Source: Chelatococcus caeni (GTDB lineage Bacteria > Pseudomonadota > Alphaproteobacteria > Rhizobiales > Beijerinckiaceae). Taken from it: DNA of 64,000 nucleotides. Positions within the stretch are counted from its first letter, which is position 1; the number at the start of each line of letters is the position of its first letter. The translations under genes were made by a program, and so were the position numbers. The notes under the pieces are model-generated. The model did no database searches and was not told where the DNA came from. It saw only the letters and a program-made list of their open reading frames with translations. Below, one piece after another: positions 1-64,000 of this stretch. The stretch is taken from positions 1,302,001 through 1,366,000 of the forward strand of contig NZ_JACIEN010000001.1 of assembly GCF_014196925.1 (NCBI RefSeq). Reading direction: 5' to 3'.

Positions 1-982
1 GCACCTCGACGCCGTTCAGCCGGGCGAGCAGCGCCGATGCCGCCCGCTCGCCAAGGAGCGCCCGGTCGACGCGCACGGTGGTCAGCGGCGGCAGCGTATG
101 CGCGGCGAAGACCTGGTCACCGAACCCGATGACGGCGACGTCCTCCGGCACCCGAAGGCCGCGCGCCTGGGCCTCGATGAGCACGCCGTGGGCGAGAAGG
201 TCCGAACTGCAGAAGATGACGCCATCCCGGAAGGCCTGCTCGTCGACGAGGCGCGCCAGCGCCAGGCGCCCGCGCTCGATGCTGGCCCCGCCCTCGAAAC
301 AGACCTCGGGCACGCTTGCAAAGCCGGCCTCGATGAGCGCCCGGGCGAAAGCATCCTTGCGGCGCAGCGCCCGCTCATCTCCGGCCGAGACATTGGCGGC
401 GCGCCTGTAGCCGTTCTCCCTGACGAAGGCGGCGACCGCTTTGCCGGCTTCCGTATGGGAGAAGCCGACGCAGGTGTCGATGGGCGTTTCGGTGACGTCC
501 CACACCTCGACGACCGGGATGCCGGCCCCGAGCAGCATGTGGCGGCAGGGGTCGGAATGGCGGATGCCGGTGAGCAGCACGGCGTCGGGCCGCCGCGTGA
601 GCAGCTTGGCCACGAGCTCCTGCTCCTCGTCCTGGGAGAAGCCTGTCTCCGACATCAGCAGCTGGTAGCCCGAGGCGCGGACGGCCTGGGAGAAATGCTG
701 CATCAGGCTCGAATAGACGATGTTGGTGATCGACGGGATCAGCGCCGCGATCAGCTTGCTGCGCTTGGAGGCCAGCGCGCCGGCGACGAGATTGGGCACG
801 TAGCCCGTGACGGCAATGGCGTGGCGGATGCGCGCCAGGGTGGCGGGTGACACCTTGTCCGGCTCGTTCAGCGCCCGCGAGACCGTGACCTGCGAGACAC
901 CGGCGAGGCGGGCGACCGTTTCCATCGTCACGGGGCGGGGGGAACGGTCCTCCTTGTCGGTAACGCGCTGATTCTTCAACAC
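1..982 (-). CDS. LacI/GalR-family transcriptional regulator (C-terminus cut by window edge)
   Basis: A sugar-responsive DNA-binding repressor of the LacI/GalR type; about 327 residues are visible and the C-terminal end lies beyond the window. The helix-turn-helix is at about residues 22-41 (core VARLAGVSQVTVSRAL), followed by the hinge helix (NLVAGALASKRS). The periplasmic-binding-like effector domain then follows, with typical SSDLLAHG and VIGFGDQ segments. I start it at GTG 982, preceded by AGGA at suitable spacing. It is the last gene of a leftward run tctC-tctB-tctA-lactonase-regulator, 123 bp after the lactonase. It is therefore probably the local repressor acting on the two LacI-type palindromes between tctC and the dehydratase. 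The effector is likely an aldonate or keto-deoxy acid, which is inference. Confidence 0.9.
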   Translation of the reverse strand, partial: MLKNQRVTDKEDRSPRPVTMETVARLAGVSQVTVSRALNEPDKVSPATLARIRHAIAVTGYVPNLVAGALASKRSKLIAALIPSITNIVYSSLMQHFSQAVRASGYQLLMSETGFSQDEEQELVAKLLTRRPDAVLLTGIRHSDPCRHMLLGAGIPVVEVWDVTETPIDTCVGFSHTEAGKAVAAFVRENGYRRAANVSAGDERALRRKDAFARALIEAGFASVPEVCFEGGASIERGRLALARLVDEQAFRDGVIFCSSDLLAHGVLIEAQARGLRVPEDVAVIGFGDQVFAAHTLPPLTTVRVDRALLGERAASALLARLNGVEV

Positions 983-1016
983 GATGCTGTCCTGATGGGA
1001 TCCACAGGCATCGTTC

Positions 1017-1055
1017 TAGAGCATTTGCGGGGCCAAGTTGACCGGAAAATGCTCC
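1017..1055. repeat. Intergenic palindromic repeat, TCTAGAGCATTT type
   Basis: GAGCATTT at 1019-1026 is complemented exactly by AAATGCTC at 1047-1054, with an insert containing AAGTTGACCGG. The unit sits between the lactonase and lacI genes. It resembles the widespread rhizobial intergenic palindromes that begin CTAGAGCATTT. In RNA it would fold as a stem-loop between the two genes. The family assignment is from memory of similar sequences, not from a search. Confidence 0.5.
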
Positions 1056-1105
1056 GCCCCTGCGCCGCCGCCCGCCCGGCGGACGGCAGCGCAGGTATCG
1101 GCATA

Positions 1106-2191
1106 TCAGACGGCGCCGTGGGCCTCGAGATAGAGCGCATAGAGCGAATGGCTGCTCGCCATGTAGAGGCGGTTGCCCTTCGGACCGCCGAAGGCGAGGT
1201 TGGCGCAGCGCTCCGGCAGGCGGATGAAGCCGATCGGCTTGCCCTGCGGGTTGAACACCATCACGCCGTCGAGGTTTTCCGGCCGGCCCTTCAGCCTGTG
1301 CGCCCTGCGCCCGCTCACCTCCTCGGGTTCGGCCTCGAGGGCGCCGTTGCTGCCGTAGCCGCACCAGAGGTTGCCGTCCCGGTCGACCTTGAAGCCGTCG
1401 AGCGCCCCGAAATCCGCGGCGTCCACCAGCTTCGTCTTGTTCGATACCGTCCCCTCGGCCGAGACGTCATAGCTCCAGATGCTGCGGTTGGGCGTGCCCT
1501 TCCATTCCACCACATAGAGCTTCTTCTCATCCGGCGAGAAGGCGAGCCCGTTGGGGTTGACGAGGTCGGTGATCACCGCGCCGAGCGTGCCGTCGCCGGC
1601 GATGCGATAGACGTTGGTCGTCGCCTGCTCCGGCTGGGCACGCTCGCCCTCGTAATTGCCGTTGATGCCGAACAGGGGATCGGTGAACCAGATGGTGCCG
1701 TCGGATTTGACGACGACGTCGTTCGGCGCGTTGAGCCGCTTGCCGTCGAAACGGTCGGCGAGCACCGTGATCGTGCCGTCCTTCTCGGTGCGCACGACGC
1801 GGCGCGTCAGCGAATGCTCGCAGGTGATGAGGCGCCCTTCGCGGTCGCGCGTGTTGCCGTTGGCGAAATTGGCCGGCTCGCGGAAGACGGTGAAGCTGCC
1901 GTCCGCCTCGTCATATTTCATGATGCGGTTGTTGGGGATGTCGGAGACGAGCAGATAACCCCCGTCCGGGAAATAGGCCGGCCCCTCGGCCCAGCGCATG
2001 CCGGTGGCGACCTGCTCCACCGTGCTGGCGTAGACGCGATATTTCGCGAAGCTCGGATCCAGGATCTCGATGGCGGGATCGGGATAGCGCTGGTTGGGCG
2101 TGAAGGGAAAGGACTGGGCCGCAGCCTTGCCGGCCGCGACCACGAGCCCCGCGCTTCCCATCGACAGAAGCCTTCGACGTGACACCTTCAT
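1106..2191 (-). CDS. SMP-30/gluconolactonase/LRE family protein, exported
   Basis: A six-bladed beta-propeller lactonase of 361 residues, expected to hydrolyse a sugar lactone to the aldonate. The N-terminus carries a twin-arginine-like signal (SRRRLLSMG) and a hydrophobic stretch ending near AAAQ, so the enzyme probably acts in the periplasm. Family metal-site segments are visible: WAEGPAYFPDG (Glu), LNAPNDVVV (Asn/Asp), VNPNGLAFSPD (Asn) and ALDGFKVDRDGN (Asp). ATG 2191 is chosen because it begins directly at the signal peptide; a longer open frame upstream has no such signal. It follows tctA by 53 bp on the same strand. A periplasmic lactonase feeding an acid importer fits the module. Confidence 0.88.
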   Translation of the reverse strand: MKVSRRRLLSMGSAGLVVAAGKAAAQSFPFTPNQRYPDPAIEILDPSFAKYRVYASTVEQVATGMRWAEGPAYFPDGGYLLVSDIPNNRIMKYDEADGSFTVFREPANFANGNTRDREGRLITCEHSLTRRVVRTEKDGTITVLADRFDGKRLNAPNDVVVKSDGTIWFTDPLFGINGNYEGERAQPEQATTNVYRIAGDGTLGAVITDLVNPNGLAFSPDEKKLYVVEWKGTPNRSIWSYDVSAEGTVSNKTKLVDAADFGALDGFKVDRDGNLWCGYGSNGALEAEPEEVSGRRAHRLKGRPENLDGVMVFNPQGKPIGFIRLPERCANLAFGGPKGNRLYMASSHSLYALYLEAHGAV

Positions 2192-2244
2192 GCGCACTCC
2201 CTCCCACTTTCTCGTTGTGAAGAGTTGCAGCCCGACGCAGATCG

Positions 2245-3762
2245 TCAGGCTTCGGCCGCGGCAGCCATCCGGGCCCGCCGTGCGCCGGCGCGGGCAATCG
2301 CGACCGACGCCGTCACGGAGGCGAGGATCAGGACCCACAGCAGCATCGCGATCCAGCTCTTGGTGAAGAAGATCGTCAGCGTGCCGAAGGATTCGAGGCT
2401 CTTGACGAAATAGACCTCCGCCGACGGGCCGAGGATGAAGCCGATGACGAAGGGCGCCATGTCGAGCCGCAGCTTGTAGATGAGCCAGCCGAAGACGCCG
2501 AAGGCGAGCATGGTCCACACGTCGAACATGACGCCGCTGTTGATGGTGTAGGCCCCGACCACGCACATCATGAGGATGATGGGCAGGAGCAGGTACTTGG
2601 GCACCATCACCACCCGCGCGATGGGGCGGATGGCGAAGAGCATGACGAGGACCATGCACAGATTGGCGAACAGCATGGCAATGACGATGGCCTGCCACAC
2701 GCCCGGATTGTCGCCGATGAAGAGCGGCCCGACCTGGATGCCCTGCAGGGTGAAGGCGCCGATCAGGATGGCCGTCGTCGCATCCCCCGGAATGCCCAGC
2801 GACAGGAGCGGGATGAGTGCCCCGCCGGTGAGGCCGTTGTTGGCGCTCTCGGAGGCGATGATGCCGCTCGGAGCGCCCTTGCCGAAGGCATCCGGCTCCT
2901 TGCGGTTAAAGGTCTTCTCCTGGCTGTAGGCGAGGATCGAGGCCGCGCTGCCGCCGATGCCGGGCAGGAGGCCGACGAAGGTGCCGATGGCCGAGGAGCG
3001 CAGGAGGTTCACCCACTGGCCCCGGAAGACCGAGAGGCGGAACGGCTTGCCCGAGGCGAGCAGCAGCTTCTTCGTCGCCGCGTCCTCGCGCACGCCGTGC
3101 TCGGCCTCGATCAGCACGGCCGTGAGGCCGAAGACGCCGATGAGGACCGGCAGCAGCGAGAAGCCGCTCTCGAGCCAAGTCTCCAGGAAGCCGGGCACAA
3201 GCCGGATGTCGCCGTTGCCGCCGTTGTTGATGTCGTAGACGCCGACGAGGCTGACGAACATGCCGAGCACGCCGCTGAACAGGCCCGTCAGCATGCCGCT
3301 GCCGAGCGCCGCCAGCAGAGTCAGGGCAAGCAGGATGATGAGGAATTTCTCGACGAAGGAGAACTTGATGGCGAAGTCGGCGAGCGGCGGCGCGAAGAGA
3401 TAGAGCACCACGAGGCTGAAAAGCCCGCCGAAGAGGGAGGCGCAGATGCCGATCTTCAGCGCCCGCTCGCCTTCGCCCCTGCGCGCCATCGGATAGCCGT
3501 CGAAGGTGGTGGCGATCGAGGAGGGGGTGCCGGGGATGTTGAGCAGCACCGCCGGCACAAGCCCGCCGGAAATGCCGCCGACGTAAAGGCCGAGAAGGAA
3601 TGCAAGGCCGGTGCCCAGCCCCATCGAATAGGTCAGCGGCAGGCAGACGGCCACCGCCATGGTCGCCGTCAGCCCCGGGATGGCGCCGAAGAAGATGCCG
3701 ATCACCGTGCCGGCGGCGACCAGCCCGAAGAAGGCAGGCGAGATGAGCGCGAGGACATCCAT
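2245..3762 (-). CDS. tctA: Tripartite tricarboxylate transporter permease, TctA family
   Basis: The large membrane subunit of a TTT-type secondary carboxylate importer, 505 residues, the usual length, with about twelve hydrophobic segments. Both TctA hallmarks are present: GAIPGLTATMAVA near residue 30, and GGISGGLVPAVLLNIPGTPS with DGYPMARRG near residues 65-95. A second PGIGGSAAS loop lies in the middle. It is read after tctB with a 12-bp gap and works with TctB and the periplasmic TctC encoded upstream. The lactonase, dehydratase and keto-acid lyase next to it suggest an aldonate substrate rather than citrate. Confidence 0.95.
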   Translation of the reverse strand: MDVLALISPAFFGLVAAGTVIGIFFGAIPGLTATMAVAVCLPLTYSMGLGTGLAFLLGLYVGGISGGLVPAVLLNIPGTPSSIATTFDGYPMARRGEGERALKIGICASLFGGLFSLVVLYLFAPPLADFAIKFSFVEKFLIILLALTLLAALGSGMLTGLFSGVLGMFVSLVGVYDINNGGNGDIRLVPGFLETWLESGFSLLPVLIGVFGLTAVLIEAEHGVREDAATKKLLLASGKPFRLSVFRGQWVNLLRSSAIGTFVGLLPGIGGSAASILAYSQEKTFNRKEPDAFGKGAPSGIIASESANNGLTGGALIPLLSLGIPGDATTAILIGAFTLQGIQVGPLFIGDNPGVWQAIVIAMLFANLCMVLVMLFAIRPIARVVMVPKYLLLPIILMMCVVGAYTINSGVMFDVWTMLAFGVFGWLIYKLRLDMAPFVIGFILGPSAEVYFVKSLESFGTLTIFFTKSWIAMLLWVLILASVTASVAIARAGARRARMAAAAEA

Positions 3763-3774
3763 GGCAGATCCCGG

Positions 3775-4200
3775 TCAGGGCAGGGAGACGTCGAACAGGC
3801 GGAAGAGGACGAGCCAGGCGACGAGCGGCGCCAGCACCGCGACGACGGCGGCGAGCATGAGATGCCGCCGGCTGCGCTCGTGCAGGTAGAGCACCGACAT
3901 GGCGAACAGGAACGGCATGGAGGCGCTCAGGAAGCCGAAGCCGCGGTTGGGCCAGCGCCAGCCGATCTCGTTCATGGCGAGGAAATAGACCGCCGTCAGC
4001 ACCAGGGTGCCGAAGAAGCGCAGCCCGTCCATGTCGGTTGGCCAGCCGATGCCGCCGGCGAGCGCGGCGCGGATCTCATGGCGCCGGGCGACGGCGAGCA
4101 CGGCCCCCATGAGGACGAGCAGCGTGCCGACGATGGTCGGAAAGACGAGATGCGACGTCGAAAAGTCGATGGTCACATCGAGCAGGGACGGAGCGGACAT
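3775..4200 (-). CDS. tctB: Tripartite tricarboxylate transporter small subunit, TctB family
   Basis: A 141-residue membrane protein with about four hydrophobic helices (for example VFPTIVGTLLVLMGAVLAVA near the N-terminus, then FFGTLVLTAVYFLAM). Its size and position between tctC and tctA identify it as the small TTT subunit; sequence conservation in this family is low. It starts at ATG 4200, 69 bp after the end of tctC, and is followed 12 bp later by tctA, so the three are one transcription unit. No catalytic residues are expected. Confidence 0.88.
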   Translation of the reverse strand: MSAPSLLDVTIDFSTSHLVFPTIVGTLLVLMGAVLAVARRHEIRAALAGGIGWPTDMDGLRFFGTLVLTAVYFLAMNEIGWRWPNRGFGFLSASMPFLFAMSVLYLHERSRRHLMLAAVVAVLAPLVAWLVLFRLFDVSLP

Positions 4201-4269
4201 GGCATCCCCCGACGATAGCGGCTCCCGGCCGCCCGCCTGGGGCGCGCCGGGTTCGGTAGCGGACCGGGC

Positions 4270-5322
4270 TCAGTTCTTGGCGGCGATGGCCTCGATCACC
4301 TGCCGATAGTTGCCGTCCTTGGTCTTGAGATAGGCTGCCGCCTCCTGCGAGGGCAGGAAATGCGGAATGAAGAACGAGCTCTTCAGGGTCTTCTGGATGT
4401 CGCCCTTGGCGTAGATGGCGGCGAGCGCTTCGTCGATGGCCTTCACCATCTCGTCCGGCATGTCCTTGTTGTAGAGAAGGAAGAAATCCTTGTCGAAGAC
4501 GAAGTCCTGCTGGCCGTCGAGGGTAACGCGCATCGCCGGGGTGACGTATTGCAGCAACTGCTCGCGGCTCGTCTGGCCGAAGCCCGCCTCCGGCGCCTCC
4601 TCGATGATCTCGCGGCTTGCCGTGAGCCAGAGGAAGCGCATGGCCTTCTGGTCGTCGTCCGGCAGGCGCGTGAACTGCTCGTTGGCCTGAACCGAGCCGT
4701 TGATGACCTCCACCTGGCCGTCGAAGAGCTGCTGGTTCTTGTCCGCCTGAGAGCCGCTGTTGACCGCGACGATATTGGCCTCGGACCCCGGCTTGGCGAG
4801 GCGGGCGGCGTTCTTCAGGGCCGAATAGCCGATCTCGGAGACGCCGCCGGCCTGGATGCCGACGCGGATGCGGGTGCCGTCCGCCGCCGCCTTCAGGAGA
4901 TCGTCCACGCTCTGGTAGGGCGACTGCTTCGGCACCAGATAGGCGTTGCCGGGATTGACCGACACGACCGGGCCGACCTTGTAGGCGCTGAAGATGTCGG
5001 AAAAGCCGCGCACGCCATAGAGATGGCTGAGGTAGGACTGATCGTGGTGGAACATGACCGTCGTGCCGCGCGGGTCGCGCCCCACCGCCTTGAAGGCTTC
5101 GGAGATACCCACCGCATCCACCTTCACTTTTATGCCGAGATGCGCCGACAGCGCTTCGGCGATGATGGAGGCGTTCTGGTAGGTGTCGCCGCTGACGGCG
5201 TTGGAGCCGATCACCATGCGGATCGCATCGGGCAGCGGCTGTGCGCCGGCGGATAGCGGCATGAAGCCTGCGGCGGCAAGGCCGCCAATGAGGCCGAGCA
5301 CGGAGAATTGACGCCTGTTCAC
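4270..5322 (-). CDS. tctC: Tripartite tricarboxylate transporter substrate-binding protein, TctC family
   Basis: A periplasmic binding protein of 350 residues that delivers substrate to TctAB. The start is GTG 5322, with a GAGGGAGGG ribosome site just upstream. The N-terminus is a signal peptide (N-region NRRQ, hydrophobic core, then SAGA-Q). The mature part has a TctC/Bug-like layout, with VMFHHDQSYL and NAYLVPKQSPYQSVDDLL segments in the ligand-binding lobes. It is the first gene of the leftward operon and faces the IlvD-family gene across 249 bp that hold two LacI-type palindromes. The ligand is probably a sugar acid, by context only. Confidence 0.9.
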   Translation of the reverse strand: MNRRQFSVLGLIGGLAAAGFMPLSAGAQPLPDAIRMVIGSNAVSGDTYQNASIIAEALSAHLGIKVKVDAVGISEAFKAVGRDPRGTTVMFHHDQSYLSHLYGVRGFSDIFSAYKVGPVVSVNPGNAYLVPKQSPYQSVDDLLKAAADGTRIRVGIQAGGVSEIGYSALKNAARLAKPGSEANIVAVNSGSQADKNQQLFDGQVEVINGSVQANEQFTRLPDDDQKAMRFLWLTASREIIEEAPEAGFGQTSREQLLQYVTPAMRVTLDGQQDFVFDKDFFLLYNKDMPDEMVKAIDEALAAIYAKGDIQKTLKSSFFIPHFLPSQEAAAYLKTKDGNYRQVIEAIAAKN

Positions 5323-5395
5323 GGGTTTCCCTCCCTCGATCAGAAGCGTGTGACGTTGAGCGGCCGCCTTGAGCGGCGCATCGGTTCTTGCTGTT

Positions 5396-5411
5396 ATGAA
5401 TGCGCTTCCAT
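5396..5411. promoter_or_regulatory. Candidate LacI-type operator, tctC-proximal site
   Basis: The 16-mer ATGAATGCGCTTCCAT is centred on CG and nearly repeats the site at 5519-5534. It lies about 75-90 bp upstream of the tctC start. LacI/GalR proteins typically bind 16-20 bp palindromes with a central CG. The pair is separated by 123 bp (start to start), which would allow DNA looping by a tetramer or by two dimers. Confidence 0.5.
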
Positions 5412-5505
5412 TCAACCTTTCCCACATCCCTCGTGGAGTGTCAACACTCACGGCATCGTAGCTATGTGCCGGGATTTTCGCGGCCGAGTTCGTCGCTGCT
5501 TCCGT

Positions 5506-5534
5506 TTGACAGGTCACTATGAATGCGCATACAT
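5506..5534 (+). promoter_or_regulatory. Candidate promoter of the dehydratase gene with overlapping LacI-type operator
   Basis: A TTGACA hexamer at 5506-5511 is followed after 17 bp by ATACAT at 5529-5534, a plausible sigma-70-type promoter. The palindrome ATGAATGCGCATACAT (5519-5534, 14 of 16 bases symmetric around CG) covers the spacer and the -10. Repressor bound there would block RNA polymerase. The dehydratase ATG is at 5572. Confidence 0.55.
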
Positions 5535-5571
5535 GACCAGACGATATGCGACTGGCGGGAGGCGATCGGTC

Positions 5572-7314
5572 ATGGCGGATGGGCGGAGGAAATCGGCTGA
5601 AGAGCTGCGCAGCGCGCGCTGGTTCGCACCGGACGATCTGCGCAGCTTCGGCCACCGCTCGCGGCTGATGCAGATGGGGCTCGGCCCCGAGGACTGGGAG
5701 GGGAGGCCGATCATCGGCATCCTCAACACCTGGTCGGAGATGAACCCCTGCCATGCCCATTTCCGCTCGCGCGCCGAGGATGTGAAGCGCGGCGTGCACC
5801 AGCGGGGCGGCCTGCCGGTCGAACTGCCGGCCCTGTCGCTCGACGAATCCTACACCAAGCCCACCTCGATGCTTTACCGCAACCTCCTCGCCATCGAGAC
5901 GGAGGAGCAGATCCGCTCCCATCCCCTCGACGGCGTGGTGCTGATGGGCGGCTGCGACAAGACCACGCCCGGCCTCGTGATGGGGGCTTTGTCGGCCGGC
6001 GTGCCGATGATCTTCCTGCCGGCCGGACCGATGCTGCGCGGCAACCATGCCGGCAAGGTCCTCGGCTCGGGCTCGGACGCGTGGAAATACTGGGACGAGC
6101 GGCGGGCCGGCAACATCGGGCCGGAGGAATGGCTCGGCATCGAGGGCGGCATCGCCCGTTCCTACGGCCATTGCATGACCATGGGCACGGCCTCGACGAT
6201 GACGGCGATCGCCGAGGCGATGGGGCTTTGCCTGCCAGGCGCGTCCTCCATTCCGGCCCCTGATTCCGGCCACATCCGCATGGCGACGGAATGCGGGCGG
6301 CGCATCGTCGACATGGTGTGGGAGGATCTGACGCCGGACAGGATCGTCACGCCAGCTGCCGTCCGCAATGCCGCGGTGGTCGCCATGGCGATGGGCTGCT
6401 CCACCAATGCCGTCGTCCACCTGATCGCCATGGCGCGGCGCGCGCGCGTGGACTTCGGCCTCGACGACCTCGACGCGCTCGGCCGCACGACGCCGCTCAT
6501 CGCCAATGTCCGGCCGGCGGGCAAGGACTACCTCATGGAGGACTTCTATTACGCCGGCGGCCTGCGGGCCCTCATGCACGAGCTCGGCGACAGGCTCGAC
6601 CGCGATGCCGTCACCGTCAGCGGCAAGAGGCTGGGCGAGACGCTGGAGGGAGCCAAGGTCTACAACAGCGATGTCATCCGCCCGCTGTCGAACCCTGTCT
6701 ATCACGAGGGCTCGCTCGCCGTGCTGCGCGGCAACCTCTGCCCGGACGGCGCCGTCATCAAGCCGGCCGCCTGCGACCCGCGCTTTGAGCGGCACGAGGG
6801 GCCGGCGCTGGTCTTCGACAGCTATCCCGAGATGAAGAAGGCGGTCGAGGACGAGAACCTCGACGTCACCCCCGATCATGTCCTGGTGCTGAGGAATGCG
6901 GGTCCGCTCGGCGGGCCGGGCTTTCCCGAATGGGGCATGCTGCCCATCCCCAAGGCGCTCATCAAGCAGGGCCACCGGGACATGCTGCGCATCTCCGACG
7001 CCCGCATGTCCGGCACCTCCTATGGGGCGTGCATCCTTCATGTCGCGCCCGAATCCTTCGTCGGCGGGCCGCTCGCGCTGCTGCAGACCGGGGACATCGT
7101 CCGCCTCGACCTTCCCGCCCGCCGTCTCGACATGTTCGTCGGCGAGGAGGAGCTTGCCCGCCGCCGGGCGGCGTGGGTACAGCCGCAGCCGCGCTACGGG
7201 CGGGGCTATGGCTGGATGTTCTCCCGCCACGTCACGCAGGCGAACGAAGGCTGCGATTTCGACTATCTTGCCGCCGAATTCGGCCCGGCCGCCGGCGAGC
7301 CGGACATCTACTGA
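5572..7314 (+). CDS. IlvD/Edd family dehydratase, probably an aldonate (arabonate/xylonate-type) dehydratase
   Basis: A 580-residue dehydratase of the IlvD/Edd family, which removes water from a 2,3-dihydroxy acid using an iron-sulphur cluster and Mg2+. Cluster cysteines are visible in NPCHAH, MGGCDKTTPG and SYGHCMTMGTAST; the C-terminal ARMSGTSYG loop is also present. The length matches the pentonate dehydratase branch (about 580) rather than shorter IlvD proteins. ATG 5572 is preferred because GGGAGG lies 8-9 bp upstream. It is followed after 69 bp by a DapA-like lyase, as in non-phosphorylative pentose pathways, where the dehydratase makes a 2-keto-3-deoxy acid. The exact aldonate is not determinable from sequence. 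Confidence 0.9.
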   Translation: MADGRRKSAEELRSARWFAPDDLRSFGHRSRLMQMGLGPEDWEGRPIIGILNTWSEMNPCHAHFRSRAEDVKRGVHQRGGLPVELPALSLDESYTKPTSMLYRNLLAIETEEQIRSHPLDGVVLMGGCDKTTPGLVMGALSAGVPMIFLPAGPMLRGNHAGKVLGSGSDAWKYWDERRAGNIGPEEWLGIEGGIARSYGHCMTMGTASTMTAIAEAMGLCLPGASSIPAPDSGHIRMATECGRRIVDMVWEDLTPDRIVTPAAVRNAAVVAMAMGCSTNAVVHLIAMARRARVDFGLDDLDALGRTTPLIANVRPAGKDYLMEDFYYAGGLRALMHELGDRLDRDAVTVSGKRLGETLEGAKVYNSDVIRPLSNPVYHEGSLAVLRGNLCPDGAVIKPAACDPRFERHEGPALVFDSYPEMKKAVEDENLDVTPDHVLVLRNAGPLGGPGFPEWGMLPIPKALIKQGHRDMLRISDARMSGTSYGACILHVAPESFVGGPLALLQTGDIVRLDLPARRLDMFVGEEELARRRAAWVQPQPRYGRGYGWMFSRHVTQANEGCDFDYLAAEFGPAAGEPDIY

Positions 7315-7383
7315 CGATTTGACGATGACGAGCGTGGGCGCCGGCCGGAACCGCGCCTGTCGCCGACGAAGAGGGTAGGGACC

Positions 7384-8295
7384 ATGGACACCAGCCACGC
7401 GCAACTGCGCCAAGCATTGACCGGCATTTCCGGCATCCTCGTCACGCCCTTCGATGCGGATGGCGAACTGGCGCCGACGCGGCAGAAGCCCCTCGTCGAC
7501 CGGGCGCTCGCCGCCGGCGTGCACATTCCGGTCGCCAACGGCAACACGGGCGAGTTCTACGCCCTGACGGTAGAGGAGGCGGAGGTCATGGTCCGCGCCG
7601 CCGCCGAGCACGTGGACGGACGCGCGCCGCTCCTGGCGGGCATCGGGCGCGGCATCAAGGATGCCTGCCGCCTGGCCAGGGCCTCGGCCGCCGCCGGAGC
7701 GGCGGCGCTGATGATCCATCAGCCGCCGGATCCCTTCGTCGCGCCGCGCGGCATCGCGGATTACGTCGAGCGCGTGCGCGACGCGGCCGGCGGCCTGCCG
7801 CTCGTGCTCTACCTGCGCAACGATGCCATCGGCACCGGCGCCATCGCGCGGCTCTGCGCCATCGAGGGCGTCGTCGGCGTCAAATGGGCAACGCCCAACC
7901 CGCAGAAGCTCGCCGAGGCGATTGCCGCCTCGCCCGAGCACATCGTCTGGGTCGGCGGGCTCGCGGAGGTGTGGGCGCCGGCCTTCTATGCCGTCGGCGC
8001 GCGTGGCTTCACCTCGGGTCTCATCAACGTCTGGCCGGAGCGCTCCGTGGCCATCCACGCGGCGCTGGAGGCCGGCGACTATGCTGGGGCGAGACGGCTG
8101 ATCGCCGGCATGAAGGCCTTCGAGGACATCAGGGCCGAGGAGATGAGCGGCGCCAACGTCACCGGCGTCAAGGCCGCGCTGCAGCTCATCGGCCGCGACT
8201 GCGGCGCCACTCGTCCGCCATCGGCCTGGCCGCTTACCGAAAGCCAGAGCGCGGCGCTCGCGGCCTTCCTGCGCGCGAACGGGCTTCTGGCCTGA
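7384..8295 (+). CDS. Dihydrodipicolinate synthase (DapA) family lyase/dehydratase
   Basis: A class I TIM-barrel lyase of 303 residues. The family signature GNTGEFYALT near residue 55 binds the 2-keto acid. The catalytic tyrosine is in VLYLRND and the Schiff-base lysine in VVGVKWATP. Downstream of an aldonate dehydratase it should act on a 2-keto-3-deoxy sugar acid, either dehydrating it to a semialdehyde (as 2-keto-3-deoxy-L-arabonate dehydratase does) or cleaving it as an aldolase. True DapA for lysine synthesis is unlikely given the context. No semialdehyde dehydrogenase gene is present in this window, so the final step must be encoded elsewhere. Confidence 0.88.
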   Translation: MDTSHAQLRQALTGISGILVTPFDADGELAPTRQKPLVDRALAAGVHIPVANGNTGEFYALTVEEAEVMVRAAAEHVDGRAPLLAGIGRGIKDACRLARASAAAGAAALMIHQPPDPFVAPRGIADYVERVRDAAGGLPLVLYLRNDAIGTGAIARLCAIEGVVGVKWATPNPQKLAEAIAASPEHIVWVGGLAEVWAPAFYAVGARGFTSGLINVWPERSVAIHAALEAGDYAGARRLIAGMKAFEDIRAEEMSGANVTGVKAALQLIGRDCGATRPPSAWPLTESQSAALAAFLRANGLLA

Positions 8296-8320
8296 CAGGG
8301 CGCGCCCGGCGATCCAGCGT

Positions 8321-9616
8321 TCAGACGATGCCGCCGCCGCCCGAGGCGACGGCCGGGCGCTCCTCGGCCACCCTGCGACGATAGCCGCTCGCCCGATAGG
8401 CGGCGATCGGATCGATGGCGCCGCCGGTCCGGCGCCGCGCCTCGGCCAAGATGGGCTCGACGTCGGTGCGGAAGGCGGCCTTCAGCATCTCGGAAGCCAT
8501 CAGCGCGTCGTTGTCCTCCTGGAATGCATCAAGGGCGGCCCGGTCGACGATCAGCGCCTGGGCATAAGCGCGCCGGATCTCATTGGCGCTGCGCATCAGG
8601 CTCTCGATCGGGTCGGTGACATTGTGCGACTGGTCGATCATGTGCGCCGGGGCGAAGCCCTCGGTGCGCCGCTCCTCCGCATCGACCAGCTCGTTGAAGA
8701 CGAGGAAGAGCCGGAACGGATCGATGGAGCCCGTGTCGAGGTCGTCGTCGCCGTATTTTGAATCGTTGAAGTGGAAGCCGCCGAGCTTCCCGAACTGGAT
8801 GAGACGGGCGACGATCATCTCGATGTTGACGTTCGGCGCATGGTGCCCGAGGTCGACGAGGCAGAAGGCCTTCTCGCCGAGCTCCGTGGCGATGAGGTAG
8901 TTGGTGCCCCAGTCCTGCACGACCGTTGAATAGAAGGCCGGCTCGTACATCTTGTGCTCGGTGAAGAGCCGCCAGTCCGCCGGCAGGTGGCCATAAATCG
9001 CCTTCATGGAATCGAGATAGCGCTCGAAGCTCCGGGTGAAATGCGACTGGCCCGGGAAGTTGGAGCCGTCGCCGATCCACACTGTCAGCGCCTTGGAGTC
9101 GAGCGCGCGCCCGATCTCGATGCATTCGATATTGTGCTCGACCGCCTGCCGCCGCGTCGCCGCGTCGGTATGGCTGAGAGAGCCGAACTTGTAGCTCTTC
9201 TCCTGCCCCGGCACGTCGGAGAAGGTGTTGGAGTTCATCGCATCGAAACCGAGACCCAGCGCATCCGCATGGGCCTTGAGGCGGCGCGGATCATCCACCT
9301 TGTCCCACGGGATGTGCAGGGAGACGGTCGGCGTGGCGCGCGTCAGCTGATGGATGACGGCGCAGTCGTCGAGCTTGTCGAAGATGCCGCGCGGCTCGCC
9401 GGGACCGGGAAAACGGGCAAAGCGCGTGCCGCCGGTGCCGACGCCCCAGGAAGGCACGGCGACGTGGAACCGGGCGACCTTCTGCGTGATGGCCTCGATG
9501 TCGATGCCGCCGCGGGCGAGCTTTTCGCCGAGCGCCGCGTAATCGGCCTTCAGCGCAGCCGCGCGCCTGTCGTTGTCGGCGGCGACCACGTCGGCCGCGA
9601 TGCACTGTTCCGTCAT
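8321..9616 (-). CDS. rhaI: L-rhamnose isomerase, rhizobial type
   Basis: Converts L-rhamnose to L-rhamnulose; 431 residues, xylose-isomerase-like TIM barrel of the RhaI type used in rhizobia rather than enteric RhaA. Metal-site residues are visible: Glu in TEHKMYEPAF, Asp and His in LVDLGHHAPN, and His/Asp in GGFHFNDSKYGDDD. ATG 9616 follows a strong GGGAGGA ribosome site. It is downstream of rhaD on the same strand with about 190 bp between, which hold a palindromic repeat. Together they form the rhaDI unit divergent from rhaR. Confidence 0.95.
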   Translation of the reverse strand: MTEQCIAADVVAADNDRRAAALKADYAALGEKLARGGIDIEAITQKVARFHVAVPSWGVGTGGTRFARFPGPGEPRGIFDKLDDCAVIHQLTRATPTVSLHIPWDKVDDPRRLKAHADALGLGFDAMNSNTFSDVPGQEKSYKFGSLSHTDAATRRQAVEHNIECIEIGRALDSKALTVWIGDGSNFPGQSHFTRSFERYLDSMKAIYGHLPADWRLFTEHKMYEPAFYSTVVQDWGTNYLIATELGEKAFCLVDLGHHAPNVNIEMIVARLIQFGKLGGFHFNDSKYGDDDLDTGSIDPFRLFLVFNELVDAEERRTEGFAPAHMIDQSHNVTDPIESLMRSANEIRRAYAQALIVDRAALDAFQEDNDALMASEMLKAAFRTDVEPILAEARRRTGGAIDPIAAYRASGYRRRVAEERPAVASGGGGIV

Positions 9617-9672
9617 GATGTCCTCCCGCGCGTCTTTGGTGTCTTTAGAAAGATGTTACGGCCGACCTGGCT

Positions 9673-9777
9673 GGGGATGGCCGCCATCCCCTTTCCCCGC
9701 CGCAAGTCGGGTTTACCCGAATTGCGCAAGAAGAATGCGGAACTCGGGCAGGCCCGAGTTCCTTTGCGGGGAGAGGG
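9673..9777. repeat. Composite palindromic intergenic element between rhaD and rhaI
   Basis: Three stem-loops follow each other: GGGGATGG/CCATCCCC (9673-9680 with 9684-9691), TCGGGT/ACCCGA (9707-9712 with 9715-9720) and AACTCGGG/CCCGAGTT (9741-9748 with 9753-9760). Outer arms CTTTCCCCGC (9691-9700) and GCGGGGAGAG (9766-9775) enclose the last two. The outer arms match the simple palindrome at 14053-14076, suggesting one repeat family. It could stabilise or attenuate the rhaDI transcript. Confidence 0.6.
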
Positions 9778-9807
9778 AGCCGCCGCGTCTCTATCCATTC
9801 GCCGCGA

Positions 9808-11910
9808 TCACCGCGTGAACGACGTCGCGTTGCCCGCATCCACGTTGATGATGTTGCCGGTCGACTTCGCCGAGGCGTCCGAGGCGAGGAAGTAGATCGC
9901 CTCGGCGATGTCCTCGGGGAAGACGTTGAGCTTCAGGAGCGAGCGCTTGCGATAGTGCTCCTCCAGCTCGTCCGCGGCGAGGTTGGAGGAGGCGGCGCGC
10001 TGCTCGCGCCATTCGCCCGACCAGATCTTGGAGCCGCGCAGCACCGCATCCGGATTGACCGTGTTGACGCGGATACCGACCTCCGCCCCTTCGAGCGCCA
10101 GGCAGCGGGCGAGGTGGATCTCGGCCGCCTTCGCCGTGCAATAGGCCGCAGCATTGGGAGAGGAGGCGAGGCCGTTCTTCGACGAGACGAAGACGACGTT
10201 GCCGCCGAGCCCCTGGCGGCGGAAGAGGCGGAAGGCTTCGCGCGAGACGAGGAAATAGCCCGTCGCCAGGATGTCGATATTGCGGTTCCACATGGCGAGG
10301 TCGGTCTCCTCCACTGGGGCGGAGGAGGCGATGCCGGCATTCGAGACGAGGATGTCGACACCGCCGAATTCGATGCAGGCGCTGCGGAAGGCGGCGATCA
10401 CCTCCTCCTCGCGGGTGACGTCCAGCTTCACGCCGCGCACGGCATCGCGGCTGAAGCGGCCGGCAAATTCGTCGACCGTCGCGTTCAACCCTGCCGCGTC
10501 GATATCCGCGAGCACGATCGAGGCGCCTTCGCCGGCGAGGCGCTCGGCCGTGGCGCGCCCGATGCCGCCGGCGCCCCCGGTGATGAAGGCGACGCGGCCG
10601 GCGAGGCTCCTGGGCTTCGGCATGCGCTGGAGCTTCGCTTCCTCCAGCAGCCAGTATTCGATGTCGAAGGCCTCCTGCTCCGGCAGGCCCTGATATTCCG
10701 ACACCGCGGAGGCGCCGCGCATGACGTTGATGGCGTTGACGTAGAACTCGCCGGCGATGCGCGCGGTCGCCTTGTCGCGCGCGAAGGACAGCATGCCGAC
10801 GCCGGGCACGAGGAAGATCACCGGGTTGGGATCGCGCATCTTCGGGCTGTCCGGCCGCCGGCAGGTCTCGTAATAGCGCGTGTAGTCGGCACGATAGGCG
10901 TCGAGCGCTTCATCGAGCCTGGCGACGACGGCGTCGATGTCGGGCGCCCGCGGATCGAAATCGAGCACCAGCGGGCGGATCTTCGTGCGCAGGAAATGGT
11001 CCGGGCAGCTCGTGCCGAGCGCGGCCAGCGGCCTTAGGGCGGCTGAATTGACGAAATCGAGCACCGCCTCCTGATCGTCGAAATGGCCGAGCTTGCGCTC
11101 CGCCTTGCCGATGCGCCCGCGGATCTCGGGCATCAGCCGCGCCGCGATCGCCCGCCGCTCGGCCGGCGGCAGGCTCGTGGTGACCATGCCGCCGAAGGCG
11201 GGCTGGCCCGCCGTCCTCTCGGCGAACCAGGCGATGGCCTTGTTGATGATGCGGAGCGTGAGTTCGTAGGCGTCCTTCGCCGTATCCGCCCATGTGAAGA
11301 GGCCGTGGCTTTCGAGCACGACGCCCTTGGCGCGCGGGTTGGCGCGGGCGAAGGCCTCGAGGTCGAGGCCGAGCTGGAAGCCCGGGCGCCGCCACGGCAG
11401 CCAGCCGATTTCCTCGCCGAAGATCTCCTGCGTCAGGGCGCGCGAGTTCTTCGATGCGGCGATGGCGATGATCGCGTCCGGATGCATGTGGTCGACGTGC
11501 CGGTAGGGCAGGAAGCCGTGCAGCGGCGTGTCGATGGAGGCGGCGCGCGGGTTGAGGTTGAAGGTGGCGTGCGGCAGGAGGCCGACCATGCGGTCCTCGT
11601 CCTCGATGTCCTTGTAGAGGTCCTTCAGCGCCGTGAGCTTGTCGAGATAGAGCGTGGCGAAACCGTCGCGCTTCATGGTGCCGACGTCGCCGCCGGACCC
11701 CTTGACCCACAGCACCTCGATCTTTTCGCCCGTCAGCGGGTCCGTCTCCATCACCTTGGCCGAGGTGTTGCCGCCGCCGTAGTTGGTGATCCGCTTGTCG
11801 GCGCCGAGCAGGTTGGAGCGGTAGAGCAGCAGCCCCGGCTCGTCGAGGCCGGCCGCCGCGGCATCGTCCCAGAGGTTGTCCAGCAGCTTCGTCTTCGGTG
11901 CGATGTCCAC
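9808..11910 (-). CDS. rhaD: Bifunctional rhamnulose-1-phosphate aldolase / short-chain dehydrogenase
   Basis: A 700-residue fusion. Residues about 1-420 are a class II (zinc) aldolase domain; zinc-type histidines are in HVDHMHPDAI and ESHGLFTW. Residues about 425-690 are a Rossmann short-chain dehydrogenase with TGGAGGIG, SNAG and the YCTAK catalytic motif. The aldolase splits L-rhamnulose-1-phosphate to dihydroxyacetone phosphate and L-lactaldehyde, and the dehydrogenase half is thought to oxidise lactaldehyde. The start is GTG 11910 with GAGGA upstream. First gene of rhaDI, divergent from rhaR across 247 bp. Confidence 0.95.
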   Translation of the reverse strand: MDIAPKTKLLDNLWDDAAAAGLDEPGLLLYRSNLLGADKRITNYGGGNTSAKVMETDPLTGEKIEVLWVKGSGGDVGTMKRDGFATLYLDKLTALKDLYKDIEDEDRMVGLLPHATFNLNPRAASIDTPLHGFLPYRHVDHMHPDAIIAIAASKNSRALTQEIFGEEIGWLPWRRPGFQLGLDLEAFARANPRAKGVVLESHGLFTWADTAKDAYELTLRIINKAIAWFAERTAGQPAFGGMVTTSLPPAERRAIAARLMPEIRGRIGKAERKLGHFDDQEAVLDFVNSAALRPLAALGTSCPDHFLRTKIRPLVLDFDPRAPDIDAVVARLDEALDAYRADYTRYYETCRRPDSPKMRDPNPVIFLVPGVGMLSFARDKATARIAGEFYVNAINVMRGASAVSEYQGLPEQEAFDIEYWLLEEAKLQRMPKPRSLAGRVAFITGGAGGIGRATAERLAGEGASIVLADIDAAGLNATVDEFAGRFSRDAVRGVKLDVTREEEVIAAFRSACIEFGGVDILVSNAGIASSAPVEETDLAMWNRNIDILATGYFLVSREAFRLFRRQGLGGNVVFVSSKNGLASSPNAAAYCTAKAAEIHLARCLALEGAEVGIRVNTVNPDAVLRGSKIWSGEWREQRAASSNLAADELEEHYRKRSLLKLNVFPEDIAEAIYFLASDASAKSTGNIINVDAGNATSFTR

Positions 11911-12000
11911 GGGGGTCCTCGTGCCTTCTCGGGGGTGGGCGAACGGCCTCGAAATTCGGGCGGAAGCATCGGCACGCCCCCCGGCCTTGTCAACCAGATT

Positions 12001-12060
12001 CGATCATAAACGATCATGAACAATCATATTGCAGCGCAACAAGATCGATTGTGATTGACG
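12001..12060. promoter_or_regulatory. rha divergent control region with 10-bp-phased repeats
   Basis: In the 247-bp gap between rhaD and rhaR the decamers CGATCATAAA (12001), CGATCATGAA (12011) and CAATCATATT (12021) follow directly. A related GATCGATTGTGATTG lies at 12043-12057. The stretch is clearly AT-rich against its surroundings. Tandem decamers put each copy on the same DNA face, as expected for cooperative binding of a multimeric DeoR-type repressor. The obvious candidate protein is RhaR. Confidence 0.6.
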
Positions 12061-12157
12061 CTAGCTCGAAAATGGTTGAGCCTCGCCTCCGGCTTGCGCG
12101 AAGCTGAATGGTCTTCGATCGTTCCCGTTCCCTTTTCGCGCAGCTCCATGAGGCACT

Positions 12158-12970
12158 ATGCACGAACGTGAGAGGCACCGGATCATTCTGAGCGCGGTTC
12201 AGGAGAAGCCGGTGGCGACCATCCAGGATCTCGTCGAGCTCACCTCCGCCTCGGAGGCGACGATCCGCCGCGACATCGCGGCGCTGCATGTGCAGGGCCG
12301 CTTGAGGCGCGTGCGCGGCGGGGCGGAAGCGCTCAATCCGGCGCATATCGGCAGCCTCGCGGCCAAGCCCTTCCGCGTATCCGAGGGCGAGCACCTGGCG
12401 CAGAAGCGGGCGATCGCCCGCGAGGCCGTGGCGCTGTGCACGGACGGCGACCCCATCATCCTCAACGGCGGCACCACCACCTTCCAGATGGTGCACTATC
12501 TGACGAGCCGGCGCCTGCAGGTCTTCACCAATTCCTTCGCCATCGCGGAGCATCTGGTGAAGCATTCGAAGAACCAGGTGACCTTGCCGGGCGGGGCGAT
12601 CTACCGCGACCAGAGCATCATCCTGTCGCCCTTCGACAATGACGTGACGCGCAACTTCTATGCCCGGCGCATGTTCATGGGCGCGCAGGGCGTCGGGCCG
12701 ATCGGCGTCATGGAGCGGGACGCGCTCATCATCCAGGCCGAGCAGAAGCTGATCAACCAGGCGGACGAGCTGGTGCTGATGGTCGATTCGAGCAAGTTCT
12801 CGCGCCGCTCCAGCCTCATCCTCTGCCCGCTCGAGCGGGTCTCGACGCTGATCACAGACGACGGCATCCCGGATGCCGCCCGCGCCATGATCGAGGATGC
12901 GGGCATCAGGCTCATCGTCGCCGCAACGACGGCGGCGGAACAGGCGGTGGAACCCTCGTCGGCTGCGTGA
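12158..12970 (+). CDS. rhaR: DeoR-family transcriptional regulator of rhamnose catabolism
   Basis: A 270-residue DeoR-type regulator. The N-terminal winged helix-turn-helix is at about residues 18-55 (TIQDLVELTSASEATIRRDI). A DeoRC sugar-phosphate sensor domain follows, with ILNGGTTTFQM and VDSSKFSRRSSL segments. In the rhizobial rha locus the protein of this position represses both transcription units and responds to a pathway intermediate. It begins the rightward operon rhaRSTPQ-mutarotase-rhaK and faces rhaD; the phased repeats at 12001-12030 are the likely operator. Downstream rhaS starts 37 bp later. Confidence 0.93.
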   Translation: MHERERHRIILSAVQEKPVATIQDLVELTSASEATIRRDIAALHVQGRLRRVRGGAEALNPAHIGSLAAKPFRVSEGEHLAQKRAIAREAVALCTDGDPIILNGGTTTFQMVHYLTSRRLQVFTNSFAIAEHLVKHSKNQVTLPGGAIYRDQSIILSPFDNDVTRNFYARRMFMGAQGVGPIGVMERDALIIQAEQKLINQADELVLMVDSSKFSRRSSLILCPLERVSTLITDDGIPDAARAMIEDAGIRLIVAATTAAEQAVEPSSAA

Positions 12971-13007
12971 CGCCGGCGAAACAACAAGGGCCAATGGGAG
13001 GAAAACG

Positions 13008-14003
13008 ATGAAATTGTTCGCCAAACTCGCCCTCGGCACGGCGCTCGGGCTCGCCCTCGTCACGGGTGCGGCCAGCGCCGAGACGGTCAAGATCGGCCTC
13101 GTGGTCAAGTCCCTCGGCAACGGCTTCTTCGAGGCCGCCAACAAGGGCGCGCAGGAGGCGGCCAAGGAGCTCGGCGACGTCGAGGTGATCTACACCGGGC
13201 CGACGAGCACGACCGCCGAGGGCCAGATCGAGGTCATCAATGCCCTCATTGCCCAGAAGGTCGACGCCATCGCCGTCTCGGCCAACGATCCCGACGCCGT
13301 CGTGCCGGCGCTGAAGAAGGCCATGCAGCGCGGCATCAAGGTGATTTCGTGGGATTCGGCGGTTGGCAAGGACGGACGCATCCTGCACCTCAATCCGTCC
13401 TCCAACGAGCTCATCGGCAACATGTGCCTGAAGCTCGCCGCCGCGCATCTGCCGGACGGCAAGGGCGATTTCGCCATTCTCTCGGCCACCACCACCTCGA
13501 CGAACCAGAACACCTGGATCGCCGAAATGAAGAAGCAGCTGCCGAAATATCCGGGCCTCAACCTCGTCACCACGGTCTATGGCGACGACCTCGCCGACAA
13601 GAGCTACCGTGAGGCGCAGGGGCTCCTCTCCACCCATCCCAACGTCAAGGTCATCGTCGCCCCGACGACGGTCGGCGTGCTCGCCGCCTCGCAGGCGGTG
13701 AAGGATGCCGGCAAGATCGGCGAGGTCTTCGTCACCGGTCTCGGCCTGCCGTCCGAGATGGCCGGCGCCGTGCATTCCGGCGCGACGAAGGAATTCGCCA
13801 TCTGGAACCCGATCGACCTCGGCTATTCGGCGACGCAGCTCGCCTACCGCCTCGTGAAGAAGGAAAGCGACGGCAAGCCGGACTCCGAGATCGACGCCGG
13901 CCGCATGGGCAAGATCAAGATCGGCGCCGACGGCGAGGCCGCCATGGCCGACCCCTTCGTCTACGACAAGAGCAACGTCGACGCGTTCGCCAAGATCTTC
14001 TGA
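13008..14003 (+). CDS. rhaS: Rhamnose ABC transporter substrate-binding protein
   Basis: The periplasmic L-rhamnose-binding protein, 331 residues, of the ribose-binding (sugar-binding type 1) fold. The signal peptide is MKLFAKLALG... to ASA, with maturation at about residue 24. Family-typical segments include KSLGNGFFEAANKGAQ, AVSANDPDAV and SWDSAVGKDGR. ATG 13008 is chosen from GGGAGGA upstream and the immediate signal peptide. It works with RhaT and the RhaP/RhaQ permeases. A strong GC-rich palindrome at 14053-14076 follows the stop, possibly helping this gene to be more highly represented than the membrane subunits. Confidence 0.94.
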   Translation: MKLFAKLALGTALGLALVTGAASAETVKIGLVVKSLGNGFFEAANKGAQEAAKELGDVEVIYTGPTSTTAEGQIEVINALIAQKVDAIAVSANDPDAVVPALKKAMQRGIKVISWDSAVGKDGRILHLNPSSNELIGNMCLKLAAAHLPDGKGDFAILSATTTSTNQNTWIAEMKKQLPKYPGLNLVTTVYGDDLADKSYREAQGLLSTHPNVKVIVAPTTVGVLAASQAVKDAGKIGEVFVTGLGLPSEMAGAVHSGATKEFAIWNPIDLGYSATQLAYRLVKKESDGKPDSEIDAGRMGKIKIGADGEAAMADPFVYDKSNVDAFAKIF

Positions 14004-14052
14004 TCGGGCGGGGCTGAGGCTCCGGCAGGCCGAAGCCGTAGCCGGTCGGAAC

Positions 14053-14076
14053 CCTCTCCCCGCACGCGGGGAGAGG
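14053..14076. repeat. Palindromic stem-loop after rhaS
   Basis: CCTCTCCCCGC (14053-14063) and GCGGGGAGAGG (14066-14076) are perfect inverted 11-mers separated by two bases. The outer part matches arms of the composite element at 9691-9775. It lies 49 bp after the rhaS stop and before rhaT, without a following T-run. It is more likely a transcript-processing or 3-prime stabilising structure than a full terminator. Confidence 0.65.
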
Positions 14077-14135
14077 AGCTGGCCACCGGCGCTCCATTTG
14101 CTCCTCTGATCACGCATTACGCGGCAGGACTGTCC

Positions 14136-15653
14136 ATGTCGGTCGTTCAAGTGGTCGCCGAGCCGGCCCATCCCCTCCTGGAGATGCGCGGCATCTCGAA
14201 GTCCTTCCCGGGCGTCAAGGCGCTCGACGGGGTCGATGTCGCTCTTTACGCCGGCACCGTCACCGCGCTCATCGGGGAGAACGGCGCCGGCAAGTCGACG
14301 CTGGTCAAGGTTCTCACCGGCATCTACCAGCCGGACGCCGGCGACATCCTCATCGACGGGGCGCCCGTCCGCCTTGCCGATGCCCAGGCCGCGATGCGCG
14401 CGGGCATCACCGCCATCCACCAGGAGACGGTGCTGTTCGACGAACTGACGGTAGCCGAGAACATCTTTCTCGGCCACGCGCCGAAGACACGCCTCGGCCT
14501 CGTCGACTGGGCGGCGATGCGGGCGCGGGCCGGGGCGCTGCTGCACTCCATCGACGCGCCGATCAGCCCCTATGCGCGGCTGAAGGACCTCTCCATCGCC
14601 CAGCGCCATCTCGTCGCCATCGCGCGGGCGCTCTCCGTCGAGGCGCGGGTCGTCATCATGGACGAGCCGACGGCGGCGCTCTCCTACAAGGAGGTGGAGG
14701 ACCTTTTCCGCATCATCGAGCGGCTGAAGGGACAGGGAAAGGCGATCCTCTTCATCAGCCACAAGTTCGAGGAGGTCTACGAGATCGCGGAACGCTTCGT
14801 GGTCTTCCGCGACGGCCGCTCGGTCGGCGCGGGGCGTCTCGCCGAGACGGGCCAGGACGAGATCGTGCGCATGATGGTCGGCCGGTCGGTCGAGCACGTC
14901 TTCCCGAAGGTGGAGGTCGCCATCGGCGGGCCGGTGCTCGAGGTTGCGGGCTATTCGCACCCGACCGAATTCGCCGACATCTCCTTCACGCTGAGGCGTG
15001 GCGAGATCCTCGGCCTCTACGGCCTCGTCGGCGCCGGGCGCTCCGAGTTCTGCCAGGCGCTGTTCGGCATCACCCGCCCGAGCGCCGGGCGCCTCGCGCT
15101 GGAGGGCAGGGCGCTCACCGTCCGCTCGCCGCAGGATGCGATCGCAGCCGGCATCGTCTACGTGCCGGAGGAGCGCGGGCGGCACGGAGCCGTGCTGCCG
15201 ATGCCGATCTTCCAGAACGTCTCCATGGCCGTGCTCGGCCGGACGACGCGGGCGGGCTTCCTGCGCCTCGCCGAGGAATTCGCGCTCGCCCGCCGCTATG
15301 CCGAGCGGCTCGACCTGCGCGCGGCGGCGCTGTCCGTGCCGGTCGGCACGCTGTCGGGCGGCAACCAGCAGAAGGTCGTCATCGCCAAGTGGCTGGCGAC
15401 ATTGCCGAAGGTCATCATCCTCGACGAGCCGACGAAGGGCATCGACATCGGCTCCAAGGCTGCCGTGCACGCCTTCATGAGCGAGCTCGCGGCCGAGGGC
15501 CTGTCGGTGATCATGGTCTCGTCGGAACTGCCCGAGATCCTCGGCATGTCGGACCGGGTGATGGTGATGCGCGAGGGCCGCCTGACGGGCATCTGGGAGC
15601 GCGACGGGCTCGACGCCGAGACCCTGGTGCGCGCCGCAACGGGCAATGCGTGA
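14136..15653 (+). CDS. rhaT: Rhamnose ABC transporter ATP-binding protein (two fused nucleotide-binding domains)
   Basis: A 505-residue sugar ABC ATPase with tandem nucleotide-binding domains, as in the ribose/galactose class. Domain 1 (about residues 10-245) has Walker A GENGAGKST, Walker B VVIMDEPTAAL and a switch histidine in FISHKFEE. Domain 2 (about 260-500) has the usual degenerate Walker A (GLVGAGRSE), a good signature LSGGNQQK and Walker B VIILDEPTKGID. It energises L-rhamnose uptake with RhaP, RhaQ and RhaS. It is separated from rhaS and rhaP by repeat-bearing gaps, but all lie in the same direction in one presumed operon. Confidence 0.95.
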   Translation: MSVVQVVAEPAHPLLEMRGISKSFPGVKALDGVDVALYAGTVTALIGENGAGKSTLVKVLTGIYQPDAGDILIDGAPVRLADAQAAMRAGITAIHQETVLFDELTVAENIFLGHAPKTRLGLVDWAAMRARAGALLHSIDAPISPYARLKDLSIAQRHLVAIARALSVEARVVIMDEPTAALSYKEVEDLFRIIERLKGQGKAILFISHKFEEVYEIAERFVVFRDGRSVGAGRLAETGQDEIVRMMVGRSVEHVFPKVEVAIGGPVLEVAGYSHPTEFADISFTLRRGEILGLYGLVGAGRSEFCQALFGITRPSAGRLALEGRALTVRSPQDAIAAGIVYVPEERGRHGAVLPMPIFQNVSMAVLGRTTRAGFLRLAEEFALARRYAERLDLRAAALSVPVGTLSGGNQQKVVIAKWLATLPKVIILDEPTKGIDIGSKAAVHAFMSELAAEGLSVIMVSSELPEILGMSDRVMVMREGRLTGIWERDGLDAETLVRAATGNA

Positions 15654-15698
15654 GGGCAAGACAGCCATGACTGAGACGGGCCAGCTCAAACATCTCCG

Positions 15699-15790
15699 CC
15701 GTCATGGCCGCGCTTGTCGCGGGCATCCACGCCTCGCCGGCTACGCGACATCAACGGCGTGGATGGCCGCGACAAGCGCGGCCATGACGG
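15699..15790. repeat. Long inverted repeat between rhaT and rhaP
   Basis: Two 35-base arms (15699-15733 and 15756-15790) are complementary at 34 of 35 positions, with a 22-base loop. The arms contain GGCCGCGCTTGTCGCGG and its complement. Such GTCATGGCC...GACAAGC palindromes are common between genes in Hyphomicrobiales. The transcript would form an exceptionally stable hairpin between the ATPase and the first permease. No coding frame here looks genuine. Confidence 0.8.
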
Positions 15791-15828
15791 ACGGAGGGGG
15801 CCGCTCTTCCCCTTCGATTGCGCCAGGC

Positions 15829-15857
15829 GGATGGCCGGGACGGGCCCTGCCATGACG
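15829..15857. repeat. Partial copy of the rhaT-rhaP repeat arm
   Basis: The segment GGATGGCCGGGAC ... GCCATGACG aligns with the right arm of the inverted repeat at 15756-15790, with several substitutions in its middle. It is itself weakly palindromic. It ends 38 bp before the rhaP start and appears to be a degenerated third arm of the same family. Confidence 0.5.
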
Positions 15858-15895
15858 AAAGGCTGCCGGCTACGGAAAAGGAGCAAAGGCACGGC

Positions 15896-16912
15896 ATGAT
15901 GATGAGCCGCATCCTGAAATACCGGGAGCTCCTGCTGGGGGCGATCATCCTCGCCCTCATCGCGGCCTTCAGCCTGCGCGCACCCGGATTCGCAACACCG
16001 AGAAACCTCGCCGGCATCTTCAACGACACCTCGATCCTCATCATCCTGGCGCTCGGCCAGATGGCGGTGATCCTGACGAAGTCGATCGACCTCTCGGTCG
16101 CGGCCAATCTCGCCTTCACCGGCATGGCGGTGGCGATGCTGAACGCCGCCTATCCCGGCATCCCGCTGCCGCTGCTGATCGGGGCGGCGATGGCGATCGG
16201 CGCCGTGCTCGGCGCCGTCAACGGCTTCATGGTGTGGATCATCGGCATTCCCCCGATCGTCGCCACGCTCGGCACGCTCACCATCTATCGCGGCCTTGCC
16301 TTCGTCCTCTCCGGCGGGGCGTGGGTCAACCAGACGCAGATGACGAGCGCCTTTCTCGACACGCCGCGCATTCCGCTCCTCGGCCTGCCGCTCAACGGCT
16401 GGACGGCGCTGCTCGTCATCGCCGTCATCGCCGTCATCTTCATGCGCACGGGCTTCGGCCGGGCGCTCTACGCCTCGGGCGGCAACCCGACGGCGGCGCT
16501 CTATGCCGGCATCGACGTGGGGCGCACGCGCTTCTTCGCCTTCGTCCTGTCGGGGACGCTCGCCGGGCTCTGCGGCTATCTCTGGGTGGCGCGCTACGCC
16601 GTTGCCTATGTCGACATCGCCGCCGGCTTCGAGCTCGACACGGTGGCGGCCTGCGTCATCGGCGGCATCTCGACGCTCGGGGGCATCGGCTCCGTGGCCG
16701 GGGCGGTGCTCGGGGCGCTCTTCCTCGGCGTCATCAAGAACGCACTGCCGGTGATCGACATCTCGCCCTTCTGGCAGATGGCCATCTCCGGCCTCGTCAT
16801 CATCATCGCCGTGCTCTTCAACGCCCGGCAGGAGCGGCGCAAGGGACGGCTCATCCTGCGCGATGCGGCCCGCAGTCCCGCGCCTGCCGCAGCGGAGGGA
16901 GCCGCCGCATGA
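15896..16912 (+). CDS. rhaP: Rhamnose ABC transporter permease
   Basis: A 338-residue permease of the ribose/xylose class (BPD_transp_2), with about eight to ten hydrophobic helices. Family-typical motifs include [40 protein letters not shown] and a [13 protein letters not shown] loop. I start it at ATG 15896, the first of three consecutive ATG codons, with AAGGAG upstream; an upstream extension would run into the repeats. It overlaps the next permease gene by four bases (ATGA), so the two are translationally coupled and probably assemble as a heterodimer. Confidence 0.93.
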
Positions 16913-17949
16913 GCACCATGCCTCTCGACAAGCCAACCGTGCGCCGCATCCCAGACAAGCTGTCGACACCCGCGGCGCGCCTCCTCGGCAGCTGGGAGAG
17001 CCTGCTGGCGGCCGTGGCCATCGCGATCTTCTTCGCCAATTCGCTGGCCTCGCCGCATTTCCTCGATCCGTGGAACCTGTCGGACGCCACCTACAACTTC
17101 ACCGAGAAGGCGATGATCGCCTTCGCCATGACGCTGCTCATCATCTCCGGCGAGATCGACCTGTCGGTTGCCGCCATCATCGCGCTCGCCTCGACCGCCA
17201 TGGGAGCGGCGGCGCAGATGGGCTTCGGCGCGCCGGCGCTCGTGGGCATCGGGCTCGGCGCCGGGCTCCTGTGCGGGGCCTTCAACGGCCTGCTCGTGGC
17301 GCGCATCGGCCTGCCGTCGATCGTCGTCACCATCGGCACCATGAGCCTCTTCCGCGGCATTGCGCAGATCGTGCTGGGCGACAAGGCCTACGGCGGCTAT
17401 CCGGCCGACTTCGCCTGGTTCGGCCAGGGCTACATGTCCGATCTCTCGTGGTGGCCGTCATGGCCCGGCTTCGAGGTGGTGACCTTCGAGATGGTCGCCT
17501 TTCTCGTCTTCGCGATCCTCTTCGGCGTGCTGCTGCACATGACCGCCTTCGGCCGGCGCATCTACGCCATCGGCAACAACGCCTTCGCCGCCGAGTTCTC
17601 GGGCATCCCGGTCAGGCGCACCAAGTTCGTTCTCTTCCTCCTGACGGGCCTCATGAGCGGGGTCGCGGCCGTGTGCCTTACCTCGCGCCTCGGCTCGACG
17701 CGCCATTCGATCGCGGCAGGCTGGGAGCTCGAGATTATCACCATGACGGTGCTCGGCGGCGTCAGCATCCTCGGCGGCTCCGGCAGCATCGGCGGCGTCG
17801 TGCTCGCGGCCGTCGTCATGGGGCTCGTCACCTTCGGCCTCGGGCTGCTCAACGTGCCCGGCATCGTCATGTCGATCTTCACGGGCCTCCTGCTCATCCT
17901 CGTGATCGCGCTGCCCATCGTCGTCCGCCGTCTCAGGGCCTCGTCATGA
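16909..17949 (+). CDS. rhaQ: Rhamnose ABC transporter permease
   Basis: The second rhamnose permease subunit, 346 residues, paralogous to RhaP, with the same BPD_transp_2 layout ([33 protein letters not shown]). The ATG at 16909 overlaps the rhaP stop codon and its own stop overlaps the mutarotase ATG, so rhaP-rhaQ-mutarotase is a tightly coupled block. It forms the membrane channel with RhaP, powered by RhaT. Confidence 0.93.
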
Positions 17950-18269
17950 CCGGAAAAGAGAAATTCGCCTTCAAGATGCAGCTCAACCCGGGCATGGAGG
18001 CGGAATACCGCCGCCGGCACGACGCCATCTGGCCGGAGCTCGTGGCGCTGCTGAAGGAAGCGGGCATCGAGGACTATTCCATCCACCTCGACCCGGAGAC
18101 GAACATCCTCTTCGGCGTGCTGTGGCGGCGGGAGGGCCACGGCATGGACGATCTGCCGGGCCATCCCGTCATGCAGCGCTGGTGGGCCCACATGGCCGAC
18201 ATCATGGCGACGAATGCCGACCATTCGCCAGTGGCGAAGCCGCTCGTCACCGTCTTTCACATGGCCTGA
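17946..18269 (+). CDS. rhaM: L-rhamnose mutarotase
   Basis: Interconverts the alpha and beta anomers of L-rhamnopyranose so that isomerisation is not limited by spontaneous mutarotation; called RhaU in rhizobia. It has 107 residues, the standard size, with a dimeric alpha-beta-barrel fold. Conserved segments are [22 protein letters not shown] (active-site His) and [11 protein letters not shown]. The start overlaps the rhaQ stop by four bases, and rhaK begins 3 bp after its stop. Confidence 0.95.
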
Positions 18270-18272
18270 CCC

Positions 18273-19634
18273 ATGCAGGTTGCGGTGCTCGACGTCGGCA
18301 AGACGAACGTCAAGGCGGTCGTGGTCGACACGGCGACCGGCCGTGAACTGGCGGCGCGCACCCGGCCCAACCGGGTGCTGACGGAGGGGCCTTATCCCCA
18401 TTTCGATGTCGATGGCATCTTCGCCTTCTTTCTCGAAGCGCTGCGGGACCTCCACGGCGCCTTCGGCTTCGAGGCGATCTCGGTGACCGCTCATGGGGCA
18501 TGCGGCGCGCTGCTGACCGACGAAGGCCTGGCGCTGCCGGTGCTCGACTACGAACATCGCTATCCGGCCGACATCGACGCGGCCTATGACGCGATCCGGC
18601 CGCCGTTTGCCGAAACCTTCTCGCCCCGCCTGCCGGGCGGCCTCAACCTCGGCGCCCAGCTCCATTTTCTCAAGACCGCCTTTCCCGAGGCCTTCGCACG
18701 GGCGCGCACCATCGTCACCTGGCCGCAATACTGGGGCTGGCGGCTGACGGGCGTCGCCGCCTGCGACGTCACCTCGCTCGGCTGCCACACGGACCTGTGG
18801 CGGCCGCACGAAGGCCGCTTCTCGTCACTCGTCGAGCGGCTCGGCATCGCCGGCCGGCTCGCGCCCGTGCGGCGCCCGTCGGACGTCCTCGGCTCGGTTG
18901 CGGCCGACATCGCGCGCCACATCGGCCTCGATCGGCCGGTGCCGGTCCATTGCGGCATCCACGATTCCAACGCCTCGCTGCTGCCGCATCTCAGCCACGA
19001 GCCGCCGTTCGCGGTCGTCTCGACGGGAACCTGGGTCGTGACCTTCGCCGTCGGCGGCGATCTCGCCCGGCTCGATCCGGCGCGCGACACGCTGGCCAAT
19101 GTCGATGCATTCGGCCGCGCCGTGCCCTCCGCCCGTTTCATGGGCGGGCGCGAATTCGAGATCCTGACCGGCGGAAGCGGGCAGGGGACGTCCGCCGCCC
19201 TGGCGCGCGTCATCGGCGCGCCCATCCTCGTCATGCCCGGGGTGGTGGCCGGCTGCGGGCCGTTCCCACGGGCGACCGCCCGGCTCGCCGACGCCCTGCA
19301 GGGTCTCGACGCGGACGAGGCCCATGTGGCGGCCTCGCTGTACACGGCCATGATGACGAAGACCTGCCTCGATCTGACCGGTGCCGCCGGGCCGGTCATC
19401 GTGGAAGGGCCGTTCGCCCGCAACCGGCTCTTCTGCGAGGCGCTGGCCGACGCGGCGGGCCGTCCCGTCATGCCGATGGCGGGGGCGACGGGCACCAGCG
19501 TCGGTGCGGCCCTGCTGGCGACAGGCGCGCCGATGACGCCACCCGTGCCCGAAGCCGTCGTCGCGCCCGGCTCGCTGCCGGCCGGGTTTGCATCCTATCG
19601 AACCGAGTGGGAGCAGGCGGCGCAGGCACGGTAG
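18273..19634 (+). CDS. rhaK: Rhamnulokinase-type FGGY carbohydrate kinase
   Basis: A 453-residue FGGY-family kinase that phosphorylates L-rhamnulose to L-rhamnulose-1-phosphate for RhaD. The N-terminal phosphate loop is LDVGKTNVKAVVVD. The proposed catalytic aspartate is in GIHDSNASLLPHL, and the nucleotide region includes STGTWVVTFA and GGSGQGTS. It closes the operon right after the mutarotase. In Rhizobium leguminosarum RhaK is also needed for ABC-mediated rhamnose uptake, so it may have the same dual role here; this is known for that species and inferred here. Confidence 0.93.
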   Translation: MQVAVLDVGKTNVKAVVVDTATGRELAARTRPNRVLTEGPYPHFDVDGIFAFFLEALRDLHGAFGFEAISVTAHGACGALLTDEGLALPVLDYEHRYPADIDAAYDAIRPPFAETFSPRLPGGLNLGAQLHFLKTAFPEAFARARTIVTWPQYWGWRLTGVAACDVTSLGCHTDLWRPHEGRFSSLVERLGIAGRLAPVRRPSDVLGSVAADIARHIGLDRPVPVHCGIHDSNASLLPHLSHEPPFAVVSTGTWVVTFAVGGDLARLDPARDTLANVDAFGRAVPSARFMGGREFEILTGGSGQGTSAALARVIGAPILVMPGVVAGCGPFPRATARLADALQGLDADEAHVAASLYTAMMTKTCLDLTGAAGPVIVEGPFARNRLFCEALADAAGRPVMPMAGATGTSVGAALLATGAPMTPPVPEAVVAPGSLPAGFASYRTEWEQAAQAR

Positions 19635-19647
19635 ATGAGCCCCTTGG

Positions 19648-20040
19648 CTACTCCTCGAAGCGACCCGTGTTGTCCCGGTCGCGCTCATATCGTCTCGTGA
19701 GCGGAAACGGGGGCAGCCATGCCTCGCGGCGGATGATCCAGCTTTCGTAGGTCGGCGTCAGCTGGTCGGGGGTATCGAGTGCGCCTAGATTCACTTCGAC
19801 TTCATCGCCGGTGCGCGCGAAAACGGACGAGCCGCAGCGGGGGCAGAAGAACCGCCCGGCATAGTCCCGCGTTTCGCCGTCGATCGTCACGGCATCCTGA
19901 GGGAATATGGCGGACGCTTGGAAAAGCGCCCCATGATGCTTGCGGCAGTCGAGGCAGTGGCAAAGGCCCACTCGGTAGGGGCGCCCCGATGCCACAAGTC
20001 GGACATTGCCGCACAGGCAACCGCCGGTGAACCGGTCCAT
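19648..20040 (-). CDS. GFA/CENP-V family zinc-binding protein
   Basis: A 130-residue protein of the glutathione-dependent formaldehyde-activating (GFA) fold. Zinc cysteines lie in GGCLCG, CHCLDCRKHHG and CPRCGSS, the characteristic spacing. ATG 20040 has a clear AAGGAG site. It is convergent with rhaK (13 bp between stops) and probably unrelated to rhamnose use. Most family members have no proven formaldehyde activity, so the role is unknown. A distinct paralogue lies at 40124-40534. Confidence 0.88.
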   Translation of the reverse strand: MDRFTGGCLCGNVRLVASGRPYRVGLCHCLDCRKHHGALFQASAIFPQDAVTIDGETRDYAGRFFCPRCGSSVFARTGDEVEVNLGALDTPDQLTPTYESWIIRREAWLPPFPLTRRYERDRDNTGRFEE

Positions 20041-20157
20041 GCCGTGTCTCCTTCAGATCCAACGGCTCGTCTGTCTACAACGAACGCGGTCAGCCGTCGA
20101 TGAAGGGCCTTCCATCCGGGACGATGGATCGTCGATGTGCGGGATGGCCACCGTCCT

Positions 20158-20976
20158 TCACGCCTCGACATTGCTCAGGCTGCGCGACGGATAGCGCAGT
20201 GACACGTCGAACGGGTTGAGGCCGGCGGCCAGCGTGGCCGCCTCCGCCTGCAGGATGTGCACCACGCTCGGCAGGCGCTGCGGCCCGAGCCGCTCGGCGA
20301 GCGTGCCGACGCTGAGCGCCGCCACGGGCCGGCCCTGGGCGTCGATGACCGGCACGCCGACGCCCGCCATGCCGGGGATGAGGCCGGTGTTGAGGTTGAC
20401 CCAGCCCTGGCGCCGCGCCTCGGCGAGCGCCGTCCTGAGCCCCGCCTCGTCGAGAAAGCCGCGGTCGAGAAGGCGCGGGACGTTGAAGCGGATGACCTCC
20501 TCCTGCTCCGCCTCCGGCAGGTGGGCGAGAATGGCGAGGCTGCCCTGGCCGAGGCCGAGCGGCACCCGCCCGCCGATATCGCCGGTGAAGGAGCGGATGG
20601 GGAAGGGCCCCTCGACGCGGTCGAGGCAGACGGCATCATAGCCGTGCCGCACCAGGAGGAAGATCGTGTCGCTCAAGGTGGCGGCGAGGCGCAGCAGCAC
20701 CGGCCGGGCGAGGTCGCGGATGCCGCTGGCCTGTCCGGCCTTGGCCGCCAGCACGAAGAAGTCGAGCGACAGGCGATAGCGCTTGCCGCCTGCCACCTGC
20801 TCGACGAAGCCCTCCGCCATCAGGTCCTGCAGCGCCCGGTGCGCCGTCGGCTGGCTGCAACGGGCCGCCTCGGCGATGTCCTTCAGCCGCATCCCGTCGG
20901 CATCGCTGGTGGCGACGATGCGCAGCAGGCCAAGCGCGCGGCGGAGGCTGGAGGTGGTCGGCGCTTCTTCCGTCAT
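20158..20976 (-). CDS. IclR-family transcriptional regulator
   Basis: A 272-residue IclR-type regulator. A winged helix-turn-helix is at about residues 10-60 (LKDIAEAARCSQPTAHRAL), and the GAF-like IclR effector domain at about 80-255 (GVGVPVIDAQGRPVAALSVG). ATG 20976 is chosen because AGGTGG lies 3-8 bp upstream and the domain starts properly; an upstream in-frame extension adds only an atypical hydrophobic tail. It faces the ABC-transporter/dehydrogenase operon across an AT-rich 160-bp gap with palindromes, so it very likely controls that operon. Confidence 0.9.
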   Translation of the reverse strand: MTEEAPTTSSLRRALGLLRIVATSDADGMRLKDIAEAARCSQPTAHRALQDLMAEGFVEQVAGGKRYRLSLDFFVLAAKAGQASGIRDLARPVLLRLAATLSDTIFLLVRHGYDAVCLDRVEGPFPIRSFTGDIGGRVPLGLGQGSLAILAHLPEAEQEEVIRFNVPRLLDRGFLDEAGLRTALAEARRQGWVNLNTGLIPGMAGVGVPVIDAQGRPVAALSVGTLAERLGPQRLPSVVHILQAEAATLAAGLNPFDVSLRYPSRSLSNVEA

Positions 20977-21011
20977 TCGCCACCTGAAACAAGCGAAGGA
21001 TATAAACGACA

Positions 21012-21056
21012 GAAATTTCACATATCAGAATTATGTCAACATAAATTCATATGAAT
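21012..21056. promoter_or_regulatory. AT-rich operator region between iclR and the ABC/dehydrogenase operon
   Basis: The perfect palindrome ATTCATATGAAT (21045-21056) and the shorter GAAATTTC (21012-21019) lie in a markedly AT-rich stretch between the divergent genes. IclR proteins bind short AT-rich palindromes of this sort. The region is 80-125 bp upstream of the ATPase start and 35-80 bp upstream of the regulator start. Confidence 0.5.
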
Positions 21057-21136
21057 GAAATTTGTCATTGACCCGGATCTGCCTCATGCCGCCTCCTTGC
21101 AGCAGTTCGAAGGTGTGAGGCAGGGCAGGGCGGGGC

Positions 21137-22189
21137 ATGGGTTTCCTGACGCTCGAAGGAGTGAGCAAGGTCTACGGCGGGCTCGCCGCCGTGCGCGATG
21201 TCGATCTGGCGGTGGCCAGGGGCGAATTCGTCTCGCTGCTCGGCCCCTCCGGCTGCGGCAAGACGACGACCCTGCAGATGATCGCCGGGCTGGTGGAGCC
21301 GACCGGCGGGCGCATTGGCCTCGACGGGCGCGACATCACCCGCGAGAAGCCGAACCGTCGTGGCCTCGGTGTCGTCTTCCAGAGCTATGCGCTCTTTCCG
21401 CACATGACGGTGGCCGAGAACGTCGCCTTCGGCCTCGAGATGCGCAAGGTGCCGCGCGCCGAGCGCGACAGGCGCGTCGCCGAGATGCTCGCGCTCGTCC
21501 ACCTCGCCAATCTGGCGGAGCGCTATCCGCGCCAGCTCTCCGGCGGCCAGCGCCAGCGCGTCGCCATCGCGCGCGCCCTCGTCATCGCCCCGCCCGTGCT
21601 GCTGCTCGACGAGCCCTTGTCCAACCTTGACGCCAAGCTGCGCGAGGAAATGCAGTTCGAGCTGCGGCGCATCCAGCGCAGCGTCGGCACCACCACCATC
21701 ATGGTGACGCACGATCAGGCCGAGGCCTTGTCCATCAGCGACCGCGTCGTGGTGATGGAAGCCGGGCGCATGACGCAGATCGACGCGCCCTATCGCCTCT
21801 ATGAGCAGCCGGCGACGGCCTTCATCTCGACCTTCGTCGGCAAGATGAACCGGCTTGCCGGGGTCTGGCGCGACGGCGGCGTGGCGGTCGCCGGCACGGT
21901 GCTGGCGAGCGCGCCGGCCGACGTCGCCGCCGGGGCGGCGGTGACGGCCTCGATCCGCCCCGAGAAGCTCCACCTGCGCCCTATGGGCGAGGGACGCCTC
22001 GCCGGGCGGGTGGCGAGCCGCTTCTTCCTCGGCGGGCACTGGCTCCTCACGGTCGGGACCGAGGCCGGAGACATCCTGGTGTCGGTGCCGAACACGGGTG
22101 AGGAGCCGGCGCGCGAGGGCGAGCCGGTCGGTCTCGACTGGGCGCCGGCCAGCCTGCGCGTCGAAGCCGACGCCGGGGCCGCCGCATGA
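21137..22189 (+). CDS. ABC transporter ATP-binding protein, spermidine/putrescine (PotA) type
   Basis: A 350-residue ATPase. Visible motifs are Walker A GPSGCGKTTT (about residue 36), Q-loop VFQSYALFPHMTV, signature [15 protein letters not shown], Walker B VLLLDEPLSNLD and switch His VTHDQAEA. A TOBE domain follows at about 280-340, typical of the PotA/FbpC group. It is the first gene of a seven-gene operon and overlaps the permease gene by four bases. The operon context with amine-type dehydrogenase subunits suggests an amino acid, opine or amine derivative as cargo. Confidence 0.93.
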   Translation: MGFLTLEGVSKVYGGLAAVRDVDLAVARGEFVSLLGPSGCGKTTTLQMIAGLVEPTGGRIGLDGRDITREKPNRRGLGVVFQSYALFPHMTVAENVAFGLEMRKVPRAERDRRVAEMLALVHLANLAERYPRQLSGGQRQRVAIARALVIAPPVLLLDEPLSNLDAKLREEMQFELRRIQRSVGTTTIMVTHDQAEALSISDRVVVMEAGRMTQIDAPYRLYEQPATAFISTFVGKMNRLAGVWRDGGVAVAGTVLASAPADVAAGAAVTASIRPEKLHLRPMGEGRLAGRVASRFFLGGHWLLTVGTEAGDILVSVPNTGEEPAREGEPVGLDWAPASLRVEADAGAAA

Positions 22190-23037
22190 GCCGGTCGGTC
22201 GCCACGCCCTTGATGCTCGCGTCGCCCGGCGCGGTGCTGTTCGCCGGGCTCGTCATCGTCCCGCTCGTGCTGACGCTGATCCTGTCCTTCCTCGCCTATG
22301 ATCACGCGACCGGCATCAAGGACAGCTGGACGCTGGCGCATTACGTGCACGTGCTGTCCGACAGCTACTATCTCGGCATCTTCTGGCGCACGCTGCGCCT
22401 TGCGGCGCTGACGACGCTGATCTGCGCCCTCATCGGCGCACCGGAGGCCTACATCCTCTCGCGCATGCGGAGCCCGTGGCGCTCCGTCTTCCTGCTCGTC
22501 ATCATCGGGCCGCTGCTCGTGTCGGTCGTCGTGCGGGCTTTCGGCTGGAGCATGCTGCTCGGCTCCACCGGCCTCGTGAACGCGGCGCTCCACGCCATCG
22601 GCCTCGGCCCGGTGCGGCTGCTCTATACCGAGACGGCGATCGTCATCGCCCTCGTCCACGTCATGCTGCCGTTCATGGTCATCCCCGTGTGGACGGCGCT
22701 GCAGAAGCTCGACCCCATGATCGAGGCCGCGGCCTGGACGCTCGGAGCCTCTCGCTTCTCCGCCCTGCGCCGCGTGGTCATGCCGCAGGTGTCCATGGGA
22801 CTTCTCTCCGGCAGCCTCATCGTCTTCGGGCTGTCGGCGAGCGCCTTCGCCATTCCGGGCCTGCTCGGCGGACGGCGGCTCAAGATGGCGGCGACGCTCG
22901 TTTATGACGAATACATGCACGAGCTCAACTGGCCGCTGGGTGCCGCCATCGCCATCCTCGTGCTCGTTGCCAACCTCGTCATCATGCTCGCCTACAACAG
23001 GGCCGTCGAAGCGCGTGCCCGCCGCATGCTCGGGTGA
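22186..23037 (+). CDS. ABC transporter permease, PotB type
   Basis: A 283-residue permease with about six transmembrane helices and the EAA cytoplasmic loop (DPMIEAAAWTLGASRFSALRR). It starts with an ATGA overlap on the ATPase gene and ends 4 bp before the second permease. It pairs with the PotC-type subunit to form the channel. Confidence 0.92.
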   Translation: MSRSVATPLMLASPGAVLFAGLVIVPLVLTLILSFLAYDHATGIKDSWTLAHYVHVLSDSYYLGIFWRTLRLAALTTLICALIGAPEAYILSRMRSPWRSVFLLVIIGPLLVSVVVRAFGWSMLLGSTGLVNAALHAIGLGPVRLLYTETAIVIALVHVMLPFMVIPVWTALQKLDPMIEAAAWTLGASRFSALRRVVMPQVSMGLLSGSLIVFGLSASAFAIPGLLGGRRLKMAATLVYDEYMHELNWPLGAAIAILVLVANLVIMLAYNRAVEARARRMLG

Positions 23038-23041
23038 GGCC

Positions 23042-23836
23042 ATGCAGAAGAACGGCCCCGTCGCGCTCCTCTTTCACGCCCTCGTCGTCGCCTTCGTCCT
23101 GGCGCCGCTCGTCGTCATCTGCCTCGTGGCGTTTACGCCCGAGAACACGCTGACGATGCCGACCACCGCGTTCTCGCTACGCTGGTTCCGGGCCGTGTTC
23201 GAGCATCCCGATTTCGTCACCGCCTTCGGCAACTCGCTGTGGCTCGCCACGATTGCCGCCAGCATCTCCGTCGCGATCGCGGTGCCGGCGGGCCTCGCCA
23301 TCGACCGCTACCGCTTTCCCGGCCGCGATGCGCTCAACGGGCTTTTTCTCTCGCCGCTCATCATCCCGCACCTCGTGCTCGGCGTCGCTTTCCTGAGGCT
23401 CTTCGCCCTCATCGGCGCCACCGGCTCCTTCGCCTGGCTGGTGCTGAGCCACGTCATCATCGTCACGCCCTACGTGCTGCGCCTCGTGCTCGCGGCGCTG
23501 TCGGGGCTCGACCGCAGCGCCGAGCAGGCGGCGATGACGCTGGGCGCCTCGCGCTTCACGGTCTTCCGGCGCGTCACCGCGCCGATGATCCTGCCCGGCA
23601 TCAGCGGCGGCTGGCTCATCGCCTTCATCAACAGCTTCGACGAACTGACGATGTCGATCTTCGTGACCTCGCCCGCCACCGTGACCCTGCCGGTGCGCAT
23701 GTACATGTACGCCACCGAATCCATCGACCCGATGATGGCCGCGGTCTCGGCGCTGATGATCGCGCTCACCGCCCTCGCCATGCTGGCGCTCGACCGCGTC
23801 TTCGGTCTCGACAAGATCCTCGTCGGCGAGAAGTGA
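23042..23836 (+). CDS. ABC transporter permease, PotC type
   Basis: A 264-residue permease with six helices and the EAA loop (DRSAEQAAMTLGASRFTVFRR). The periplasmic segment after the first helix (NTLTMPTTAFSLRWFRAVF) is typical of PotC-like proteins. ATG 23042 follows the previous stop by 4 bp; no longer N-terminus is needed. The next gene, a ferredoxin-like subunit, starts 8 bp after its stop, so uptake and oxidation genes are transcribed together. Confidence 0.92.
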   Translation: MQKNGPVALLFHALVVAFVLAPLVVICLVAFTPENTLTMPTTAFSLRWFRAVFEHPDFVTAFGNSLWLATIAASISVAIAVPAGLAIDRYRFPGRDALNGLFLSPLIIPHLVLGVAFLRLFALIGATGSFAWLVLSHVIIVTPYVLRLVLAALSGLDRSAEQAAMTLGASRFTVFRRVTAPMILPGISGGWLIAFINSFDELTMSIFVTSPATVTLPVRMYMYATESIDPMMAAVSALMIALTALAMLALDRVFGLDKILVGEK

Positions 23837-23844
23837 GGCGCGGC

Positions 23845-24129
23845 ATGTCCCTCTTTCACCGCATCGCCCGCAGCGACCATGCGCCGGTCCGGTTCCTGCT
23901 CGACGGCGTGCCCTGCGAGGGCCGCGAGGGCGACACCCTGCTCACCGCCATCCTGACCCATGTCGACAAGGTGCGCGTCAGCGACTTCTCCGGCGCACCG
24001 CGGGCCGGCTTCTGCCAGATGGGCGCCTGCCAGGATTGCTGGGTAACGCTGGCGGACGGCGAGCGCGTACGTGCCTGCACCACGCCGCTCGCGGCCGGCA
24101 TGTCCGTCGTGACGGGAGCCGCCGCATGA
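23845..24129 (+). CDS. Small (2Fe-2S)-binding subunit of an HcnABC/opine-oxidase-type dehydrogenase
   Basis: A 94-residue ferredoxin-like protein. Four cysteines in FCQMGACQDCWVTL and RACTTP form a CX4CX2C...C plant-ferredoxin cluster site. Proteins of this size are the small subunit of hydrogen cyanide synthase (HcnA), opine oxidases and D-hydroxyproline dehydrogenases, where they relay electrons between two flavoprotein subunits. The stop overlaps the ATG of the next gene, as is usual for these complexes. Confidence 0.9.
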   Translation: MSLFHRIARSDHAPVRFLLDGVPCEGREGDTLLTAILTHVDKVRVSDFSGAPRAGFCQMGACQDCWVTLADGERVRACTTPLAAGMSVVTGAAA

Positions 24130-25499
24130 GCCGCCCGCAGCCGCTCGTCGTCGGTGCCGGCCCCGCCGGCGTGCGCGCCGCCGAGACGCTCGTGAGGGCG
24201 GGCCTTCGCCCGCTCGTCGTCGACGAGGCGCCTGCCTGCGGCGGCCAGATCTATCGCCGTCCGCTCGTGAAGGACGAACGCGATGCGCGCGCGCTCTACG
24301 GGTCGGAAGCCGGCAAGGCGCAGCGCCTGCACGGCGCCTTCGCCGCTCTGGCGGACCGCATCGATCACTGGCCCCGCGCGCTCGTCTGGAACCTGCGCGA
24401 CGGCCGCGCCGATATCGCCGTCGCCGGCGAGAGCCGCGCGGTCGCCTATGATGGGCTCATCCTCGCCACGGGCGCGAGCGACCGCGTGCTGCCCGTGCCA
24501 GGCTGGACGCTACCCGGTGTCTTCACCCTCGGCGGGGCGCAGGTCGCCTTGAAGGCACAGGGCTGCGCCATCGGCCAGCGCGTCGTCTTCGCCGGCTCCG
24601 GGCCGCTGCTCTATCTCGTCGCCTGGCAGTACTTGAAGGCGGGCGTCAAGGTGGCCGCGGTGCTCGACGCCGCGCCGTTCGCGGCCAAGCGCCACCTGCT
24701 GCGCGGGCTGGCGCTCGCACCCGACATCGTCCTGCGCGGCATGCGCTTTGCCGCCGAACTGCGGCTCAATGGCGTGTTGCTGCGCCATGGCATCTGCGAT
24801 CTCGCCTTGGAGGGCGAGGGCAGGGTCGCCGGCGTGCGCTGGCGCGAGGGCAGGCGGGAGCGGCACCTCTTCTGCGACGGCGTCGGCTATGGCCTGTCGC
24901 TCCGCTCTGAGACGCAGCTCGCCGATCTTGCCGGGTGCGCCTTCGCCTTCAACCAGCGCGACCGGGCCTTCCTGCCGCAACGGGACTCGTCCAGCCGCAC
25001 CAGTGTCCGCGGCGTCTATATCGCCGGCGACGGCGCCGGCATTGCCGGGGCGGATGCGGCGGAGCTCGCCGGCGAGCGGGCGGCGCTGGCGCTCCTCGAG
25101 GACCGCGGCCTGCCGCATGCGCCGGAGCGGGCGGCGGACCTGGAACGAAAGCTCGCCCGGATTGGCCGTTTCCGCGACGTGCTGGAGGCTGCCTTCCCCT
25201 TTCCCGCCCAATGGGCGGCGCGCGTGAAGGACGAAACCGTCGTCTGCCGCTGCGAGGAGGTGAGCGCCCGTGCCCTGCGCAACGCGGTGCACGACTTTTC
25301 GCTCGACGAGATCAACCGCCTCAAGGCCGTCAGCCGCATCGGCATGGGCCGCTGCCAGGGCCGCTTCTGCGGCGCGGCGGCGGCCGAACTTCTCGCTGTC
25401 GAGACGGGACGCGGCGTCGAGGCCGTCGGGCGGCTCAGAAGCCAGCCGCCGGTCAAGCCGGTGCCGCTCACGCTGATGCCGCGGGAGGCCGCGGAATGA
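24126..25499 (+). CDS. FAD/NAD(P)-binding subunit of HcnB/opine-oxidase-type dehydrogenase
   Basis: A 457-residue pyridine-nucleotide-disulphide-type flavoprotein. FAD site VVGAGPAGVRAAETL is near residue 9 and a second dinucleotide site FAGSGPLLYLVA near 155. ATGASDRVLPVPGW is the family hinge. The C-terminal part carries a BFD-like cluster domain with CRCEE and CQGRFC cysteines. It corresponds to the large subunit of HcnB, OoxA or HypO-alpha-like enzymes. Overlaps on both sides (4 bp each) show co-translation with the ferredoxin and the oxidase subunits. Confidence 0.9.
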   Translation: MSRPQPLVVGAGPAGVRAAETLVRAGLRPLVVDEAPACGGQIYRRPLVKDERDARALYGSEAGKAQRLHGAFAALADRIDHWPRALVWNLRDGRADIAVAGESRAVAYDGLILATGASDRVLPVPGWTLPGVFTLGGAQVALKAQGCAIGQRVVFAGSGPLLYLVAWQYLKAGVKVAAVLDAAPFAAKRHLLRGLALAPDIVLRGMRFAAELRLNGVLLRHGICDLALEGEGRVAGVRWREGRRERHLFCDGVGYGLSLRSETQLADLAGCAFAFNQRDRAFLPQRDSSSRTSVRGVYIAGDGAGIAGADAAELAGERAALALLEDRGLPHAPERAADLERKLARIGRFRDVLEAAFPFPAQWAARVKDETVVCRCEEVSARALRNAVHDFSLDEINRLKAVSRIGMGRCQGRFCGAAAAELLAVETGRGVEAVGRLRSQPPVKPVPLTLMPREAAE

Positions 25500-26680
25500 G
25501 CCCACGCCTTCACGTCGATGTCGCCGTGATCGGCGGCGGGCTCGTCGGCAGCTCGGCGGCGCTGGCCCTCAGCCAGATGGGCATGCGCGTGGCGCTGCTC
25601 GACCGGCGCTATTGCGGCGCGCAGGCGAGCGGGGTCAACTACGGCGGCGTGCGCCGGCAGGGCCGGCCGCCCGAGCAGTTGCCCCTGTCCCAGCGTGCCC
25701 ATGCCGTCTGGCCGCGGCTCAAGGCCCTCATCGGCATCGACGGGGAGTTTCTGCGCTCGGGCCATCTCAAGCTCGCGATGAGCGAGGCCGACATGGCGTC
25801 GCTGGAGGCTTACGCGGCAAAGGTCGCCGACTGCGGCCTCGACCTCGAACTTCTCGGCCACAACGAGCTGCACCGGCGCTTTCCGTGGCTCGGCGACGCG
25901 GTCGGCGGCTCCTTCTGCGCGGGGGACGGTCATGCCAATCCGCGCCTCGTGGCGACCGGCTTTGCCGCCGCCGCCCGCCGCGCCGGCGTCCACGTCCTCG
26001 AGAACGCGCCCGTCACGGGCGTTGCCCGCAATGGCGCGGGCTTTGCGCTGGAGGCGGGGGAGGGGCTGAAGCTCACGGCCGGCACCGTCATCAACAGCGC
26101 CGGCGCCTGGGCCGATCGTTTCGCGGCCAGCTTCGGAGAGCCGGTGCCGCTCCGGCGCATCTATCCCTCCATGGTGGTGACGGAGCCGCTCGCGCCGGTG
26201 CTCACCGTCAACATCGGCATGGAGGGGGGCGGCATCTACGCCCGGCAGGTGGAGCGCGGCAACTGCATCGTCGGCGGCGAGCGGGCCGAGGCGCTGGCGG
26301 ATGCGGACTTCTCGCGCCCCCGTTCGGACGGTGCGCTCGCCATCATGAGCCGTGCCGCCGCGCTCTTTCCCGGCCTTGCGAAGGCCCAGGCCATCCGCTT
26401 CTGGAGCGGCACCGAGGCCGAGATGCCGGACAGGAATCCGGTCATCGGCCCGAGCCTAACGACGCCCGGCCTCATCCACGCCTTCGGCTTCTCCGGCGCC
26501 GGCTTCCAGATCGCGCCGGGCGTCGGCCAGGTGCTGGCGGAGCTCGTCCGCGACGGCCGGACCACGACGCCGATCGAGGCCTTTTCCATCGCCCGCTTTG
26601 CGGCGGGCGCATCGACCGACCGCACCACCCTCGGCTCGGGTGCGGGTGAGGAGCAAGAGCCGCAAAGAAGGGGAGCCTGA
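25496..26680 (+). CDS. FAD-dependent amine/amino-acid oxidase-type subunit (HcnC/DadA-like)
   Basis: A 394-residue DAO-family flavoprotein with the FAD fold VIGGGLVGSSAALAL near residue 10 and a C-terminal GFSGAGFQIAPGVG loop. It should carry out the substrate oxidation (a secondary amine, D-amino acid, opine or glycine-like compound), passing electrons to the other two subunits. It overlaps the preceding gene by four bases. The substrate cannot be fixed from sequence. A closely similar three-subunit set makes cyanide from glycine, but that needs an HcnABC-specific match that I cannot claim. Confidence 0.88.
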   Translation: MSPRLHVDVAVIGGGLVGSSAALALSQMGMRVALLDRRYCGAQASGVNYGGVRRQGRPPEQLPLSQRAHAVWPRLKALIGIDGEFLRSGHLKLAMSEADMASLEAYAAKVADCGLDLELLGHNELHRRFPWLGDAVGGSFCAGDGHANPRLVATGFAAAARRAGVHVLENAPVTGVARNGAGFALEAGEGLKLTAGTVINSAGAWADRFAASFGEPVPLRRIYPSMVVTEPLAPVLTVNIGMEGGGIYARQVERGNCIVGGERAEALADADFSRPRSDGALAIMSRAAALFPGLAKAQAIRFWSGTEAEMPDRNPVIGPSLTTPGLIHAFGFSGAGFQIAPGVGQVLAELVRDGRTTTPIEAFSIARFAAGASTDRTTLGSGAGEEQEPQRRGA

Positions 26681-26685
26681 CAGTG

Positions 26686-27735
26686 ATGACGAACCGCACC
26701 ATCCTCTTGGCCGGGGCCGCGGCCCTCGCCCTCGGCTACGCCACCGCCGTGTCGGCCGAGACGAAGACGCTCTACGTCGGCATGAACGGCGGCAATTTCG
26801 AGCGCACCTATACCCAGGCCGTCTTCCCGGATTTCGAGAAGGCCAACGACGTCAAGATCGTCGTCGTGCCGGGCACCTCGTCCGACATCCTCGCCAAGGC
26901 GACGGCTGCCAAGGACAAGCCGCAGATGCATGTCATGTTCCTCGACGACGGCGTCATGGTGCGTGCCGTCGGAGCGGGGCTGTGCGAGAAGCTGAAGCCG
27001 AGCCCGGAGCTCGACGAGATCCTGCCCAACGCGCGGCTCAAGGGCGACATGGCGGCGGGCGTCGACCTCGGCATGACGGGCCTTGCCTACAACAAGAAGC
27101 TGTTCGACGAGAACGGCTGGGCGGCGCCGACCTCGTGGATGGACCTCGCCGACCCGAAGTTTCAGGGCAAGGTCGTCTTCCAGTCCGCCGCCGCCTCGTC
27201 CTTCGGCCTGCACGCCTTCCTGATGTTCAACCGCATCCAGGGCGGCAGCGAGGACAACGTCGAGCCCGGCTTCGAGAAGTTCCGCGACACCATTGGCAAG
27301 AACGTCATCGAATTCATCCCGAACTCGTCCAAGATCTCGGAAATGGTGCAGACGGGCGAAGCCGCCATCTTCCCGCTGACGCCGACCTCGGTCGCGACGC
27401 TGAAGGACAAGGGTATCCCCGTCGAATACGCCCAGCCGAAGGAAGGCTCGGTGGTGCTGATGGTGGCCGAATGCGTCATCGCCGGCAATTCGGAGCCTGA
27501 GCTCGCCCAGAAGCTCGCCGCCTATCTTTTGTCCGCCGAGGCCCAGTCGAACGCGCTCGCCGCCGGCAATATCGTGCCGTCGAACCCCAAGGCGAAGGCG
27601 CGCACGCCGGAGGCGGAGAAGAAGCTCGAGACCTTCCACGGCTACATGAAGACCGCCGTGACGCTCGACTGGGACGTGATCAACGCCAAGCGGCCGGAGT
27701 GGAACAGCCGCTGGAACAAGACGATCGAACAGTAG
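26686..27735 (+). CDS. ABC transporter extracellular substrate-binding protein, PotD/Fe3+ type
   Basis: A 349-residue periplasmic binding protein (SBP_bac family 2-like). The signal peptide ends at about VSA-E. The mature protein contains AKATAAKDKPQMHVMFLDDG and GMTGLAYNKKLFDENGW, typical of the spermidine/iron group. The GTG three bases upstream is an alternative start; ATG 26686 is preferred, with AAGGGGAG upstream. It ends the operon, 5 bp after the oxidase gene, an unusual last position for a binding protein. A 13-bp-stem hairpin follows. Confidence 0.9.
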   Translation: MTNRTILLAGAAALALGYATAVSAETKTLYVGMNGGNFERTYTQAVFPDFEKANDVKIVVVPGTSSDILAKATAAKDKPQMHVMFLDDGVMVRAVGAGLCEKLKPSPELDEILPNARLKGDMAAGVDLGMTGLAYNKKLFDENGWAAPTSWMDLADPKFQGKVVFQSAAASSFGLHAFLMFNRIQGGSEDNVEPGFEKFRDTIGKNVIEFIPNSSKISEMVQTGEAAIFPLTPTSVATLKDKGIPVEYAQPKEGSVVLMVAECVIAGNSEPELAQKLAAYLLSAEAQSNALAAGNIVPSNPKAKARTPEAEKKLETFHGYMKTAVTLDWDVINAKRPEWNSRWNKTIEQ

Positions 27736-27774
27736 GACACGCTGCCGCCCCGTTTCATCGAGGGGCTTTGCCTG

Positions 27775-27805
27775 TGGCATGCCCGCGCTCGGCGCGGGCA
27801 TGCCA
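27775..27805. terminator. Strong hairpin between convergent binding-protein and gntR genes
   Basis: TGGCATGCCCGCG (27775-27787) pairs exactly with CGCGGGCATGCCA (27793-27805) around a five-base loop. It lies 40 bp after the binding-protein stop and 50 bp before the end of the convergent regulator gene, so it could serve both. No T-run follows in either direction, so Rho-dependent or mixed termination is likely. Confidence 0.6.
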
Positions 27806-27855
27806 GGCTGGTCACGCCGATCCGATGGCGGCGACTGGGCGGGGGAGGGGGCCTC

Positions 27856-28605
27856 TTATCGCGACTTGCCGAAGGTGCCGAGCTGCACGTCGAGCAGGGC
27901 CGGGTCGACCTTGGCTTCGAGTTCGTCGAACATGCTGTCGGCGAAGTCGATCAGGCGGTCCGAAGCGGCGAGGGCCGCGTCGACATCCCGCCGAAGGACC
28001 GGCTCGACGAGGTCGAGGTGCCGGTCGATCGTCGTGAGAAGAGCCTCGGGTCCGCCGATCTCCGCGAAATGCAATCCGCCGATGCGCCGGGACACGGTGT
28101 GCAACGGCCGCAACGTGCGGTCGAGAAACGGTTCTTCCGCCGCATCCATCAGGGTGCGGTCGAGCAGCCTGTCGTAGGTGTTGAACTCCTCCAGCTCCAT
28201 TTCCGCACGGCGGCTGCGCAGCTGATGGGCGATGTGCAGCATCTGGTTGCGGGTGTTGCCGCTCGCATTCATGGCTGCGAGGCGGACGACGAACCGGTCC
28301 ATGTCGCGCCGCAGCTGCAGCAGCCGCCGATCGCGCGTCAGGTCGATCGGGCTGATCCTGAGGCCGTCACGGGGGCGGATCTGGATGAGCGTCTCGGCCG
28401 CGAGGCGCCGGACCGCCTGGTGCACGGGCGTGCGGCCGATGCCGATCTGGACCTGTAGCTCCTGCATGCGCACGTCCGCCCCCGGCTTGAGGATGCGGTG
28501 CACGATCAGGTCCTCGATACGGTCGTAGGCGATCTCGGCGAGGCTCGCCTGGCGGCCCGAGCCGTCACTCTCGATCACTTGCGCAGCATCCATTCCGTCC
28601 ACCAT
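27856..28605 (-). CDS. GntR-family transcriptional regulator with FCD domain (FadR type)
   Basis: A 249-residue regulator. A winged helix-turn-helix occupies about residues 18-85 (MQELQVQIGIGRTPVHQAVR), followed by an all-helical FCD effector domain, with DRLLDRTLMDAAEEP and HLDLVEPVLRRD segments. Such proteins sense sugar acids or other carboxylates. ATG 28605 is my choice; ATG 28593 would also fit and ribosome-site evidence is weak. It faces the TRAP/sugar-acid operon, with palindromes in between, and is presumably its repressor. Confidence 0.88.
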   Translation of the reverse strand: MVDGMDAAQVIESDGSGRQASLAEIAYDRIEDLIVHRILKPGADVRMQELQVQIGIGRTPVHQAVRRLAAETLIQIRPRDGLRISPIDLTRDRRLLQLRRDMDRFVVRLAAMNASGNTRNQMLHIAHQLRSRRAEMELEEFNTYDRLLDRTLMDAAEEPFLDRTLRPLHTVSRRIGGLHFAEIGGPEALLTTIDRHLDLVEPVLRRDVDAALAASDRLIDFADSMFDELEAKVDPALLDVQLGTFGKSR

Positions 28606-28700
28606 CCACCCGGCTCTCGGGTCCCGTCGAGGTATCGTCGGGCAACCCTTCCGCCCGTTCTGATGTGCCGGCCCAGGCGCCAGCATGCTTCATATAGGCT

Positions 28701-28735
28701 TGCATATGCAGAAATGCAGTGATATTTCACGAAAT
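28701..28735. promoter_or_regulatory. Palindromes in the gntR/TRAP divergent region
   Basis: TGCATATGCA (28701-28710) and ATTTCACGAAAT (28724-28735) are both perfect palindromes, set about 24 bp apart centre to centre. They lie in an AT-rich part of the 194-bp gap, 65-100 bp upstream of dctP and 96-130 bp upstream of gntR. Short palindromes with flanking A/T are typical FadR/GntR targets. Confidence 0.5.
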
Positions 28736-28799
28736 GTCAAATGACCAATAACGCTGGCCGCGCTGCCGCAGCCGGCCAGTTTCCCAGGGAGTGAGCCGA

Positions 28800-29828
28800 A
28801 TGTTCAGCCGCCGCACAGCTCTTGCCGGGTTCTCCGCCGCCATCGCGGGAGCCGCTGTCGCCCGTCCTGCCCTTGCCCAGTCGGCAACGACCCTGCGCTT
28901 CCAGACGCACCATGCGCCCACGTCGCTGCAGGGCGCAGCCCTTCTGCGCATGGCCGAGCGCATCAAGGAAATGTCGGCAGGCAGCCTCGTCGTCGAGATG
29001 CACACCAACAGCTCGATCGTGAAGGCCTCGGAGGCGTTCGAATCCTCGTCCATCGGCATCATCGACGGCGATGCGACGGGGGCGGGCTACATCACGGGCA
29101 AGGACCCGGCCTTCCAGTTCTTCGGCGACGTGATGGGCGGCTACGAGGATCCCTACCAGATCCTTGGCTGGTTCAAGCACGGCGGCGGGCGGGAGCTTGC
29201 GGACGAGCTCTATCCCAAGTTCGGCATGCATCTCATCGGCATCTTCGTCGCGACGCCCGAGTCCCTCGGCTCCACCAAGCCGCTGAGAGGCATCGAGGAC
29301 CTCAAGGGCTGGAAGTTCCGCTCCCCGCCGGGCATGGAATCGGAGATCTTCACCAAGCTCGGATCCGGCCCCGTCGTGATGCCCTTCGGCGAGGTCTTCA
29401 CCGCGATGAGCACCGGCGCCGTCTCGGGCGCGGATGCCTCGACCCTCGCGGTCAACAAGGGCCTCGGCCTCTATGACGTCGGCAAGCACGCCACCTATCC
29501 CGGCTTCCATTCGATGCCCATCGAGCACGTGTGCGTGAACCTCGAGAAGTGGAAGGCGCTGCCGGAGGACCAGCAGCGGATCTTCGAGGCGGCGGTGGAC
29601 CAGATCGCGATCGAGGTGCCGACGCGCTCGACCATCGCCGACCAGAAGGCGGCCGCCGAGCTCCGGGAGGCCGGCGTCTCCCTGTACGACTGGTCGAGCG
29701 AGGACCGGGCGCAGTTCCGCAAGGTCGCGCAGGAGGTCTGGCTCGACTGGGCCGGCCGCAGCCCGATGGCCAAGAAAACCTTCGACAGCCATGTCGCCTA
29801 CATGAAGCAGCTCGGCATCATCGCCTGA
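28800..29828 (+). CDS. dctP: TRAP transporter substrate-binding protein, DctP family
   Basis: A 342-residue periplasmic receptor of a TRAP carboxylate importer. The N-terminus has a twin-arginine-type signal (SRRTALAGFSAAIAG), with cleavage near ALA-Q. Family segments include LQGAALLRMAERIKEMS, LKGWKFRSPPGMESEIF (conserved Arg that binds the carboxylate) and GPVVMPFGEVFTAMSTGAVSGAD. ATG 28800 follows AGGGA by 9 bp. It leads an operon with dctQ, dctM and four enzymes; a stem-loop lies right after its stop. Confidence 0.93.
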   Translation: MFSRRTALAGFSAAIAGAAVARPALAQSATTLRFQTHHAPTSLQGAALLRMAERIKEMSAGSLVVEMHTNSSIVKASEAFESSSIGIIDGDATGAGYITGKDPAFQFFGDVMGGYEDPYQILGWFKHGGGRELADELYPKFGMHLIGIFVATPESLGSTKPLRGIEDLKGWKFRSPPGMESEIFTKLGSGPVVMPFGEVFTAMSTGAVSGADASTLAVNKGLGLYDVGKHATYPGFHSMPIEHVCVNLEKWKALPEDQQRIFEAAVDQIAIEVPTRSTIADQKAAAELREAGVSLYDWSSEDRAQFRKVAQEVWLDWAGRSPMAKKTFDSHVAYMKQLGIIA

Positions 29829-29847
29829 GCGGGCGCCGTCCGCCGAT

Positions 29848-29878
29848 CAGGTGCCGGCCGTAGTGGTGCCGGCACCTG
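29848..29878 (+). promoter_or_regulatory. Stem-loop between dctP and dctQ
   Basis: CAGGTGCCGGC (29848-29858) and GCCGGCACCTG (29868-29878) are perfect inverted 11-mers around a nine-base loop. It begins 19 bp after the dctP stop and ends 30 bp before dctQ. There is no T-run and transcription must continue, so a 3-prime stabiliser or partial attenuator for dctP is the likely role. Confidence 0.6.
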
Positions 29879-29908
29879 CCCTTGCGTCCCCAGGGAACCT
29901 GCGCAGCG

Positions 29909-30421
29909 ATGTCGACCGATCCCGACCATCGCGACCACATGAACGACCGCGGCCCGCTCGTCTGGCCGGCCTGGCTCTTCATGGTGATCGTCGCCGCCAC
30001 CGCCTACGAGATCGTGGCGCGCTACTTCCTCAGCGCGCCGACGATCTGGGCCAACGAGCTGACGCTCTTCGTCGCCTCGATCGCCTTCCTGTGCGCCGGG
30101 CTCTACGTCATGAGCCGCGACGAGCATCTGAGGATCACCATCTTCTACGACCTCGCCCCGCACTGGCTGCGGCGGGTGTTCGACTTCGTCAACCTCGCCT
30201 GCGTCGTCGTGTTCTGCGGCAGCGTCGCCTGGTTCGGCTTTCCCAGCTCCTGGCGCTCGCTCGTGACGTGGGAGCGGTTCGGAACCGCCTGGAACCCGCC
30301 CATTCCCGCCGTCGTCAAGCCGCTCATCGTCGTCGTCGCCGCGCTGATGGTGCTGCTCGCCGTCCGCAACTTCTGGCGCGGTCGCCGTCCGTCGGACAGC
30401 GCCGACGCCGGCACGCTCTAG
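29909..30421 (+). CDS. dctQ: TRAP transporter small permease subunit, DctQ family
   Basis: A 170-residue four-helix membrane protein. Helices run at about 18-36 (WPAWLFMVIVAATAYEIVAR), 45-65, 90-112 and 135-155. The motif ANELTLFVASIAFLCAG is the DctQ signature region. ATG 29909 is preferred with AGGGA upstream; ATG 29939, ten codons further on, is an alternative. It pairs with DctM, which starts 16 bp after its stop. Confidence 0.88.
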   Translation: MSTDPDHRDHMNDRGPLVWPAWLFMVIVAATAYEIVARYFLSAPTIWANELTLFVASIAFLCAGLYVMSRDEHLRITIFYDLAPHWLRRVFDFVNLACVVVFCGSVAWFGFPSSWRSLVTWERFGTAWNPPIPAVVKPLIVVVAALMVLLAVRNFWRGRRPSDSADAGTL

Positions 30422-30437
30422 CCGGCCGGGATCGCCC

Positions 30438-31745
30438 ATGTCCGTCGAGCTGATCTCGTTCATCCTCCTTTTCGGCGTCTTCGCCCTCATGGCGATCGGC
30501 GTGCCGTTGTCCTTCGCCGCCGGCGCGCTCGCCATTCTCATCGGGCTCGCCAAGTTCGGCACGCCCGCCATCGCCATCGCGCACAAGACCATCTACGGCC
30601 TCGCCACCGAATATGTCCTCGTGTCGGTGCCGATGTTCATCCTGATGGCATCGCTGCTCGAGCGCTCGCGCCTCGCCCGCGACCTCTATGATGCGCTGAA
30701 CAGCATCTTCGGCCGGCTGCGCGGCGGGGTTGCCATCATCACGCTGCTCATCTCCGTGATCCTCGCCGCCATGAGCGGCATCATCGGCGGCGAGATCGTG
30801 CTGCTCGGCCTCGTCGCCCTGCCGCAGATGCTGCGCCTGAAGTACGACCAGAAGCTCGCCATCGGCGTCGTCTGCGCCGGCGGCTCGCTCGGCACCATGA
30901 TCCCGCCCTCGATCGTGCTGATCGTCTACGGCCTCGCCGCCGACGTCTCGGTCCAGAAGCTGTTCATCGCGTCCGTGATGCCCGGCGTGATGCTGGCGAG
31001 CCTCTATCTCATCTACGTGGTCGTGAAATGCCGGCTCGATCCCGCCGCCGCGCCGGATACGGCAAGCGTCACCGTCGCCCCGCTCGACTGGCGCAAGGTC
31101 GCCTCCGGCCTCGTGCCGGCCGCGGTGCTCATCATCACGGTGTTCGGCTGCATCTACGGCGGCGTCACCTCGGTCACGGAGGCGGCGGGCATCGCAGTCG
31201 CCATCACGCTCGCCATCGTCGCGGTGCGCGGCGAATTCACGATGCAGATGCTGAGCCAGTCGCTGATCCAGACCCTGCGGGCCTGCGGCATCATTCTCTG
31301 GGTCACCTTCGGCGCAGCCGTCCTCATCGCCGTCTACAACCTGTCCGGCGGCCAGCGCTTCGTCACGGATTTCATCGCGGGCCTGAACATCTCGCCGCTC
31401 GTGACCGTCCTCGTGATGATGGCGATCTTCATCTTCCTCGGCTGCTTCATGGACTGGATCGGCATCCTGCTGCTGTGCATGCCGATCTTCGTGCCGATCA
31501 TCACCACCCTCGGCTACGACCCGATCTGGTTCGGCGTCCTCTTCTCGGTGACGATGCAGGTCTCCTTCCTGTCGCCTCCGTTCGGCCCGGCCGCCTTCTA
31601 TCTGAAGAGCGTGACCCCGCCACACATCACGCTGCAGCAGATCTTCGCCTCGCTGTGGCCGTTCATGCTGATCCAGCTCGCCGTCCTCGGCCTTCTCCTC
31701 GCCTTCCCCGACATCGCGCTCTGGCTGCCGCGGGTCACGGGCTGA
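30438..31745 (+). CDS. dctM: TRAP transporter large permease subunit, DctM family
   Basis: The 435-residue ion-coupled transport subunit with about twelve to thirteen hydrophobic helices. Typical motifs are VSVPMFILMASLLERS, GSLGTMIPPSIVLIVYGLA and a C-terminal SFLSPPFGPAAFYLKSVTP. Sodium-driven uptake of a sugar acid or related carboxylate with DctP and DctQ is expected. The next gene (enolase superfamily) starts 35 bp downstream in the same operon. Confidence 0.95.
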   Translation: MSVELISFILLFGVFALMAIGVPLSFAAGALAILIGLAKFGTPAIAIAHKTIYGLATEYVLVSVPMFILMASLLERSRLARDLYDALNSIFGRLRGGVAIITLLISVILAAMSGIIGGEIVLLGLVALPQMLRLKYDQKLAIGVVCAGGSLGTMIPPSIVLIVYGLAADVSVQKLFIASVMPGVMLASLYLIYVVVKCRLDPAAAPDTASVTVAPLDWRKVASGLVPAAVLIITVFGCIYGGVTSVTEAAGIAVAITLAIVAVRGEFTMQMLSQSLIQTLRACGIILWVTFGAAVLIAVYNLSGGQRFVTDFIAGLNISPLVTVLVMMAIFIFLGCFMDWIGILLLCMPIFVPIITTLGYDPIWFGVLFSVTMQVSFLSPPFGPAAFYLKSVTPPHITLQQIFASLWPFMLIQLAVLGLLLAFPDIALWLPRVTG

Positions 31746-31780
31746 CCTCGCCGCCGGAGCCGGCAACAACGGACCTCTCC

Positions 31781-32980
31781 ATGAAGATCACCAGCATCGA
31801 AACCTTGCGGACGCAGGAGTTCTCCAACGTCCTGTGGGTGCGCGTCGGCACGGACGCCGGCATCATCGGCCTCGGCGAGACCTTCTACGGCGCCGGTGCC
31901 GTGGAAGCCCATATCCACGACACGCTGGCCCAGCGCCTCTTGGGGCGCAATCCGCTGCACATCGAGGCGCTCAACCGGGAGATGGTCAATCTGCCCATGG
32001 CGCAGTCCTCGACCGGCACGGAGTACCGCGCGGCCTCGGCGCTCGACATCGCCCTGTGGGATCTCTTCGGCAAGGTTTGCGGCCAGCCCGTGCACCAGAT
32101 GCTCGGCGGCCTCACGCGCGACAAGCTGCGCGTCTACAACACCTGCGCCGGCTACCGATATGTCCGCTCGACGAACATCCGCCCCGTCTCCAACTGGAGC
32201 CTGGGCGATGCGGAAGGACCCTACGAGGATCTCGACGCCTTCATGAACCGGGCCGACGTGCTCGCCGAGAGCCTGCTCGCCGAGGGCATCACGGCCATGA
32301 AGATCTGGCCCTTCGACCCGGCGGCGCAGGAGACGGGCGGCCTCGACATCAGCGCCGCGCAGATGAAGGCGGCGCTCGAGCCCTTCGAGAAGATCCGCAA
32401 GGCCGTCGGCGACAGGATGGACATCATGGTCGAGTTCCACTCGCTGTGGAATCTGCCGACCGCGCTCAAGATCGCCCGTGCGCTCGAACCCTACAAGCCG
32501 ACCTGGTTCGAGGATCCGATCCGCATGAATTCGCCGCAGGCGCTCGCCGAATACGCCCGTTCGACGGACGTATGGGTCTGTGCATCCGAGACGCTCGGCT
32601 CGCGCTGGTCGTACAAGGAGTATCTCGACAGGGATGCCGCCCATGTGGTGATGGTCGACCTGTGCTGGACGGGTGGCCTGACGGAGGGGCGCAAGATCGC
32701 CGCCATGGCGGAGACCTACCACCGGCCGTTCGCGCCGCACGACTGCATCGGCCCCGTCGGCTTCGCCGCCGCCGTCCACGCCTCCTTCAGCCAGCCGAAC
32801 ACGCTGATCCAGGAATCGGTTCGCGCCTTCTATCGGGGCTGGTACAACGAGCTCGTCACCGCCGTGCCGCGGATCGAGAACGGCTACGTCTATCCAATGG
32901 AAGGGGAGGGGCTCGGCCTCGAGCTGCGGCCCGAGGTGTTCGAGCGGCCCGACCTGACCGTGCGCCGCAGCACGCTCTGA
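31781..32980 (+). CDS. Enolase-superfamily (mandelate racemase-type) sugar-acid dehydratase
   Basis: A 399-residue protein with an N-terminal capping domain (about 1-130) and a TIM barrel. The three metal ligands are Glu in MVEFHS, WFEDPI and CASETLGS. The general His/Asp dyad of the mandelate-racemase group is visible as VDLCWTGG (Asp) and PHDCIGPVG (His). The second-strand catalytic lysine lies in AMKIWPFD, where the usual KxK is KxW. Such enzymes dehydrate aldonates or aldarates to 2-keto-3-deoxy acids. With idonate/gluconate dehydrogenases next door, a hexonate is the best guess; the substrate is not assigned. Confidence 0.88.
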   Translation: MKITSIETLRTQEFSNVLWVRVGTDAGIIGLGETFYGAGAVEAHIHDTLAQRLLGRNPLHIEALNREMVNLPMAQSSTGTEYRAASALDIALWDLFGKVCGQPVHQMLGGLTRDKLRVYNTCAGYRYVRSTNIRPVSNWSLGDAEGPYEDLDAFMNRADVLAESLLAEGITAMKIWPFDPAAQETGGLDISAAQMKAALEPFEKIRKAVGDRMDIMVEFHSLWNLPTALKIARALEPYKPTWFEDPIRMNSPQALAEYARSTDVWVCASETLGSRWSYKEYLDRDAAHVVMVDLCWTGGLTEGRKIAAMAETYHRPFAPHDCIGPVGFAAAVHASFSQPNTLIQESVRAFYRGWYNELVTAVPRIENGYVYPMEGEGLGLELRPEVFERPDLTVRRSTL

Positions 32981-32993
32981 GGAAGATCCCGAC

Positions 32994-33764
32994 ATGTCGA
33001 CACAGCTCTTCAGCCTCGCCGGCCGCACCGCGCTCGTCACCGGCTCCTCGCGCGGCCTCGGCTTCGCCATCGCACGCGGCCTTGCGGAAGCGGGCGCCGC
33101 CGTCGTCCTCAACGGCACCGACGCCGGCCGCACCGAACGGGCGGCGGCCGAGCTCGCGGGCGCCGGCCATTCGACGAGGGCGCTCGCCTTCGACGTCACC
33201 GACGACGCCGCGGTCGCGGCGGCTTTCAAAACGCTTGATGACGAAGGCGTCGCCATCGACATCCTCGTCAACAACGCCGGCATCCAGTTCCGCAAGCCCA
33301 TGGTGGAGCTCGACGTCGCGGACTGGCGGCGGGTGATCGAGACCAACCTCACCAGCGCCTTCCTGGTGGGTCGTGCGGCAGCGCGGCGCATGATCGCGCG
33401 CGGCGGGGGCGGCAAGGTCATCAACATCGGCTCGCTCACCAGCGAGGTCGCTCGCGCCACCGTGGCGCCCTACACGGCGGCGAAGGGCGGCATCAAGCTC
33501 CTGACGCGCTCGATGGCCGCGGAATGGGCCGAACACGGCATCCAGGCCAATGCCATCGGTCCCGGCTACATGCTCACCGACATGAACCAGGCGCTGATCG
33601 AAAACCGCGACTTCGACGCCTGGGTCAAGAGCCGCACGCCGGCCCGTCGCTGGGGCCGGCCGGAGGAGCTGATCGGTGCCGCCGTCTTCCTCGCCTCACC
33701 GGCCTCGGACTATGTCAACGGCCAGATCATCTACGTCGACGGCGGTATGCTCGCCGTCCTGTGA
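32994..33764 (+). CDS. SDR-family oxidoreductase, gluconate 5-dehydrogenase (IdnO)-like
   Basis: A 256-residue short-chain dehydrogenase. NAD(P) site TGSSRGLGFAIARGL is near residue 17, NNAG near 93, catalytic Ser in IGSLTS and the YTAAK pair near 160; the C-terminus is DYVNGQIIYVDGG. The closest familiar type is IdnO, which interconverts 5-keto-D-gluconate and D-gluconate. It starts 13 bp after the dehydratase gene and 19 bp before an idonate-dehydrogenase-like gene, the same pairing as in idonate pathways. Confidence 0.88.
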   Translation: MSTQLFSLAGRTALVTGSSRGLGFAIARGLAEAGAAVVLNGTDAGRTERAAAELAGAGHSTRALAFDVTDDAAVAAAFKTLDDEGVAIDILVNNAGIQFRKPMVELDVADWRRVIETNLTSAFLVGRAAARRMIARGGGGKVINIGSLTSEVARATVAPYTAAKGGIKLLTRSMAAEWAEHGIQANAIGPGYMLTDMNQALIENRDFDAWVKSRTPARRWGRPEELIGAAVFLASPASDYVNGQIIYVDGGMLAVL

Positions 33765-33783
33765 GCCGGCGGAAAGGCAAGCC

Positions 33784-34827
33784 ATGCGCGCCCTCGTCAT
33801 CCACGCCCCGCACGACCTGCGTCTCGAAGCTGTCCCGACGGCGCCGCTCGGCCCGCACGACGTCCTCGTGCGGATCGCGGCCGGCGGCATTTGCGGCTCG
33901 GACCTGCATTATTTTCACCACGGCGGCTTCGGCACGGTGCGCCTGAAGGAGCCGATGGTGCTCGGCCACGAGGTGGCCGGGACGATCGCGGCGGTCGGGG
34001 CGGGGGTGACCCGCGTCGCTCCGGGCGACAAGGTCGCCGTCAACCCGAGCGCCCCCTGTAGCCATTGCCGCTATTGCCGGATGGGCCTTCGCAACCAGTG
34101 CCTCGACATGCGCTTCTACGGCAGCGCCATGCGCTTTCCCCACGTGCAGGGCGCCTTCCGCGAGGAGATGGTGGTGCCGGAGGGGCAGGCCGTGAAGATG
34201 GCCGCGGGCGTCGACATCGCGCTCGCCGCCATGTGCGAGCCGTTCGCGGTGGCGCTGCATGCGGTGGCGCAGGCCGGGGACCTCGCCGGCAGGCGGGTTC
34301 TCGTGTCCGGCTGCGGACCGATCGGCTGCCTCGTGATCATCGCCGCACGGCGTGCCGCGGCGGCTGAGATCGTCGCGACCGACATCGCGCCGGCGGCCCT
34401 CGCCATCGCCGGCGAAGTCGGGGCGGGCCGGCTCGTCGACGTCTCCGCCGGCACGGCGGAACTCGCGGATCTCGCCGCCGACAAGGGCCAGGTCGATGTC
34501 GTCTTCGAGTGTTCCGGCAATCCGCAAGCCATTGCGGGGGCCATCGAGGTCGCGCGCCCCGGCGGCACCATCGTGACGGTCGGCCTCGGCGGCGACGTTC
34601 CGCTGCCGATGAATGCGATCGTCGCCAAGGAGCTCTTGCTGCGCGGCAGTTTCCGCTTCGACAGCGAGTTCGATCTCGCCGCCAGGCTCGTCTCGCAGGG
34701 GAGCGTCGATCTCTCCCCGCTGCTGACGGCGACCTTCCCGGTCGAGGAAGCGGGCGCCGCCTTCGCCCATGCCTCCGACCGCAGCCGTGCGATGAAGGTG
34801 CAGATCCGTTTCGGCGACGACTTTTGA
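33784..34827 (+). CDS. L-idonate 5-dehydrogenase-like zinc alcohol dehydrogenase
   Basis: A 347-residue medium-chain dehydrogenase. The catalytic zinc site is CGSDLHYF with GHEVAGTI. The structural zinc cysteines are PCSHCRYCRMGLRNQC, and the Rossmann nucleotide site is VSGCGPIGCLV near residue 176. The HYFHHGGFGTVRLKEPMVLG region is typical of L-idonate 5-dehydrogenase. It would oxidise L-idonate (or a related polyol acid) to a 5-keto acid that the neighbouring SDR can reduce. The alternative is a sorbitol/xylitol-type dehydrogenase. Confidence 0.88.
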   Translation: MRALVIHAPHDLRLEAVPTAPLGPHDVLVRIAAGGICGSDLHYFHHGGFGTVRLKEPMVLGHEVAGTIAAVGAGVTRVAPGDKVAVNPSAPCSHCRYCRMGLRNQCLDMRFYGSAMRFPHVQGAFREEMVVPEGQAVKMAAGVDIALAAMCEPFAVALHAVAQAGDLAGRRVLVSGCGPIGCLVIIAARRAAAAEIVATDIAPAALAIAGEVGAGRLVDVSAGTAELADLAADKGQVDVVFECSGNPQAIAGAIEVARPGGTIVTVGLGGDVPLPMNAIVAKELLLRGSFRFDSEFDLAARLVSQGSVDLSPLLTATFPVEEAGAAFAHASDRSRAMKVQIRFGDDF

Positions 34828-34849
34828 CAATCCAGCAGAAAGTAACCGG

Positions 34850-35815
34850 ATGAAGATCGTCTTCCACGGGGACAACGCCCGCAATTTCCGCGACGGCTTC
34901 GAGGCGATGCTGGCGGGTGCCCACGATATCGTCGAGCTGTCCGATGCGCTTGCCGGGGAGGGCGAGCGCGACCATTTCCGCACAGCCGACGTCATCGTCG
35001 GCATCCGCCTCGACGCCTCCATGCCGCGGCCGGAGCGCCTGCGGCTCTATCATGCGCCGTCGGCCGGCACGGACATGATCGACCGTTCATTGCTGCCGGC
35101 CGGCGCCGCGCTGTGCAACTGCTTCGGCCACGAGCACGCGATCGCCGAATATGTGATGACCGCGCTCCTCCTGCGCCACGTGCCCATTCCTGAGGCGGAC
35201 AGGCGGCTGCGTCAGGGCGACTGGTCCTATTGGGCCGGGCGGCCGACGGGGCTGCGCACCGAACTCGGCGGCAGCACCATCGGGCTTCTCGGCTTTGGGC
35301 ACATCGGCAAGGCCATCGCAGAGCGCGCCAAGGCCTTCGGCATGCGCGTGAGCGTCGCCAATCGCAGCCCTGTCGCGGCCGGCCCCCTGGTTGACAAAGC
35401 CTATCGTCTCAACGATCTCGCCGCCTTCATGGCCTCAGCGGACGTGATCGTGGTGTCGCTTCCGCTCCTGCCGGAAACCGCAGGCCTCGTCGGCCGCGCG
35501 GCCCTGGCCGCCATGCGTCCCGATGCGCTGATCGTGAATGTCGGTCGCGGTCCGGTGATCGATGAGGCCGCCCTCTACGAGGCGCTGGACAGCCGCAGGA
35601 TCGGCGGCGCGATCATCGACACCTGGTATCGCTACCCGACCGCGGAAGAGCCCGGGCCCGCCCCGGGCCACCTGGCTTTCCAGGACCTCGGCAACATCGT
35701 GATGACACCCCATATGTCCGGTTGGACGACGGGCACCATCCGCCGCCGCATGCAGACGATCGCCGACAATATCCGCCGTCTGGCGCAGGGCGAGCCGTTC
35801 ATGAACCGCGCCTGA
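34850..35815 (+). CDS. D-isomer-specific 2-hydroxyacid dehydrogenase
   Basis: A 321-residue NAD-dependent hydroxyacid dehydrogenase (phosphoglycerate/glyoxylate reductase group). Nucleotide site GLLGFGHIGKAIAERAKAFG is near residue 143. Catalytic residues are Arg in NVGRGPVIDE, a downstream Glu/Asp, and His in MTPHMSGWT. Last gene of the TRAP operon, 22 bp after the idonate-type dehydrogenase. It may reduce a 2-keto product or recycle NAD in sugar-acid breakdown. The substrate is unassigned. Confidence 0.9.
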   Translation: MKIVFHGDNARNFRDGFEAMLAGAHDIVELSDALAGEGERDHFRTADVIVGIRLDASMPRPERLRLYHAPSAGTDMIDRSLLPAGAALCNCFGHEHAIAEYVMTALLLRHVPIPEADRRLRQGDWSYWAGRPTGLRTELGGSTIGLLGFGHIGKAIAERAKAFGMRVSVANRSPVAAGPLVDKAYRLNDLAAFMASADVIVVSLPLLPETAGLVGRAALAAMRPDALIVNVGRGPVIDEAALYEALDSRRIGGAIIDTWYRYPTAEEPGPAPGHLAFQDLGNIVMTPHMSGWTTGTIRRRMQTIADNIRRLAQGEPFMNRA

Positions 35816-36099
35816 GCGACGGGCACAGCGGCGCGTCACGGCAAGCCATTCGCGAGATGACATCGCGAACGGCCCCGCCCTGCACAGGCCTCGCGGCCCG
35901 ACCACGGGCCGCCGGGAAAGAACCGTGCATTGCGCGATCAACAGGCCGTTCGCGGCAAATATGCGCATGCCCCTCGGCAAGCTGCTTTCAAATGTGGTAG
36001 GTTCACGCGTCCAATGATGGAATAGCAGCTGTTCGTCGCCGCTCAGTAACGTGGGGATTTGGCTGTCACCTGAAACTCAGAAACGAATTGGATGACGTT
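35816..36099. other. Intergenic region before rpsU, no confident gene
   Basis: These 284 bp hold no convincing coding frame or RNA gene. The last 120 bp turn AT-richer and should contain the rpsU promoter and 5-prime leader. I see no clear -35/-10 pair and no recognisable riboswitch. Confidence 0.4.
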
Positions 36100-36345
36100 T
36101 TGCATATTTTGGTACGGGACAACAATGTCGACCAGGCCCTGAGGGCGCTCAAGAAGAAGATGCAGCGGGAAGGAATCTTCCGCGAGATGAAGAAGCGGAG
36201 GGCCTACGAGAAACCCTCCGAGCGGCGGGCACGGGAAAAGGCCGAGGCCGTCCGGCGCAGTCGCAAGCTGGCGCGCAAGCAGGCCATCCGTGAAGGGCTT
36301 ATCGCAGCACCGAAGCCGAAGCCCCGCCCCGTCAGGGCCCGATAG
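36100..36345 (+). CDS. rpsU: 30S ribosomal protein bS21
   Basis: Small-subunit protein S21, about 81 residues and very basic. It is recognised by [19 protein letters not shown] followed by [19 protein letters not shown] and an Arg/Lys-rich tail. The start is a TTG: position 36100 gives the standard N-terminus (M-H-I-L-V-R-D). An upstream in-frame TTG at 36088 would add four residues. Weak starts fit a tightly controlled ribosomal protein. The RRAY segment differs from the common LRGHY form, so this may be the second S21 paralogue found in many alphaproteobacteria. It stands alone, with no cold-shock gene beside it. Confidence 0.93.
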
Positions 36346-36396
36346 CGGCCGAGCCGGGGCTGTGCGCAGACAAGGCTTCTGAAGGTCGGCCCCGGC

Positions 36397-36423
36397 GGAT
36401 CACTCGCCCAGGGCGGGTGATCC
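36397..36423. terminator. Hairpin between convergent rpsU and diguanylate cyclase genes
   Basis: GGATCACTCGCCC (36397-36409) pairs with GGGCGGGTGATCC (36411-36423), with one G-U pair and a very tight loop. It lies 51 bp after rpsU and 65 bp from the end of the convergent cyclase gene. It could act as a bidirectional terminator, though no T-run is seen. Confidence 0.55.
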
Positions 36424-36488
36424 GTGACATGGGCCGCACGAATATCCGAACGGGCTTCTCATCTTCGGTTCGCCGGCGGCGCCGGTCG

Positions 36489-39104
36489 TCACGCGATTGA
36501 CCGGGACGGCGGCCGTGCCTCGGCACCCTCGAGCGGGGCGAGGAGGGGCGCCGCAACCTGGTCGCTGACGACGATGCAGTTGCGACCCTGGCTCTTCGCC
36601 CGGTAAAGCGCCGCATCCGCTGCGGCGAAAAGGCCCTCGCCGTCCTCGACATGCAGCGGCATGACGGCGACACCGATGGACGCCGTGATGTCGTCCAGCA
36701 CGCCGTCCTGCCAGGTCACGCTCATGCCGCGCACGGCATCGAGCAGGTTGGTCATCCGCTTCAGCGCCGTCTCGAGGTCGACCTCGGGCAGCAAGAGGAG
36801 AAACTCCTCGCCTCCGAGCCGGCCGACGATGTCGCTCTTGCGCACCTGCTTGCGCAGGATTTCGCCAAGCTCGCGCAGGACCGCGTCCCCCGCCTCGTGG
36901 CTGCAGGTGTCGTTGATGCGCTTGAAATGGTCGATGTCGAGAATGGCGAGCGACAGCGGCTTGCCGCTGCGTGTGCAGCGGGCGATCTCCTGCACCAGGG
37001 CCTCCTCGAGGAAGCGGCGGTTGTGCAGCCCGGTGAGGGGATCCCGCAGCGCCTGGCTGCGCAGCTGCTCGCGCAGCTCGATATTGGCAATGGCGAGCGA
37101 AACCTGCTCCGACAGCATCGTCGCGAGCTGCATGGCCGCCTCGTTGCACGCTGCCTCCCCGCGCTCGCGGTAGAGCAGCCCGAGCAGGTTGTTCTGGGCG
37201 ATGAGCGGCTGGCATACGAAACCGGCCGGCGGCGTTTCGCAGCAGCCTGTGATATGGGCGCAGACAAGGCCCCGGCTTGCATCCGAGGTCGGGAAGGTCT
37301 GCCCGCGGCGCAGGGCCCAGCACAGATCGGGGTGGAAGGAGGCGCAGTCCGCGACGGGCTCGCCCCAGCACGCACCGCGCGTCGCAAGATCCCGCGCCGC
37401 GTTGAGGACATAGAGCGCGCCGGCTTCGTCCGGGAAGAGGCGGCTCGCATAGCTCCGCACCGCGGCGAACACCTCTTCGAGCTTGTGGCAGGATTGCAGA
37501 ACGCCGCTGAGCTCCGTCAGCAGCGCGATCTCCTTCGTGCGGGCTTCGGCGGCGTGCAGGGAGGCGGTCAGCCGCTCGTTGGCATCCTGCAGCTTGCTGG
37601 CATGGTCGCGTCGCTCCGCCTCGACGAGCAGCGCATCCGTCTTGTCCTGGATGACCCACAGGATGTCGCCCCGGCCATTGCGACCGCCGGCGACGAGAGG
37701 CCGTCCGTAGGCGTCGACGGGAAAGGTCGAGCCGTCGGCGCGCCGCATGGTGAGCTCGACGCCCGCCGCCCCGGAGGCGCGGATCTTGCCGAGGGCGGCC
37801 TCGAAGGCCTCGACGTCACGCGGCGCGACGAGAAGCGTCTCGATGTCGAGCCCCGCCAGCTTCTCGGCGTCCACGTCGCACAGTTCGGCGATCCGGCGGT
37901 TGCCGCGCAGCACGCGTCTGCCGTCGGTGAAGAGAATGCCGGCGAGCGGGTTCTCGACGAGGGCGCGCTGCTCGGCGTCGAGCGTTTCGAGGCTGCCGGA
38001 CAGACGGCGCGAGCGCATCACGGTGAGCGAGAGCAGCGCCAGCAAGGCACTGATGATCGAGCCGCTGGCCAGGACGACATTGGGCGCCATCCGGTCGACT
38101 TCGTAGGTCGAGCCGGGCCGGGCGGCGAACTGGAGCATCCACACCCGCTCGCCGACGACGAGGGCACGCTCCGCCGAAATTCCAAGCGCCGAGACGGCAA
38201 CGGGCGTTACGAGCCGGAGGTTGGCCTCGAGGCTGTCGTACATCAGGGTCGCAACCGCCGCCGGATCCTCCGGTTCGTCGGTCATGACGCCTTCGGCGGT
38301 CGCCCGCGCGTAGCCGCGATCGATGATGCGGATGTGCATCTGCTGCAGGGTCCGCGCATCGAGCACGCCGCGCATCAGGTCGTTGACCCGGTAGACCGCG
38401 GCGACGTAGCCGCGCAGGGCCGCATGCCGCTGGGCGACCGTCTGCACGGGCTCACCGACGCGGTAGATGGGCGCGCGCAGGATGAAGCCCTGTCCGCCGG
38501 TCGTGTCCTGCACCAGCTTCACCGGCGGCGTCGCGACGATACGCCCGCTTTCAGCCGCGCGACGCAGGGAATCGAGCTGCAACGGGTTGGCCCCGGCATC
38601 GAAGCCCACGGAATTCTCGTTGCCCTGCAGCGGCTCGACCAGCTCCACCACGTTATAGGCCTGTCGCTGCCCCTCCGGGTGAACGTGAAAGCCCGGCTGC
38701 CCGCGTGGATCGAGGCTCGTGTCCGAACGGACCTCGGCAAGGAAGGCGTCGAGGTCGGCCGGCGCGACATGGCGCAAGGCCTGCAGCGCCTGGAAGCCCG
38801 GATAGCGGCGCTCGAGATCGAGGACACCGACGTAGCGGCGGAACTGGGCGCGGTCCACACGGCCCACGGAAGCATAGAGGCCCTGCATGCTGACCAGCAC
38901 TTCCCCGTGTGCGCGCAGGCGCTGTCCGATTGCATCCGTAGTGGCCGCGGCGTCGGCCGCAAAACGCTGGCGCATGTCGGCGGCCATCATGCGCTCGGTG
39001 ACCGTGCGGGCCGTGAAGGTTGCAGCCAGCCCCACCACGAGTACGGCGGCGGCGACGACGCCGCTCCGATAGGTCGCAGGTATCAGATGGTCTTTTCCCA
39101 CCAC
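36489..39104 (-). CDS. Membrane diguanylate cyclase with CHASE, PAS and GAF sensor domains
   Basis: An 871-residue signalling enzyme expected to make cyclic di-GMP. Order: TM helix (about 15-33), periplasmic CHASE domain (about 75-300; YPGFQALQALRHV), second TM (about 340-362), PAS (about 375-495), GAF (about 535-690) and GGDEF (about 700-850). The active site is intact as GGEEF, and an RKSD motif five residues before it is a standard product-inhibition I-site. No EAL domain is present. The GAF part is cysteine-rich (several Cys around CAHITGCCETP), possibly redox- or metal-sensing. The start is GTG 39104. It is monocistronic and convergent with rpsU. Confidence 0.9.
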   Translation of the reverse strand: MVGKDHLIPATYRSGVVAAAVLVVGLAATFTARTVTERMMAADMRQRFAADAAATTDAIGQRLRAHGEVLVSMQGLYASVGRVDRAQFRRYVGVLDLERRYPGFQALQALRHVAPADLDAFLAEVRSDTSLDPRGQPGFHVHPEGQRQAYNVVELVEPLQGNENSVGFDAGANPLQLDSLRRAAESGRIVATPPVKLVQDTTGGQGFILRAPIYRVGEPVQTVAQRHAALRGYVAAVYRVNDLMRGVLDARTLQQMHIRIIDRGYARATAEGVMTDEPEDPAAVATLMYDSLEANLRLVTPVAVSALGISAERALVVGERVWMLQFAARPGSTYEVDRMAPNVVLASGSIISALLALLSLTVMRSRRLSGSLETLDAEQRALVENPLAGILFTDGRRVLRGNRRIAELCDVDAEKLAGLDIETLLVAPRDVEAFEAALGKIRASGAAGVELTMRRADGSTFPVDAYGRPLVAGGRNGRGDILWVIQDKTDALLVEAERRDHASKLQDANERLTASLHAAEARTKEIALLTELSGVLQSCHKLEEVFAAVRSYASRLFPDEAGALYVLNAARDLATRGACWGEPVADCASFHPDLCWALRRGQTFPTSDASRGLVCAHITGCCETPPAGFVCQPLIAQNNLLGLLYRERGEAACNEAAMQLATMLSEQVSLAIANIELREQLRSQALRDPLTGLHNRRFLEEALVQEIARCTRSGKPLSLAILDIDHFKRINDTCSHEAGDAVLRELGEILRKQVRKSDIVGRLGGEEFLLLLPEVDLETALKRMTNLLDAVRGMSVTWQDGVLDDITASIGVAVMPLHVEDGEGLFAAADAALYRAKSQGRNCIVVSDQVAAPLLAPLEGAEARPPSRSIA

Positions 39105-39251
39105 TCGCTTTTCCGGCCAATGTCGCAGATTACGCCACGGGATGAAGCACTATGGGCGACGAACATTGACACTTGGTTGAGCGCCGCCTCGCGGCCATGA
39201 GGCCATGCGGACGAGCATCAGGATGTCGAACCGTCGCGTCCTGGTCGCCGC

Positions 39252-39280
39252 TTGACATGCAGGTATTTACCTGCATATTT
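39252..39280 (+). promoter_or_regulatory. Promoter with ArsR operator upstream of the ArsR/SRPBCC pair
   Basis: TTGACA at 39252-39257 is followed after 16-17 bp by CATATT/ATATTT (39274-39280). A perfect inverted repeat ATGCAGGTA-TT-TACCTGCAT (39257-39276) fills the spacer. An operator between the -35 and -10 is the classic arrangement for ArsR-type autorepression. The arsR ATG is at 39305. Confidence 0.75.
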
Positions 39281-39304
39281 CATTCTCACGGACGGGTGAA
39301 GCGG

Positions 39305-39619
39305 ATGGACGCGGACAAGGTTTTCAAGGCGCTCGGGGACCCGACACGCAGGAGGCTGCTGGACCTTCTTTGCGAAAGGAACGGGCAAACGCTCGGGCAG
39401 CTCTGCGAAAAGCTGGACATGGCCCGGCAATCCGCCACGCAGCACCTCGACATATTGGAGGCGGCCAATCTGGTGAGCACGGTCAGGCGCGGCCGGGAAA
39501 AGCTGCATTTCATCAATCCCGTGCCGCTCCACGAGGTCTACGAGCGGTGGGTCCGGAAATTCGAACGCCAGCGGCTCAGCCTGCTGCACGACCTGAAGAA
39601 AGAGCTCGAAGGAGAATAG
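39305..39619 (+). CDS. ArsR-family winged-helix regulator
   Basis: A 104-residue regulator with a typical N-terminus (VFKALGDPTRRRLLDLL) and recognition helix (MARQSATQHLDILEAANLV). No cysteine metal-binding CVC motif is present, so it is not a classical metal sensor. It is followed 2 bp later by an SRPBCC protein, a very common pair in which the regulator controls its own operon. ATG 39305 is chosen; a GTG nine bases upstream is possible. Confidence 0.92.
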   Translation: MDADKVFKALGDPTRRRLLDLLCERNGQTLGQLCEKLDMARQSATQHLDILEAANLVSTVRRGREKLHFINPVPLHEVYERWVRKFERQRLSLLHDLKKELEGE

Positions 39620-39621
39620 CA

Positions 39622-40086
39622 ATGACCAGGGAGACGACCAGCTTCATCTACGTGACCTACATTCTCTCGACACCGGAAAAGGTGTTCGAGGCCATCACGA
39701 AACCGGAGGTCGCACGGCGCTACTGGGGCCACGAGAACGTTTCCGACTGGAAGGCCGGATCGACATGGAAGCATATCCGCGCCAATGACGAGCGGACCGT
39801 CGAGCTCGTCGGCAAGGTCATGGAGGTCTCGCCGCCGTCCCGCCTCGTCATCACCTGGGCGAATGCCTCGCAGGCGGCCGATCCGGCAAGCCACAGCCGG
39901 GTCACCTTCGAGATCGAGACATACGAGAACATGGTCCGGCTGACGGTCACCCATGACGAGCTCGAGCCGGGCAGCGGCATGGACAAGGGCATCAGGCGCG
40001 GTTGGCCGGTCGTCCTCTCCAGCCTGAAATCCTTCCTCGAAACCGGGCGCGGGCTCGACGTCTTCGCCAAGCCGAAGGCGGCCTGA
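39622..40086 (+). CDS. SRPBCC/AHSA1-family protein
   Basis: A 154-residue START-like domain protein of the AHSA1 (Aha1 C-terminal-like) group. It begins TSFIYVTYILSTPEKVFEAI and has RYWGHENVSDWKAGSTW, the family core that builds a hydrophobic ligand cavity. AAGGAG precedes ATG 39622, just after the arsR stop. The function is unknown; partners of ArsR of this type are often thought to bind small hydrophobic ligands. Confidence 0.92.
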   Translation: MTRETTSFIYVTYILSTPEKVFEAITKPEVARRYWGHENVSDWKAGSTWKHIRANDERTVELVGKVMEVSPPSRLVITWANASQAADPASHSRVTFEIETYENMVRLTVTHDELEPGSGMDKGIRRGWPVVLSSLKSFLETGRGLDVFAKPKAA

Positions 40087-40123
40087 TCACGGGTGATCTG
40101 CGGGCTTTTCAGGGAGGGCCGTG

Positions 40124-40534
40124 ATGAAGCGCTACACCGGCGGATGCGCCTGCGGGGCGATCCGCTATGAGACGGCCAGCCGGCCGATCTTCGAGAACCA
40201 TTGCCAGTGCCGGGACTGCCAGAAACGGAGCGGCACTGGCCACGGCTCCTACCTGACCTTCCCCCGGCGAGCCGAGGTGACCGTCACGGGCGAGGCGAAA
40301 AGCTGGAGCGTCAAGGGCGACAGCGGGAACGAAAAGATCCACGCCTTCTGCCCGACCTGTGGAACGCCGGTCTATCTCACCTTCCCGGCTATGCCGGACC
40401 TCATCGCGGTCCACGCGGCGAGCCTGGACGACCCGGGCCAGTTCACGCCGCAGGTGGTCACCTACAGCATCCGCGGCCTTGCCTGGGACACGATCGATCC
40501 CTCGTTGCAGAGGTTCGAGCGCATGGCCCCCTGA
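40124..40534 (+). CDS. GFA/CENP-V family zinc-binding protein
   Basis: A 136-residue GFA-fold protein with zinc cysteines in GGCACG, CQCRDCQKRSG and CPTCGTP. A longer beta-insert than in the paralogue at 19648-20040 is seen around VTGEAKSWSVKGDSGN. ATG 40124 (a GTG lies three bases earlier) follows GGAGGG. It lies 37 bp after the SRPBCC gene on the same strand and may be co-transcribed under ArsR control. A dehydrating, glutathione-type or detoxification role is only a guess. Confidence 0.88.
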   Translation: MKRYTGGCACGAIRYETASRPIFENHCQCRDCQKRSGTGHGSYLTFPRRAEVTVTGEAKSWSVKGDSGNEKIHAFCPTCGTPVYLTFPAMPDLIAVHAASLDDPGQFTPQVVTYSIRGLAWDTIDPSLQRFERMAP

Positions 40535-40587
40535 CGTGATGATGGACGTGGGCGGGCGGCTGGCCGTTCAGCAAGGCGTCCCCCGGC

Positions 40588-42978
40588 CTAGGGCCCGACG
40601 ATGAGCTGGATCCAGGTGTCGAGAAAGCGGGTGCGCTTCAGAGGATCGAGAAAGACGAGAAGTTCCGGGCCGAGCGCGACGGTCTGCCGGATGCTGTCGG
40701 TGCGGCCGGGCGTGAGGGGAGGGCCGGCGCCGATACCGCCGGCCTCCAGCGCCCGGGCGCCGTCGCGGCCCACGATGAGATCGAGCGCGCGCCGGGCGCC
40801 GAAGGGGTTCGGGGCACTGTTGGGAATGGACACCGTCCAGGGCACGGAGACGGTATAGTCCTCGGGCACGACGATCTCGATCGCCGCCCCGCGCGCGATA
40901 GCCGCCTGGGCGGCCGACAGCGGCACGTTGTAGGCGAGGTCGAGCTCGCCGGCCGCCATGGCCTGCAGGAGTTCGCCGGCATGGTCGAAGATGCGCACCT
41001 GCGCGGCGCCGAAGCCGCGGGTCACCCGCCAGAAGAGGGGCGAGCGCAGCGAATCCTGGGCCGCGGCGACATAGCTGACGCTGTCGATGCCGATATTGAC
41101 GAGGCCAACCCGGCCGGACAGGCGCGTCGCCGCTCGCTCCAGCAACTGGGCGAGCGCAATGCGGCTGCGCGGCACCTCGGGGCCGGGCAGGGCATCCTTG
41201 CGCACGACGATCACTGACGGATCGGCCGCGACGGCGAACACCTCGCCGCGCCAGTGGATGGGCGGGTCGCCTCCCGCCGGCTGGGCCGCGTGCGAGATGA
41301 CGTAGCCCTCGTTGGCGAGCTGCACGGCGAGGTCCGGCGACGACAGGAGCAGGAGATCGGGCGAGCTGGCGCCGGCCGCCACGGCGATCACGCCGAGGGC
41401 GGCCTCGGTGGGCAGAACGGCGCGGTAGTCCACCGTCGTGCCGGGATCGTTCGCCTCGATGGCGGCGATCAGCGGCGCCATCTGTTCGGCCGGCGCCGTG
41501 CCGAGGATGGAGAGCTTGGCCTGTGCCGCCGCCTGAAGCGGCAGGAGCGCTGCAACAAGGACGATGGGGAGCGCCAGAGCGATTGCGGTGCCGCCGCCCG
41601 GAGGGCGGGGCCGCTGGTCTGCGAGCGGCAGTCTCACCAAGGCGCACAGGCCGCCGCCCTCGCGCGGGGCGAGCGTCACGTCGCCGCCGCAAGCGCGCGC
41701 CACGGTGCGCGCGATCGGCAGCCCGAGGCCGGAGCCGGGCGTCGTCTCGTCGCCGCGCACGAAGCGCTCGAACACGCGCTCGAGCAGGTCGGCATCGAGG
41801 CCGGGGCCCCGGTCGAGCACCTTGAGCCGCGCTTCGCCGGCGTGGCAGGTGAGGGACACCTCCACCGGGCCCGCAGGGGCATGGACGAGGGCGTTCTCGA
41901 CGAGATTGCGGACCATCTCGCGCAATACGAACGCGTCGCCCCGCACGGGCACGGGTTCGCCATGGCAACCGGCCAGGCGAAGGCGTTGCGCCTGCAGCGG
42001 ATCGATGCGGCGCACGGCCTCCTGCACCGTGGCGGCGAGGTCGACGATGGCGCGCGGCTGCGCTTCGAGCCGGTGCAGGATCGTGGCGTCGCTCAGGATC
42101 TGGCTCGCCAGCACGCTGGCGTTCACCGCATTGACGTGGATGCGGGCCAGCCGCTCGCGCACGCTTCCGTCCGGCGCCTCGTCGAGCGCTACCTCCGACT
42201 GGGCGCGGATGTTGGCGAGCGGTGTGCGCAGCTGGTGGGCGGCATCCGCGGTCACGCGCTTGAGCCCGTCGAGCGTCGAGCCGAGGCGGTCCATGAATTC
42301 GTTGAGCGCGGCGACGAGCGCACGCACCTCGCGTGGCACGGGCCCCCGGATCGGTGCGAGGTCCGACGCCGCACGGCCGCGGATGTCGGCCTCGACCACG
42401 CCGAGGGGCAGGAAGGCGCGCCGCACCGCAAGCCAGATCAGGCAGAAGGCGACGAGTGCCACGGCAAGCGTCGGGAGGAGTGCGTTGCGCGTCAGCTGGC
42501 CGGCGAGCTGCTGGCGAGCCTCCCGGGTTTCTGCGACCAGCACGTCGACCCATCCGCTGCCGCTCGTGCCGGCGTGGTAGCGCGCCACGGCGGCGATCCG
42601 GATGGGCGTGCCGCGATAGACGCTGTCGTGGAGGCGCGGTTCGGGCGTGCTGGCCTGCGGCACCTCGAGCCCGAGCGTCGGCGAGCCGGTGACGAGCCCG
42701 CCGTTCGGCGCCACCACGCGATAGAAGATGCGGTTGAGCCGCGAGGTGCCGAGGATGGCGAAAGCGGCGTAGGGAATGTCGACCGTGACGTCCCCCTCCT
42801 GGATCTCCACGGTATCGGCGATGGACAGGGCCGCGGCGGCGAGCACCCGGTCGAACGCTTCATCCGCGGCACGCACGGCGTAGACGCGGATGGCCATGAA
42901 GAGCAGGAGCCCGATGACGGCGAGCACAGCCGCCGCCCCGGCCATGACGCTGCGGCGGATCGAGCGGTCCTCAGGCAA
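40588..42978 (-). CDS. Sensor histidine kinase fused to a periplasmic substrate-binding protein
   Basis: One 796-residue frame. Residues about 12-32 and 166-186 are membrane helices around a TctE-like periplasmic sensor (2CSK_N type). HisKA has H248 in AAHQLRTPL, and the ATPase has N-box NLVENALVHA, G1 DRGPGL and G2 GSGLGL. The kinase normally ends near residue 452, but here it runs through a Pro/Gly linker into a third hydrophobic helix (about 465-485) and a 310-residue Fe3+/phosphoglycerate-type binding protein (LSILGTAPAEQM to the end). The start TTG overlaps the regulator gene by 8 bp. Predicted topology puts the binding domain in the periplasm. An internal GTG at 41637 could also give a separate binding protein. 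Partner: the response regulator just upstream. Confidence 0.88.
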   Translation of the reverse strand: MPEDRSIRRSVMAGAAAVLAVIGLLLFMAIRVYAVRAADEAFDRVLAAAALSIADTVEIQEGDVTVDIPYAAFAILGTSRLNRIFYRVVAPNGGLVTGSPTLGLEVPQASTPEPRLHDSVYRGTPIRIAAVARYHAGTSGSGWVDVLVAETREARQQLAGQLTRNALLPTLAVALVAFCLIWLAVRRAFLPLGVVEADIRGRAASDLAPIRGPVPREVRALVAALNEFMDRLGSTLDGLKRVTADAAHQLRTPLANIRAQSEVALDEAPDGSVRERLARIHVNAVNASVLASQILSDATILHRLEAQPRAIVDLAATVQEAVRRIDPLQAQRLRLAGCHGEPVPVRGDAFVLREMVRNLVENALVHAPAGPVEVSLTCHAGEARLKVLDRGPGLDADLLERVFERFVRGDETTPGSGLGLPIARTVARACGGDVTLAPREGGGLCALVRLPLADQRPRPPGGGTAIALALPIVLVAALLPLQAAAQAKLSILGTAPAEQMAPLIAAIEANDPGTTVDYRAVLPTEAALGVIAVAAGASSPDLLLLSSPDLAVQLANEGYVISHAAQPAGGDPPIHWRGEVFAVAADPSVIVVRKDALPGPEVPRSRIALAQLLERAATRLSGRVGLVNIGIDSVSYVAAAQDSLRSPLFWRVTRGFGAAQVRIFDHAGELLQAMAAGELDLAYNVPLSAAQAAIARGAAIEIVVPEDYTVSVPWTVSIPNSAPNPFGARRALDLIVGRDGARALEAGGIGAGPPLTPGRTDSIRQTVALGPELLVFLDPLKRTRFLDTWIQLIVGP

Positions 42979-43657
42979 GCGGAGCGTCCCCGTCGCCGGT
43001 GCGCAGGAAATAGCCGACGCCGCGCTGCGTCACGATCTCCGTCCCGCAGCCCTCGAGTTTGCGGCGCAGGCGCGAGACCAGCAGTTCCACGGCATTGGGC
43101 GAGCCCGTGTCGTCGTGGCCGAACAGGTGTGCCACGAGCCGCTCCTTGCTCACCGGCCGGCCAACCCGCGCCATCAGCAGTTCGAGCAGGCCGAACTCGC
43201 GCCGGCCAAGCTCCACCAGCGCGCCGCCCACCATGGCGGTGCGCGAGACGAGGTCGATGGACAAGTCGCCATAGCTGATGAGCGATTGCGCCTCGCCCAT
43301 GCGGCGGCGCAGGAGCACGCGGATGCGGGCCTCGAGCTCGCGCAGGTCGAAGGGCTTGACGAGGTAGTCGTCGGCGCCGAGGTCGAGCACGCTCACCTTG
43401 TCGTCGATCTCCGCCCGGGCGGTGATGACGAGGACGGGCATGGTCGTGCCGGAGCGGCGCATCTCGCGCAGGATGGAAAAGCCGTCCCGCCCCGGCAGGT
43501 TGATGTCGAGCACCACGAGGTCCACCGGCTCGTGGGCGGCGAATTCGGCGCCCTCGTCCCCGTCGGCGGTCCAGACGACGCCATGCCCCTCACGCTGCAG
43601 CCGGGCGACGATCGCCTCGGCGAGGTCGGCAGAATCCTCGATCAGCAGAATCCGCAT
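42971..43657 (-). CDS. OmpR-family response regulator
   Basis: A 228-residue two-component regulator. The receiver domain has acidic residues E7/D8, phospho-acceptor D51 (VLDINLPG), T79 and K101 (KPFD). The C-terminal winged helix is about 130-220 (SPNAVELLVSRLRRKLEG; TQRGVGYFL). It is of the TctD/QseB kind that partners TctE-like kinases. Its stop overlaps the kinase-fusion start, so the pair is co-translated. Three direct repeats lie 6-34 bp upstream of its ATG, a possible autoregulatory or Pho-type site. It is divergent from phnD. Confidence 0.93.
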   Translation of the reverse strand: MRILLIEDSADLAEAIVARLQREGHGVVWTADGDEGAEFAAHEPVDLVVLDINLPGRDGFSILREMRRSGTTMPVLVITARAEIDDKVSVLDLGADDYLVKPFDLRELEARIRVLLRRRMGEAQSLISYGDLSIDLVSRTAMVGGALVELGRREFGLLELLMARVGRPVSKERLVAHLFGHDDTGSPNAVELLVSRLRRKLEGCGTEIVTQRGVGYFLRTGDGDAPLA

Positions 43658-43662
43658 TTTTC

Positions 43663-43691
43663 ATGACGGTGCGTTGACAGGCTTATGACAG
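43663..43691 (-). promoter_or_regulatory. Three CTGTCAT-like direct repeats, 11-bp period (PHO-box-like)
   Basis: On the minus strand CTGTCAT (43691-43685), CTGTCAA (43680-43674) and CCGTCAT (43669-43663) are each separated by four bases (AAGC, CGCA). This is the architecture of PhoB boxes and of other OmpR-class sites: 7-mers at 11-bp intervals. The array lies between the response-regulator start and phnD, 88 bp from the phnD ATG. A TAGCCTAT at 43703-43710 could serve as a -10 for phnD. Confidence 0.6.
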
Positions 43692-43778
43692 CGAACCGAG
43701 CCTAGCCTATCGCCCGTCAATGACAAGCACTCGGCGTCGCCCACAAGGCGCGACCGGCGGACAAGCGAGGAAACGCAC

Positions 43779-44807
43779 ATGATTCGCAACCTATTCCTGA
43801 CGCTGGGCATCACTGCCGTGGCCGCGGCATCCTTCTCTCCCGGTCCGGCCCGGGCCGACGAGTGCGCCAACCGCGGCGAGCTCGACACGCTCTATTGCGA
43901 CGCCGACCGGGACCTCGTGGCCGATGCGCCGACCGATCCCGCCAAGTGGCGCGATCCGTCGGCCCTGGTCTGGGCCTACACCCCGGTCGAGGATCCTGCC
44001 GTCTACGCCAATATCTTCAAGCCGTTCACGGAGCATCTCGAGGCCTGCGTCGGCAAGCGCACCGTCTACTATCCTGCGCAGTCCAACGCCGCCCAGATCG
44101 AGGCGATGCGCTCCGGCCGGCTGCATTTCGCCGGCTTCTCGACGGGGCCGACCGGCTTCGCCGTCAACCTGGCCGGCGCCGTGCCGTTCGCCGCCAAGGG
44201 CGTCGGCGAGCAGGTGCGCGGCTATCAGCTGCTCGCCATCGTCAAGACGTCGAGCCCTTACGAGAAGCTGTCGGACCTCAAGGAAAAGCGGGTGGCGCAT
44301 ACGTCGCCTTCGTCCAACTCGGGCAACCTTGCCCCCCGCGTGCTGTTCCCCGAGGAGGGGCTGACGCCGGAGCAGGACTACAAGCCGCTGATGTCGGGCG
44401 GGCACGACAAGTCGGTGCTCGGCGTCGGCTCGGGCGACTACGACATGGCCGCCGTCGCCTCCGACGTCTTCGAGCGCATGGGCGTGCGCGGCACCGTCAA
44501 GTCCGAGGACTTCCGCGTCATCTACCGCAGCCCGGTGTTCCCGACGTCCTCCTTCGCCCACGCGCACGACCTGAAGCCCGAACTCGCGGCCAAGCTGCGC
44601 GAGTGCTTCTTCTCCTTCCGCTTCACGCCCGAGATGCAGAAGGAGTTCAACGGCGACGACCGCTTCCTGCCCATCACCTACAAGGACGACTGGGCCGTGG
44701 TGCGCGACGTGGCCGAGAAGTCCGGCACGCCCTACAACAAGGCTGCCTACGACGCCGAGGCCAAGCGGGAGGCCGAGGCCCTCGCCAAGCGCAAGCAGCA
44801 GAAGTAA
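43779..44807 (+). CDS. phnD: Phosphate/phosphite/phosphonate ABC transporter substrate-binding protein (PhnD type)
   Basis: A 342-residue periplasmic binding protein, signal peptide to about ARA-D. The PhnD-family core is VWAYTPVEDPAVYANIFKPF, YPAQSNAAQIEAMRSGRLHF and HTSPSSNSGNLAPR (Ser/Thr-rich ligand loop). It starts a rightward transporter operon with phnC and two phnE genes. The C-terminus ends in a Lys/Arg/Glu-rich helix. The ligand is likely phosphonate, phosphite or phosphate, but no C-P lyase or phosphonatase gene is present here. A 13-bp-stem hairpin follows the stop. Confidence 0.92.
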   Translation: MIRNLFLTLGITAVAAASFSPGPARADECANRGELDTLYCDADRDLVADAPTDPAKWRDPSALVWAYTPVEDPAVYANIFKPFTEHLEACVGKRTVYYPAQSNAAQIEAMRSGRLHFAGFSTGPTGFAVNLAGAVPFAAKGVGEQVRGYQLLAIVKTSSPYEKLSDLKEKRVAHTSPSSNSGNLAPRVLFPEEGLTPEQDYKPLMSGGHDKSVLGVGSGDYDMAAVASDVFERMGVRGTVKSEDFRVIYRSPVFPTSSFAHAHDLKPELAAKLRECFFSFRFTPEMQKEFNGDDRFLPITYKDDWAVVRDVAEKSGTPYNKAAYDAEAKREAEALAKRKQQK

Positions 44808-44822
44808 CCGCCGACAATGAGC

Positions 44823-44854
44823 CGATCGGCCGGGCCGAAGAGCCCGGCCGATCG
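44823..44854 (+). promoter_or_regulatory. Stem-loop between phnD and phnC
   Basis: CGATCGGCCGGGC (44823-44835) pairs perfectly with GCCCGGCCGATCG (44842-44854) around a six-base loop. It starts 15 bp after the phnD stop, in a 160-bp gap before phnC. With no T-run it may protect the phnD message or partly attenuate the distal genes. Confidence 0.6.
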
Positions 44855-44967
44855 CAGCCATGCATCCGCCGGCCTTCGAAAATCGCGCTGCAGACGCGTG
44901 CCGTCGGCGCGGGCAGGGCGCTCTGCGCCGTTTCACCTTTCACGACGATCGTTCCAGGGATCGCCCC

Positions 44968-45765
44968 ATGACACATGCTGCGTCCGCCGCAACGCCCGCC
45001 GAGGGATCGGCCGGCCTTCTCGCCATCCGTCATCTGCGCAAGGAATACCGGGCCGGCCAGCCGGTGCTGAAGGACATCTCGCTCGACATCGAGGGGCGGG
45101 GCGTCACCGCCATCATCGGACCTTCCGGCACCGGCAAGTCGACCCTCATCCGCTGCATCAACCGGCTGGTCGATCCGACCTCGGGCGAGATCTGGTTCGA
45201 AGGCCGCGACCTCGCGCGCCTGCGCGGTGACGCGCTCCGGCTCGCGCGCCGGCGCATCGGCATGGTGTTCCAGGAGTACAATCTCGTCGAGCGGCTCAGC
45301 GTCATCGAGAACGTGCTGTCGGGGCGGCTCGGCTACGTGCCTGCCTGGCGCGCCTTCCTGCGCCGGTTCCCGGCCGACGACGTGGCACGCGCCTTCGACC
45401 TCATCGATGCCGTGGGCCTCGGCGAGGACTTCGCCACGCGGCGGGCCGACCAGCTCTCCGGCGGGCAGCGCCAGCGCGTGGGCATCGCCCGCGCCATCAT
45501 GCAATCGCCCGGCCTGATCCTCGCTGACGAGCCCACGTCCTCGCTGGATCCCAAGACCTCCGTCGAGATCATGGAACTGATGGCGCAGATTTCCCGCGAG
45601 CGCTCCATTCCCATCGTCATCAACATCCACAATGTCGAGCTCGCCCGCCGCTATGCCCAGCGCATCATCGGCATGTCGCGCGGCGAGGTGGTCTATGACG
45701 GCTCGCCTGACGGCCTCGGCGACAGCCACCTGAAGGAGATCTACGGCGGGGAGGACTGGCTATGA
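44968..45765 (+). CDS. phnC: Phosphonate ABC transporter ATP-binding protein
   Basis: A 265-residue ATPase. Motifs are Walker [12 protein letters not shown]-loop [13 protein letters not shown], signature [15 protein letters not shown], Walker [13 protein letters not shown] and switch His INIHNVEL, a combination typical of PhnC. I start it at ATG 44968, preceded by AGGGA; an upstream extension is low-quality sequence. Its stop overlaps the first phnE start (ATGA). Confidence 0.93.
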
Positions 45766-46565
45766 GCGCCCCGGCCGCACCGGGCCGGCTGCGCCCGCCC
45801 GCCTTTCCCGCCAACTGGCCTGCGCGCCTCGCCTGGGCCGGGCTCGTCATCTACACGATCTACGCGACGAGCGTGCTCGACGTCACGCTGGCGCGCTTCA
45901 TCGCCGGGCTCGGCAATGCCGGCCACTTCCTGTCGCGGATGTTCCCGCCGAACATGGCGCCCGACAAGCTGGCGCTCATCTACACGGGCATGGTGGAGAG
46001 CCTGCAGATCGCCGTTCTGGCGACCTTTGCGGGGGTGCTCCTGTCGCTGCCGCTCGGGCTTGCCGCGGCGCGCAACCTCGCTCCGGTGGCGGTCTACGGG
46101 CCGGCGCGGGCCTTCATCGCCATCTGCCGCTCGTTCCACCCGGTGATCGTCGCCATCCTCTTCGTCAAGGCGGTCGGGTTCGGGGCACTCGCCGGCGTGC
46201 TCGCGCTCATCGTCGCCACGATGGGGTTCGTCGCCAAGCTCTTCGCCGAGGTGGTCGAGGAGATGAACCCCAAGCAGGTCGAGGCGGTGCGGGCCACCGC
46301 CGCCCCGTTCCTCAACGTGCTCATCATGGCGGTGTTCCCGCAGGTGATGGCACGCTTCGTCGGCCTCACCGTCTACCAGTTCGATTCCAACCTGCGTAAC
46401 TCCACGATGGTCGGCATCGTCGGCGGCGGCGGCATCGGCGCGCCGCTGTTCACCGCCTATCAGCGCTTCGACTACGACGTCGTCCTCACGATCCTGATCA
46501 TCATCGTCGCCCTCATCATGTTGTGCGAACTGGTGTCGGGCCGGGTGCGGAGGATCTTCCAGTGA
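45762..46565 (+). CDS. phnE: Phosphonate ABC transporter permease
   Basis: A 267-residue permease with about six helices and a PhnE-type cytoplasmic loop ([19 protein letters not shown]). The segment [21 protein letters not shown] is a family hallmark. It is coupled by overlap to phnC before it and to the second phnE after it (GTGA). The two permeases likely form a heterodimer driven by PhnC. Confidence 0.92.
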
Positions 46566-47386
46566 ATGCCCTGTCCCCCGTCACCCAGGCGGCGAAGCCG
46601 CCGCGCGTCTGGCACCGCTTCACGCCGGCCGAGCGCATCGGACGCTCGATGGTCTACGTCCTGAGCGCCATTGCCGTCGTCTGGTCGCTGCGCACCATCG
46701 AGGTCATCCCCGAGTTCCTCTACGATGCTCCGGAGCAGACGGCCGACCTTTTCCGGCGCATGTGGCCGTTCGACTGGGCCTTCTATCCCGAGCAGGTGCA
46801 CGACGCGCTCATCGAGACCTTCCACATCGCCACCCTCGGCACCTTGCTCGCGCTCGTGCTCGCGCTGCCGCTCGCCTTCCTCGCGGCGCGCAACTTCACC
46901 AGGAACCCGGCCCTCAACTGGTTGGCGCAGTTCATCTTCGTGTCCTCGCGCTCGGTCAATTCCCTGATCTGGGCACTGCTCTTCGTCGCCATCTTCGGGC
47001 CCGGGGCGCTGGCCGGTGTCATGTCGATCGCCTTCCGCTCCATCGGCTTCATCGGCAAGCTCTTCAGCGAGGCGCTCGAGGAGGCGCAGAAGGGGCCGGT
47101 CGAGGCCCTGACGGCCACCGGGGCTCCGCGCGCGATGATCCTCGTCAAGGGCTACTGGCCGCAGGTGGAGCCCGCTTTCTGGTCCGTCGCGCTGCTGCGC
47201 TGGGACATCAACATCCGTGAATCGGCGGTGCTCGGCCTCGTGGGTGCGGGCGGCATCGGCGTCGCGCTCGATGCCTCGCTCAACAACCTCTACTGGGACC
47301 AGGTGGGCCTCATCCTCGCCGTGATCTTCAGTGTCGTCGTGGTCACCGAGATCGTGACGTCGTGGCTGCGGGCGCGGCTGATCTGA
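46562..47386 (+). CDS. phnE: Phosphonate ABC transporter permease, second PhnE
   Basis: A 274-residue permease with a PhnE loop (FSEALEEAQKGPVEALTATG) and RWDINIRESAVLGLVGAGGIG. The start is GTG 46562, overlapping the previous stop by four bases. Two phnE genes per operon are common in rhizobial phn-type importers. It ends the operon; a GC-rich hairpin follows. Confidence 0.92.
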   Translation: MNALSPVTQAAKPPRVWHRFTPAERIGRSMVYVLSAIAVVWSLRTIEVIPEFLYDAPEQTADLFRRMWPFDWAFYPEQVHDALIETFHIATLGTLLALVLALPLAFLAARNFTRNPALNWLAQFIFVSSRSVNSLIWALLFVAIFGPGALAGVMSIAFRSIGFIGKLFSEALEEAQKGPVEALTATGAPRAMILVKGYWPQVEPAFWSVALLRWDINIRESAVLGLVGAGGIGVALDASLNNLYWDQVGLILAVIFSVVVVTEIVTSWLRARLI

Positions 47387-47398
47387 GCCATCGGGGAG

Positions 47399-47420
47399 GG
47401 GGCAGGGCTTGCTCTGCCCC
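47399..47420 (+). terminator. Hairpin after the phn operon
   Basis: GGGGCAG (47399-47405) pairs with CTGCCCC (47414-47420) around an eight-base loop, 12 bp after the last phnE stop. No T-run follows, so termination efficiency is unclear. It also lies just past the end of the convergent DUF2200 gene. Confidence 0.45.
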
Positions 47421-47479
47421 GCCCGTCTGCAGAGGGCGCCAATCCTCCAGCTGCAGCCGCATGAGAAATGCGGCCGGCC

Positions 47480-47830
47480 CTATTTTCGCAGTATCTTCTC
47501 CATCGCCTTCCCCTTGGCGAGTTCGTCTATCAGCTTGTCGAGATAGCGAATTTCCCGCATGGTCGGTTCCTGGATGTCTTCCACGCGGACGCCGCAGATC
47601 ACGCCCGTGATCAGGTCGCGCGAGGGGTTCATCCGAGGCGCACGTCCAAAAAAGTCCTCGAAGGACGTGTTCTTCGCCAACTGGTCGTCCAGCGCCTCCT
47701 GGCTGTATCCCGTCAGCCAACGAATGATCTCGTCGACCTCCGCCTTCGTGCGCCCCTTCTTTTCCGCCTTCGCGACATAGAGCGGATAGACGCTCGCCAC
47801 GCTGACGGAATAGATGCGATGTTTCGTCAT
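47480..47830 (-). CDS. DUF2200 family protein
   Basis: A 116-residue conserved protein of unknown function. The family start [20 protein letters not shown] and [17 protein letters not shown] are unmistakable for DUF2200. It is soluble, mixed alpha/beta, without a signal peptide. GGGAGA precedes ATG 47830. It is a single gene, convergent with the phn operon. No function can be proposed. Confidence 0.9.
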
Positions 47831-48171
47831 GCGTTCTCCCTGGCTCTGCGCAGATCAGCCGATCGAAGGTAGCCGGAATGAAGCTGCCACATCCAGCGGG
47901 GGCGTTCATGAACGGCCGAGGCCGGCCGGGATGCCGGAAAGGGACATCCTCCTGGAAGGGCGAGGTCTCGTCGGATGGTCGACGAGACCTGGACGCTGCG
48001 GTGAGGGTGCTCGCGCTCGGTGCCGTCACGGCCACCGCGACACGGCTGCTAACGCAGGCCTGAAAATCGCATAAGGAAGATTATGGAACTTGCGACGAGT
48101 TGGCTGCAGCCGTTTCCGATGGCGTGATCGCGCAATGCTGCGGCCCTGTTGAGCTGACGAGCACGCCTCAG
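47831..48171. other. Intergenic region, no supported feature
   Basis: About 340 bp between the DUF2200 start and the end of the small membrane protein gene. Open frames here lack ribosome sites and family features. The DUF2200 promoter must lie at the left end; I cannot place it. Confidence 0.4.
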
Positions 48172-48360
48172 CTAAGGGCCTCGGCGCCGATCGCGGCCGT
48201 GGTGGCGGCGCGGACGCAGAGCGAGCCAGAAGTCCCAGGCCACCATGAGCAGCACGACGGCGAAGACGATGATGAGGTCCGGTTCCGGCACGCGCAGCAC
48301 GATGATGGCGAGGAAGGCGGCGAAGGCCGCGAAAGCGACGATGCCGAACAGCCTATCCAT
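48172..48360 (-). CDS. Small two-helix membrane protein
   Basis: A 62-residue protein with two hydrophobic helices (about 6-21, LFGIVAFAAFAAFLAI, and 29-48, LIIVFAVVLLMVAWDFWLAL) and a basic C-terminal tail (RPRRHHGRDRRR). ATG 48360 has a strong AAGGGGG site 8 bp upstream and lies within the end of the amidase gene (8-bp overlap), so it is translationally coupled. No family recognised. It may be an accessory membrane protein of the TRAP/amidase operon. An overlapping frame four bases off is not convincing. Confidence 0.65.
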   Translation of the reverse strand: MDRLFGIVAFAAFAAFLAIIVLRVPEPDLIIVFAVVLLMVAWDFWLALRPRRHHGRDRRRGP

Positions 48361-49732
48361 GACACTCACCCCCTTGTGTCGCCGCGGCGATATGGGCGGC
48401 GAGCCACCGTGCCGTCCTCAGCAGGCGCCCGTCATAGCCCCGCCGTCCGACGAGTTGGACGCCGACAGGCAGCCCGTGCGGCCCCTGGAGCAGCGGCAGG
48501 CTTACGCTTGGAAGTCCGCAAAGGGTCCACAGCACCGAAAATGCCGGGCTGCCGGTGGAGCCCAGGCCGTGCGGCGCCTCGCCGGGCGTGGCCGGCGTGA
48601 CGATGGCATCGTAGCGCTCGAAGATGCGATCGAGGCCCACACCGAGCACCTCGCGCCAGTCGAGCGCCGAAAGGTAATCGACCGCCGTCACCGCGCGGCC
48701 TTCCGCGAGGGTCGCCTGCATGGTCTCGCTGAGCGCATCCCAGCCGCTCTCGCCATAGCGGCGCAGGTTGCGCGCCATGCCCGCCGTGACGAGCCGGCGG
48801 TGGGCGGAGGCCGCCTCGTGGAAGATGTCCGGCAGCTGGACCGTGGCGACCGCTTCGCCCAGCACCTCCTGCAATTCGGCAAAGGCGGCCTTGGTCTCGG
48901 CGGCTGCCTCGTCCCAGGCCGGCCCACGCACGAAGGCGAGGTCGGGCCGCACCGGCGGGCGCGACGAGGCGATCGAAAAGAGCTGCGGCGGGGCTTCCAC
49001 GCGCGTGTCGGGATCGGCCGGGTCGTGCCCGGCCATGGCGTCGACGAGGAGCGCCACGTCCTCGACGGTGCGGGCGAAGCCGCCCACCGTGTCGAGCGGA
49101 GCGGCAAGCTGCAGCACCCCTGCCCTCGAGACGAGCCCGTGGGTCGGCTTGAAGCCGACGATGCCGCAGAAGGAAGCCGGCCGGATCACCGAGCCGGCCG
49201 TCTGCGTGCCGACGGCGAGCGGCACCATGCCGGCCGCGACGGCTGCCGCCGAGCCGGAGGACGAGCCGCCCGGCGTGCGCTCCGGATCGTGCGGATTGCG
49301 CGTGCGCGCCGGGTGGAGGAAGGCGAGTTCGGTTGCCGCCGTCTTGCCCACCACGAGGGCTCCGGCGGCCTTCAGACGCGCGACGAGCGTCGCGTCCCGG
49401 TCCGGGCGCCGGCCGGCGTCGAGCACCGTGCCGTTTTCCGTCGGCATGTCGGCGGTGTCGATCACGTCCTTGATCGCCACCGGCACGCCGTGCAGAGGGC
49501 CGAGCGGCCGGCCGGAAACGCGGTGCCCGTCGAGGCGTCGGGCCTCGGCGCGCACGCGGGCCGCATCGACGAAGGCGAAGGCGCCGATCGCCTCGTCCTC
49601 CGCCGCGATGCGCGCCAGCACGGCCTCCGCCACCGTTGCCACCGTCACCTCGCCGCCCGCAACGCGCTCGCGCGTCTCGACGGCCGTCCATCCGGCAGGA
49701 TCGCTTGCTGCCGTCGTCTTCTCAGCGGCCAT
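48353..49732 (-). CDS. Amidase (amidase-signature family)
   Basis: A 459-residue amidase-signature hydrolase, which cleaves an amide to the acid and ammonia. The Ser-cisSer-Lys triad is visible: Lys in VAIKDVID, cis-Ser in GGSSSGSAAAVAAG and nucleophile Ser in TQTAGSVIRPA. It has no signal peptide, so it is cytoplasmic. ATG 49732 overlaps the dctM stop by 11 bp, making it the fourth gene of a TRAP operon. The imported ligand is therefore probably an amide, or the amidase acts on a product of it. The acid formed is unknown. Confidence 0.92.
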   Translation of the reverse strand: MAAEKTTAASDPAGWTAVETRERVAGGEVTVATVAEAVLARIAAEDEAIGAFAFVDAARVRAEARRLDGHRVSGRPLGPLHGVPVAIKDVIDTADMPTENGTVLDAGRRPDRDATLVARLKAAGALVVGKTAATELAFLHPARTRNPHDPERTPGGSSSGSAAAVAAGMVPLAVGTQTAGSVIRPASFCGIVGFKPTHGLVSRAGVLQLAAPLDTVGGFARTVEDVALLVDAMAGHDPADPDTRVEAPPQLFSIASSRPPVRPDLAFVRGPAWDEAAAETKAAFAELQEVLGEAVATVQLPDIFHEAASAHRRLVTAGMARNLRRYGESGWDALSETMQATLAEGRAVTAVDYLSALDWREVLGVGLDRIFERYDAIVTPATPGEAPHGLGSTGSPAFSVLWTLCGLPSVSLPLLQGPHGLPVGVQLVGRRGYDGRLLRTARWLAAHIAAATQGGECHG

Positions 49733-51143
49733 AGACGAGCCTCGGCAGATAAAGGGCGATGTCGGGGAAGATATAGAGCACGATCATCGCCACGAAGACC
49801 AGCATGAGGTACGGCAAGCAGCCCTTGAAGATCTGCACCAGATGCACGTGCGCCGGCGCGATCCCCTTCAGGTAATAGGCCGACATCGCCATCGGCGGTG
49901 TCAGGAAGGAGGTCTGCAGGTTGAGCGCGACGAGGATGCCGAAGAACAGCGGGTCGACGCCGAAATGCGGCAGCAGCGGCAGGAAGATCGGCACGAAGAT
50001 GATGATGATCTCCGACCATTCCAGCGGCCAGCCGAGCAGGAAGATGATGATCTGGGCGAGGATCAGGAAGGTCAGCGGCGAAATGTCGAGGCTTGTGACG
50101 AATTCGGTGATGACCCGCTCGCCGCCGAGATAGGAGAACACGGAGGAGAAGGTCCACGAACCGACGAAGAGCCAGCACACCATCGCCGTGGTGCGCACCG
50201 TCAGGTAGACGGATTCGCGCAGGCGCTGCCACGTCAGCGCCCTGTAGGCGACGGCGAGCGCGAGGCCGCCGAGCGCTCCGACCGCCGCCGCTTCCGACGG
50301 CGTCGCGAGCCCGAAGAGAATGGCCCCGAGCACGGAAAGGATGAGCAGGGCGAGCGGCAGGAAGGATGTGGCGAGCAGGAAGAGAAGACGGCCGGTCGAA
50401 ATCTGCTCGACCTCGCTCTCATCCGGCTTCGGCGCGAGTTGCGGCTGCAGCCAGGCCCGGCCGATGACGTAGATGAGATAGAGCCCCGCCAGCAGAAGGC
50501 CCGGCAGCAGCGCCCCCGCATAGAGCTGCACGATGGAGACGCCGGACGAGGCCGCATAGACGATCAGCATGATCGAGGGCGGAATGAGGATGCCGAGCGT
50601 GCCGCCGGCGCAGATGACGCCCGAGGCGAAGCTGATGTCGTAACGCGCCCTGAGCAGGGCCGGAAAGGCGAGCAGGCCCATCAGCGTGACGACTGCTCCG
50701 ACGATGCCGGTGGCGGTCGCGAACAGCGTGCAGGTGACGAGCGCCGCCACCGCCATGGCACCGGGCACGCGCCGCGTCGCGAGCGCGAGCGTGTGGAACA
50801 GCCGCTCGACGATGTTCGCCCGCTCGACGATATAGCCCATGAACAGGAACAGCGGCACGGCGGTGAGCACGTCGTTGGCCATGACCGAATAGGTCTGGTT
50901 GACGAAAAGGTCGAAGATCCGGTTGTTGAAGAAGCCGGAGACCCAGGTCTCCACCAGCGTCCAGCTGTCGGCGCCGCTGTCGAGCGCACGATAATAGGGG
51001 CGCCACATGCGCCCCGCGTCGTAATAGGCGTAGTAGCCGAAGCCGACGCCCATCGCCATGAGCGTGAAGGCAATGGGAAAGCCGAGCAGGATGATGAAGA
51101 TGAACGCCCCGAGCATCAGGAGCGCGATATGCGGGTCGCTCAT
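49722..51143 (-). CDS. dctM: TRAP transporter large permease subunit, DctM family
   Basis: A 473-residue multi-helix transporter subunit. Motifs: VPLFLFMGYIVERANIV, GGTLGILIPPSIMLIVYAAS and SFLTPPMAMSAYYLKGIAP. It is slightly longer than the paralogue at 30438-31745, owing to an insertion after the second helix (YYRALDSGADSWTLVETWVS) typical of the keto-acid-type TRAP branch. The start overlaps the small-subunit stop by four bases. It works with the DctP and DctQ upstream. Confidence 0.94.
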   Translation of the reverse strand: MSDPHIALLMLGAFIFIILLGFPIAFTLMAMGVGFGYYAYYDAGRMWRPYYRALDSGADSWTLVETWVSGFFNNRIFDLFVNQTYSVMANDVLTAVPLFLFMGYIVERANIVERLFHTLALATRRVPGAMAVAALVTCTLFATATGIVGAVVTLMGLLAFPALLRARYDISFASGVICAGGTLGILIPPSIMLIVYAASSGVSIVQLYAGALLPGLLLAGLYLIYVIGRAWLQPQLAPKPDESEVEQISTGRLLFLLATSFLPLALLILSVLGAILFGLATPSEAAAVGALGGLALAVAYRALTWQRLRESVYLTVRTTAMVCWLFVGSWTFSSVFSYLGGERVITEFVTSLDISPLTFLILAQIIIFLLGWPLEWSEIIIIFVPIFLPLLPHFGVDPLFFGILVALNLQTSFLTPPMAMSAYYLKGIAPAHVHLVQIFKGCLPYLMLVFVAMIVLYIFPDIALYLPRLVYGR

Positions 51144-51781
51144 CGCGGTGCTCCCGTCGGGCGGTTGTCGTCGTCGCGGTCGGGCACGTCTATCGCCTCG
51201 GAGCCGTGCAGCAGCACCTCCCGTTCGTGCTCCTCGATCAGCCTTTTCTCCGTTTCCTCGACGTCATCCCTGGCGCGGACCCACTCCCCCGTCCTCATGC
51301 AGATGATGCAGCGCATGACCTGGGCGATGCCCTGGATGAGGAGCAGCACGCCGGCGGCGACGATGACGGTCTTGAACTGGAAGATCGGGATGCCGGCCGG
51401 GCTGTTGACGCTGACCTCCCCGAAGCGCCAGGAGCGCTCGGCATATTTCCACCCGGCGAAGATGAGCGCCAGGATGCCGGGAAAGAAGAAGAGGAAGTAG
51501 AGGACGAATTCGATCTTGGCCTGGGTGCGCGGCTGCCACAGCCGGTAGAGGAAGTCGCCACGCACGTGGCCGTCGCGCGACAGCGTGTAGGCGCCGCCCA
51601 TCATGAACAGCGTGCCGTACATGATGTAGGAAACGTCGAACGACCAGCTCGTCGGCGCGTTCAGCACATAGCGGACGAAGACCTCGTAGCCGGTGCCGAA
51701 GGTCATCACCATGATGGCCCAGGCAAAGGCCTTGCCTACCCATGCGGACAGGCGGTCGGCGAGCGAGATGAAGCGATCCAT
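51140..51781 (-). CDS. dctQ: TRAP transporter small permease subunit, DctQ family
   Basis: A 213-residue four-helix subunit, longer than usual because of a charged C-terminal tail (EWVRARDDVEETEKRLIEEH and beyond). Core: TSWSFDVSYIMYGTLFMMGG with helices at about 12-32, 45-65, 85-108 and 130-150. It lies 72 bp after dctP. The tail is cytoplasmic by prediction and might contact DctM or the small membrane protein; this is inference. Confidence 0.9.
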   Translation of the reverse strand: MDRFISLADRLSAWVGKAFAWAIMVMTFGTGYEVFVRYVLNAPTSWSFDVSYIMYGTLFMMGGAYTLSRDGHVRGDFLYRLWQPRTQAKIEFVLYFLFFFPGILALIFAGWKYAERSWRFGEVSVNSPAGIPIFQFKTVIVAAGVLLLIQGIAQVMRCIICMRTGEWVRARDDVEETEKRLIEEHEREVLLHGSEAIDVPDRDDDNRPTGAPR

Positions 51782-51853
51782 GGAACCCCGGCCGTGCGAG
51801 AAAGGGAAACGGGCGGCCCGCGAAGGGGTCGCCCGGGATCTCTCAAGCCGGGC

Positions 51854-52987
51854 TCAGAGCTTCAGCTTGCCGGGGAAGTAGTGCTCATAGGCCAGCGCAT
51901 AATCGGGCGCGTTCATGAGCTCGTAGAACACCACCCGCTCGACGAACTGCCGCTGGCTTTCCATGACGCGGCGCATGTAGTCGTCCTGCTCCAGCGTCGG
52001 GATGATCTTGTCCCAGGCCGCCAGCTGCGCATCGAGCACATCCTGCGGCGTACGCAGCACGTTGACGCCGCCATCCTGCAGCTTGCGCAGGTCGCTGGAA
52101 TAATTGTCGAGAGCCGACGCGTAGTTCGACGTGCTGGCGGCTTCGACGCCGTATTCCAGGATGGCTTTCAGGTCGTCGTCGAGATCGTCGAAGAAGTCCT
52201 TGTTGAACAGGAACTCGAAGGACTCGCTCGCCTGGTGGTAGGACGACAGCATGTAGTTCTTCGCCACGTCCTGGGCGCCGAAGCGCAGGTCGGACGAGGG
52301 GTTGTTGAACTCGAAGGCGTCGATGACGCCGCGTTCCATGGCCGGCACGATCTCGCCGCCCGGCAGCTGCGCCACGCTCATGCCCATCTGCTGCAGGAGG
52401 TCGGCGGCGAGGCCCACGGTGCGGTATTTGAGGCCCCTGACGTCGGCCGCCTTCTCGACCGGCCGCTTGAACCAGCCGAAGGGCTGCGCCGGCATGGGAA
52501 AGCCGTAGAAGCCGTAGACGTTGAGCTTGAGGATCTCCTGCGTCAGCTCGGCATACAGCTCCTTGCCGCCGCCGACGTGGAACCACGCCAGCATCGTCGC
52601 AGCGCTGCCGCCCCACACCGGCCCCGTGCCGAAGAGCGAGGCGGCCTTGTGCTTGCCGTACCAGTAGACGGGCACGGTATGGGCGGCGTCGATGACGCCG
52701 TCGTTGACGGCATCGAGCACCTGGAAGGCACCGACGACGGCGCCTGCGGGCAGGAGGTCGACCTTGAGCCGGCCTCCGGACATCTTCTGCACGCGGTCTA
52801 CATATTCCCGGGCGAAATCCATCCAGATATCGGACGCCGGCCAGGACGTCTGCATCTTGATGACGACCGGTGTCTGGGCGCTGACCACGGCCGGAGCCGC
52901 AACCGCACCGGCGGCTGCTCCGGCGGCGACCATGCCGCCCTTGAGAAAGCTTCTCCGGGTCTGCTTGGCGTGTTCACGCGTTGCCAT
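51854..52987 (-). CDS. dctP: TRAP transporter substrate-binding protein, DctP family (TakP-like)
   Basis: A 377-residue periplasmic receptor. The twin-arginine signal (TRRSFLKGGMVAAGA) is followed by a hydrophobic region and SAQ cleavage. KMQTSWPASDIW and PVYWYGKHKAASLFG belong to the branch that includes 2-oxoacid-binding TakP; conserved Arg in RGLKYRTVGLAAD and Asn/Glu in IDAFEFNNPSSD. ATG 52987 has GGGAGGAG 7 bp upstream. It heads the operon dctP-dctQ-dctM-amidase-small protein and is divergent from malate synthase G. The ligand may be a 2-oxo acid or its amide (inference). Confidence 0.93.
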   Translation of the reverse strand: MATREHAKQTRRSFLKGGMVAAGAAAGAVAAPAVVSAQTPVVIKMQTSWPASDIWMDFAREYVDRVQKMSGGRLKVDLLPAGAVVGAFQVLDAVNDGVIDAAHTVPVYWYGKHKAASLFGTGPVWGGSAATMLAWFHVGGGKELYAELTQEILKLNVYGFYGFPMPAQPFGWFKRPVEKAADVRGLKYRTVGLAADLLQQMGMSVAQLPGGEIVPAMERGVIDAFEFNNPSSDLRFGAQDVAKNYMLSSYHQASESFEFLFNKDFFDDLDDDLKAILEYGVEAASTSNYASALDNYSSDLRKLQDGGVNVLRTPQDVLDAQLAAWDKIIPTLEQDDYMRRVMESQRQFVERVVFYELMNAPDYALAYEHYFPGKLKL

Positions 52988-53353
52988 GTCCGTACTCCTC
53001 CCTGAGCCGGCTCCCGCAACCTTCTTCTTGTTGTTCGCACCGGCTTCCGACGGCCTACGAGGTTGAGGCGACAAAGAAGGTTCCCGCATTTCGCGTGTAG
53101 GCGCAACCGCTTTCGGCAGTATTGGTTCCCTCCCCGACAGTCTCCGCAGGCCGAGGCAACCTTCTCGCACTGCACAACTTTCTTCGCCTTTCGCTATCGC
53201 ACGCGTTCAGGCCGCCCCCCCTCGCCTCGCGTTCCATTTTTTCCCCCGCGTTGAAAGTCCATCTCATTGCGGCGCGGTGCCGGGGGGCTAGACTTGGCCT
53301 AAAGCTCGGCCACGCGGCGGCGCATGCCGATGAATGAGATTCTGGAGGTAGCA
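52988..53353. promoter_or_regulatory. Divergent control region between TRAP/amidase operon and glcB
   Basis: This 366-bp gap holds no gene. The decamer GCAACCTTCT occurs at 53016-53025 and 53156-53165, and its complement-like form AGAAGGTTCC at 53075-53084. These may be binding sites of a shared regulator. The right end (53344-53349, GGAGGT) is the glcB ribosome site. I cannot assign -35/-10 elements with confidence. Confidence 0.4.
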
Positions 53354-55546
53354 ATGGGCGGTTCTGGCCTGACGGCGAACGGATATATCGCATGCGGCAA
53401 GCTCAAGGTCGCGGCACCGCTTCATGCCTTCATCGCCGAGGAAGCGTTGCCGGGCACGGGCCTCGAGCCTGCCGTCTTCTGGCAGCGTTTCGAGGCGATC
53501 ATCACCACCTTCGCACCGCAAAACCGGACGCTGCTGGAGAAGCGCGACGCCCTGCAGGCGCGGATCGACGAGTGGCACCGCAGCCGTGCCGGTTCGCCGC
53601 ACGATGCGGCGGCCTATGAGCAATTCCTGAAGGAAATCGGCTACATCGTTGATGATGTGGGTGATTTCTCCGTGGGGACGGCGAACGCGGATCCGGAGAT
53701 TGCACAGCTCGCCGGACCGCAGCTCGTCGTGCCGGTGATGAACGCGCGCTATGCGCTCAATGCCGCCAATGCCCGCTGGGGCAGTCTCTACGACGCTCTC
53801 TACGGCACCGATGCCCTCGACGGCGTAAAGCCGCCGCAGGGCCCTTATGATCCGGCCCGTGGGGCCGAGGTCATCGCCTTCGGCCGGCGCGTGCTCGACC
53901 AGCACGTGCCGCTGGCTTCCGGCTCGCATGCCGAGGCTCGGCGCTATGCCATCGACGGCGCTGCGCTGACGGTGCAGCTTGCGGACGGCAGCGTCACGGG
54001 CCTCGCAGATGCAGCACAATTCGTCGGCTTCGCGGGCGGCCGCGACGCGCCGGAGGCGCTCGTCTTCGCGAAGCACGGCCTTCACATTGTCGTGCATTTC
54101 GACCGCGGCCATCCCATCGGCGGCACCGACGCGGCCGGCATCAGCGACATCGAGCTCGAGGCGGCTCTGTCGACCATCATGGACTGCGAGGATTCCATCG
54201 CGGCCGTCGATGCGGAGGACAAGGTCGCCGTCTACCGCAACTGGCTCGGCCTGATGCGCGGCGATCTCGTCGAGACCTTTGCGAAGGGCGGCCGCACGGT
54301 GACGCGCCGCCTGGCGGAAGACCGCCGCTACGAGCGGCCCGGCGGCGGCGAGTTGCGCCTCAAGGGGCAGAGCCTCATGCTCGTGCGCAACGTCGGTCAC
54401 CTCATGACGACCGACGCCGTGCTGGACGAGAACGGCGGCGAGATCCCCGAGGGCATCCTCGACGGCATGGTGACCGCCGCCATCGCCCTGCACGACATCG
54501 GCCCCTCCGGCCGCCGGGCGAACTCGACGACGGGCCAGATGTACATCGTCAAGCCCAAGATGCACGGGCCCGAGGAGGTCGCCTTCGCCGATGCGCTTTT
54601 CGCGGCCATCGAGGATGCCCTGGGCCTAGCCCGCAACACGCTCAAGATGGGCGTGATGGACGAGGAGCGCCGCACCAGCGTCAACCTCAAGGCCTCGATC
54701 CGTGCCGCCAGAGACCGTATCTGCTTCATCAACACCGGCTTCCTCGACCGCACGGGCGACGAGATACACACCTCGATGGAGGCGGGCCCGATGATCCGCA
54801 AGGCGGACATGAAGGCCTCCGCCTGGATCAAGGCCTATGAGGACGGCAACGTCGACACCGGCCTCGCCGCCGGCCTCGACGGCCGCGGGCAGATCGGCAA
54901 GGGCATGTGGGCCATGCCCGACCTGATGCATGCCATGCTCGAGCAGAAGCTCGGCCATCCGCTCGCCGGCGCGACCACCGCCTGGGTGCCCTCGCCCACT
55001 GCCGCGACCCTGCACGCCCTCCACTACCTGGCGGTCGATGTCGCGGCCCGGCAGGCGGAGATCCGCAAGCGCGCGCCGGCCCGGCGGGCGGACCTCATCA
55101 CGCTGCCGCTGGCCGACCGCGTGAACTGGTCGCCGGAAGAGATCGCGGAGGAGGTCGACACGAATGTCCAGAGCCTCCTCGGCTATGTGGTGCGCTGGGT
55201 GGACCAGGGCGTCGGCTGCTCCAAGGTGCCGGACATCCACGATGTCGGCCTGATGGAGGACCGCGCCACGTTGCGCATCTCGGCGCAGCATCTCGCCAAC
55301 TGGCTGCGCCACGGCATCGTCTCGCAGGATCAGGTGATGGAGGCGCTGAAGCGGCTCGCGGCGGTGGTCGACCGGCAGAACGCCGGCGACCCGACCTATC
55401 GTCCGATGGCGCCCGATTCCGAGGCTTCCCTCGCTTTCCAGGCGGCCTGCGCCCTCGTCTTCGAGGGCACGCGCCAGCCGAACGGCTATACCGAGCCCCT
55501 GCTCCACCGCTTCCGCCGTCTGCGCAAGGAGAAGGACCGGGCCTGA
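53354..55546 (+). CDS. glcB: Malate synthase G
   Basis: Condenses glyoxylate and acetyl-CoA to malate; 730 residues, close to E. coli GlcB (723). Family segments: [28 protein letters not shown] (Mg2+ and glyoxylate-binding acidic residues) and [21 protein letters not shown] (catalytic region). ATG 53354 is chosen for GGAGGT five bases upstream; ATG 53324 would add ten unnatural residues. It assimilates glyoxylate from glycolate, purine or C2 breakdown, which could link to the adjacent amidase module (speculative). Confidence 0.96.
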
Positions 55547-55679
55547 CCGGTCCCTCACCCGCCCTGCTCCGCCCGGGCTGCCGGGCGGATGCGGCCGGAA
55601 CCGCATGGCGGTCCGCGGCGTTGCTTCCCATATGACCAGTGAGGTCGTGTGGCACTACGCCAAACCGAAGGAGCCGGGC

Positions 55680-55850
55680 ATGGGTGATCCGCGCAAGACC
55701 CGCAACGAGCAGGAGCGCGACAAGGCTGAGAAGAAGCAGCATCAGGACGAGCTGCTGGACGAGGCGCTGGAGGAATCCTTCCCCGCCAGCGATCCGCCGT
55801 CACAGACCCAGCCCACGCCGAAGCACAAAAAAGAAAATAAAGACAGATAG
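55680..55850 (+). CDS. Small conserved protein with DEALEESFPASDPPS motif
   Basis: About 56 residues, highly charged and likely disordered: a Lys/Arg/Glu/Gln-rich first half, then LLDEALEESFPASDPPS, then a basic tail. The motif is shared by many small alphaproteobacterial proteins of unknown role. ATG 55680 has AAGGAG 6 bp upstream; ATG 55632 would add 16 residues. It lies 133 bp after glcB. No function is known to me. Confidence 0.7.
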   Translation: MGDPRKTRNEQERDKAEKKQHQDELLDEALEESFPASDPPSQTQPTPKHKKENKDR

Positions 55851-55863
55851 TTGCGGATCGAAC

Positions 55864-56670
55864 TTAATCAGAAACCGTAATCGTCATGCCGTCATAGGCC
55901 GGCTCGACGTGGGCCGGCACTTGCCGGCTCAGGGTGGCGTAGTCGAGATCGGTGTGCAGGTTTGTCAGCACGGCACGCCGCGGCGCCACCTCGTCGATCA
56001 GCGCCAGCGCCTCCGCGAGGCTGAAATGGCTCGGGTGCGGCGTGTAGCGCAGCGCGTCGATGATCAGCACGTCGAGGCCGCGCAGCAGCGCCTTCGCCTC
56101 CTCCGGCATGGCGCTGACGTCGCTTGCATAGGCGAGGCTGCCGAAGCGGAAGCCGAGGGCATCGATATTCCCGTGCACCATGCGGAAGGGCAAGGCGGCG
56201 AGCGTGCCGCCGGGCCCGTCGATGTGCACCTCGCGCCCGCTCGTGAGGCGGTGCTCGACGAGGATGGGCGGATAGTCGCTGCCGGGCGGCGTGATGAAGC
56301 AATAGCCGAAGCGGGCCCGCACCTGCGCGCTGGTGCGTTCGTCGAGATAGACGTCGATGCAGCGGCGCATCGTCAGCACCAGCGGACGCAGATCGTCGAT
56401 GCCGTGCGTATGGTCGGCGTGCTCGTGCGTGAAGAGGACGGCATCGAGGTGGCGCACGTCGCTGTCGAGCAGTTGCTCGCGCAGGTCGGGTGAGGTGTCG
56501 ACCAGAACGGTCGTCGCCGCCGCCTCCGCCTTGCGCCGCTTCTCGACTAGGATCGAGCAGCGGCGGCGCCGGTTGCGCGGCTCGGCAGGGTCGCAGGCTC
56601 CCCAACCCATTCCGACGCGTGGCACCCCGCCGGAGGACCCGCAACCAAGGATGGTCACGGTCAGCGTCAT
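55864..56670 (-). CDS. MBL-fold metallo-hydrolase (PhnP/RNase Z-like)
   Basis: A 268-residue metallo-beta-lactamase-fold enzyme with the zinc motif THEHADHTHGID at about residues 78-90 and GCGSSGGVPRVG at the N-terminus. It belongs to the group near PhnP (cyclic phosphodiesterase). It overlaps the tatD stop by four bases, in a conserved run metG-tatD-MBL found in many Hyphomicrobiales. The substrate is uncertain, likely a small phosphodiester. Confidence 0.9.
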   Translation of the reverse strand: MTLTVTILGCGSSGGVPRVGMGWGACDPAEPRNRRRRCSILVEKRRKAEAAATTVLVDTSPDLREQLLDSDVRHLDAVLFTHEHADHTHGIDDLRPLVLTMRRCIDVYLDERTSAQVRARFGYCFITPPGSDYPPILVEHRLTSGREVHIDGPGGTLAALPFRMVHGNIDALGFRFGSLAYASDVSAMPEEAKALLRGLDVLIIDALRYTPHPSHFSLAEALALIDEVAPRRAVLTNLHTDLDYATLSRQVPAHVEPAYDGMTITVSD

Positions 56671-57470
56671 GCGGCGCTTTCCCCGGCCCCGTGGCCGAGA
56701 TCGGCTTTGGTGAAGAGGCGCCGGAAGTTGTCGGTGGTGATCGCCGCCATCTCGGACGCCGTCACGCCGTGCACCTCCGCCAGCACCTTGACCGTATGCA
56801 CCACGAAGGCGGGCTCGTTGCGCTTGCCGCGATTGGGCACGGGCGCGAGATAGGGCGCATCCGTCTCGACGAGCAGCCGCTCGCGCGGCACGCGCGCCGC
56901 GATGTCGCGCAGCTCCTGCGAGCCCTTGAAGGTCAGGATGCCGGAGAAGGAGACATGGAGCCCGAGCTCGATGCCGACGCGGGCAAGCTCCGGCCCCGAC
57001 GAGAAGCAGTGCAGGATGGCCTGGAATGCGCCCTTCCCCATCTCGTCACGGAGAATGGCGATCATGTCCTCGTCTGCGGCACGCGCATGGATGACGAGCG
57101 GCAGGCCCGTCTCCCGCGCCGCGGCGATATGGGTGCGGAACACCGCCTGCTGCACGTCCCGCGGGCTGCGGTCGTAATGATAGTCGAGCCCCGCCTCGCC
57201 GATGGCGATGCAGCGCGGGTGGCGCGACAGCGCGACGAGCTCGGCGGCCGTGACGTCAGGCTCCTCGCCAGCATTGTGCGGATGGGTGCCGACTGTGCAG
57301 GAGACGCCGGAAAATCGCTCCGTGATCGCCGCATAGGTCGGAAACTGCCTGACGCGCGTCGAGATGGTGACGAGATGGCCGACGCCGGCCGCGCGCGCCC
57401 GCGCCACCACGGCATCAAGCTCGCTGGCGAAGTCCGGGAAGTCGAGATGGCAGTGACTGTCGACCAGCAT
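56667..57470 (-). CDS. tatD: TatD-family metal-dependent hydrolase / deoxyribonuclease
   Basis: A 267-residue TIM-barrel nuclease. Metal-binding motifs: DSHCHLDFPDF (HxH), GEAGLDYHYD (Glu), VIHARAADED (His), LHCFSSG (His) and VETDAPYLAP (Asp), all as in YcfH/TatD proteins. It starts at the metG stop (one-base overlap) and ends within the next gene. It likely acts as a 3-prime exonuclease or D-Tyr-tRNA-type hydrolase; the exact role varies in the family. Confidence 0.93.
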   Translation of the reverse strand: MLVDSHCHLDFPDFASELDAVVARARAAGVGHLVTISTRVRQFPTYAAITERFSGVSCTVGTHPHNAGEEPDVTAAELVALSRHPRCIAIGEAGLDYHYDRSPRDVQQAVFRTHIAAARETGLPLVIHARAADEDMIAILRDEMGKGAFQAILHCFSSGPELARVGIELGLHVSFSGILTFKGSQELRDIAARVPRERLLVETDAPYLAPVPNRGKRNEPAFVVHTVKVLAEVHGVTASEMAAITTDNFRRLFTKADLGHGAGESAA

Positions 57471-59035
57471 CAGGCCTTGGTCTCCTGCAGCTCCTCCTCC
57501 ACGAAACGTGGGAAAACAGGCGCCGGAGCCGGCAGCACGGTGCCCGCGGCGAGGCGCCCGGCAGGACCGAGCGCATCGAACCGGCGCCGATCTTCATCGA
57601 CGGCGAGAAGATCGAGCAGGCGCGCGGCGGCGGCCGGCGTGACGGGCTGCGCGAGGATGGCGACGTTGCGCAGCACCTCCGCCGTCACGTAGAGCACGGT
57701 CGCCATGCGGGCGGGGTCGCTCTTGCGCAGGGCCCAGGGCTCCTGGCCCGCGAAATAGCGGTTCGCCTCGCTCACCACCGCCCAGACGTCAGCGAGCACG
57801 GTGTGCAGGGCATAGTTCTGCATCGCCGCCCGCGCCTTGGCGAGAAGTCCGTCCGCCGCGCCGAGCAGCGCTTCGTCTGCGGCAGTGAAGGCGCCGGGTT
57901 CGGGCACCCTGCCTTCGCAGTTCTTGGCGATCATCGACAAGGAGCGCTGCGCGAGATTGCCCAGGTCGTTGGCGAGGTCCGCGTTGATGCGGTTGACGAT
58001 GGCCTCGTGGCTGTAGTTGCCGTCCTGGCCGAAGGGCACCTCACGCAGGAAGAAGTAGCGCAGCTGGTCGACGCCGTAGGTGCCGGCGAGCGCGAAGGGG
58101 TCGATGACATTGCCGACCGACTTCGACATCTTCTCGCCGCGGTTGAACAGGAAGCCGTGGCCGAAGACGCGCTTCGGCACCGGCAGCCCGGCCGACATCA
58201 GGAAGGCCGGCCAGTAGACGGCGTGGAAGCGCACGATGTCCTTGCCGATGATGTGCACGTCCGCCGGCCAGTAGCGCCAGCGCGGCGAGCCCTCGGTGTC
58301 GGGATAGCCGAGCCCGGTGATGTAGTTGGTGAGCGCGTCGACCCACACATACATGACGTGGCCGGGCGCGTCCGGCACCGGCACGCCCCAGGTCAGTGTG
58401 GTGCGCGAGATCGAGAGGTCCTGCAGCCCGCCCCTGACGAAGCTCATCACCTCGTTGCGCCGGCCTTCCGGGCCGATGAAGTCGGGATTGCTCTCGTAGA
58501 GCGCGAGGAGCCGGTCCTGATAGGCCGAGAGGCGGAAGAAGTAGGTCTTCTCCTCCGTCCACTCCACCGGCGTGCCTTGCGGGCCGAGGCGCACGCCGTC
58601 GGCGTTCAGCGTGGTCTCGCTCTCGTCGTAGAAGGCCTCGTCGCGGACCGAGTACCAGCCCGCGTAGGTGTCGAGATAGATGTCGCCGGCGTCCGCCATG
58701 CGCTTCCACAGCGCCTGCGAGGCGGCGTAATGGGCAGGTTCCGTCGTGCGGATGAAGCGATCGCGCGCCACGGCGAGCGCATCGCACATCTTCTCGAAGA
58801 GCGCCGTGTTGCGGTCGGACAGTTCGCGCGGGCCGATGCCTTCCTTCGCCGCCGTCTGCGTCATCTTCAGGCCGTGCTCGTCGACGCCGGTCATGAAGAA
58901 GACGTCGTATCCGTCGAGCCGCTTGAAGCGGGCGATGGCGTCGGCCGCCACCGCCTCGTAGGCGTGGCCGATGTGCGGCGCGCCATTTGGATAGGAGATG
59001 GCGGTCGTGATGTAGAAGGTCTCGGGATGGCCCAT
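57470..59035 (-). CDS. metG: Methionyl-tRNA synthetase
   Basis: Charges tRNA-Met; 521 residues, the short form without the C-terminal tRNA-binding dimerisation domain. HIGH motif is [10 protein letters not shown] near residue 20 and KMSKS is [10 protein letters not shown] near 300. [12 protein letters not shown] and the anticodon-binding helical domain (about 370-500) are present. ATG 59035 is used; a TTG six bases upstream is the alternative. It follows holB by 27 bp in the housekeeping operon. Confidence 0.97.
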
Positions 59036-59062
59036 GCCCAACCGTGTCCGAATATCGCTGGC

Positions 59063-60148
59063 TCAGGCGGCTTCGCCGTGGCGGAGGGCGCCTGCCAGGT
59101 CGTTGAATATCGACAGAACCAGGGGGCGGCGGTCGAGATTGAGCACCTGCGCTTCGCGCGCCGCACCGCGGCTCTTCTCCCACACCTCGACCAAGGGCGC
59201 AAGGCGAGCCGCGCCTTCAGCCGCCCGGGCATGAATGGTCTGCGTGACGAACATGTCGATGGTCGCCATCAGGGCCGCGAAGGCCTCCTCGCCGTCCCTG
59301 CCTGCGCAGAGCTCGGCAAGGCCGAGCACCTCGCGCATGTCGAGCGCCGGCAGGCGGGCGAGCATCGCCCGCACCCGCTCGACAAGGGCGATGCGCTCCT
59401 CGTCGAGGAGTTCGAGCGCGCCTTGCACCGAGCCCTGCGCCAGGGCGGCCGCGCGCGCCCTGAGGCCGGGCTCGATCGCATCCCAGGGCGCACCGAGCCC
59501 CTCCACGACCGTCTCGATCTCGTCCGGCGCGAGCTCTCCCAGCGTCAGCTTGCGGCAGCGCGAGCGGATCGTGGCCATGACGCGGCCCGGGCTGTGCGAG
59601 ACGATGAGGAAGATGGAGCGCGGCGGCGGCTCCTCGACGACCTTCAGGAGCGCGTTGGCGCTCGCGACATTGAGGTCGTCGGCGCTGTCGACGATGCAGA
59701 TGCGATAGCCCCCCGCGCCCGCGGTGGAGCCGAAGACGGCAAGGGCCCGGCGCACGGAATCGATGGCGATGACGCTCGACGGGCCCTTCTTGTCGGTGCC
59801 CGGCGTGCGCCGCAGGACGACGAGGTCGGGGTGCGACAGGGCCGCCACCTTGCGCGCCACCGGATGGTCCGGCGCGACGGCGAGGTCTCGCACCGCAGGC
59901 GCCGCGGCGGGATCGGGATTGGCGAGCAGGAAGCGCGCCACCCTGTAGGCGAAGGTCGCCTTGCCGATGCCGCGCGGCCCGCCGATGAGCCAGGCATGGT
60001 GCAGGCGGCCTGTCCGCCAGGCGTCGAGGAAGGCGCGCTCAGCCTCGCCATGGCCGACGAGGTCGAAACGCTCGCGCGGATGGGGCGTCAGGCCGTAGCG
60101 GTCCGGCTCGACGCCGTCTCCATGCGCGGAAACCGGTTCACGCGCCAT
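59063..60148 (-). CDS. holB: DNA polymerase III delta-prime subunit
   Basis: A clamp-loader subunit of 361 residues. The P-loop-like GGPRGIGKATFAYR is near residue 55, with VDSADDLNVASANALLKVVEEPP and the SRC-type segment ATIRSRCRKLTL. ATG 60148 (GGGAGG upstream) overlaps the tmk stop by 11 bp, giving the standard tmk-holB coupling. It loads the sliding clamp with DnaX and HolA. Confidence 0.95.
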   Translation of the reverse strand: MAREPVSAHGDGVEPDRYGLTPHPRERFDLVGHGEAERAFLDAWRTGRLHHAWLIGGPRGIGKATFAYRVARFLLANPDPAAAPAVRDLAVAPDHPVARKVAALSHPDLVVLRRTPGTDKKGPSSVIAIDSVRRALAVFGSTAGAGGYRICIVDSADDLNVASANALLKVVEEPPPRSIFLIVSHSPGRVMATIRSRCRKLTLGELAPDEIETVVEGLGAPWDAIEPGLRARAAALAQGSVQGALELLDEERIALVERVRAMLARLPALDMREVLGLAELCAGRDGEEAFAALMATIDMFVTQTIHARAAEGAARLAPLVEVWEKSRGAAREAQVLNLDRRPLVLSIFNDLAGALRHGEAA

Positions 60149-60824
60149 CGCCTGCCTCCCCGATCGTTGCCCCGAGAAGCCGGGCTTCCACATGCGACCA
60201 GATGTCGGCCGTGACGGCATCGGCGTCGCGGCTCGCGTCGATGACGACACAGCGCGCCGGCTCTTCCTCGGCGATTGCCAGGAAGGCGGCGCGCAGCGCC
60301 CGGTGAAAGCCGATGTCCTCCGCCTCGAACCGGTCGGTCGCCTCGCTCCGCACCTGCCGCCGCGCATCCGCCCGCGCCAGCCCCAGCTCCGGCGGAAGGT
60401 CGAGGATGAACGTCAGATCCGGCCGCGTGGGGCCGACGACGACCTCCTCGAGGCGGGTGAGAAAGGCCGGATCGAGATCGCCCAGCGCCCCCTGATAGGC
60501 GCGGGTCGAATCGCAGAAGCGGTCGCACAGCACCCATTGCCCGCGCGCCAGCGCCGGGCGGATCGTCGTCTCGAGGTGGTCGTTGCGGGCGGCCGAGAAG
60601 AGGATGGCCTCGGCCGCCGGTCCGAGCGCCTTGGCCTTGCCCGCGAGCAGGAAGCTGCGGATGCGCTCGGCACGCGGCGCGCCGCCCGGCTCGCGCGTCG
60701 CGATGGTGTCGAGGCCGTGTTGCGACAGGCGGCTGCGCAGGCGCTCCACCTGGGTGGACTTGCCCGCGCCCTCGCCGCCTTCGAACGTGATGAACCGGCC
60801 CGGCGACCGCGTTTCTCCCGGCAA
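60138..60824 (-). CDS. tmk: Thymidylate kinase
   Basis: Phosphorylates dTMP to dTDP; 228 residues. P-loop FEGGEGAGKSTQ is near residue 15, the DR/REPGG segment near 45, CDRFCDSTRAYQG near 105, and a lid with RR residues near 160. The start is TTG 60824, supported by AAGAGG five bases upstream; no better ATG is near. It lies 9 bp after dacC-like and overlaps holB. Confidence 0.95.
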   Translation of the reverse strand: MPGETRSPGRFITFEGGEGAGKSTQVERLRSRLSQHGLDTIATREPGGAPRAERIRSFLLAGKAKALGPAAEAILFSAARNDHLETTIRPALARGQWVLCDRFCDSTRAYQGALGDLDPAFLTRLEEVVVGPTRPDLTFILDLPPELGLARADARRQVRSEATDRFEAEDIGFHRALRAAFLAIAEEEPARCVVIDASRDADAVTADIWSHVEARLLGATIGEAGDGA

Positions 60825-60833
60825 GACGGCCTC

Positions 60834-62048
60834 TTACAATAGCTTGCTCAGCGCATCGCGAATGGCGCCGGTGCTGAGTTCGAACAGCGCATCGAAGGCG
60901 CGCTGCGACAGGCTGCCCGACTCCACCGCCTCGCCTGTGTATAGCGGGACGACGAGCGCGTCGACATCGTCGCGCGTGACGCGCAGGTGGCCGACCTCCA
61001 TGCCCGCGGCGACCGGCGCCCGCAGCGGGCCGCGGTAGACGACCTTCACGTCGAGGCGGTCGCTCGTGCCGCGCGGCACCAGCACGCGCACCGCTTCCCG
61101 GGCGAGGAGCGGGACGCGCCCTCTCGCGCCGCCATAGACCTGCGCTTGGTCGATCACCTCGCCGGACTTGAAGAGCTCGCGCGTCTCGAAATTGTTGAAG
61201 CCCCAGTCGAGCAGCTTGCGGCCCTCGTTGCCCCGCTCGCGCGCGTTGGGCAGGCCGTTGAGCACGACGACGAGCCGCTGGCCGTCGCGCACCGCCGAAC
61301 CGACCAGCCCGTAGCCCGATTCCGCGAGATTGCCCGTCTTCAATCCGTCGGCCCCAATATCCATGGCGAGGAGCGGATTGCGGTTCTGCTGGCGGATCTT
61401 GTTCCAGGTGAATTCCCGCTCGCCGAATATCGCGTACAGATCCGGAAAATTCTCGACGAGGTAGAGCGAGAGCTCGGCGAGATCGCGCGCCGTCGTCCGC
61501 TGCTCGGGGTCGGCATAGCCGGTTGCGTTGCGGAAGGTGCTGTTCCGCAGCCCGATCGCCTTCGCCCGCTCGTTCATGAGGCGGGCGAAGTTCTCCTCGG
61601 TGCCGGCGATGCCCTCCGCCAGCGCGATGGCTGCATCGTTGCCGGAATGGACGATGAGCCCGCGCAGGAGGTCGGCGATGGGAACGCGGCTGTTGACGAT
61701 GGCGAACATCGTCGAGCCGCCGGACGGCGCCCCGCCCCGCCGCCAGGCGTTCTCGGAGACGGCGAACGTGTCCTCGAGCGACAGGCGGCCGGCCTTGATC
61801 TCCTCGAAGACGACGGCCGCGGTCATGACCTTGACGAGGCTGGCCGGGACCATTGGCGTATCGGGCGCCTTGGCGAACAGGATGCCGCGCGTGCGCGCAT
61901 CCATCAGGATGGCGAAATCGGCCGAGGTCTGGAAAGTCTGCGCCGTGGCGGTTCCTGCGGCGGCAAGGCACGCGAGCGCCAGGAAAACGGCAATCAGACG
62001 CCGGCCGATGCTCCGGCCGAAACCCGATACGGACAACAAAACCGACAT
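60834..62048 (-). CDS. D-alanyl-D-alanine carboxypeptidase (PBP5/6 type)
   Basis: A 404-residue penicillin-binding protein that trims pentapeptide stems in the periplasm. The signal peptide ends at about TAQ. Active-site motifs: SLVKVM (SxxK, near residue 70), HSGNDA (SxN) and LKTGNL (KTG). A C-terminal beta-rich PBP5_C domain spans about 290-385, with an amphipathic tail for membrane anchoring. ATG 62048 is right at the signal peptide. It is part of the rlpA-dac-tmk-holB-metG run. Confidence 0.94.
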   Translation of the reverse strand: MSVLLSVSGFGRSIGRRLIAVFLALACLAAAGTATAQTFQTSADFAILMDARTRGILFAKAPDTPMVPASLVKVMTAAVVFEEIKAGRLSLEDTFAVSENAWRRGGAPSGGSTMFAIVNSRVPIADLLRGLIVHSGNDAAIALAEGIAGTEENFARLMNERAKAIGLRNSTFRNATGYADPEQRTTARDLAELSLYLVENFPDLYAIFGEREFTWNKIRQQNRNPLLAMDIGADGLKTGNLAESGYGLVGSAVRDGQRLVVVLNGLPNARERGNEGRKLLDWGFNNFETRELFKSGEVIDQAQVYGGARGRVPLLAREAVRVLVPRGTSDRLDVKVVYRGPLRAPVAAGMEVGHLRVTRDDVDALVVPLYTGEAVESGSLSQRAFDALFELSTGAIRDALSKLL

Positions 62049-62118
62049 CGCTCCCCCATATGGAGGGGGAATGTGCGATGCCGGCGCCGCAAAATCAACG
62101 GATGCGGCGAAGCTGCCC

Positions 62119-63303
62119 TCAGTTGGCCGCCGTTCCCTTGCGGAACGACACGAAGCGCTGCTCCTTGACGAGCGCGAACGGGGTCTCCGCCGCGAAGCGG
62201 GCGTTGGCGTTCTGCGGCGCCGCGTAGAAGAGGCTGGCGACGACGGGCTTGCCGGCGGGCGGCACGGCCACCGCCACCGGCACGCCGGCGTTCGGAATGG
62301 TGTTGAGGTCGAGCAGGTCGTCGATGGTGGCGACCTCCGCCCGCTGGAGGTGAACCGCCGGCGCGGGCGCCGCGGGAGTGGGAGCCGCGGAGGCCATCGC
62401 AACGCCCTGCTGCCCGAAATCGGGACGCGGCACCGGCATCGGGATGGCGCTCGCCGCGGCGGTCGCGACCGGCGCCTGCGCGGCGGCGGGAGACGCATAA
62501 GCCATGCTGGGCGCGGCGGCTGCGGGCGCCGGCTGGACCGGCTCGGCCGAGGCCACCATGACTGGTGCTGCGACAGGCGCCACCGGCGCACCGCCGCCGG
62601 CCGGGCGGCCATCGATCTGCAGCGTGGCGAGCAGCTTGCGGTCGTCGCTGCCGCGCAACGAGGCCCGGCCCACGTATTCGACCTTCACCTGGGCCGTGCC
62701 CGCGCGGCGGAAATCGAGCGCATCGGCGACGCTGCGCGAGACGTCGATGATGCGGCCACCGTGGAACGGGCCACGGTCATTGACGCGCACGACCATCGAC
62801 CGGCTGTTCGCGAGATTCGTGACACGCACGTAGCTCGGCAGCGGCAGCGTCGGATGGGCGGCTGCGATCGAATGCTTGTCGAACACTTCCCCGTTCGCCG
62901 TCAGGCGGCCATGGAAGTCGGCGCCATACCATGAGGCCGTGCCCGTGGCGGTATATTTCTCGTTGAGGTTCGGAACGTAGGTCTTGCCGGCCACCCTGTA
63001 GGCTTTGCCGGTGTGGTCACGGCCACCGCCCTTGGGGATCGGCTTGCCGTCGGCGACGACTCGCGGGCTCGGCGCGACGCCATACTTGGGATCGACCTTG
63101 GCGGTGCCGACCTTCTGCGTGGCGCTGCTGCAATTGGCGAGGCCGAGCGCCAGGACCACGATGCCGGCGCCCTGCAGCGCGAGGCGAAGGGGCGATCGGC
63201 CTTCGTCGGGGCCTTCGGAACCGGAAAATGCCGATGCGATGGACGGGGAAACGTTCGCTTTGGGGGCGCCAAGCTCAGTTGTCGCTCGATCCATCTGCTG
63301 CAT
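62119..63303 (-). CDS. RlpA-family septal-ring-type lytic transglycosylase
   Basis: A 394-residue envelope protein with a double-psi beta-barrel domain at about residues 115-210 (YTATGTASWYGADFHG, NGEVFDKHSIAAAHPTLPLP, VRVNDRGPFHGGRIIDVS). The N-terminus has a long 35-residue extension before a hydrophobic stretch ending LANC, a lipobox, so export may be atypical or the start is mis-set. An Ala/Pro-rich linker (about 230-330) leads to a short C-terminal domain; I see no clear SPOR repeat. It lies just upstream of the carboxypeptidase gene. Confidence 0.88.
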   Translation of the reverse strand: MQQMDRATTELGAPKANVSPSIASAFSGSEGPDEGRSPLRLALQGAGIVVLALGLANCSSATQKVGTAKVDPKYGVAPSPRVVADGKPIPKGGGRDHTGKAYRVAGKTYVPNLNEKYTATGTASWYGADFHGRLTANGEVFDKHSIAAAHPTLPLPSYVRVTNLANSRSMVVRVNDRGPFHGGRIIDVSRSVADALDFRRAGTAQVKVEYVGRASLRGSDDRKLLATLQIDGRPAGGGAPVAPVAAPVMVASAEPVQPAPAAAAPSMAYASPAAAQAPVATAAASAIPMPVPRPDFGQQGVAMASAAPTPAAPAPAVHLQRAEVATIDDLLDLNTIPNAGVPVAVAVPPAGKPVVASLFYAAPQNANARFAAETPFALVKEQRFVSFRKGTAAN

Positions 63304-63665
63304 CGGCTCGTTCCGTTCTTGCCTGTCGATGGCCGCAAGCTACCGTCGGAAGGGCGCGACCGATGCGCCGGACCTTGGACTTGAACTCACCACCGAAGTG
63401 TCGCTGTAACCCGATGAATGGAGCGTTAAGGCCTCACATCCGACAAAGCAAGCCTGCAATGCGAAAGTGCAGCCCACGTTCCGAAGGCGAAACGAGCCTT
63501 CAGATTGCGACGGAATTGCGGCACATCTGCCCCATTGTCGTCGCGCGGTGCGTTCCACGGTGTCGCGGCTGTCGCGCCTCTGCGCAATAAACCTGTCACG
63601 TGATGCCGGCCAAATCGGCTATAGCCTCGTCATCGATCCGAGGTATCGGCGGACCAGGAGCCCCT
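63304..63665. other. Divergent intergenic region rlpA / PPOX gene
   Basis: These 362 bp hold no convincing gene. A TATAGC at about 63620 may be a -10 for the rightward gene, and the region next to rlpA should contain its promoter. No repeats or hairpins of note. Confidence 0.35.
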
Positions 63666-64000
63666 ATGAAGACCATCGCGACCATCGCCGAACTCGAGGC
63701 GATCTATGGACAGCCCGGCGAGACCTCGACCGTCAAGGTGACGGATCACGTCACGCCCCATTATGCCGCCTTCATCGAGGCTTCGCCCTTCGTCGCCCTT
63801 GCGACGAGTGGGCCGGAGGGGCTCGACTGCTCGCCCCGCGGCGACGGCCGCGGCTTCGTGCGCATCCACGATCCGCGCACGCTGATGCTGCCCGACAGGC
63901 ACGGCAACAACCGCATCGATTCCCTGCGCAACATCGTGCGCGACCCGCGCGTCGCCCTGCTCTTCCTCATCCCCGGCTCCGGCAGCACGCTGCGCGTCAA
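63666..64000 (+). CDS. Pyridoxamine 5-phosphate oxidase (PPOX)-family FMN-binding protein, partial
   Basis: The first about 111 residues of a flavin-binding split-barrel protein; the rest lies beyond the window. PFVALATSGPEGLDCSPRGD and DRHGNNRIDSLRNIVRDPRVALLF are typical of the MSMEG_1061-type PPOX branch. AGGAG precedes ATG 63666. The substrate is unknown. Confidence 0.88.
   Translation, partial: MKTIATIAELEAIYGQPGETSTVKVTDHVTPHYAAFIEASPFVALATSGPEGLDCSPRGDGRGFVRIHDPRTLMLPDRHGNNRIDSLRNIVRDPRVALLFLIPGSGSTLRV

Follow-up and report, generated by a model that had tools for sequence, protein, structure and literature searches.

A histidine kinase fused to an MctA-type solute-binding protein in Chelatococcus caeni: a probable variant of TctDE/BctDE-like sensors with a predicted internal signal peptidase site

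Introduction

In the citrate systems TctDE-TctCBA and Bordetella pertussis BctDE-BctC, a TctD/TctE-type regulator and kinase have the adjacent transporter as their target. The signal reaches the kinase through a binding protein; according to PMC5812351 and PMC9602780, citrate-loaded BctC signals to the kinase BctE. The signaling solute-binding protein (SBP) of these systems is the free transport SBP of the TctC type. We analyzed a 64,000-nucleotide stretch of the Chelatococcus caeni genome (hereafter, the window) that encodes the same types of regulator and kinase, and in which a binding protein would likewise contact the kinase. In contrast to BctDE and TctDE, the SBP is here a separate, MctA-type protein joined to the C-terminal end of the kinase, next to a PhnD/PhnCEE importer. 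A bacterial fusion with an internal signal sequence is known in FbcH, the Bradyrhizobium cytochrome b/c1 precursor, which is cut at that sequence; FbcH, however, belongs to a respiratory complex and not to a sensor, and cleavage of the window protein is a prediction. Among the matches listed in a search of open-licence PMC articles (titles and abstract openings), we recognized neither a kinase-SBP fusion nor a cleaved sensor.

Results

Domain organization of the fused protein

Open reading frames of the window revealed a single uninterrupted frame of 796 residues on the minus strand (42978..40588, TTG start). Pfam domains 2CSK_N, HisKA, HATPase_c and SBP_bac_11 follow one another in the protein, all above cut-offs (Table 1); the first three are combined as in TctDE/BctDE-type kinases. 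Across the aligned fused proteins (n=24), H248 of the AHQLRTP motif and the columns N358/N362, D389/G391/G393 and G415/G417/G419 were invariant; we take these to be the H, N and G boxes of the kinase. An AlphaFold2 model of the C-terminal 322 residues (pLDDT 85.6, pTM 0.83) showed a complete two-lobed binding protein. The sequence-only reading, which had described one open frame encoding a kinase plus a complete binding protein and had named these domain families for a search, is borne out in both respects.

Table 1. Features of the kinase-SBP locus and its surroundings in the window
Feature	Position	Strand	Evidence
TctE-like histidine kinase part, residues 1-453 (TM1, 2CSK_N, TM2, HisKA, HATPase_c)	41620..42978	-	Pfam, NCBIfam, alignment, AlphaFold
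2CSK_N	residues 19-162		Pfam 7.6e-37
HisKA	residues 240-298		Pfam 5e-8
HATPase_c	residues 348-453		Pfam 2e-22
Junction, residues 454-487: Arg/Pro/Gly linker, hydrophobic core ~464-479, then PLQAAAQA	41518..41619	-	
MctA-type periplasmic solute-binding part, residues 488-796 + stop	40588..41517	-	SBP_bac_11, phmmer, Foldseek
SBP_bac_11	residues 494-748		Pfam 1.1e-8
TctD-like OmpR-family response regulator, 228 aa	42971..43657	-	Response_reg 1.4e-28, Trans_reg_C 3.1e-19
Direct repeat TGACGG-N5-TGACAG-N5-TGACAG	43664..43691	+	
PhnD-type transport SBP, divergent from regulator	43779..44807	+	Phosphonate-bd 1.6e-55
PhnC-like ABC ATPase, start unrefined	44860..45765	+	ORF; name by reading sequence
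PhnE-like permease	45762..46565	+	ORF; name by reading sequence
Second PhnE-like permease, start unrefined	46523..47386	+	ORF; name by reading sequence

The SBP might also, or mainly, be translated from a separate start codon within the kinase frame, with the long protein as a by-product, and GTG 41637 had been suggested as such a start. Some ATG, GTG or TTG lies within the 22 codons before the hydrophobic core in 38 of 49 fused genes (raw count). However, an ATG is present there in only 15 of the 49, an SD-like stretch precedes any start codon there in 8, and by eye no SD lies at normal spacing ahead of GTG 41637. On these counts and this sequence we rejected an internal start as the main source of the SBP; they also speak against GTG 41637 as an additional start, and we consider internal initiation quite improbable.

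Distribution and evolution of the fusion

Homologous loci were collected with the SBP part as query. The family sample gave matches in 36 of its 99 genomes (E up to 1e-3), the order sample in 112 of 397 (1e-15) and the class sample in 25 of 385 (1e-20); three more families, searched at 1e-25, had matches in 98 of 136, 4 of 5 and 2 of 3 genomes. The 156 loci with an SBP match comprised 119 distinct ones, or 118 after removal of L001, a duplicate of the window. An in-frame fusion was read in 49 distinct genes, the window included (7 family and 12 genus codes; one genus code supplied 31 of the 49). Kinase and SBP were split in 41 distinct loci, and in 28 of the 118 no kinase lay just upstream of the SBP on the same strand. 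Because the sampled loci are mostly best-scoring matches, the ratio 49:41 is no frequency estimate. Among named genomes, in which an SBP could be scored at 16 of the 80 loci fetched, the fusion was present in Devosia naphthalenivorans, Azospirillum canadense and Consotaella salsifontis (L188-L190), and 13 further loci, including those of Xanthomonas, Stenotrophomonas and Pseudovibrio, were split. A first scan of the named genomes with a single protein as query gave no match.

The split versions are regulator-kinase-SBP operons, found also in Achromobacter, with the same three parts in the same order as in the window; however, their SBP is encoded by a gene of its own and carries its own signal peptide. 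C. caeni itself carries such a paralogue, which faces tctCBA (G000:C1:133745-137000; L053 11123-15008). The kinase stop and SBP start overlapped in 37 of 38 scored split loci, by exactly 4 bases in 25 (38 of the 41 could be scored, with SBP starts assigned by a simple rule). Judged by the kinase, the nearest split relative is L153 (60% identity), which has an ATGA overlap and its own signal peptide. This peptide begins MKRRSFLSLML and is Tat-like by eye. In two other split systems, L112 and L113, the SBPs have a lipobox-like Cys (LAAC and LAGC) and are perhaps membrane-anchored lipoproteins. With the two genes overlapping in this way, a small indel would be enough to join their frames and make the signal peptide internal; the fusion may have arisen in this way.

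On an SBP tree of 118 rows (quick method, long branches flagged), six changes between fused and split states were needed, three of them forced by well-supported branches. A fused-only group comprised 37 rows (support 92). The window gene lay apart from it in a well-supported set of eight (5 fused, 3 split), hereafter the window clade. Within the window's genus, 3 of 4 genomes had an SBP match; those in the two other genomes, and a second match in the window's own genome, fell in the split part of the tree. Since the nearest kin of the window gene belong to other families, acquisition by horizontal transfer is possible.

The frequency of split homologues and the presence of a gene of the window's type in 1 of 4 genomes of its genus might point to a sequencing or assembly error, or to a fresh loss of a stop codon, which the sequence-only reading had allowed for. 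However, the 49 distinct fused genes, which rule out a frame error as the cause, the spread over 12 genus codes, the three named genomes and the fused-only group on the tree leave such explanations practically no probability; nor are the homologues always two genes, as that reading had also considered. The C. caeni gene is a real, recurrent and conserved kinase-SBP fusion.

The junction between kinase and SBP

The third hydrophobic segment that had been claimed to lie between kinase and SBP is present, and a periplasmic placement of the SBP is plausible. A signal peptidase I site is predicted after A487 (or A485). Positions -1, -3 and -6 are those that matter for this enzyme. In an unanchored alignment of the 49 fused junctions, -1 was Ala in 42 of 47 (H 0.49), -6 was Pro in 33 or Gly in 7 of 46 (H 1.39), -3 was A, V, S or T in 40 of 41 (H 1.48), and -2 was free (H 2.86); L049 and L050 have Pro at -3. 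By our reading of the column statistics, -1, -6 and -3 ranked first to third in conservation among the 33 columns between 40 and 100 that contained at least 40 letters; some inflation of this ranking is likely, since aligners stack identical residues and the rows come mostly from one clade. Mean hydrophobicity (best 19 residues) was 1.86 for the fused junctions (n=49) and 1.77 for the SBP signals of split and kinase-less loci (n=69; p=0.27), vs. 2.99 for TM1 (n=48) and 2.50 for TM2 (n=49), from which the junction differed with p 5e-17 and 1e-16, respectively; these p-values treat related rows as independent. The window's own core has a value of 2.36, between the signal-peptide and TM2 means; 16% of the fused proteins, this one included, exceed 2.2.

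Simple presence of a cleavage motif was dropped as evidence because shuffles gave nearly as much: AxA was present in 30 of 49 fused junctions (shuffle mean 23.4, largest 32) and [AVST]xA in 40 of 49 (shuffle mean 36.1). The control consisted of Ala-rich shuffles, and some junction stretches were shortened. A matrix for cleavage sites, trained on 68 free signals, was likewise discarded as support. It is fitted to homologous signals, and the fused junctions scored far below these free signals (mean 3.49 vs. 10.28, the latter for its own training set) and barely above shuffled sequences (mean 2.73, AUC 0.57), which counts against cleavage, although they scored above TM1 ends (AUC 0.85). AlphaFold pLDDT was <50 for residues 456-483, where alignment rows are few; this fits a cut and a tether alike.

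The sequence-only reading had proposed an uncleaved three-helix receptor, in which the SBP stays tethered beside the kinase by TM3 and senses in cis. Some SBPs are known as fusions with membrane parts of ABC transporters, and both the fairly hydrophobic TM3 of the window and the cleavage-motif scores hardly above shuffles favor such a tether. On the other hand, TM3 hydrophobicity is signal-peptide-like across the family, and the -1/-3/-6 positions are kept although a tether does not need them. The third segment itself stands, and the permanent tether is weakened; we regard it as possible but doubtful. Family-wide, the segment resembles a cleavable signal peptide, and that of the window is ambiguous. 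Cutting of a precursor into kinase and free SBP is favored over the tether with a probability of a little over one half. The fusion is probably a variant of the SBP-dependent TctDE/BctDE-like sensors with a predicted internal signal peptidase site.

Relatives and ligand of the SBP

The nearest solved structures were Mg-citrate-binding MctA (PDB 7F6x; Foldseek TM 0.87, profile E 6.5e-79), presumably from Thermus thermophilus, and 3C9H from Agrobacterium (TM 0.84, profile E 2e-100; phmmer 3.4e-30 with the window SBP part). By fold and sequence subfamily, the SBP belongs with the MctA-type binding proteins. It had been labeled Fe3+/phosphoglycerate-type; MctA and 3C9H are closer than the Fe3+ and sugar-phosphate binders.

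We compared six positions mutated in MctA entries; these were taken from PDB titles, their ligand role is presumed, and they were mapped by hand through the phmmer match. D28, S164 and Y221 differed in all eight members of the window clade, and S79 and T199 in most. Asp at position 28 was found in 0/8 clade members vs. 105/110 other proteins, Ser at 79 in 1/8 (the window itself) vs. 105/110, Ser at 164 in 0/8 vs. 102/110, Ser or Thr at 199 in 2/8 vs. 104/110, and Tyr at 221 in 0/8 vs. 109/110. The window residues at D28, S79, S164, T199 and Y221 are P, S, D, A and A. Because three mapped positions are changed throughout the clade, citrate is unlikely as the ligand of the window SBP and was rejected. 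The ligand is probably whatever the PhnD-type importer carries; a phosphonate-like anion is a guess.

Regulator, importer and promoter repeat

The end of the regulator gene overlaps the kinase start by 8 bases. The best NCBIfam match of the regulator was TctD (PRK15479, 3.8e-58), with 196.7 bits against a cut-off of 337; because this is below the equivalog threshold, we call it TctD-like and not TctD. The PhnD-type SBP scored above the cut-off of TIGR01098 and below that of TIGR03431 (PhnD). No tctCBA adjoins the kinase-SBP gene of the window; phnD-C-E-E is there instead. TctA was encoded within the fetched flanks of 40 of 52 genome-search loci outside the window clade (hand count), fused and split alike, and near 4 of 15 named loci outside the clade; it was absent within ~4 kb in nine of these, from Xanthomonas to Vibrio (L192-L200). 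A divergent phnD was present in 8 of 8 window-clade loci and in Pseudovibrio L191, vs. 0 of 52 other genome-search loci. It is followed by PhnC-PhnE-PhnE in the window and by an Fbp-type permease in the seven other clade members (names by reading). Together with the altered pocket residues and the promoter repeat described below, the divergent phnD suggests for the window subclade a TctDE/BctDE-like three-component sensor that has probably been switched to a PhnD-type importer. In L086-L088 and L179-L185, a PhnD-type SBP gene precedes an Fbp-type two-domain permease and an ATPase, an unusual pairing compared with PhnCEE of the window.

The promoter between the regulator and phnD contains three half-sites in succession, including an exact 17-bp double repeat at 43675-43691. 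All eight phnD-linked promoters compared carried TGACAG-N5-TGACAG, five of them exactly and three with a single substitution. With up to two mismatches, the window as a whole had 2 matches against a chance mean of 2.88, i.e., no enrichment; the case for the repeat therefore rests on position and conservation. With up to one mismatch, the C. caeni genome had 16 sites vs. 7 for a reversed control pattern. Of 73 regulators scanned (loci with a strong response regulator match and at least 120 bases upstream), 28 had an upstream site in which at least 11 of the 12 bases matched, and in each case 0 of 100 simple shuffles scored as high. Many of these regulators were tct-linked; the large fused clade had no repeat.

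A model for the sensor

We propose, with a probability of roughly 0.57, a TctDE/BctDE-like three-component sensor in which translation yields the kinase and its dedicated sensing SBP as a single polypeptide; this would be cut at an internal signal peptide, and kinase and SBP would drive the phnD importer. The third hydrophobic segment would be the former signal peptide of the SBP, now internal, entering the membrane N-in/C-out. Cleavage by signal peptidase I probably follows the A-x-A motif; it would leave a short membrane tail on the kinase and release the SBP to the periplasm at 1:1. Ligand-loaded SBP would act on the periplasmic 2CSK_N domain of the kinase, in the way that BctC carrying citrate acts on BctE. 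Once phosphorylated, the TctD-like regulator would then bind TGACAG-N5-TGACAG and switch on the divergent phnD-phnC-phnE-phnE importer. We give even odds to the broader proposal of a widespread precursor-type sensor, made as one chain with 1:1 synthesis, inserted by the internal signal peptide of its co-receptor and cut, whose fused and split forms interchanged several times and one branch of which was rewired from citrate-type to PhnD-type import.

That the kinase and SBP genes are fused is evidence, in the Rosetta-stone sense, for a joint function of these SBPs and the neighboring kinase, in split operons as well. If the chain is cut, bacteria would have in it a rare case of a precursor-type sensor, and SBP signaling to TctE-type kinases would become directly testable; if it is uncut, it would be a natural one-piece periplasmic nutrient sensor.

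The TGACAG repeat presumably also fits the PHO box, and PhoB may bind it instead of or besides the TctD-like regulator. Exact repeats were found at three places in the C. caeni genome: in the window promoter, ahead of the split paralogue, and in front of the gene for a UgpB-like glycerol-3-phosphate binding protein (L270, G000:C3:587566-587582; name by reading), the last of which suggests overlap with the PHO box.
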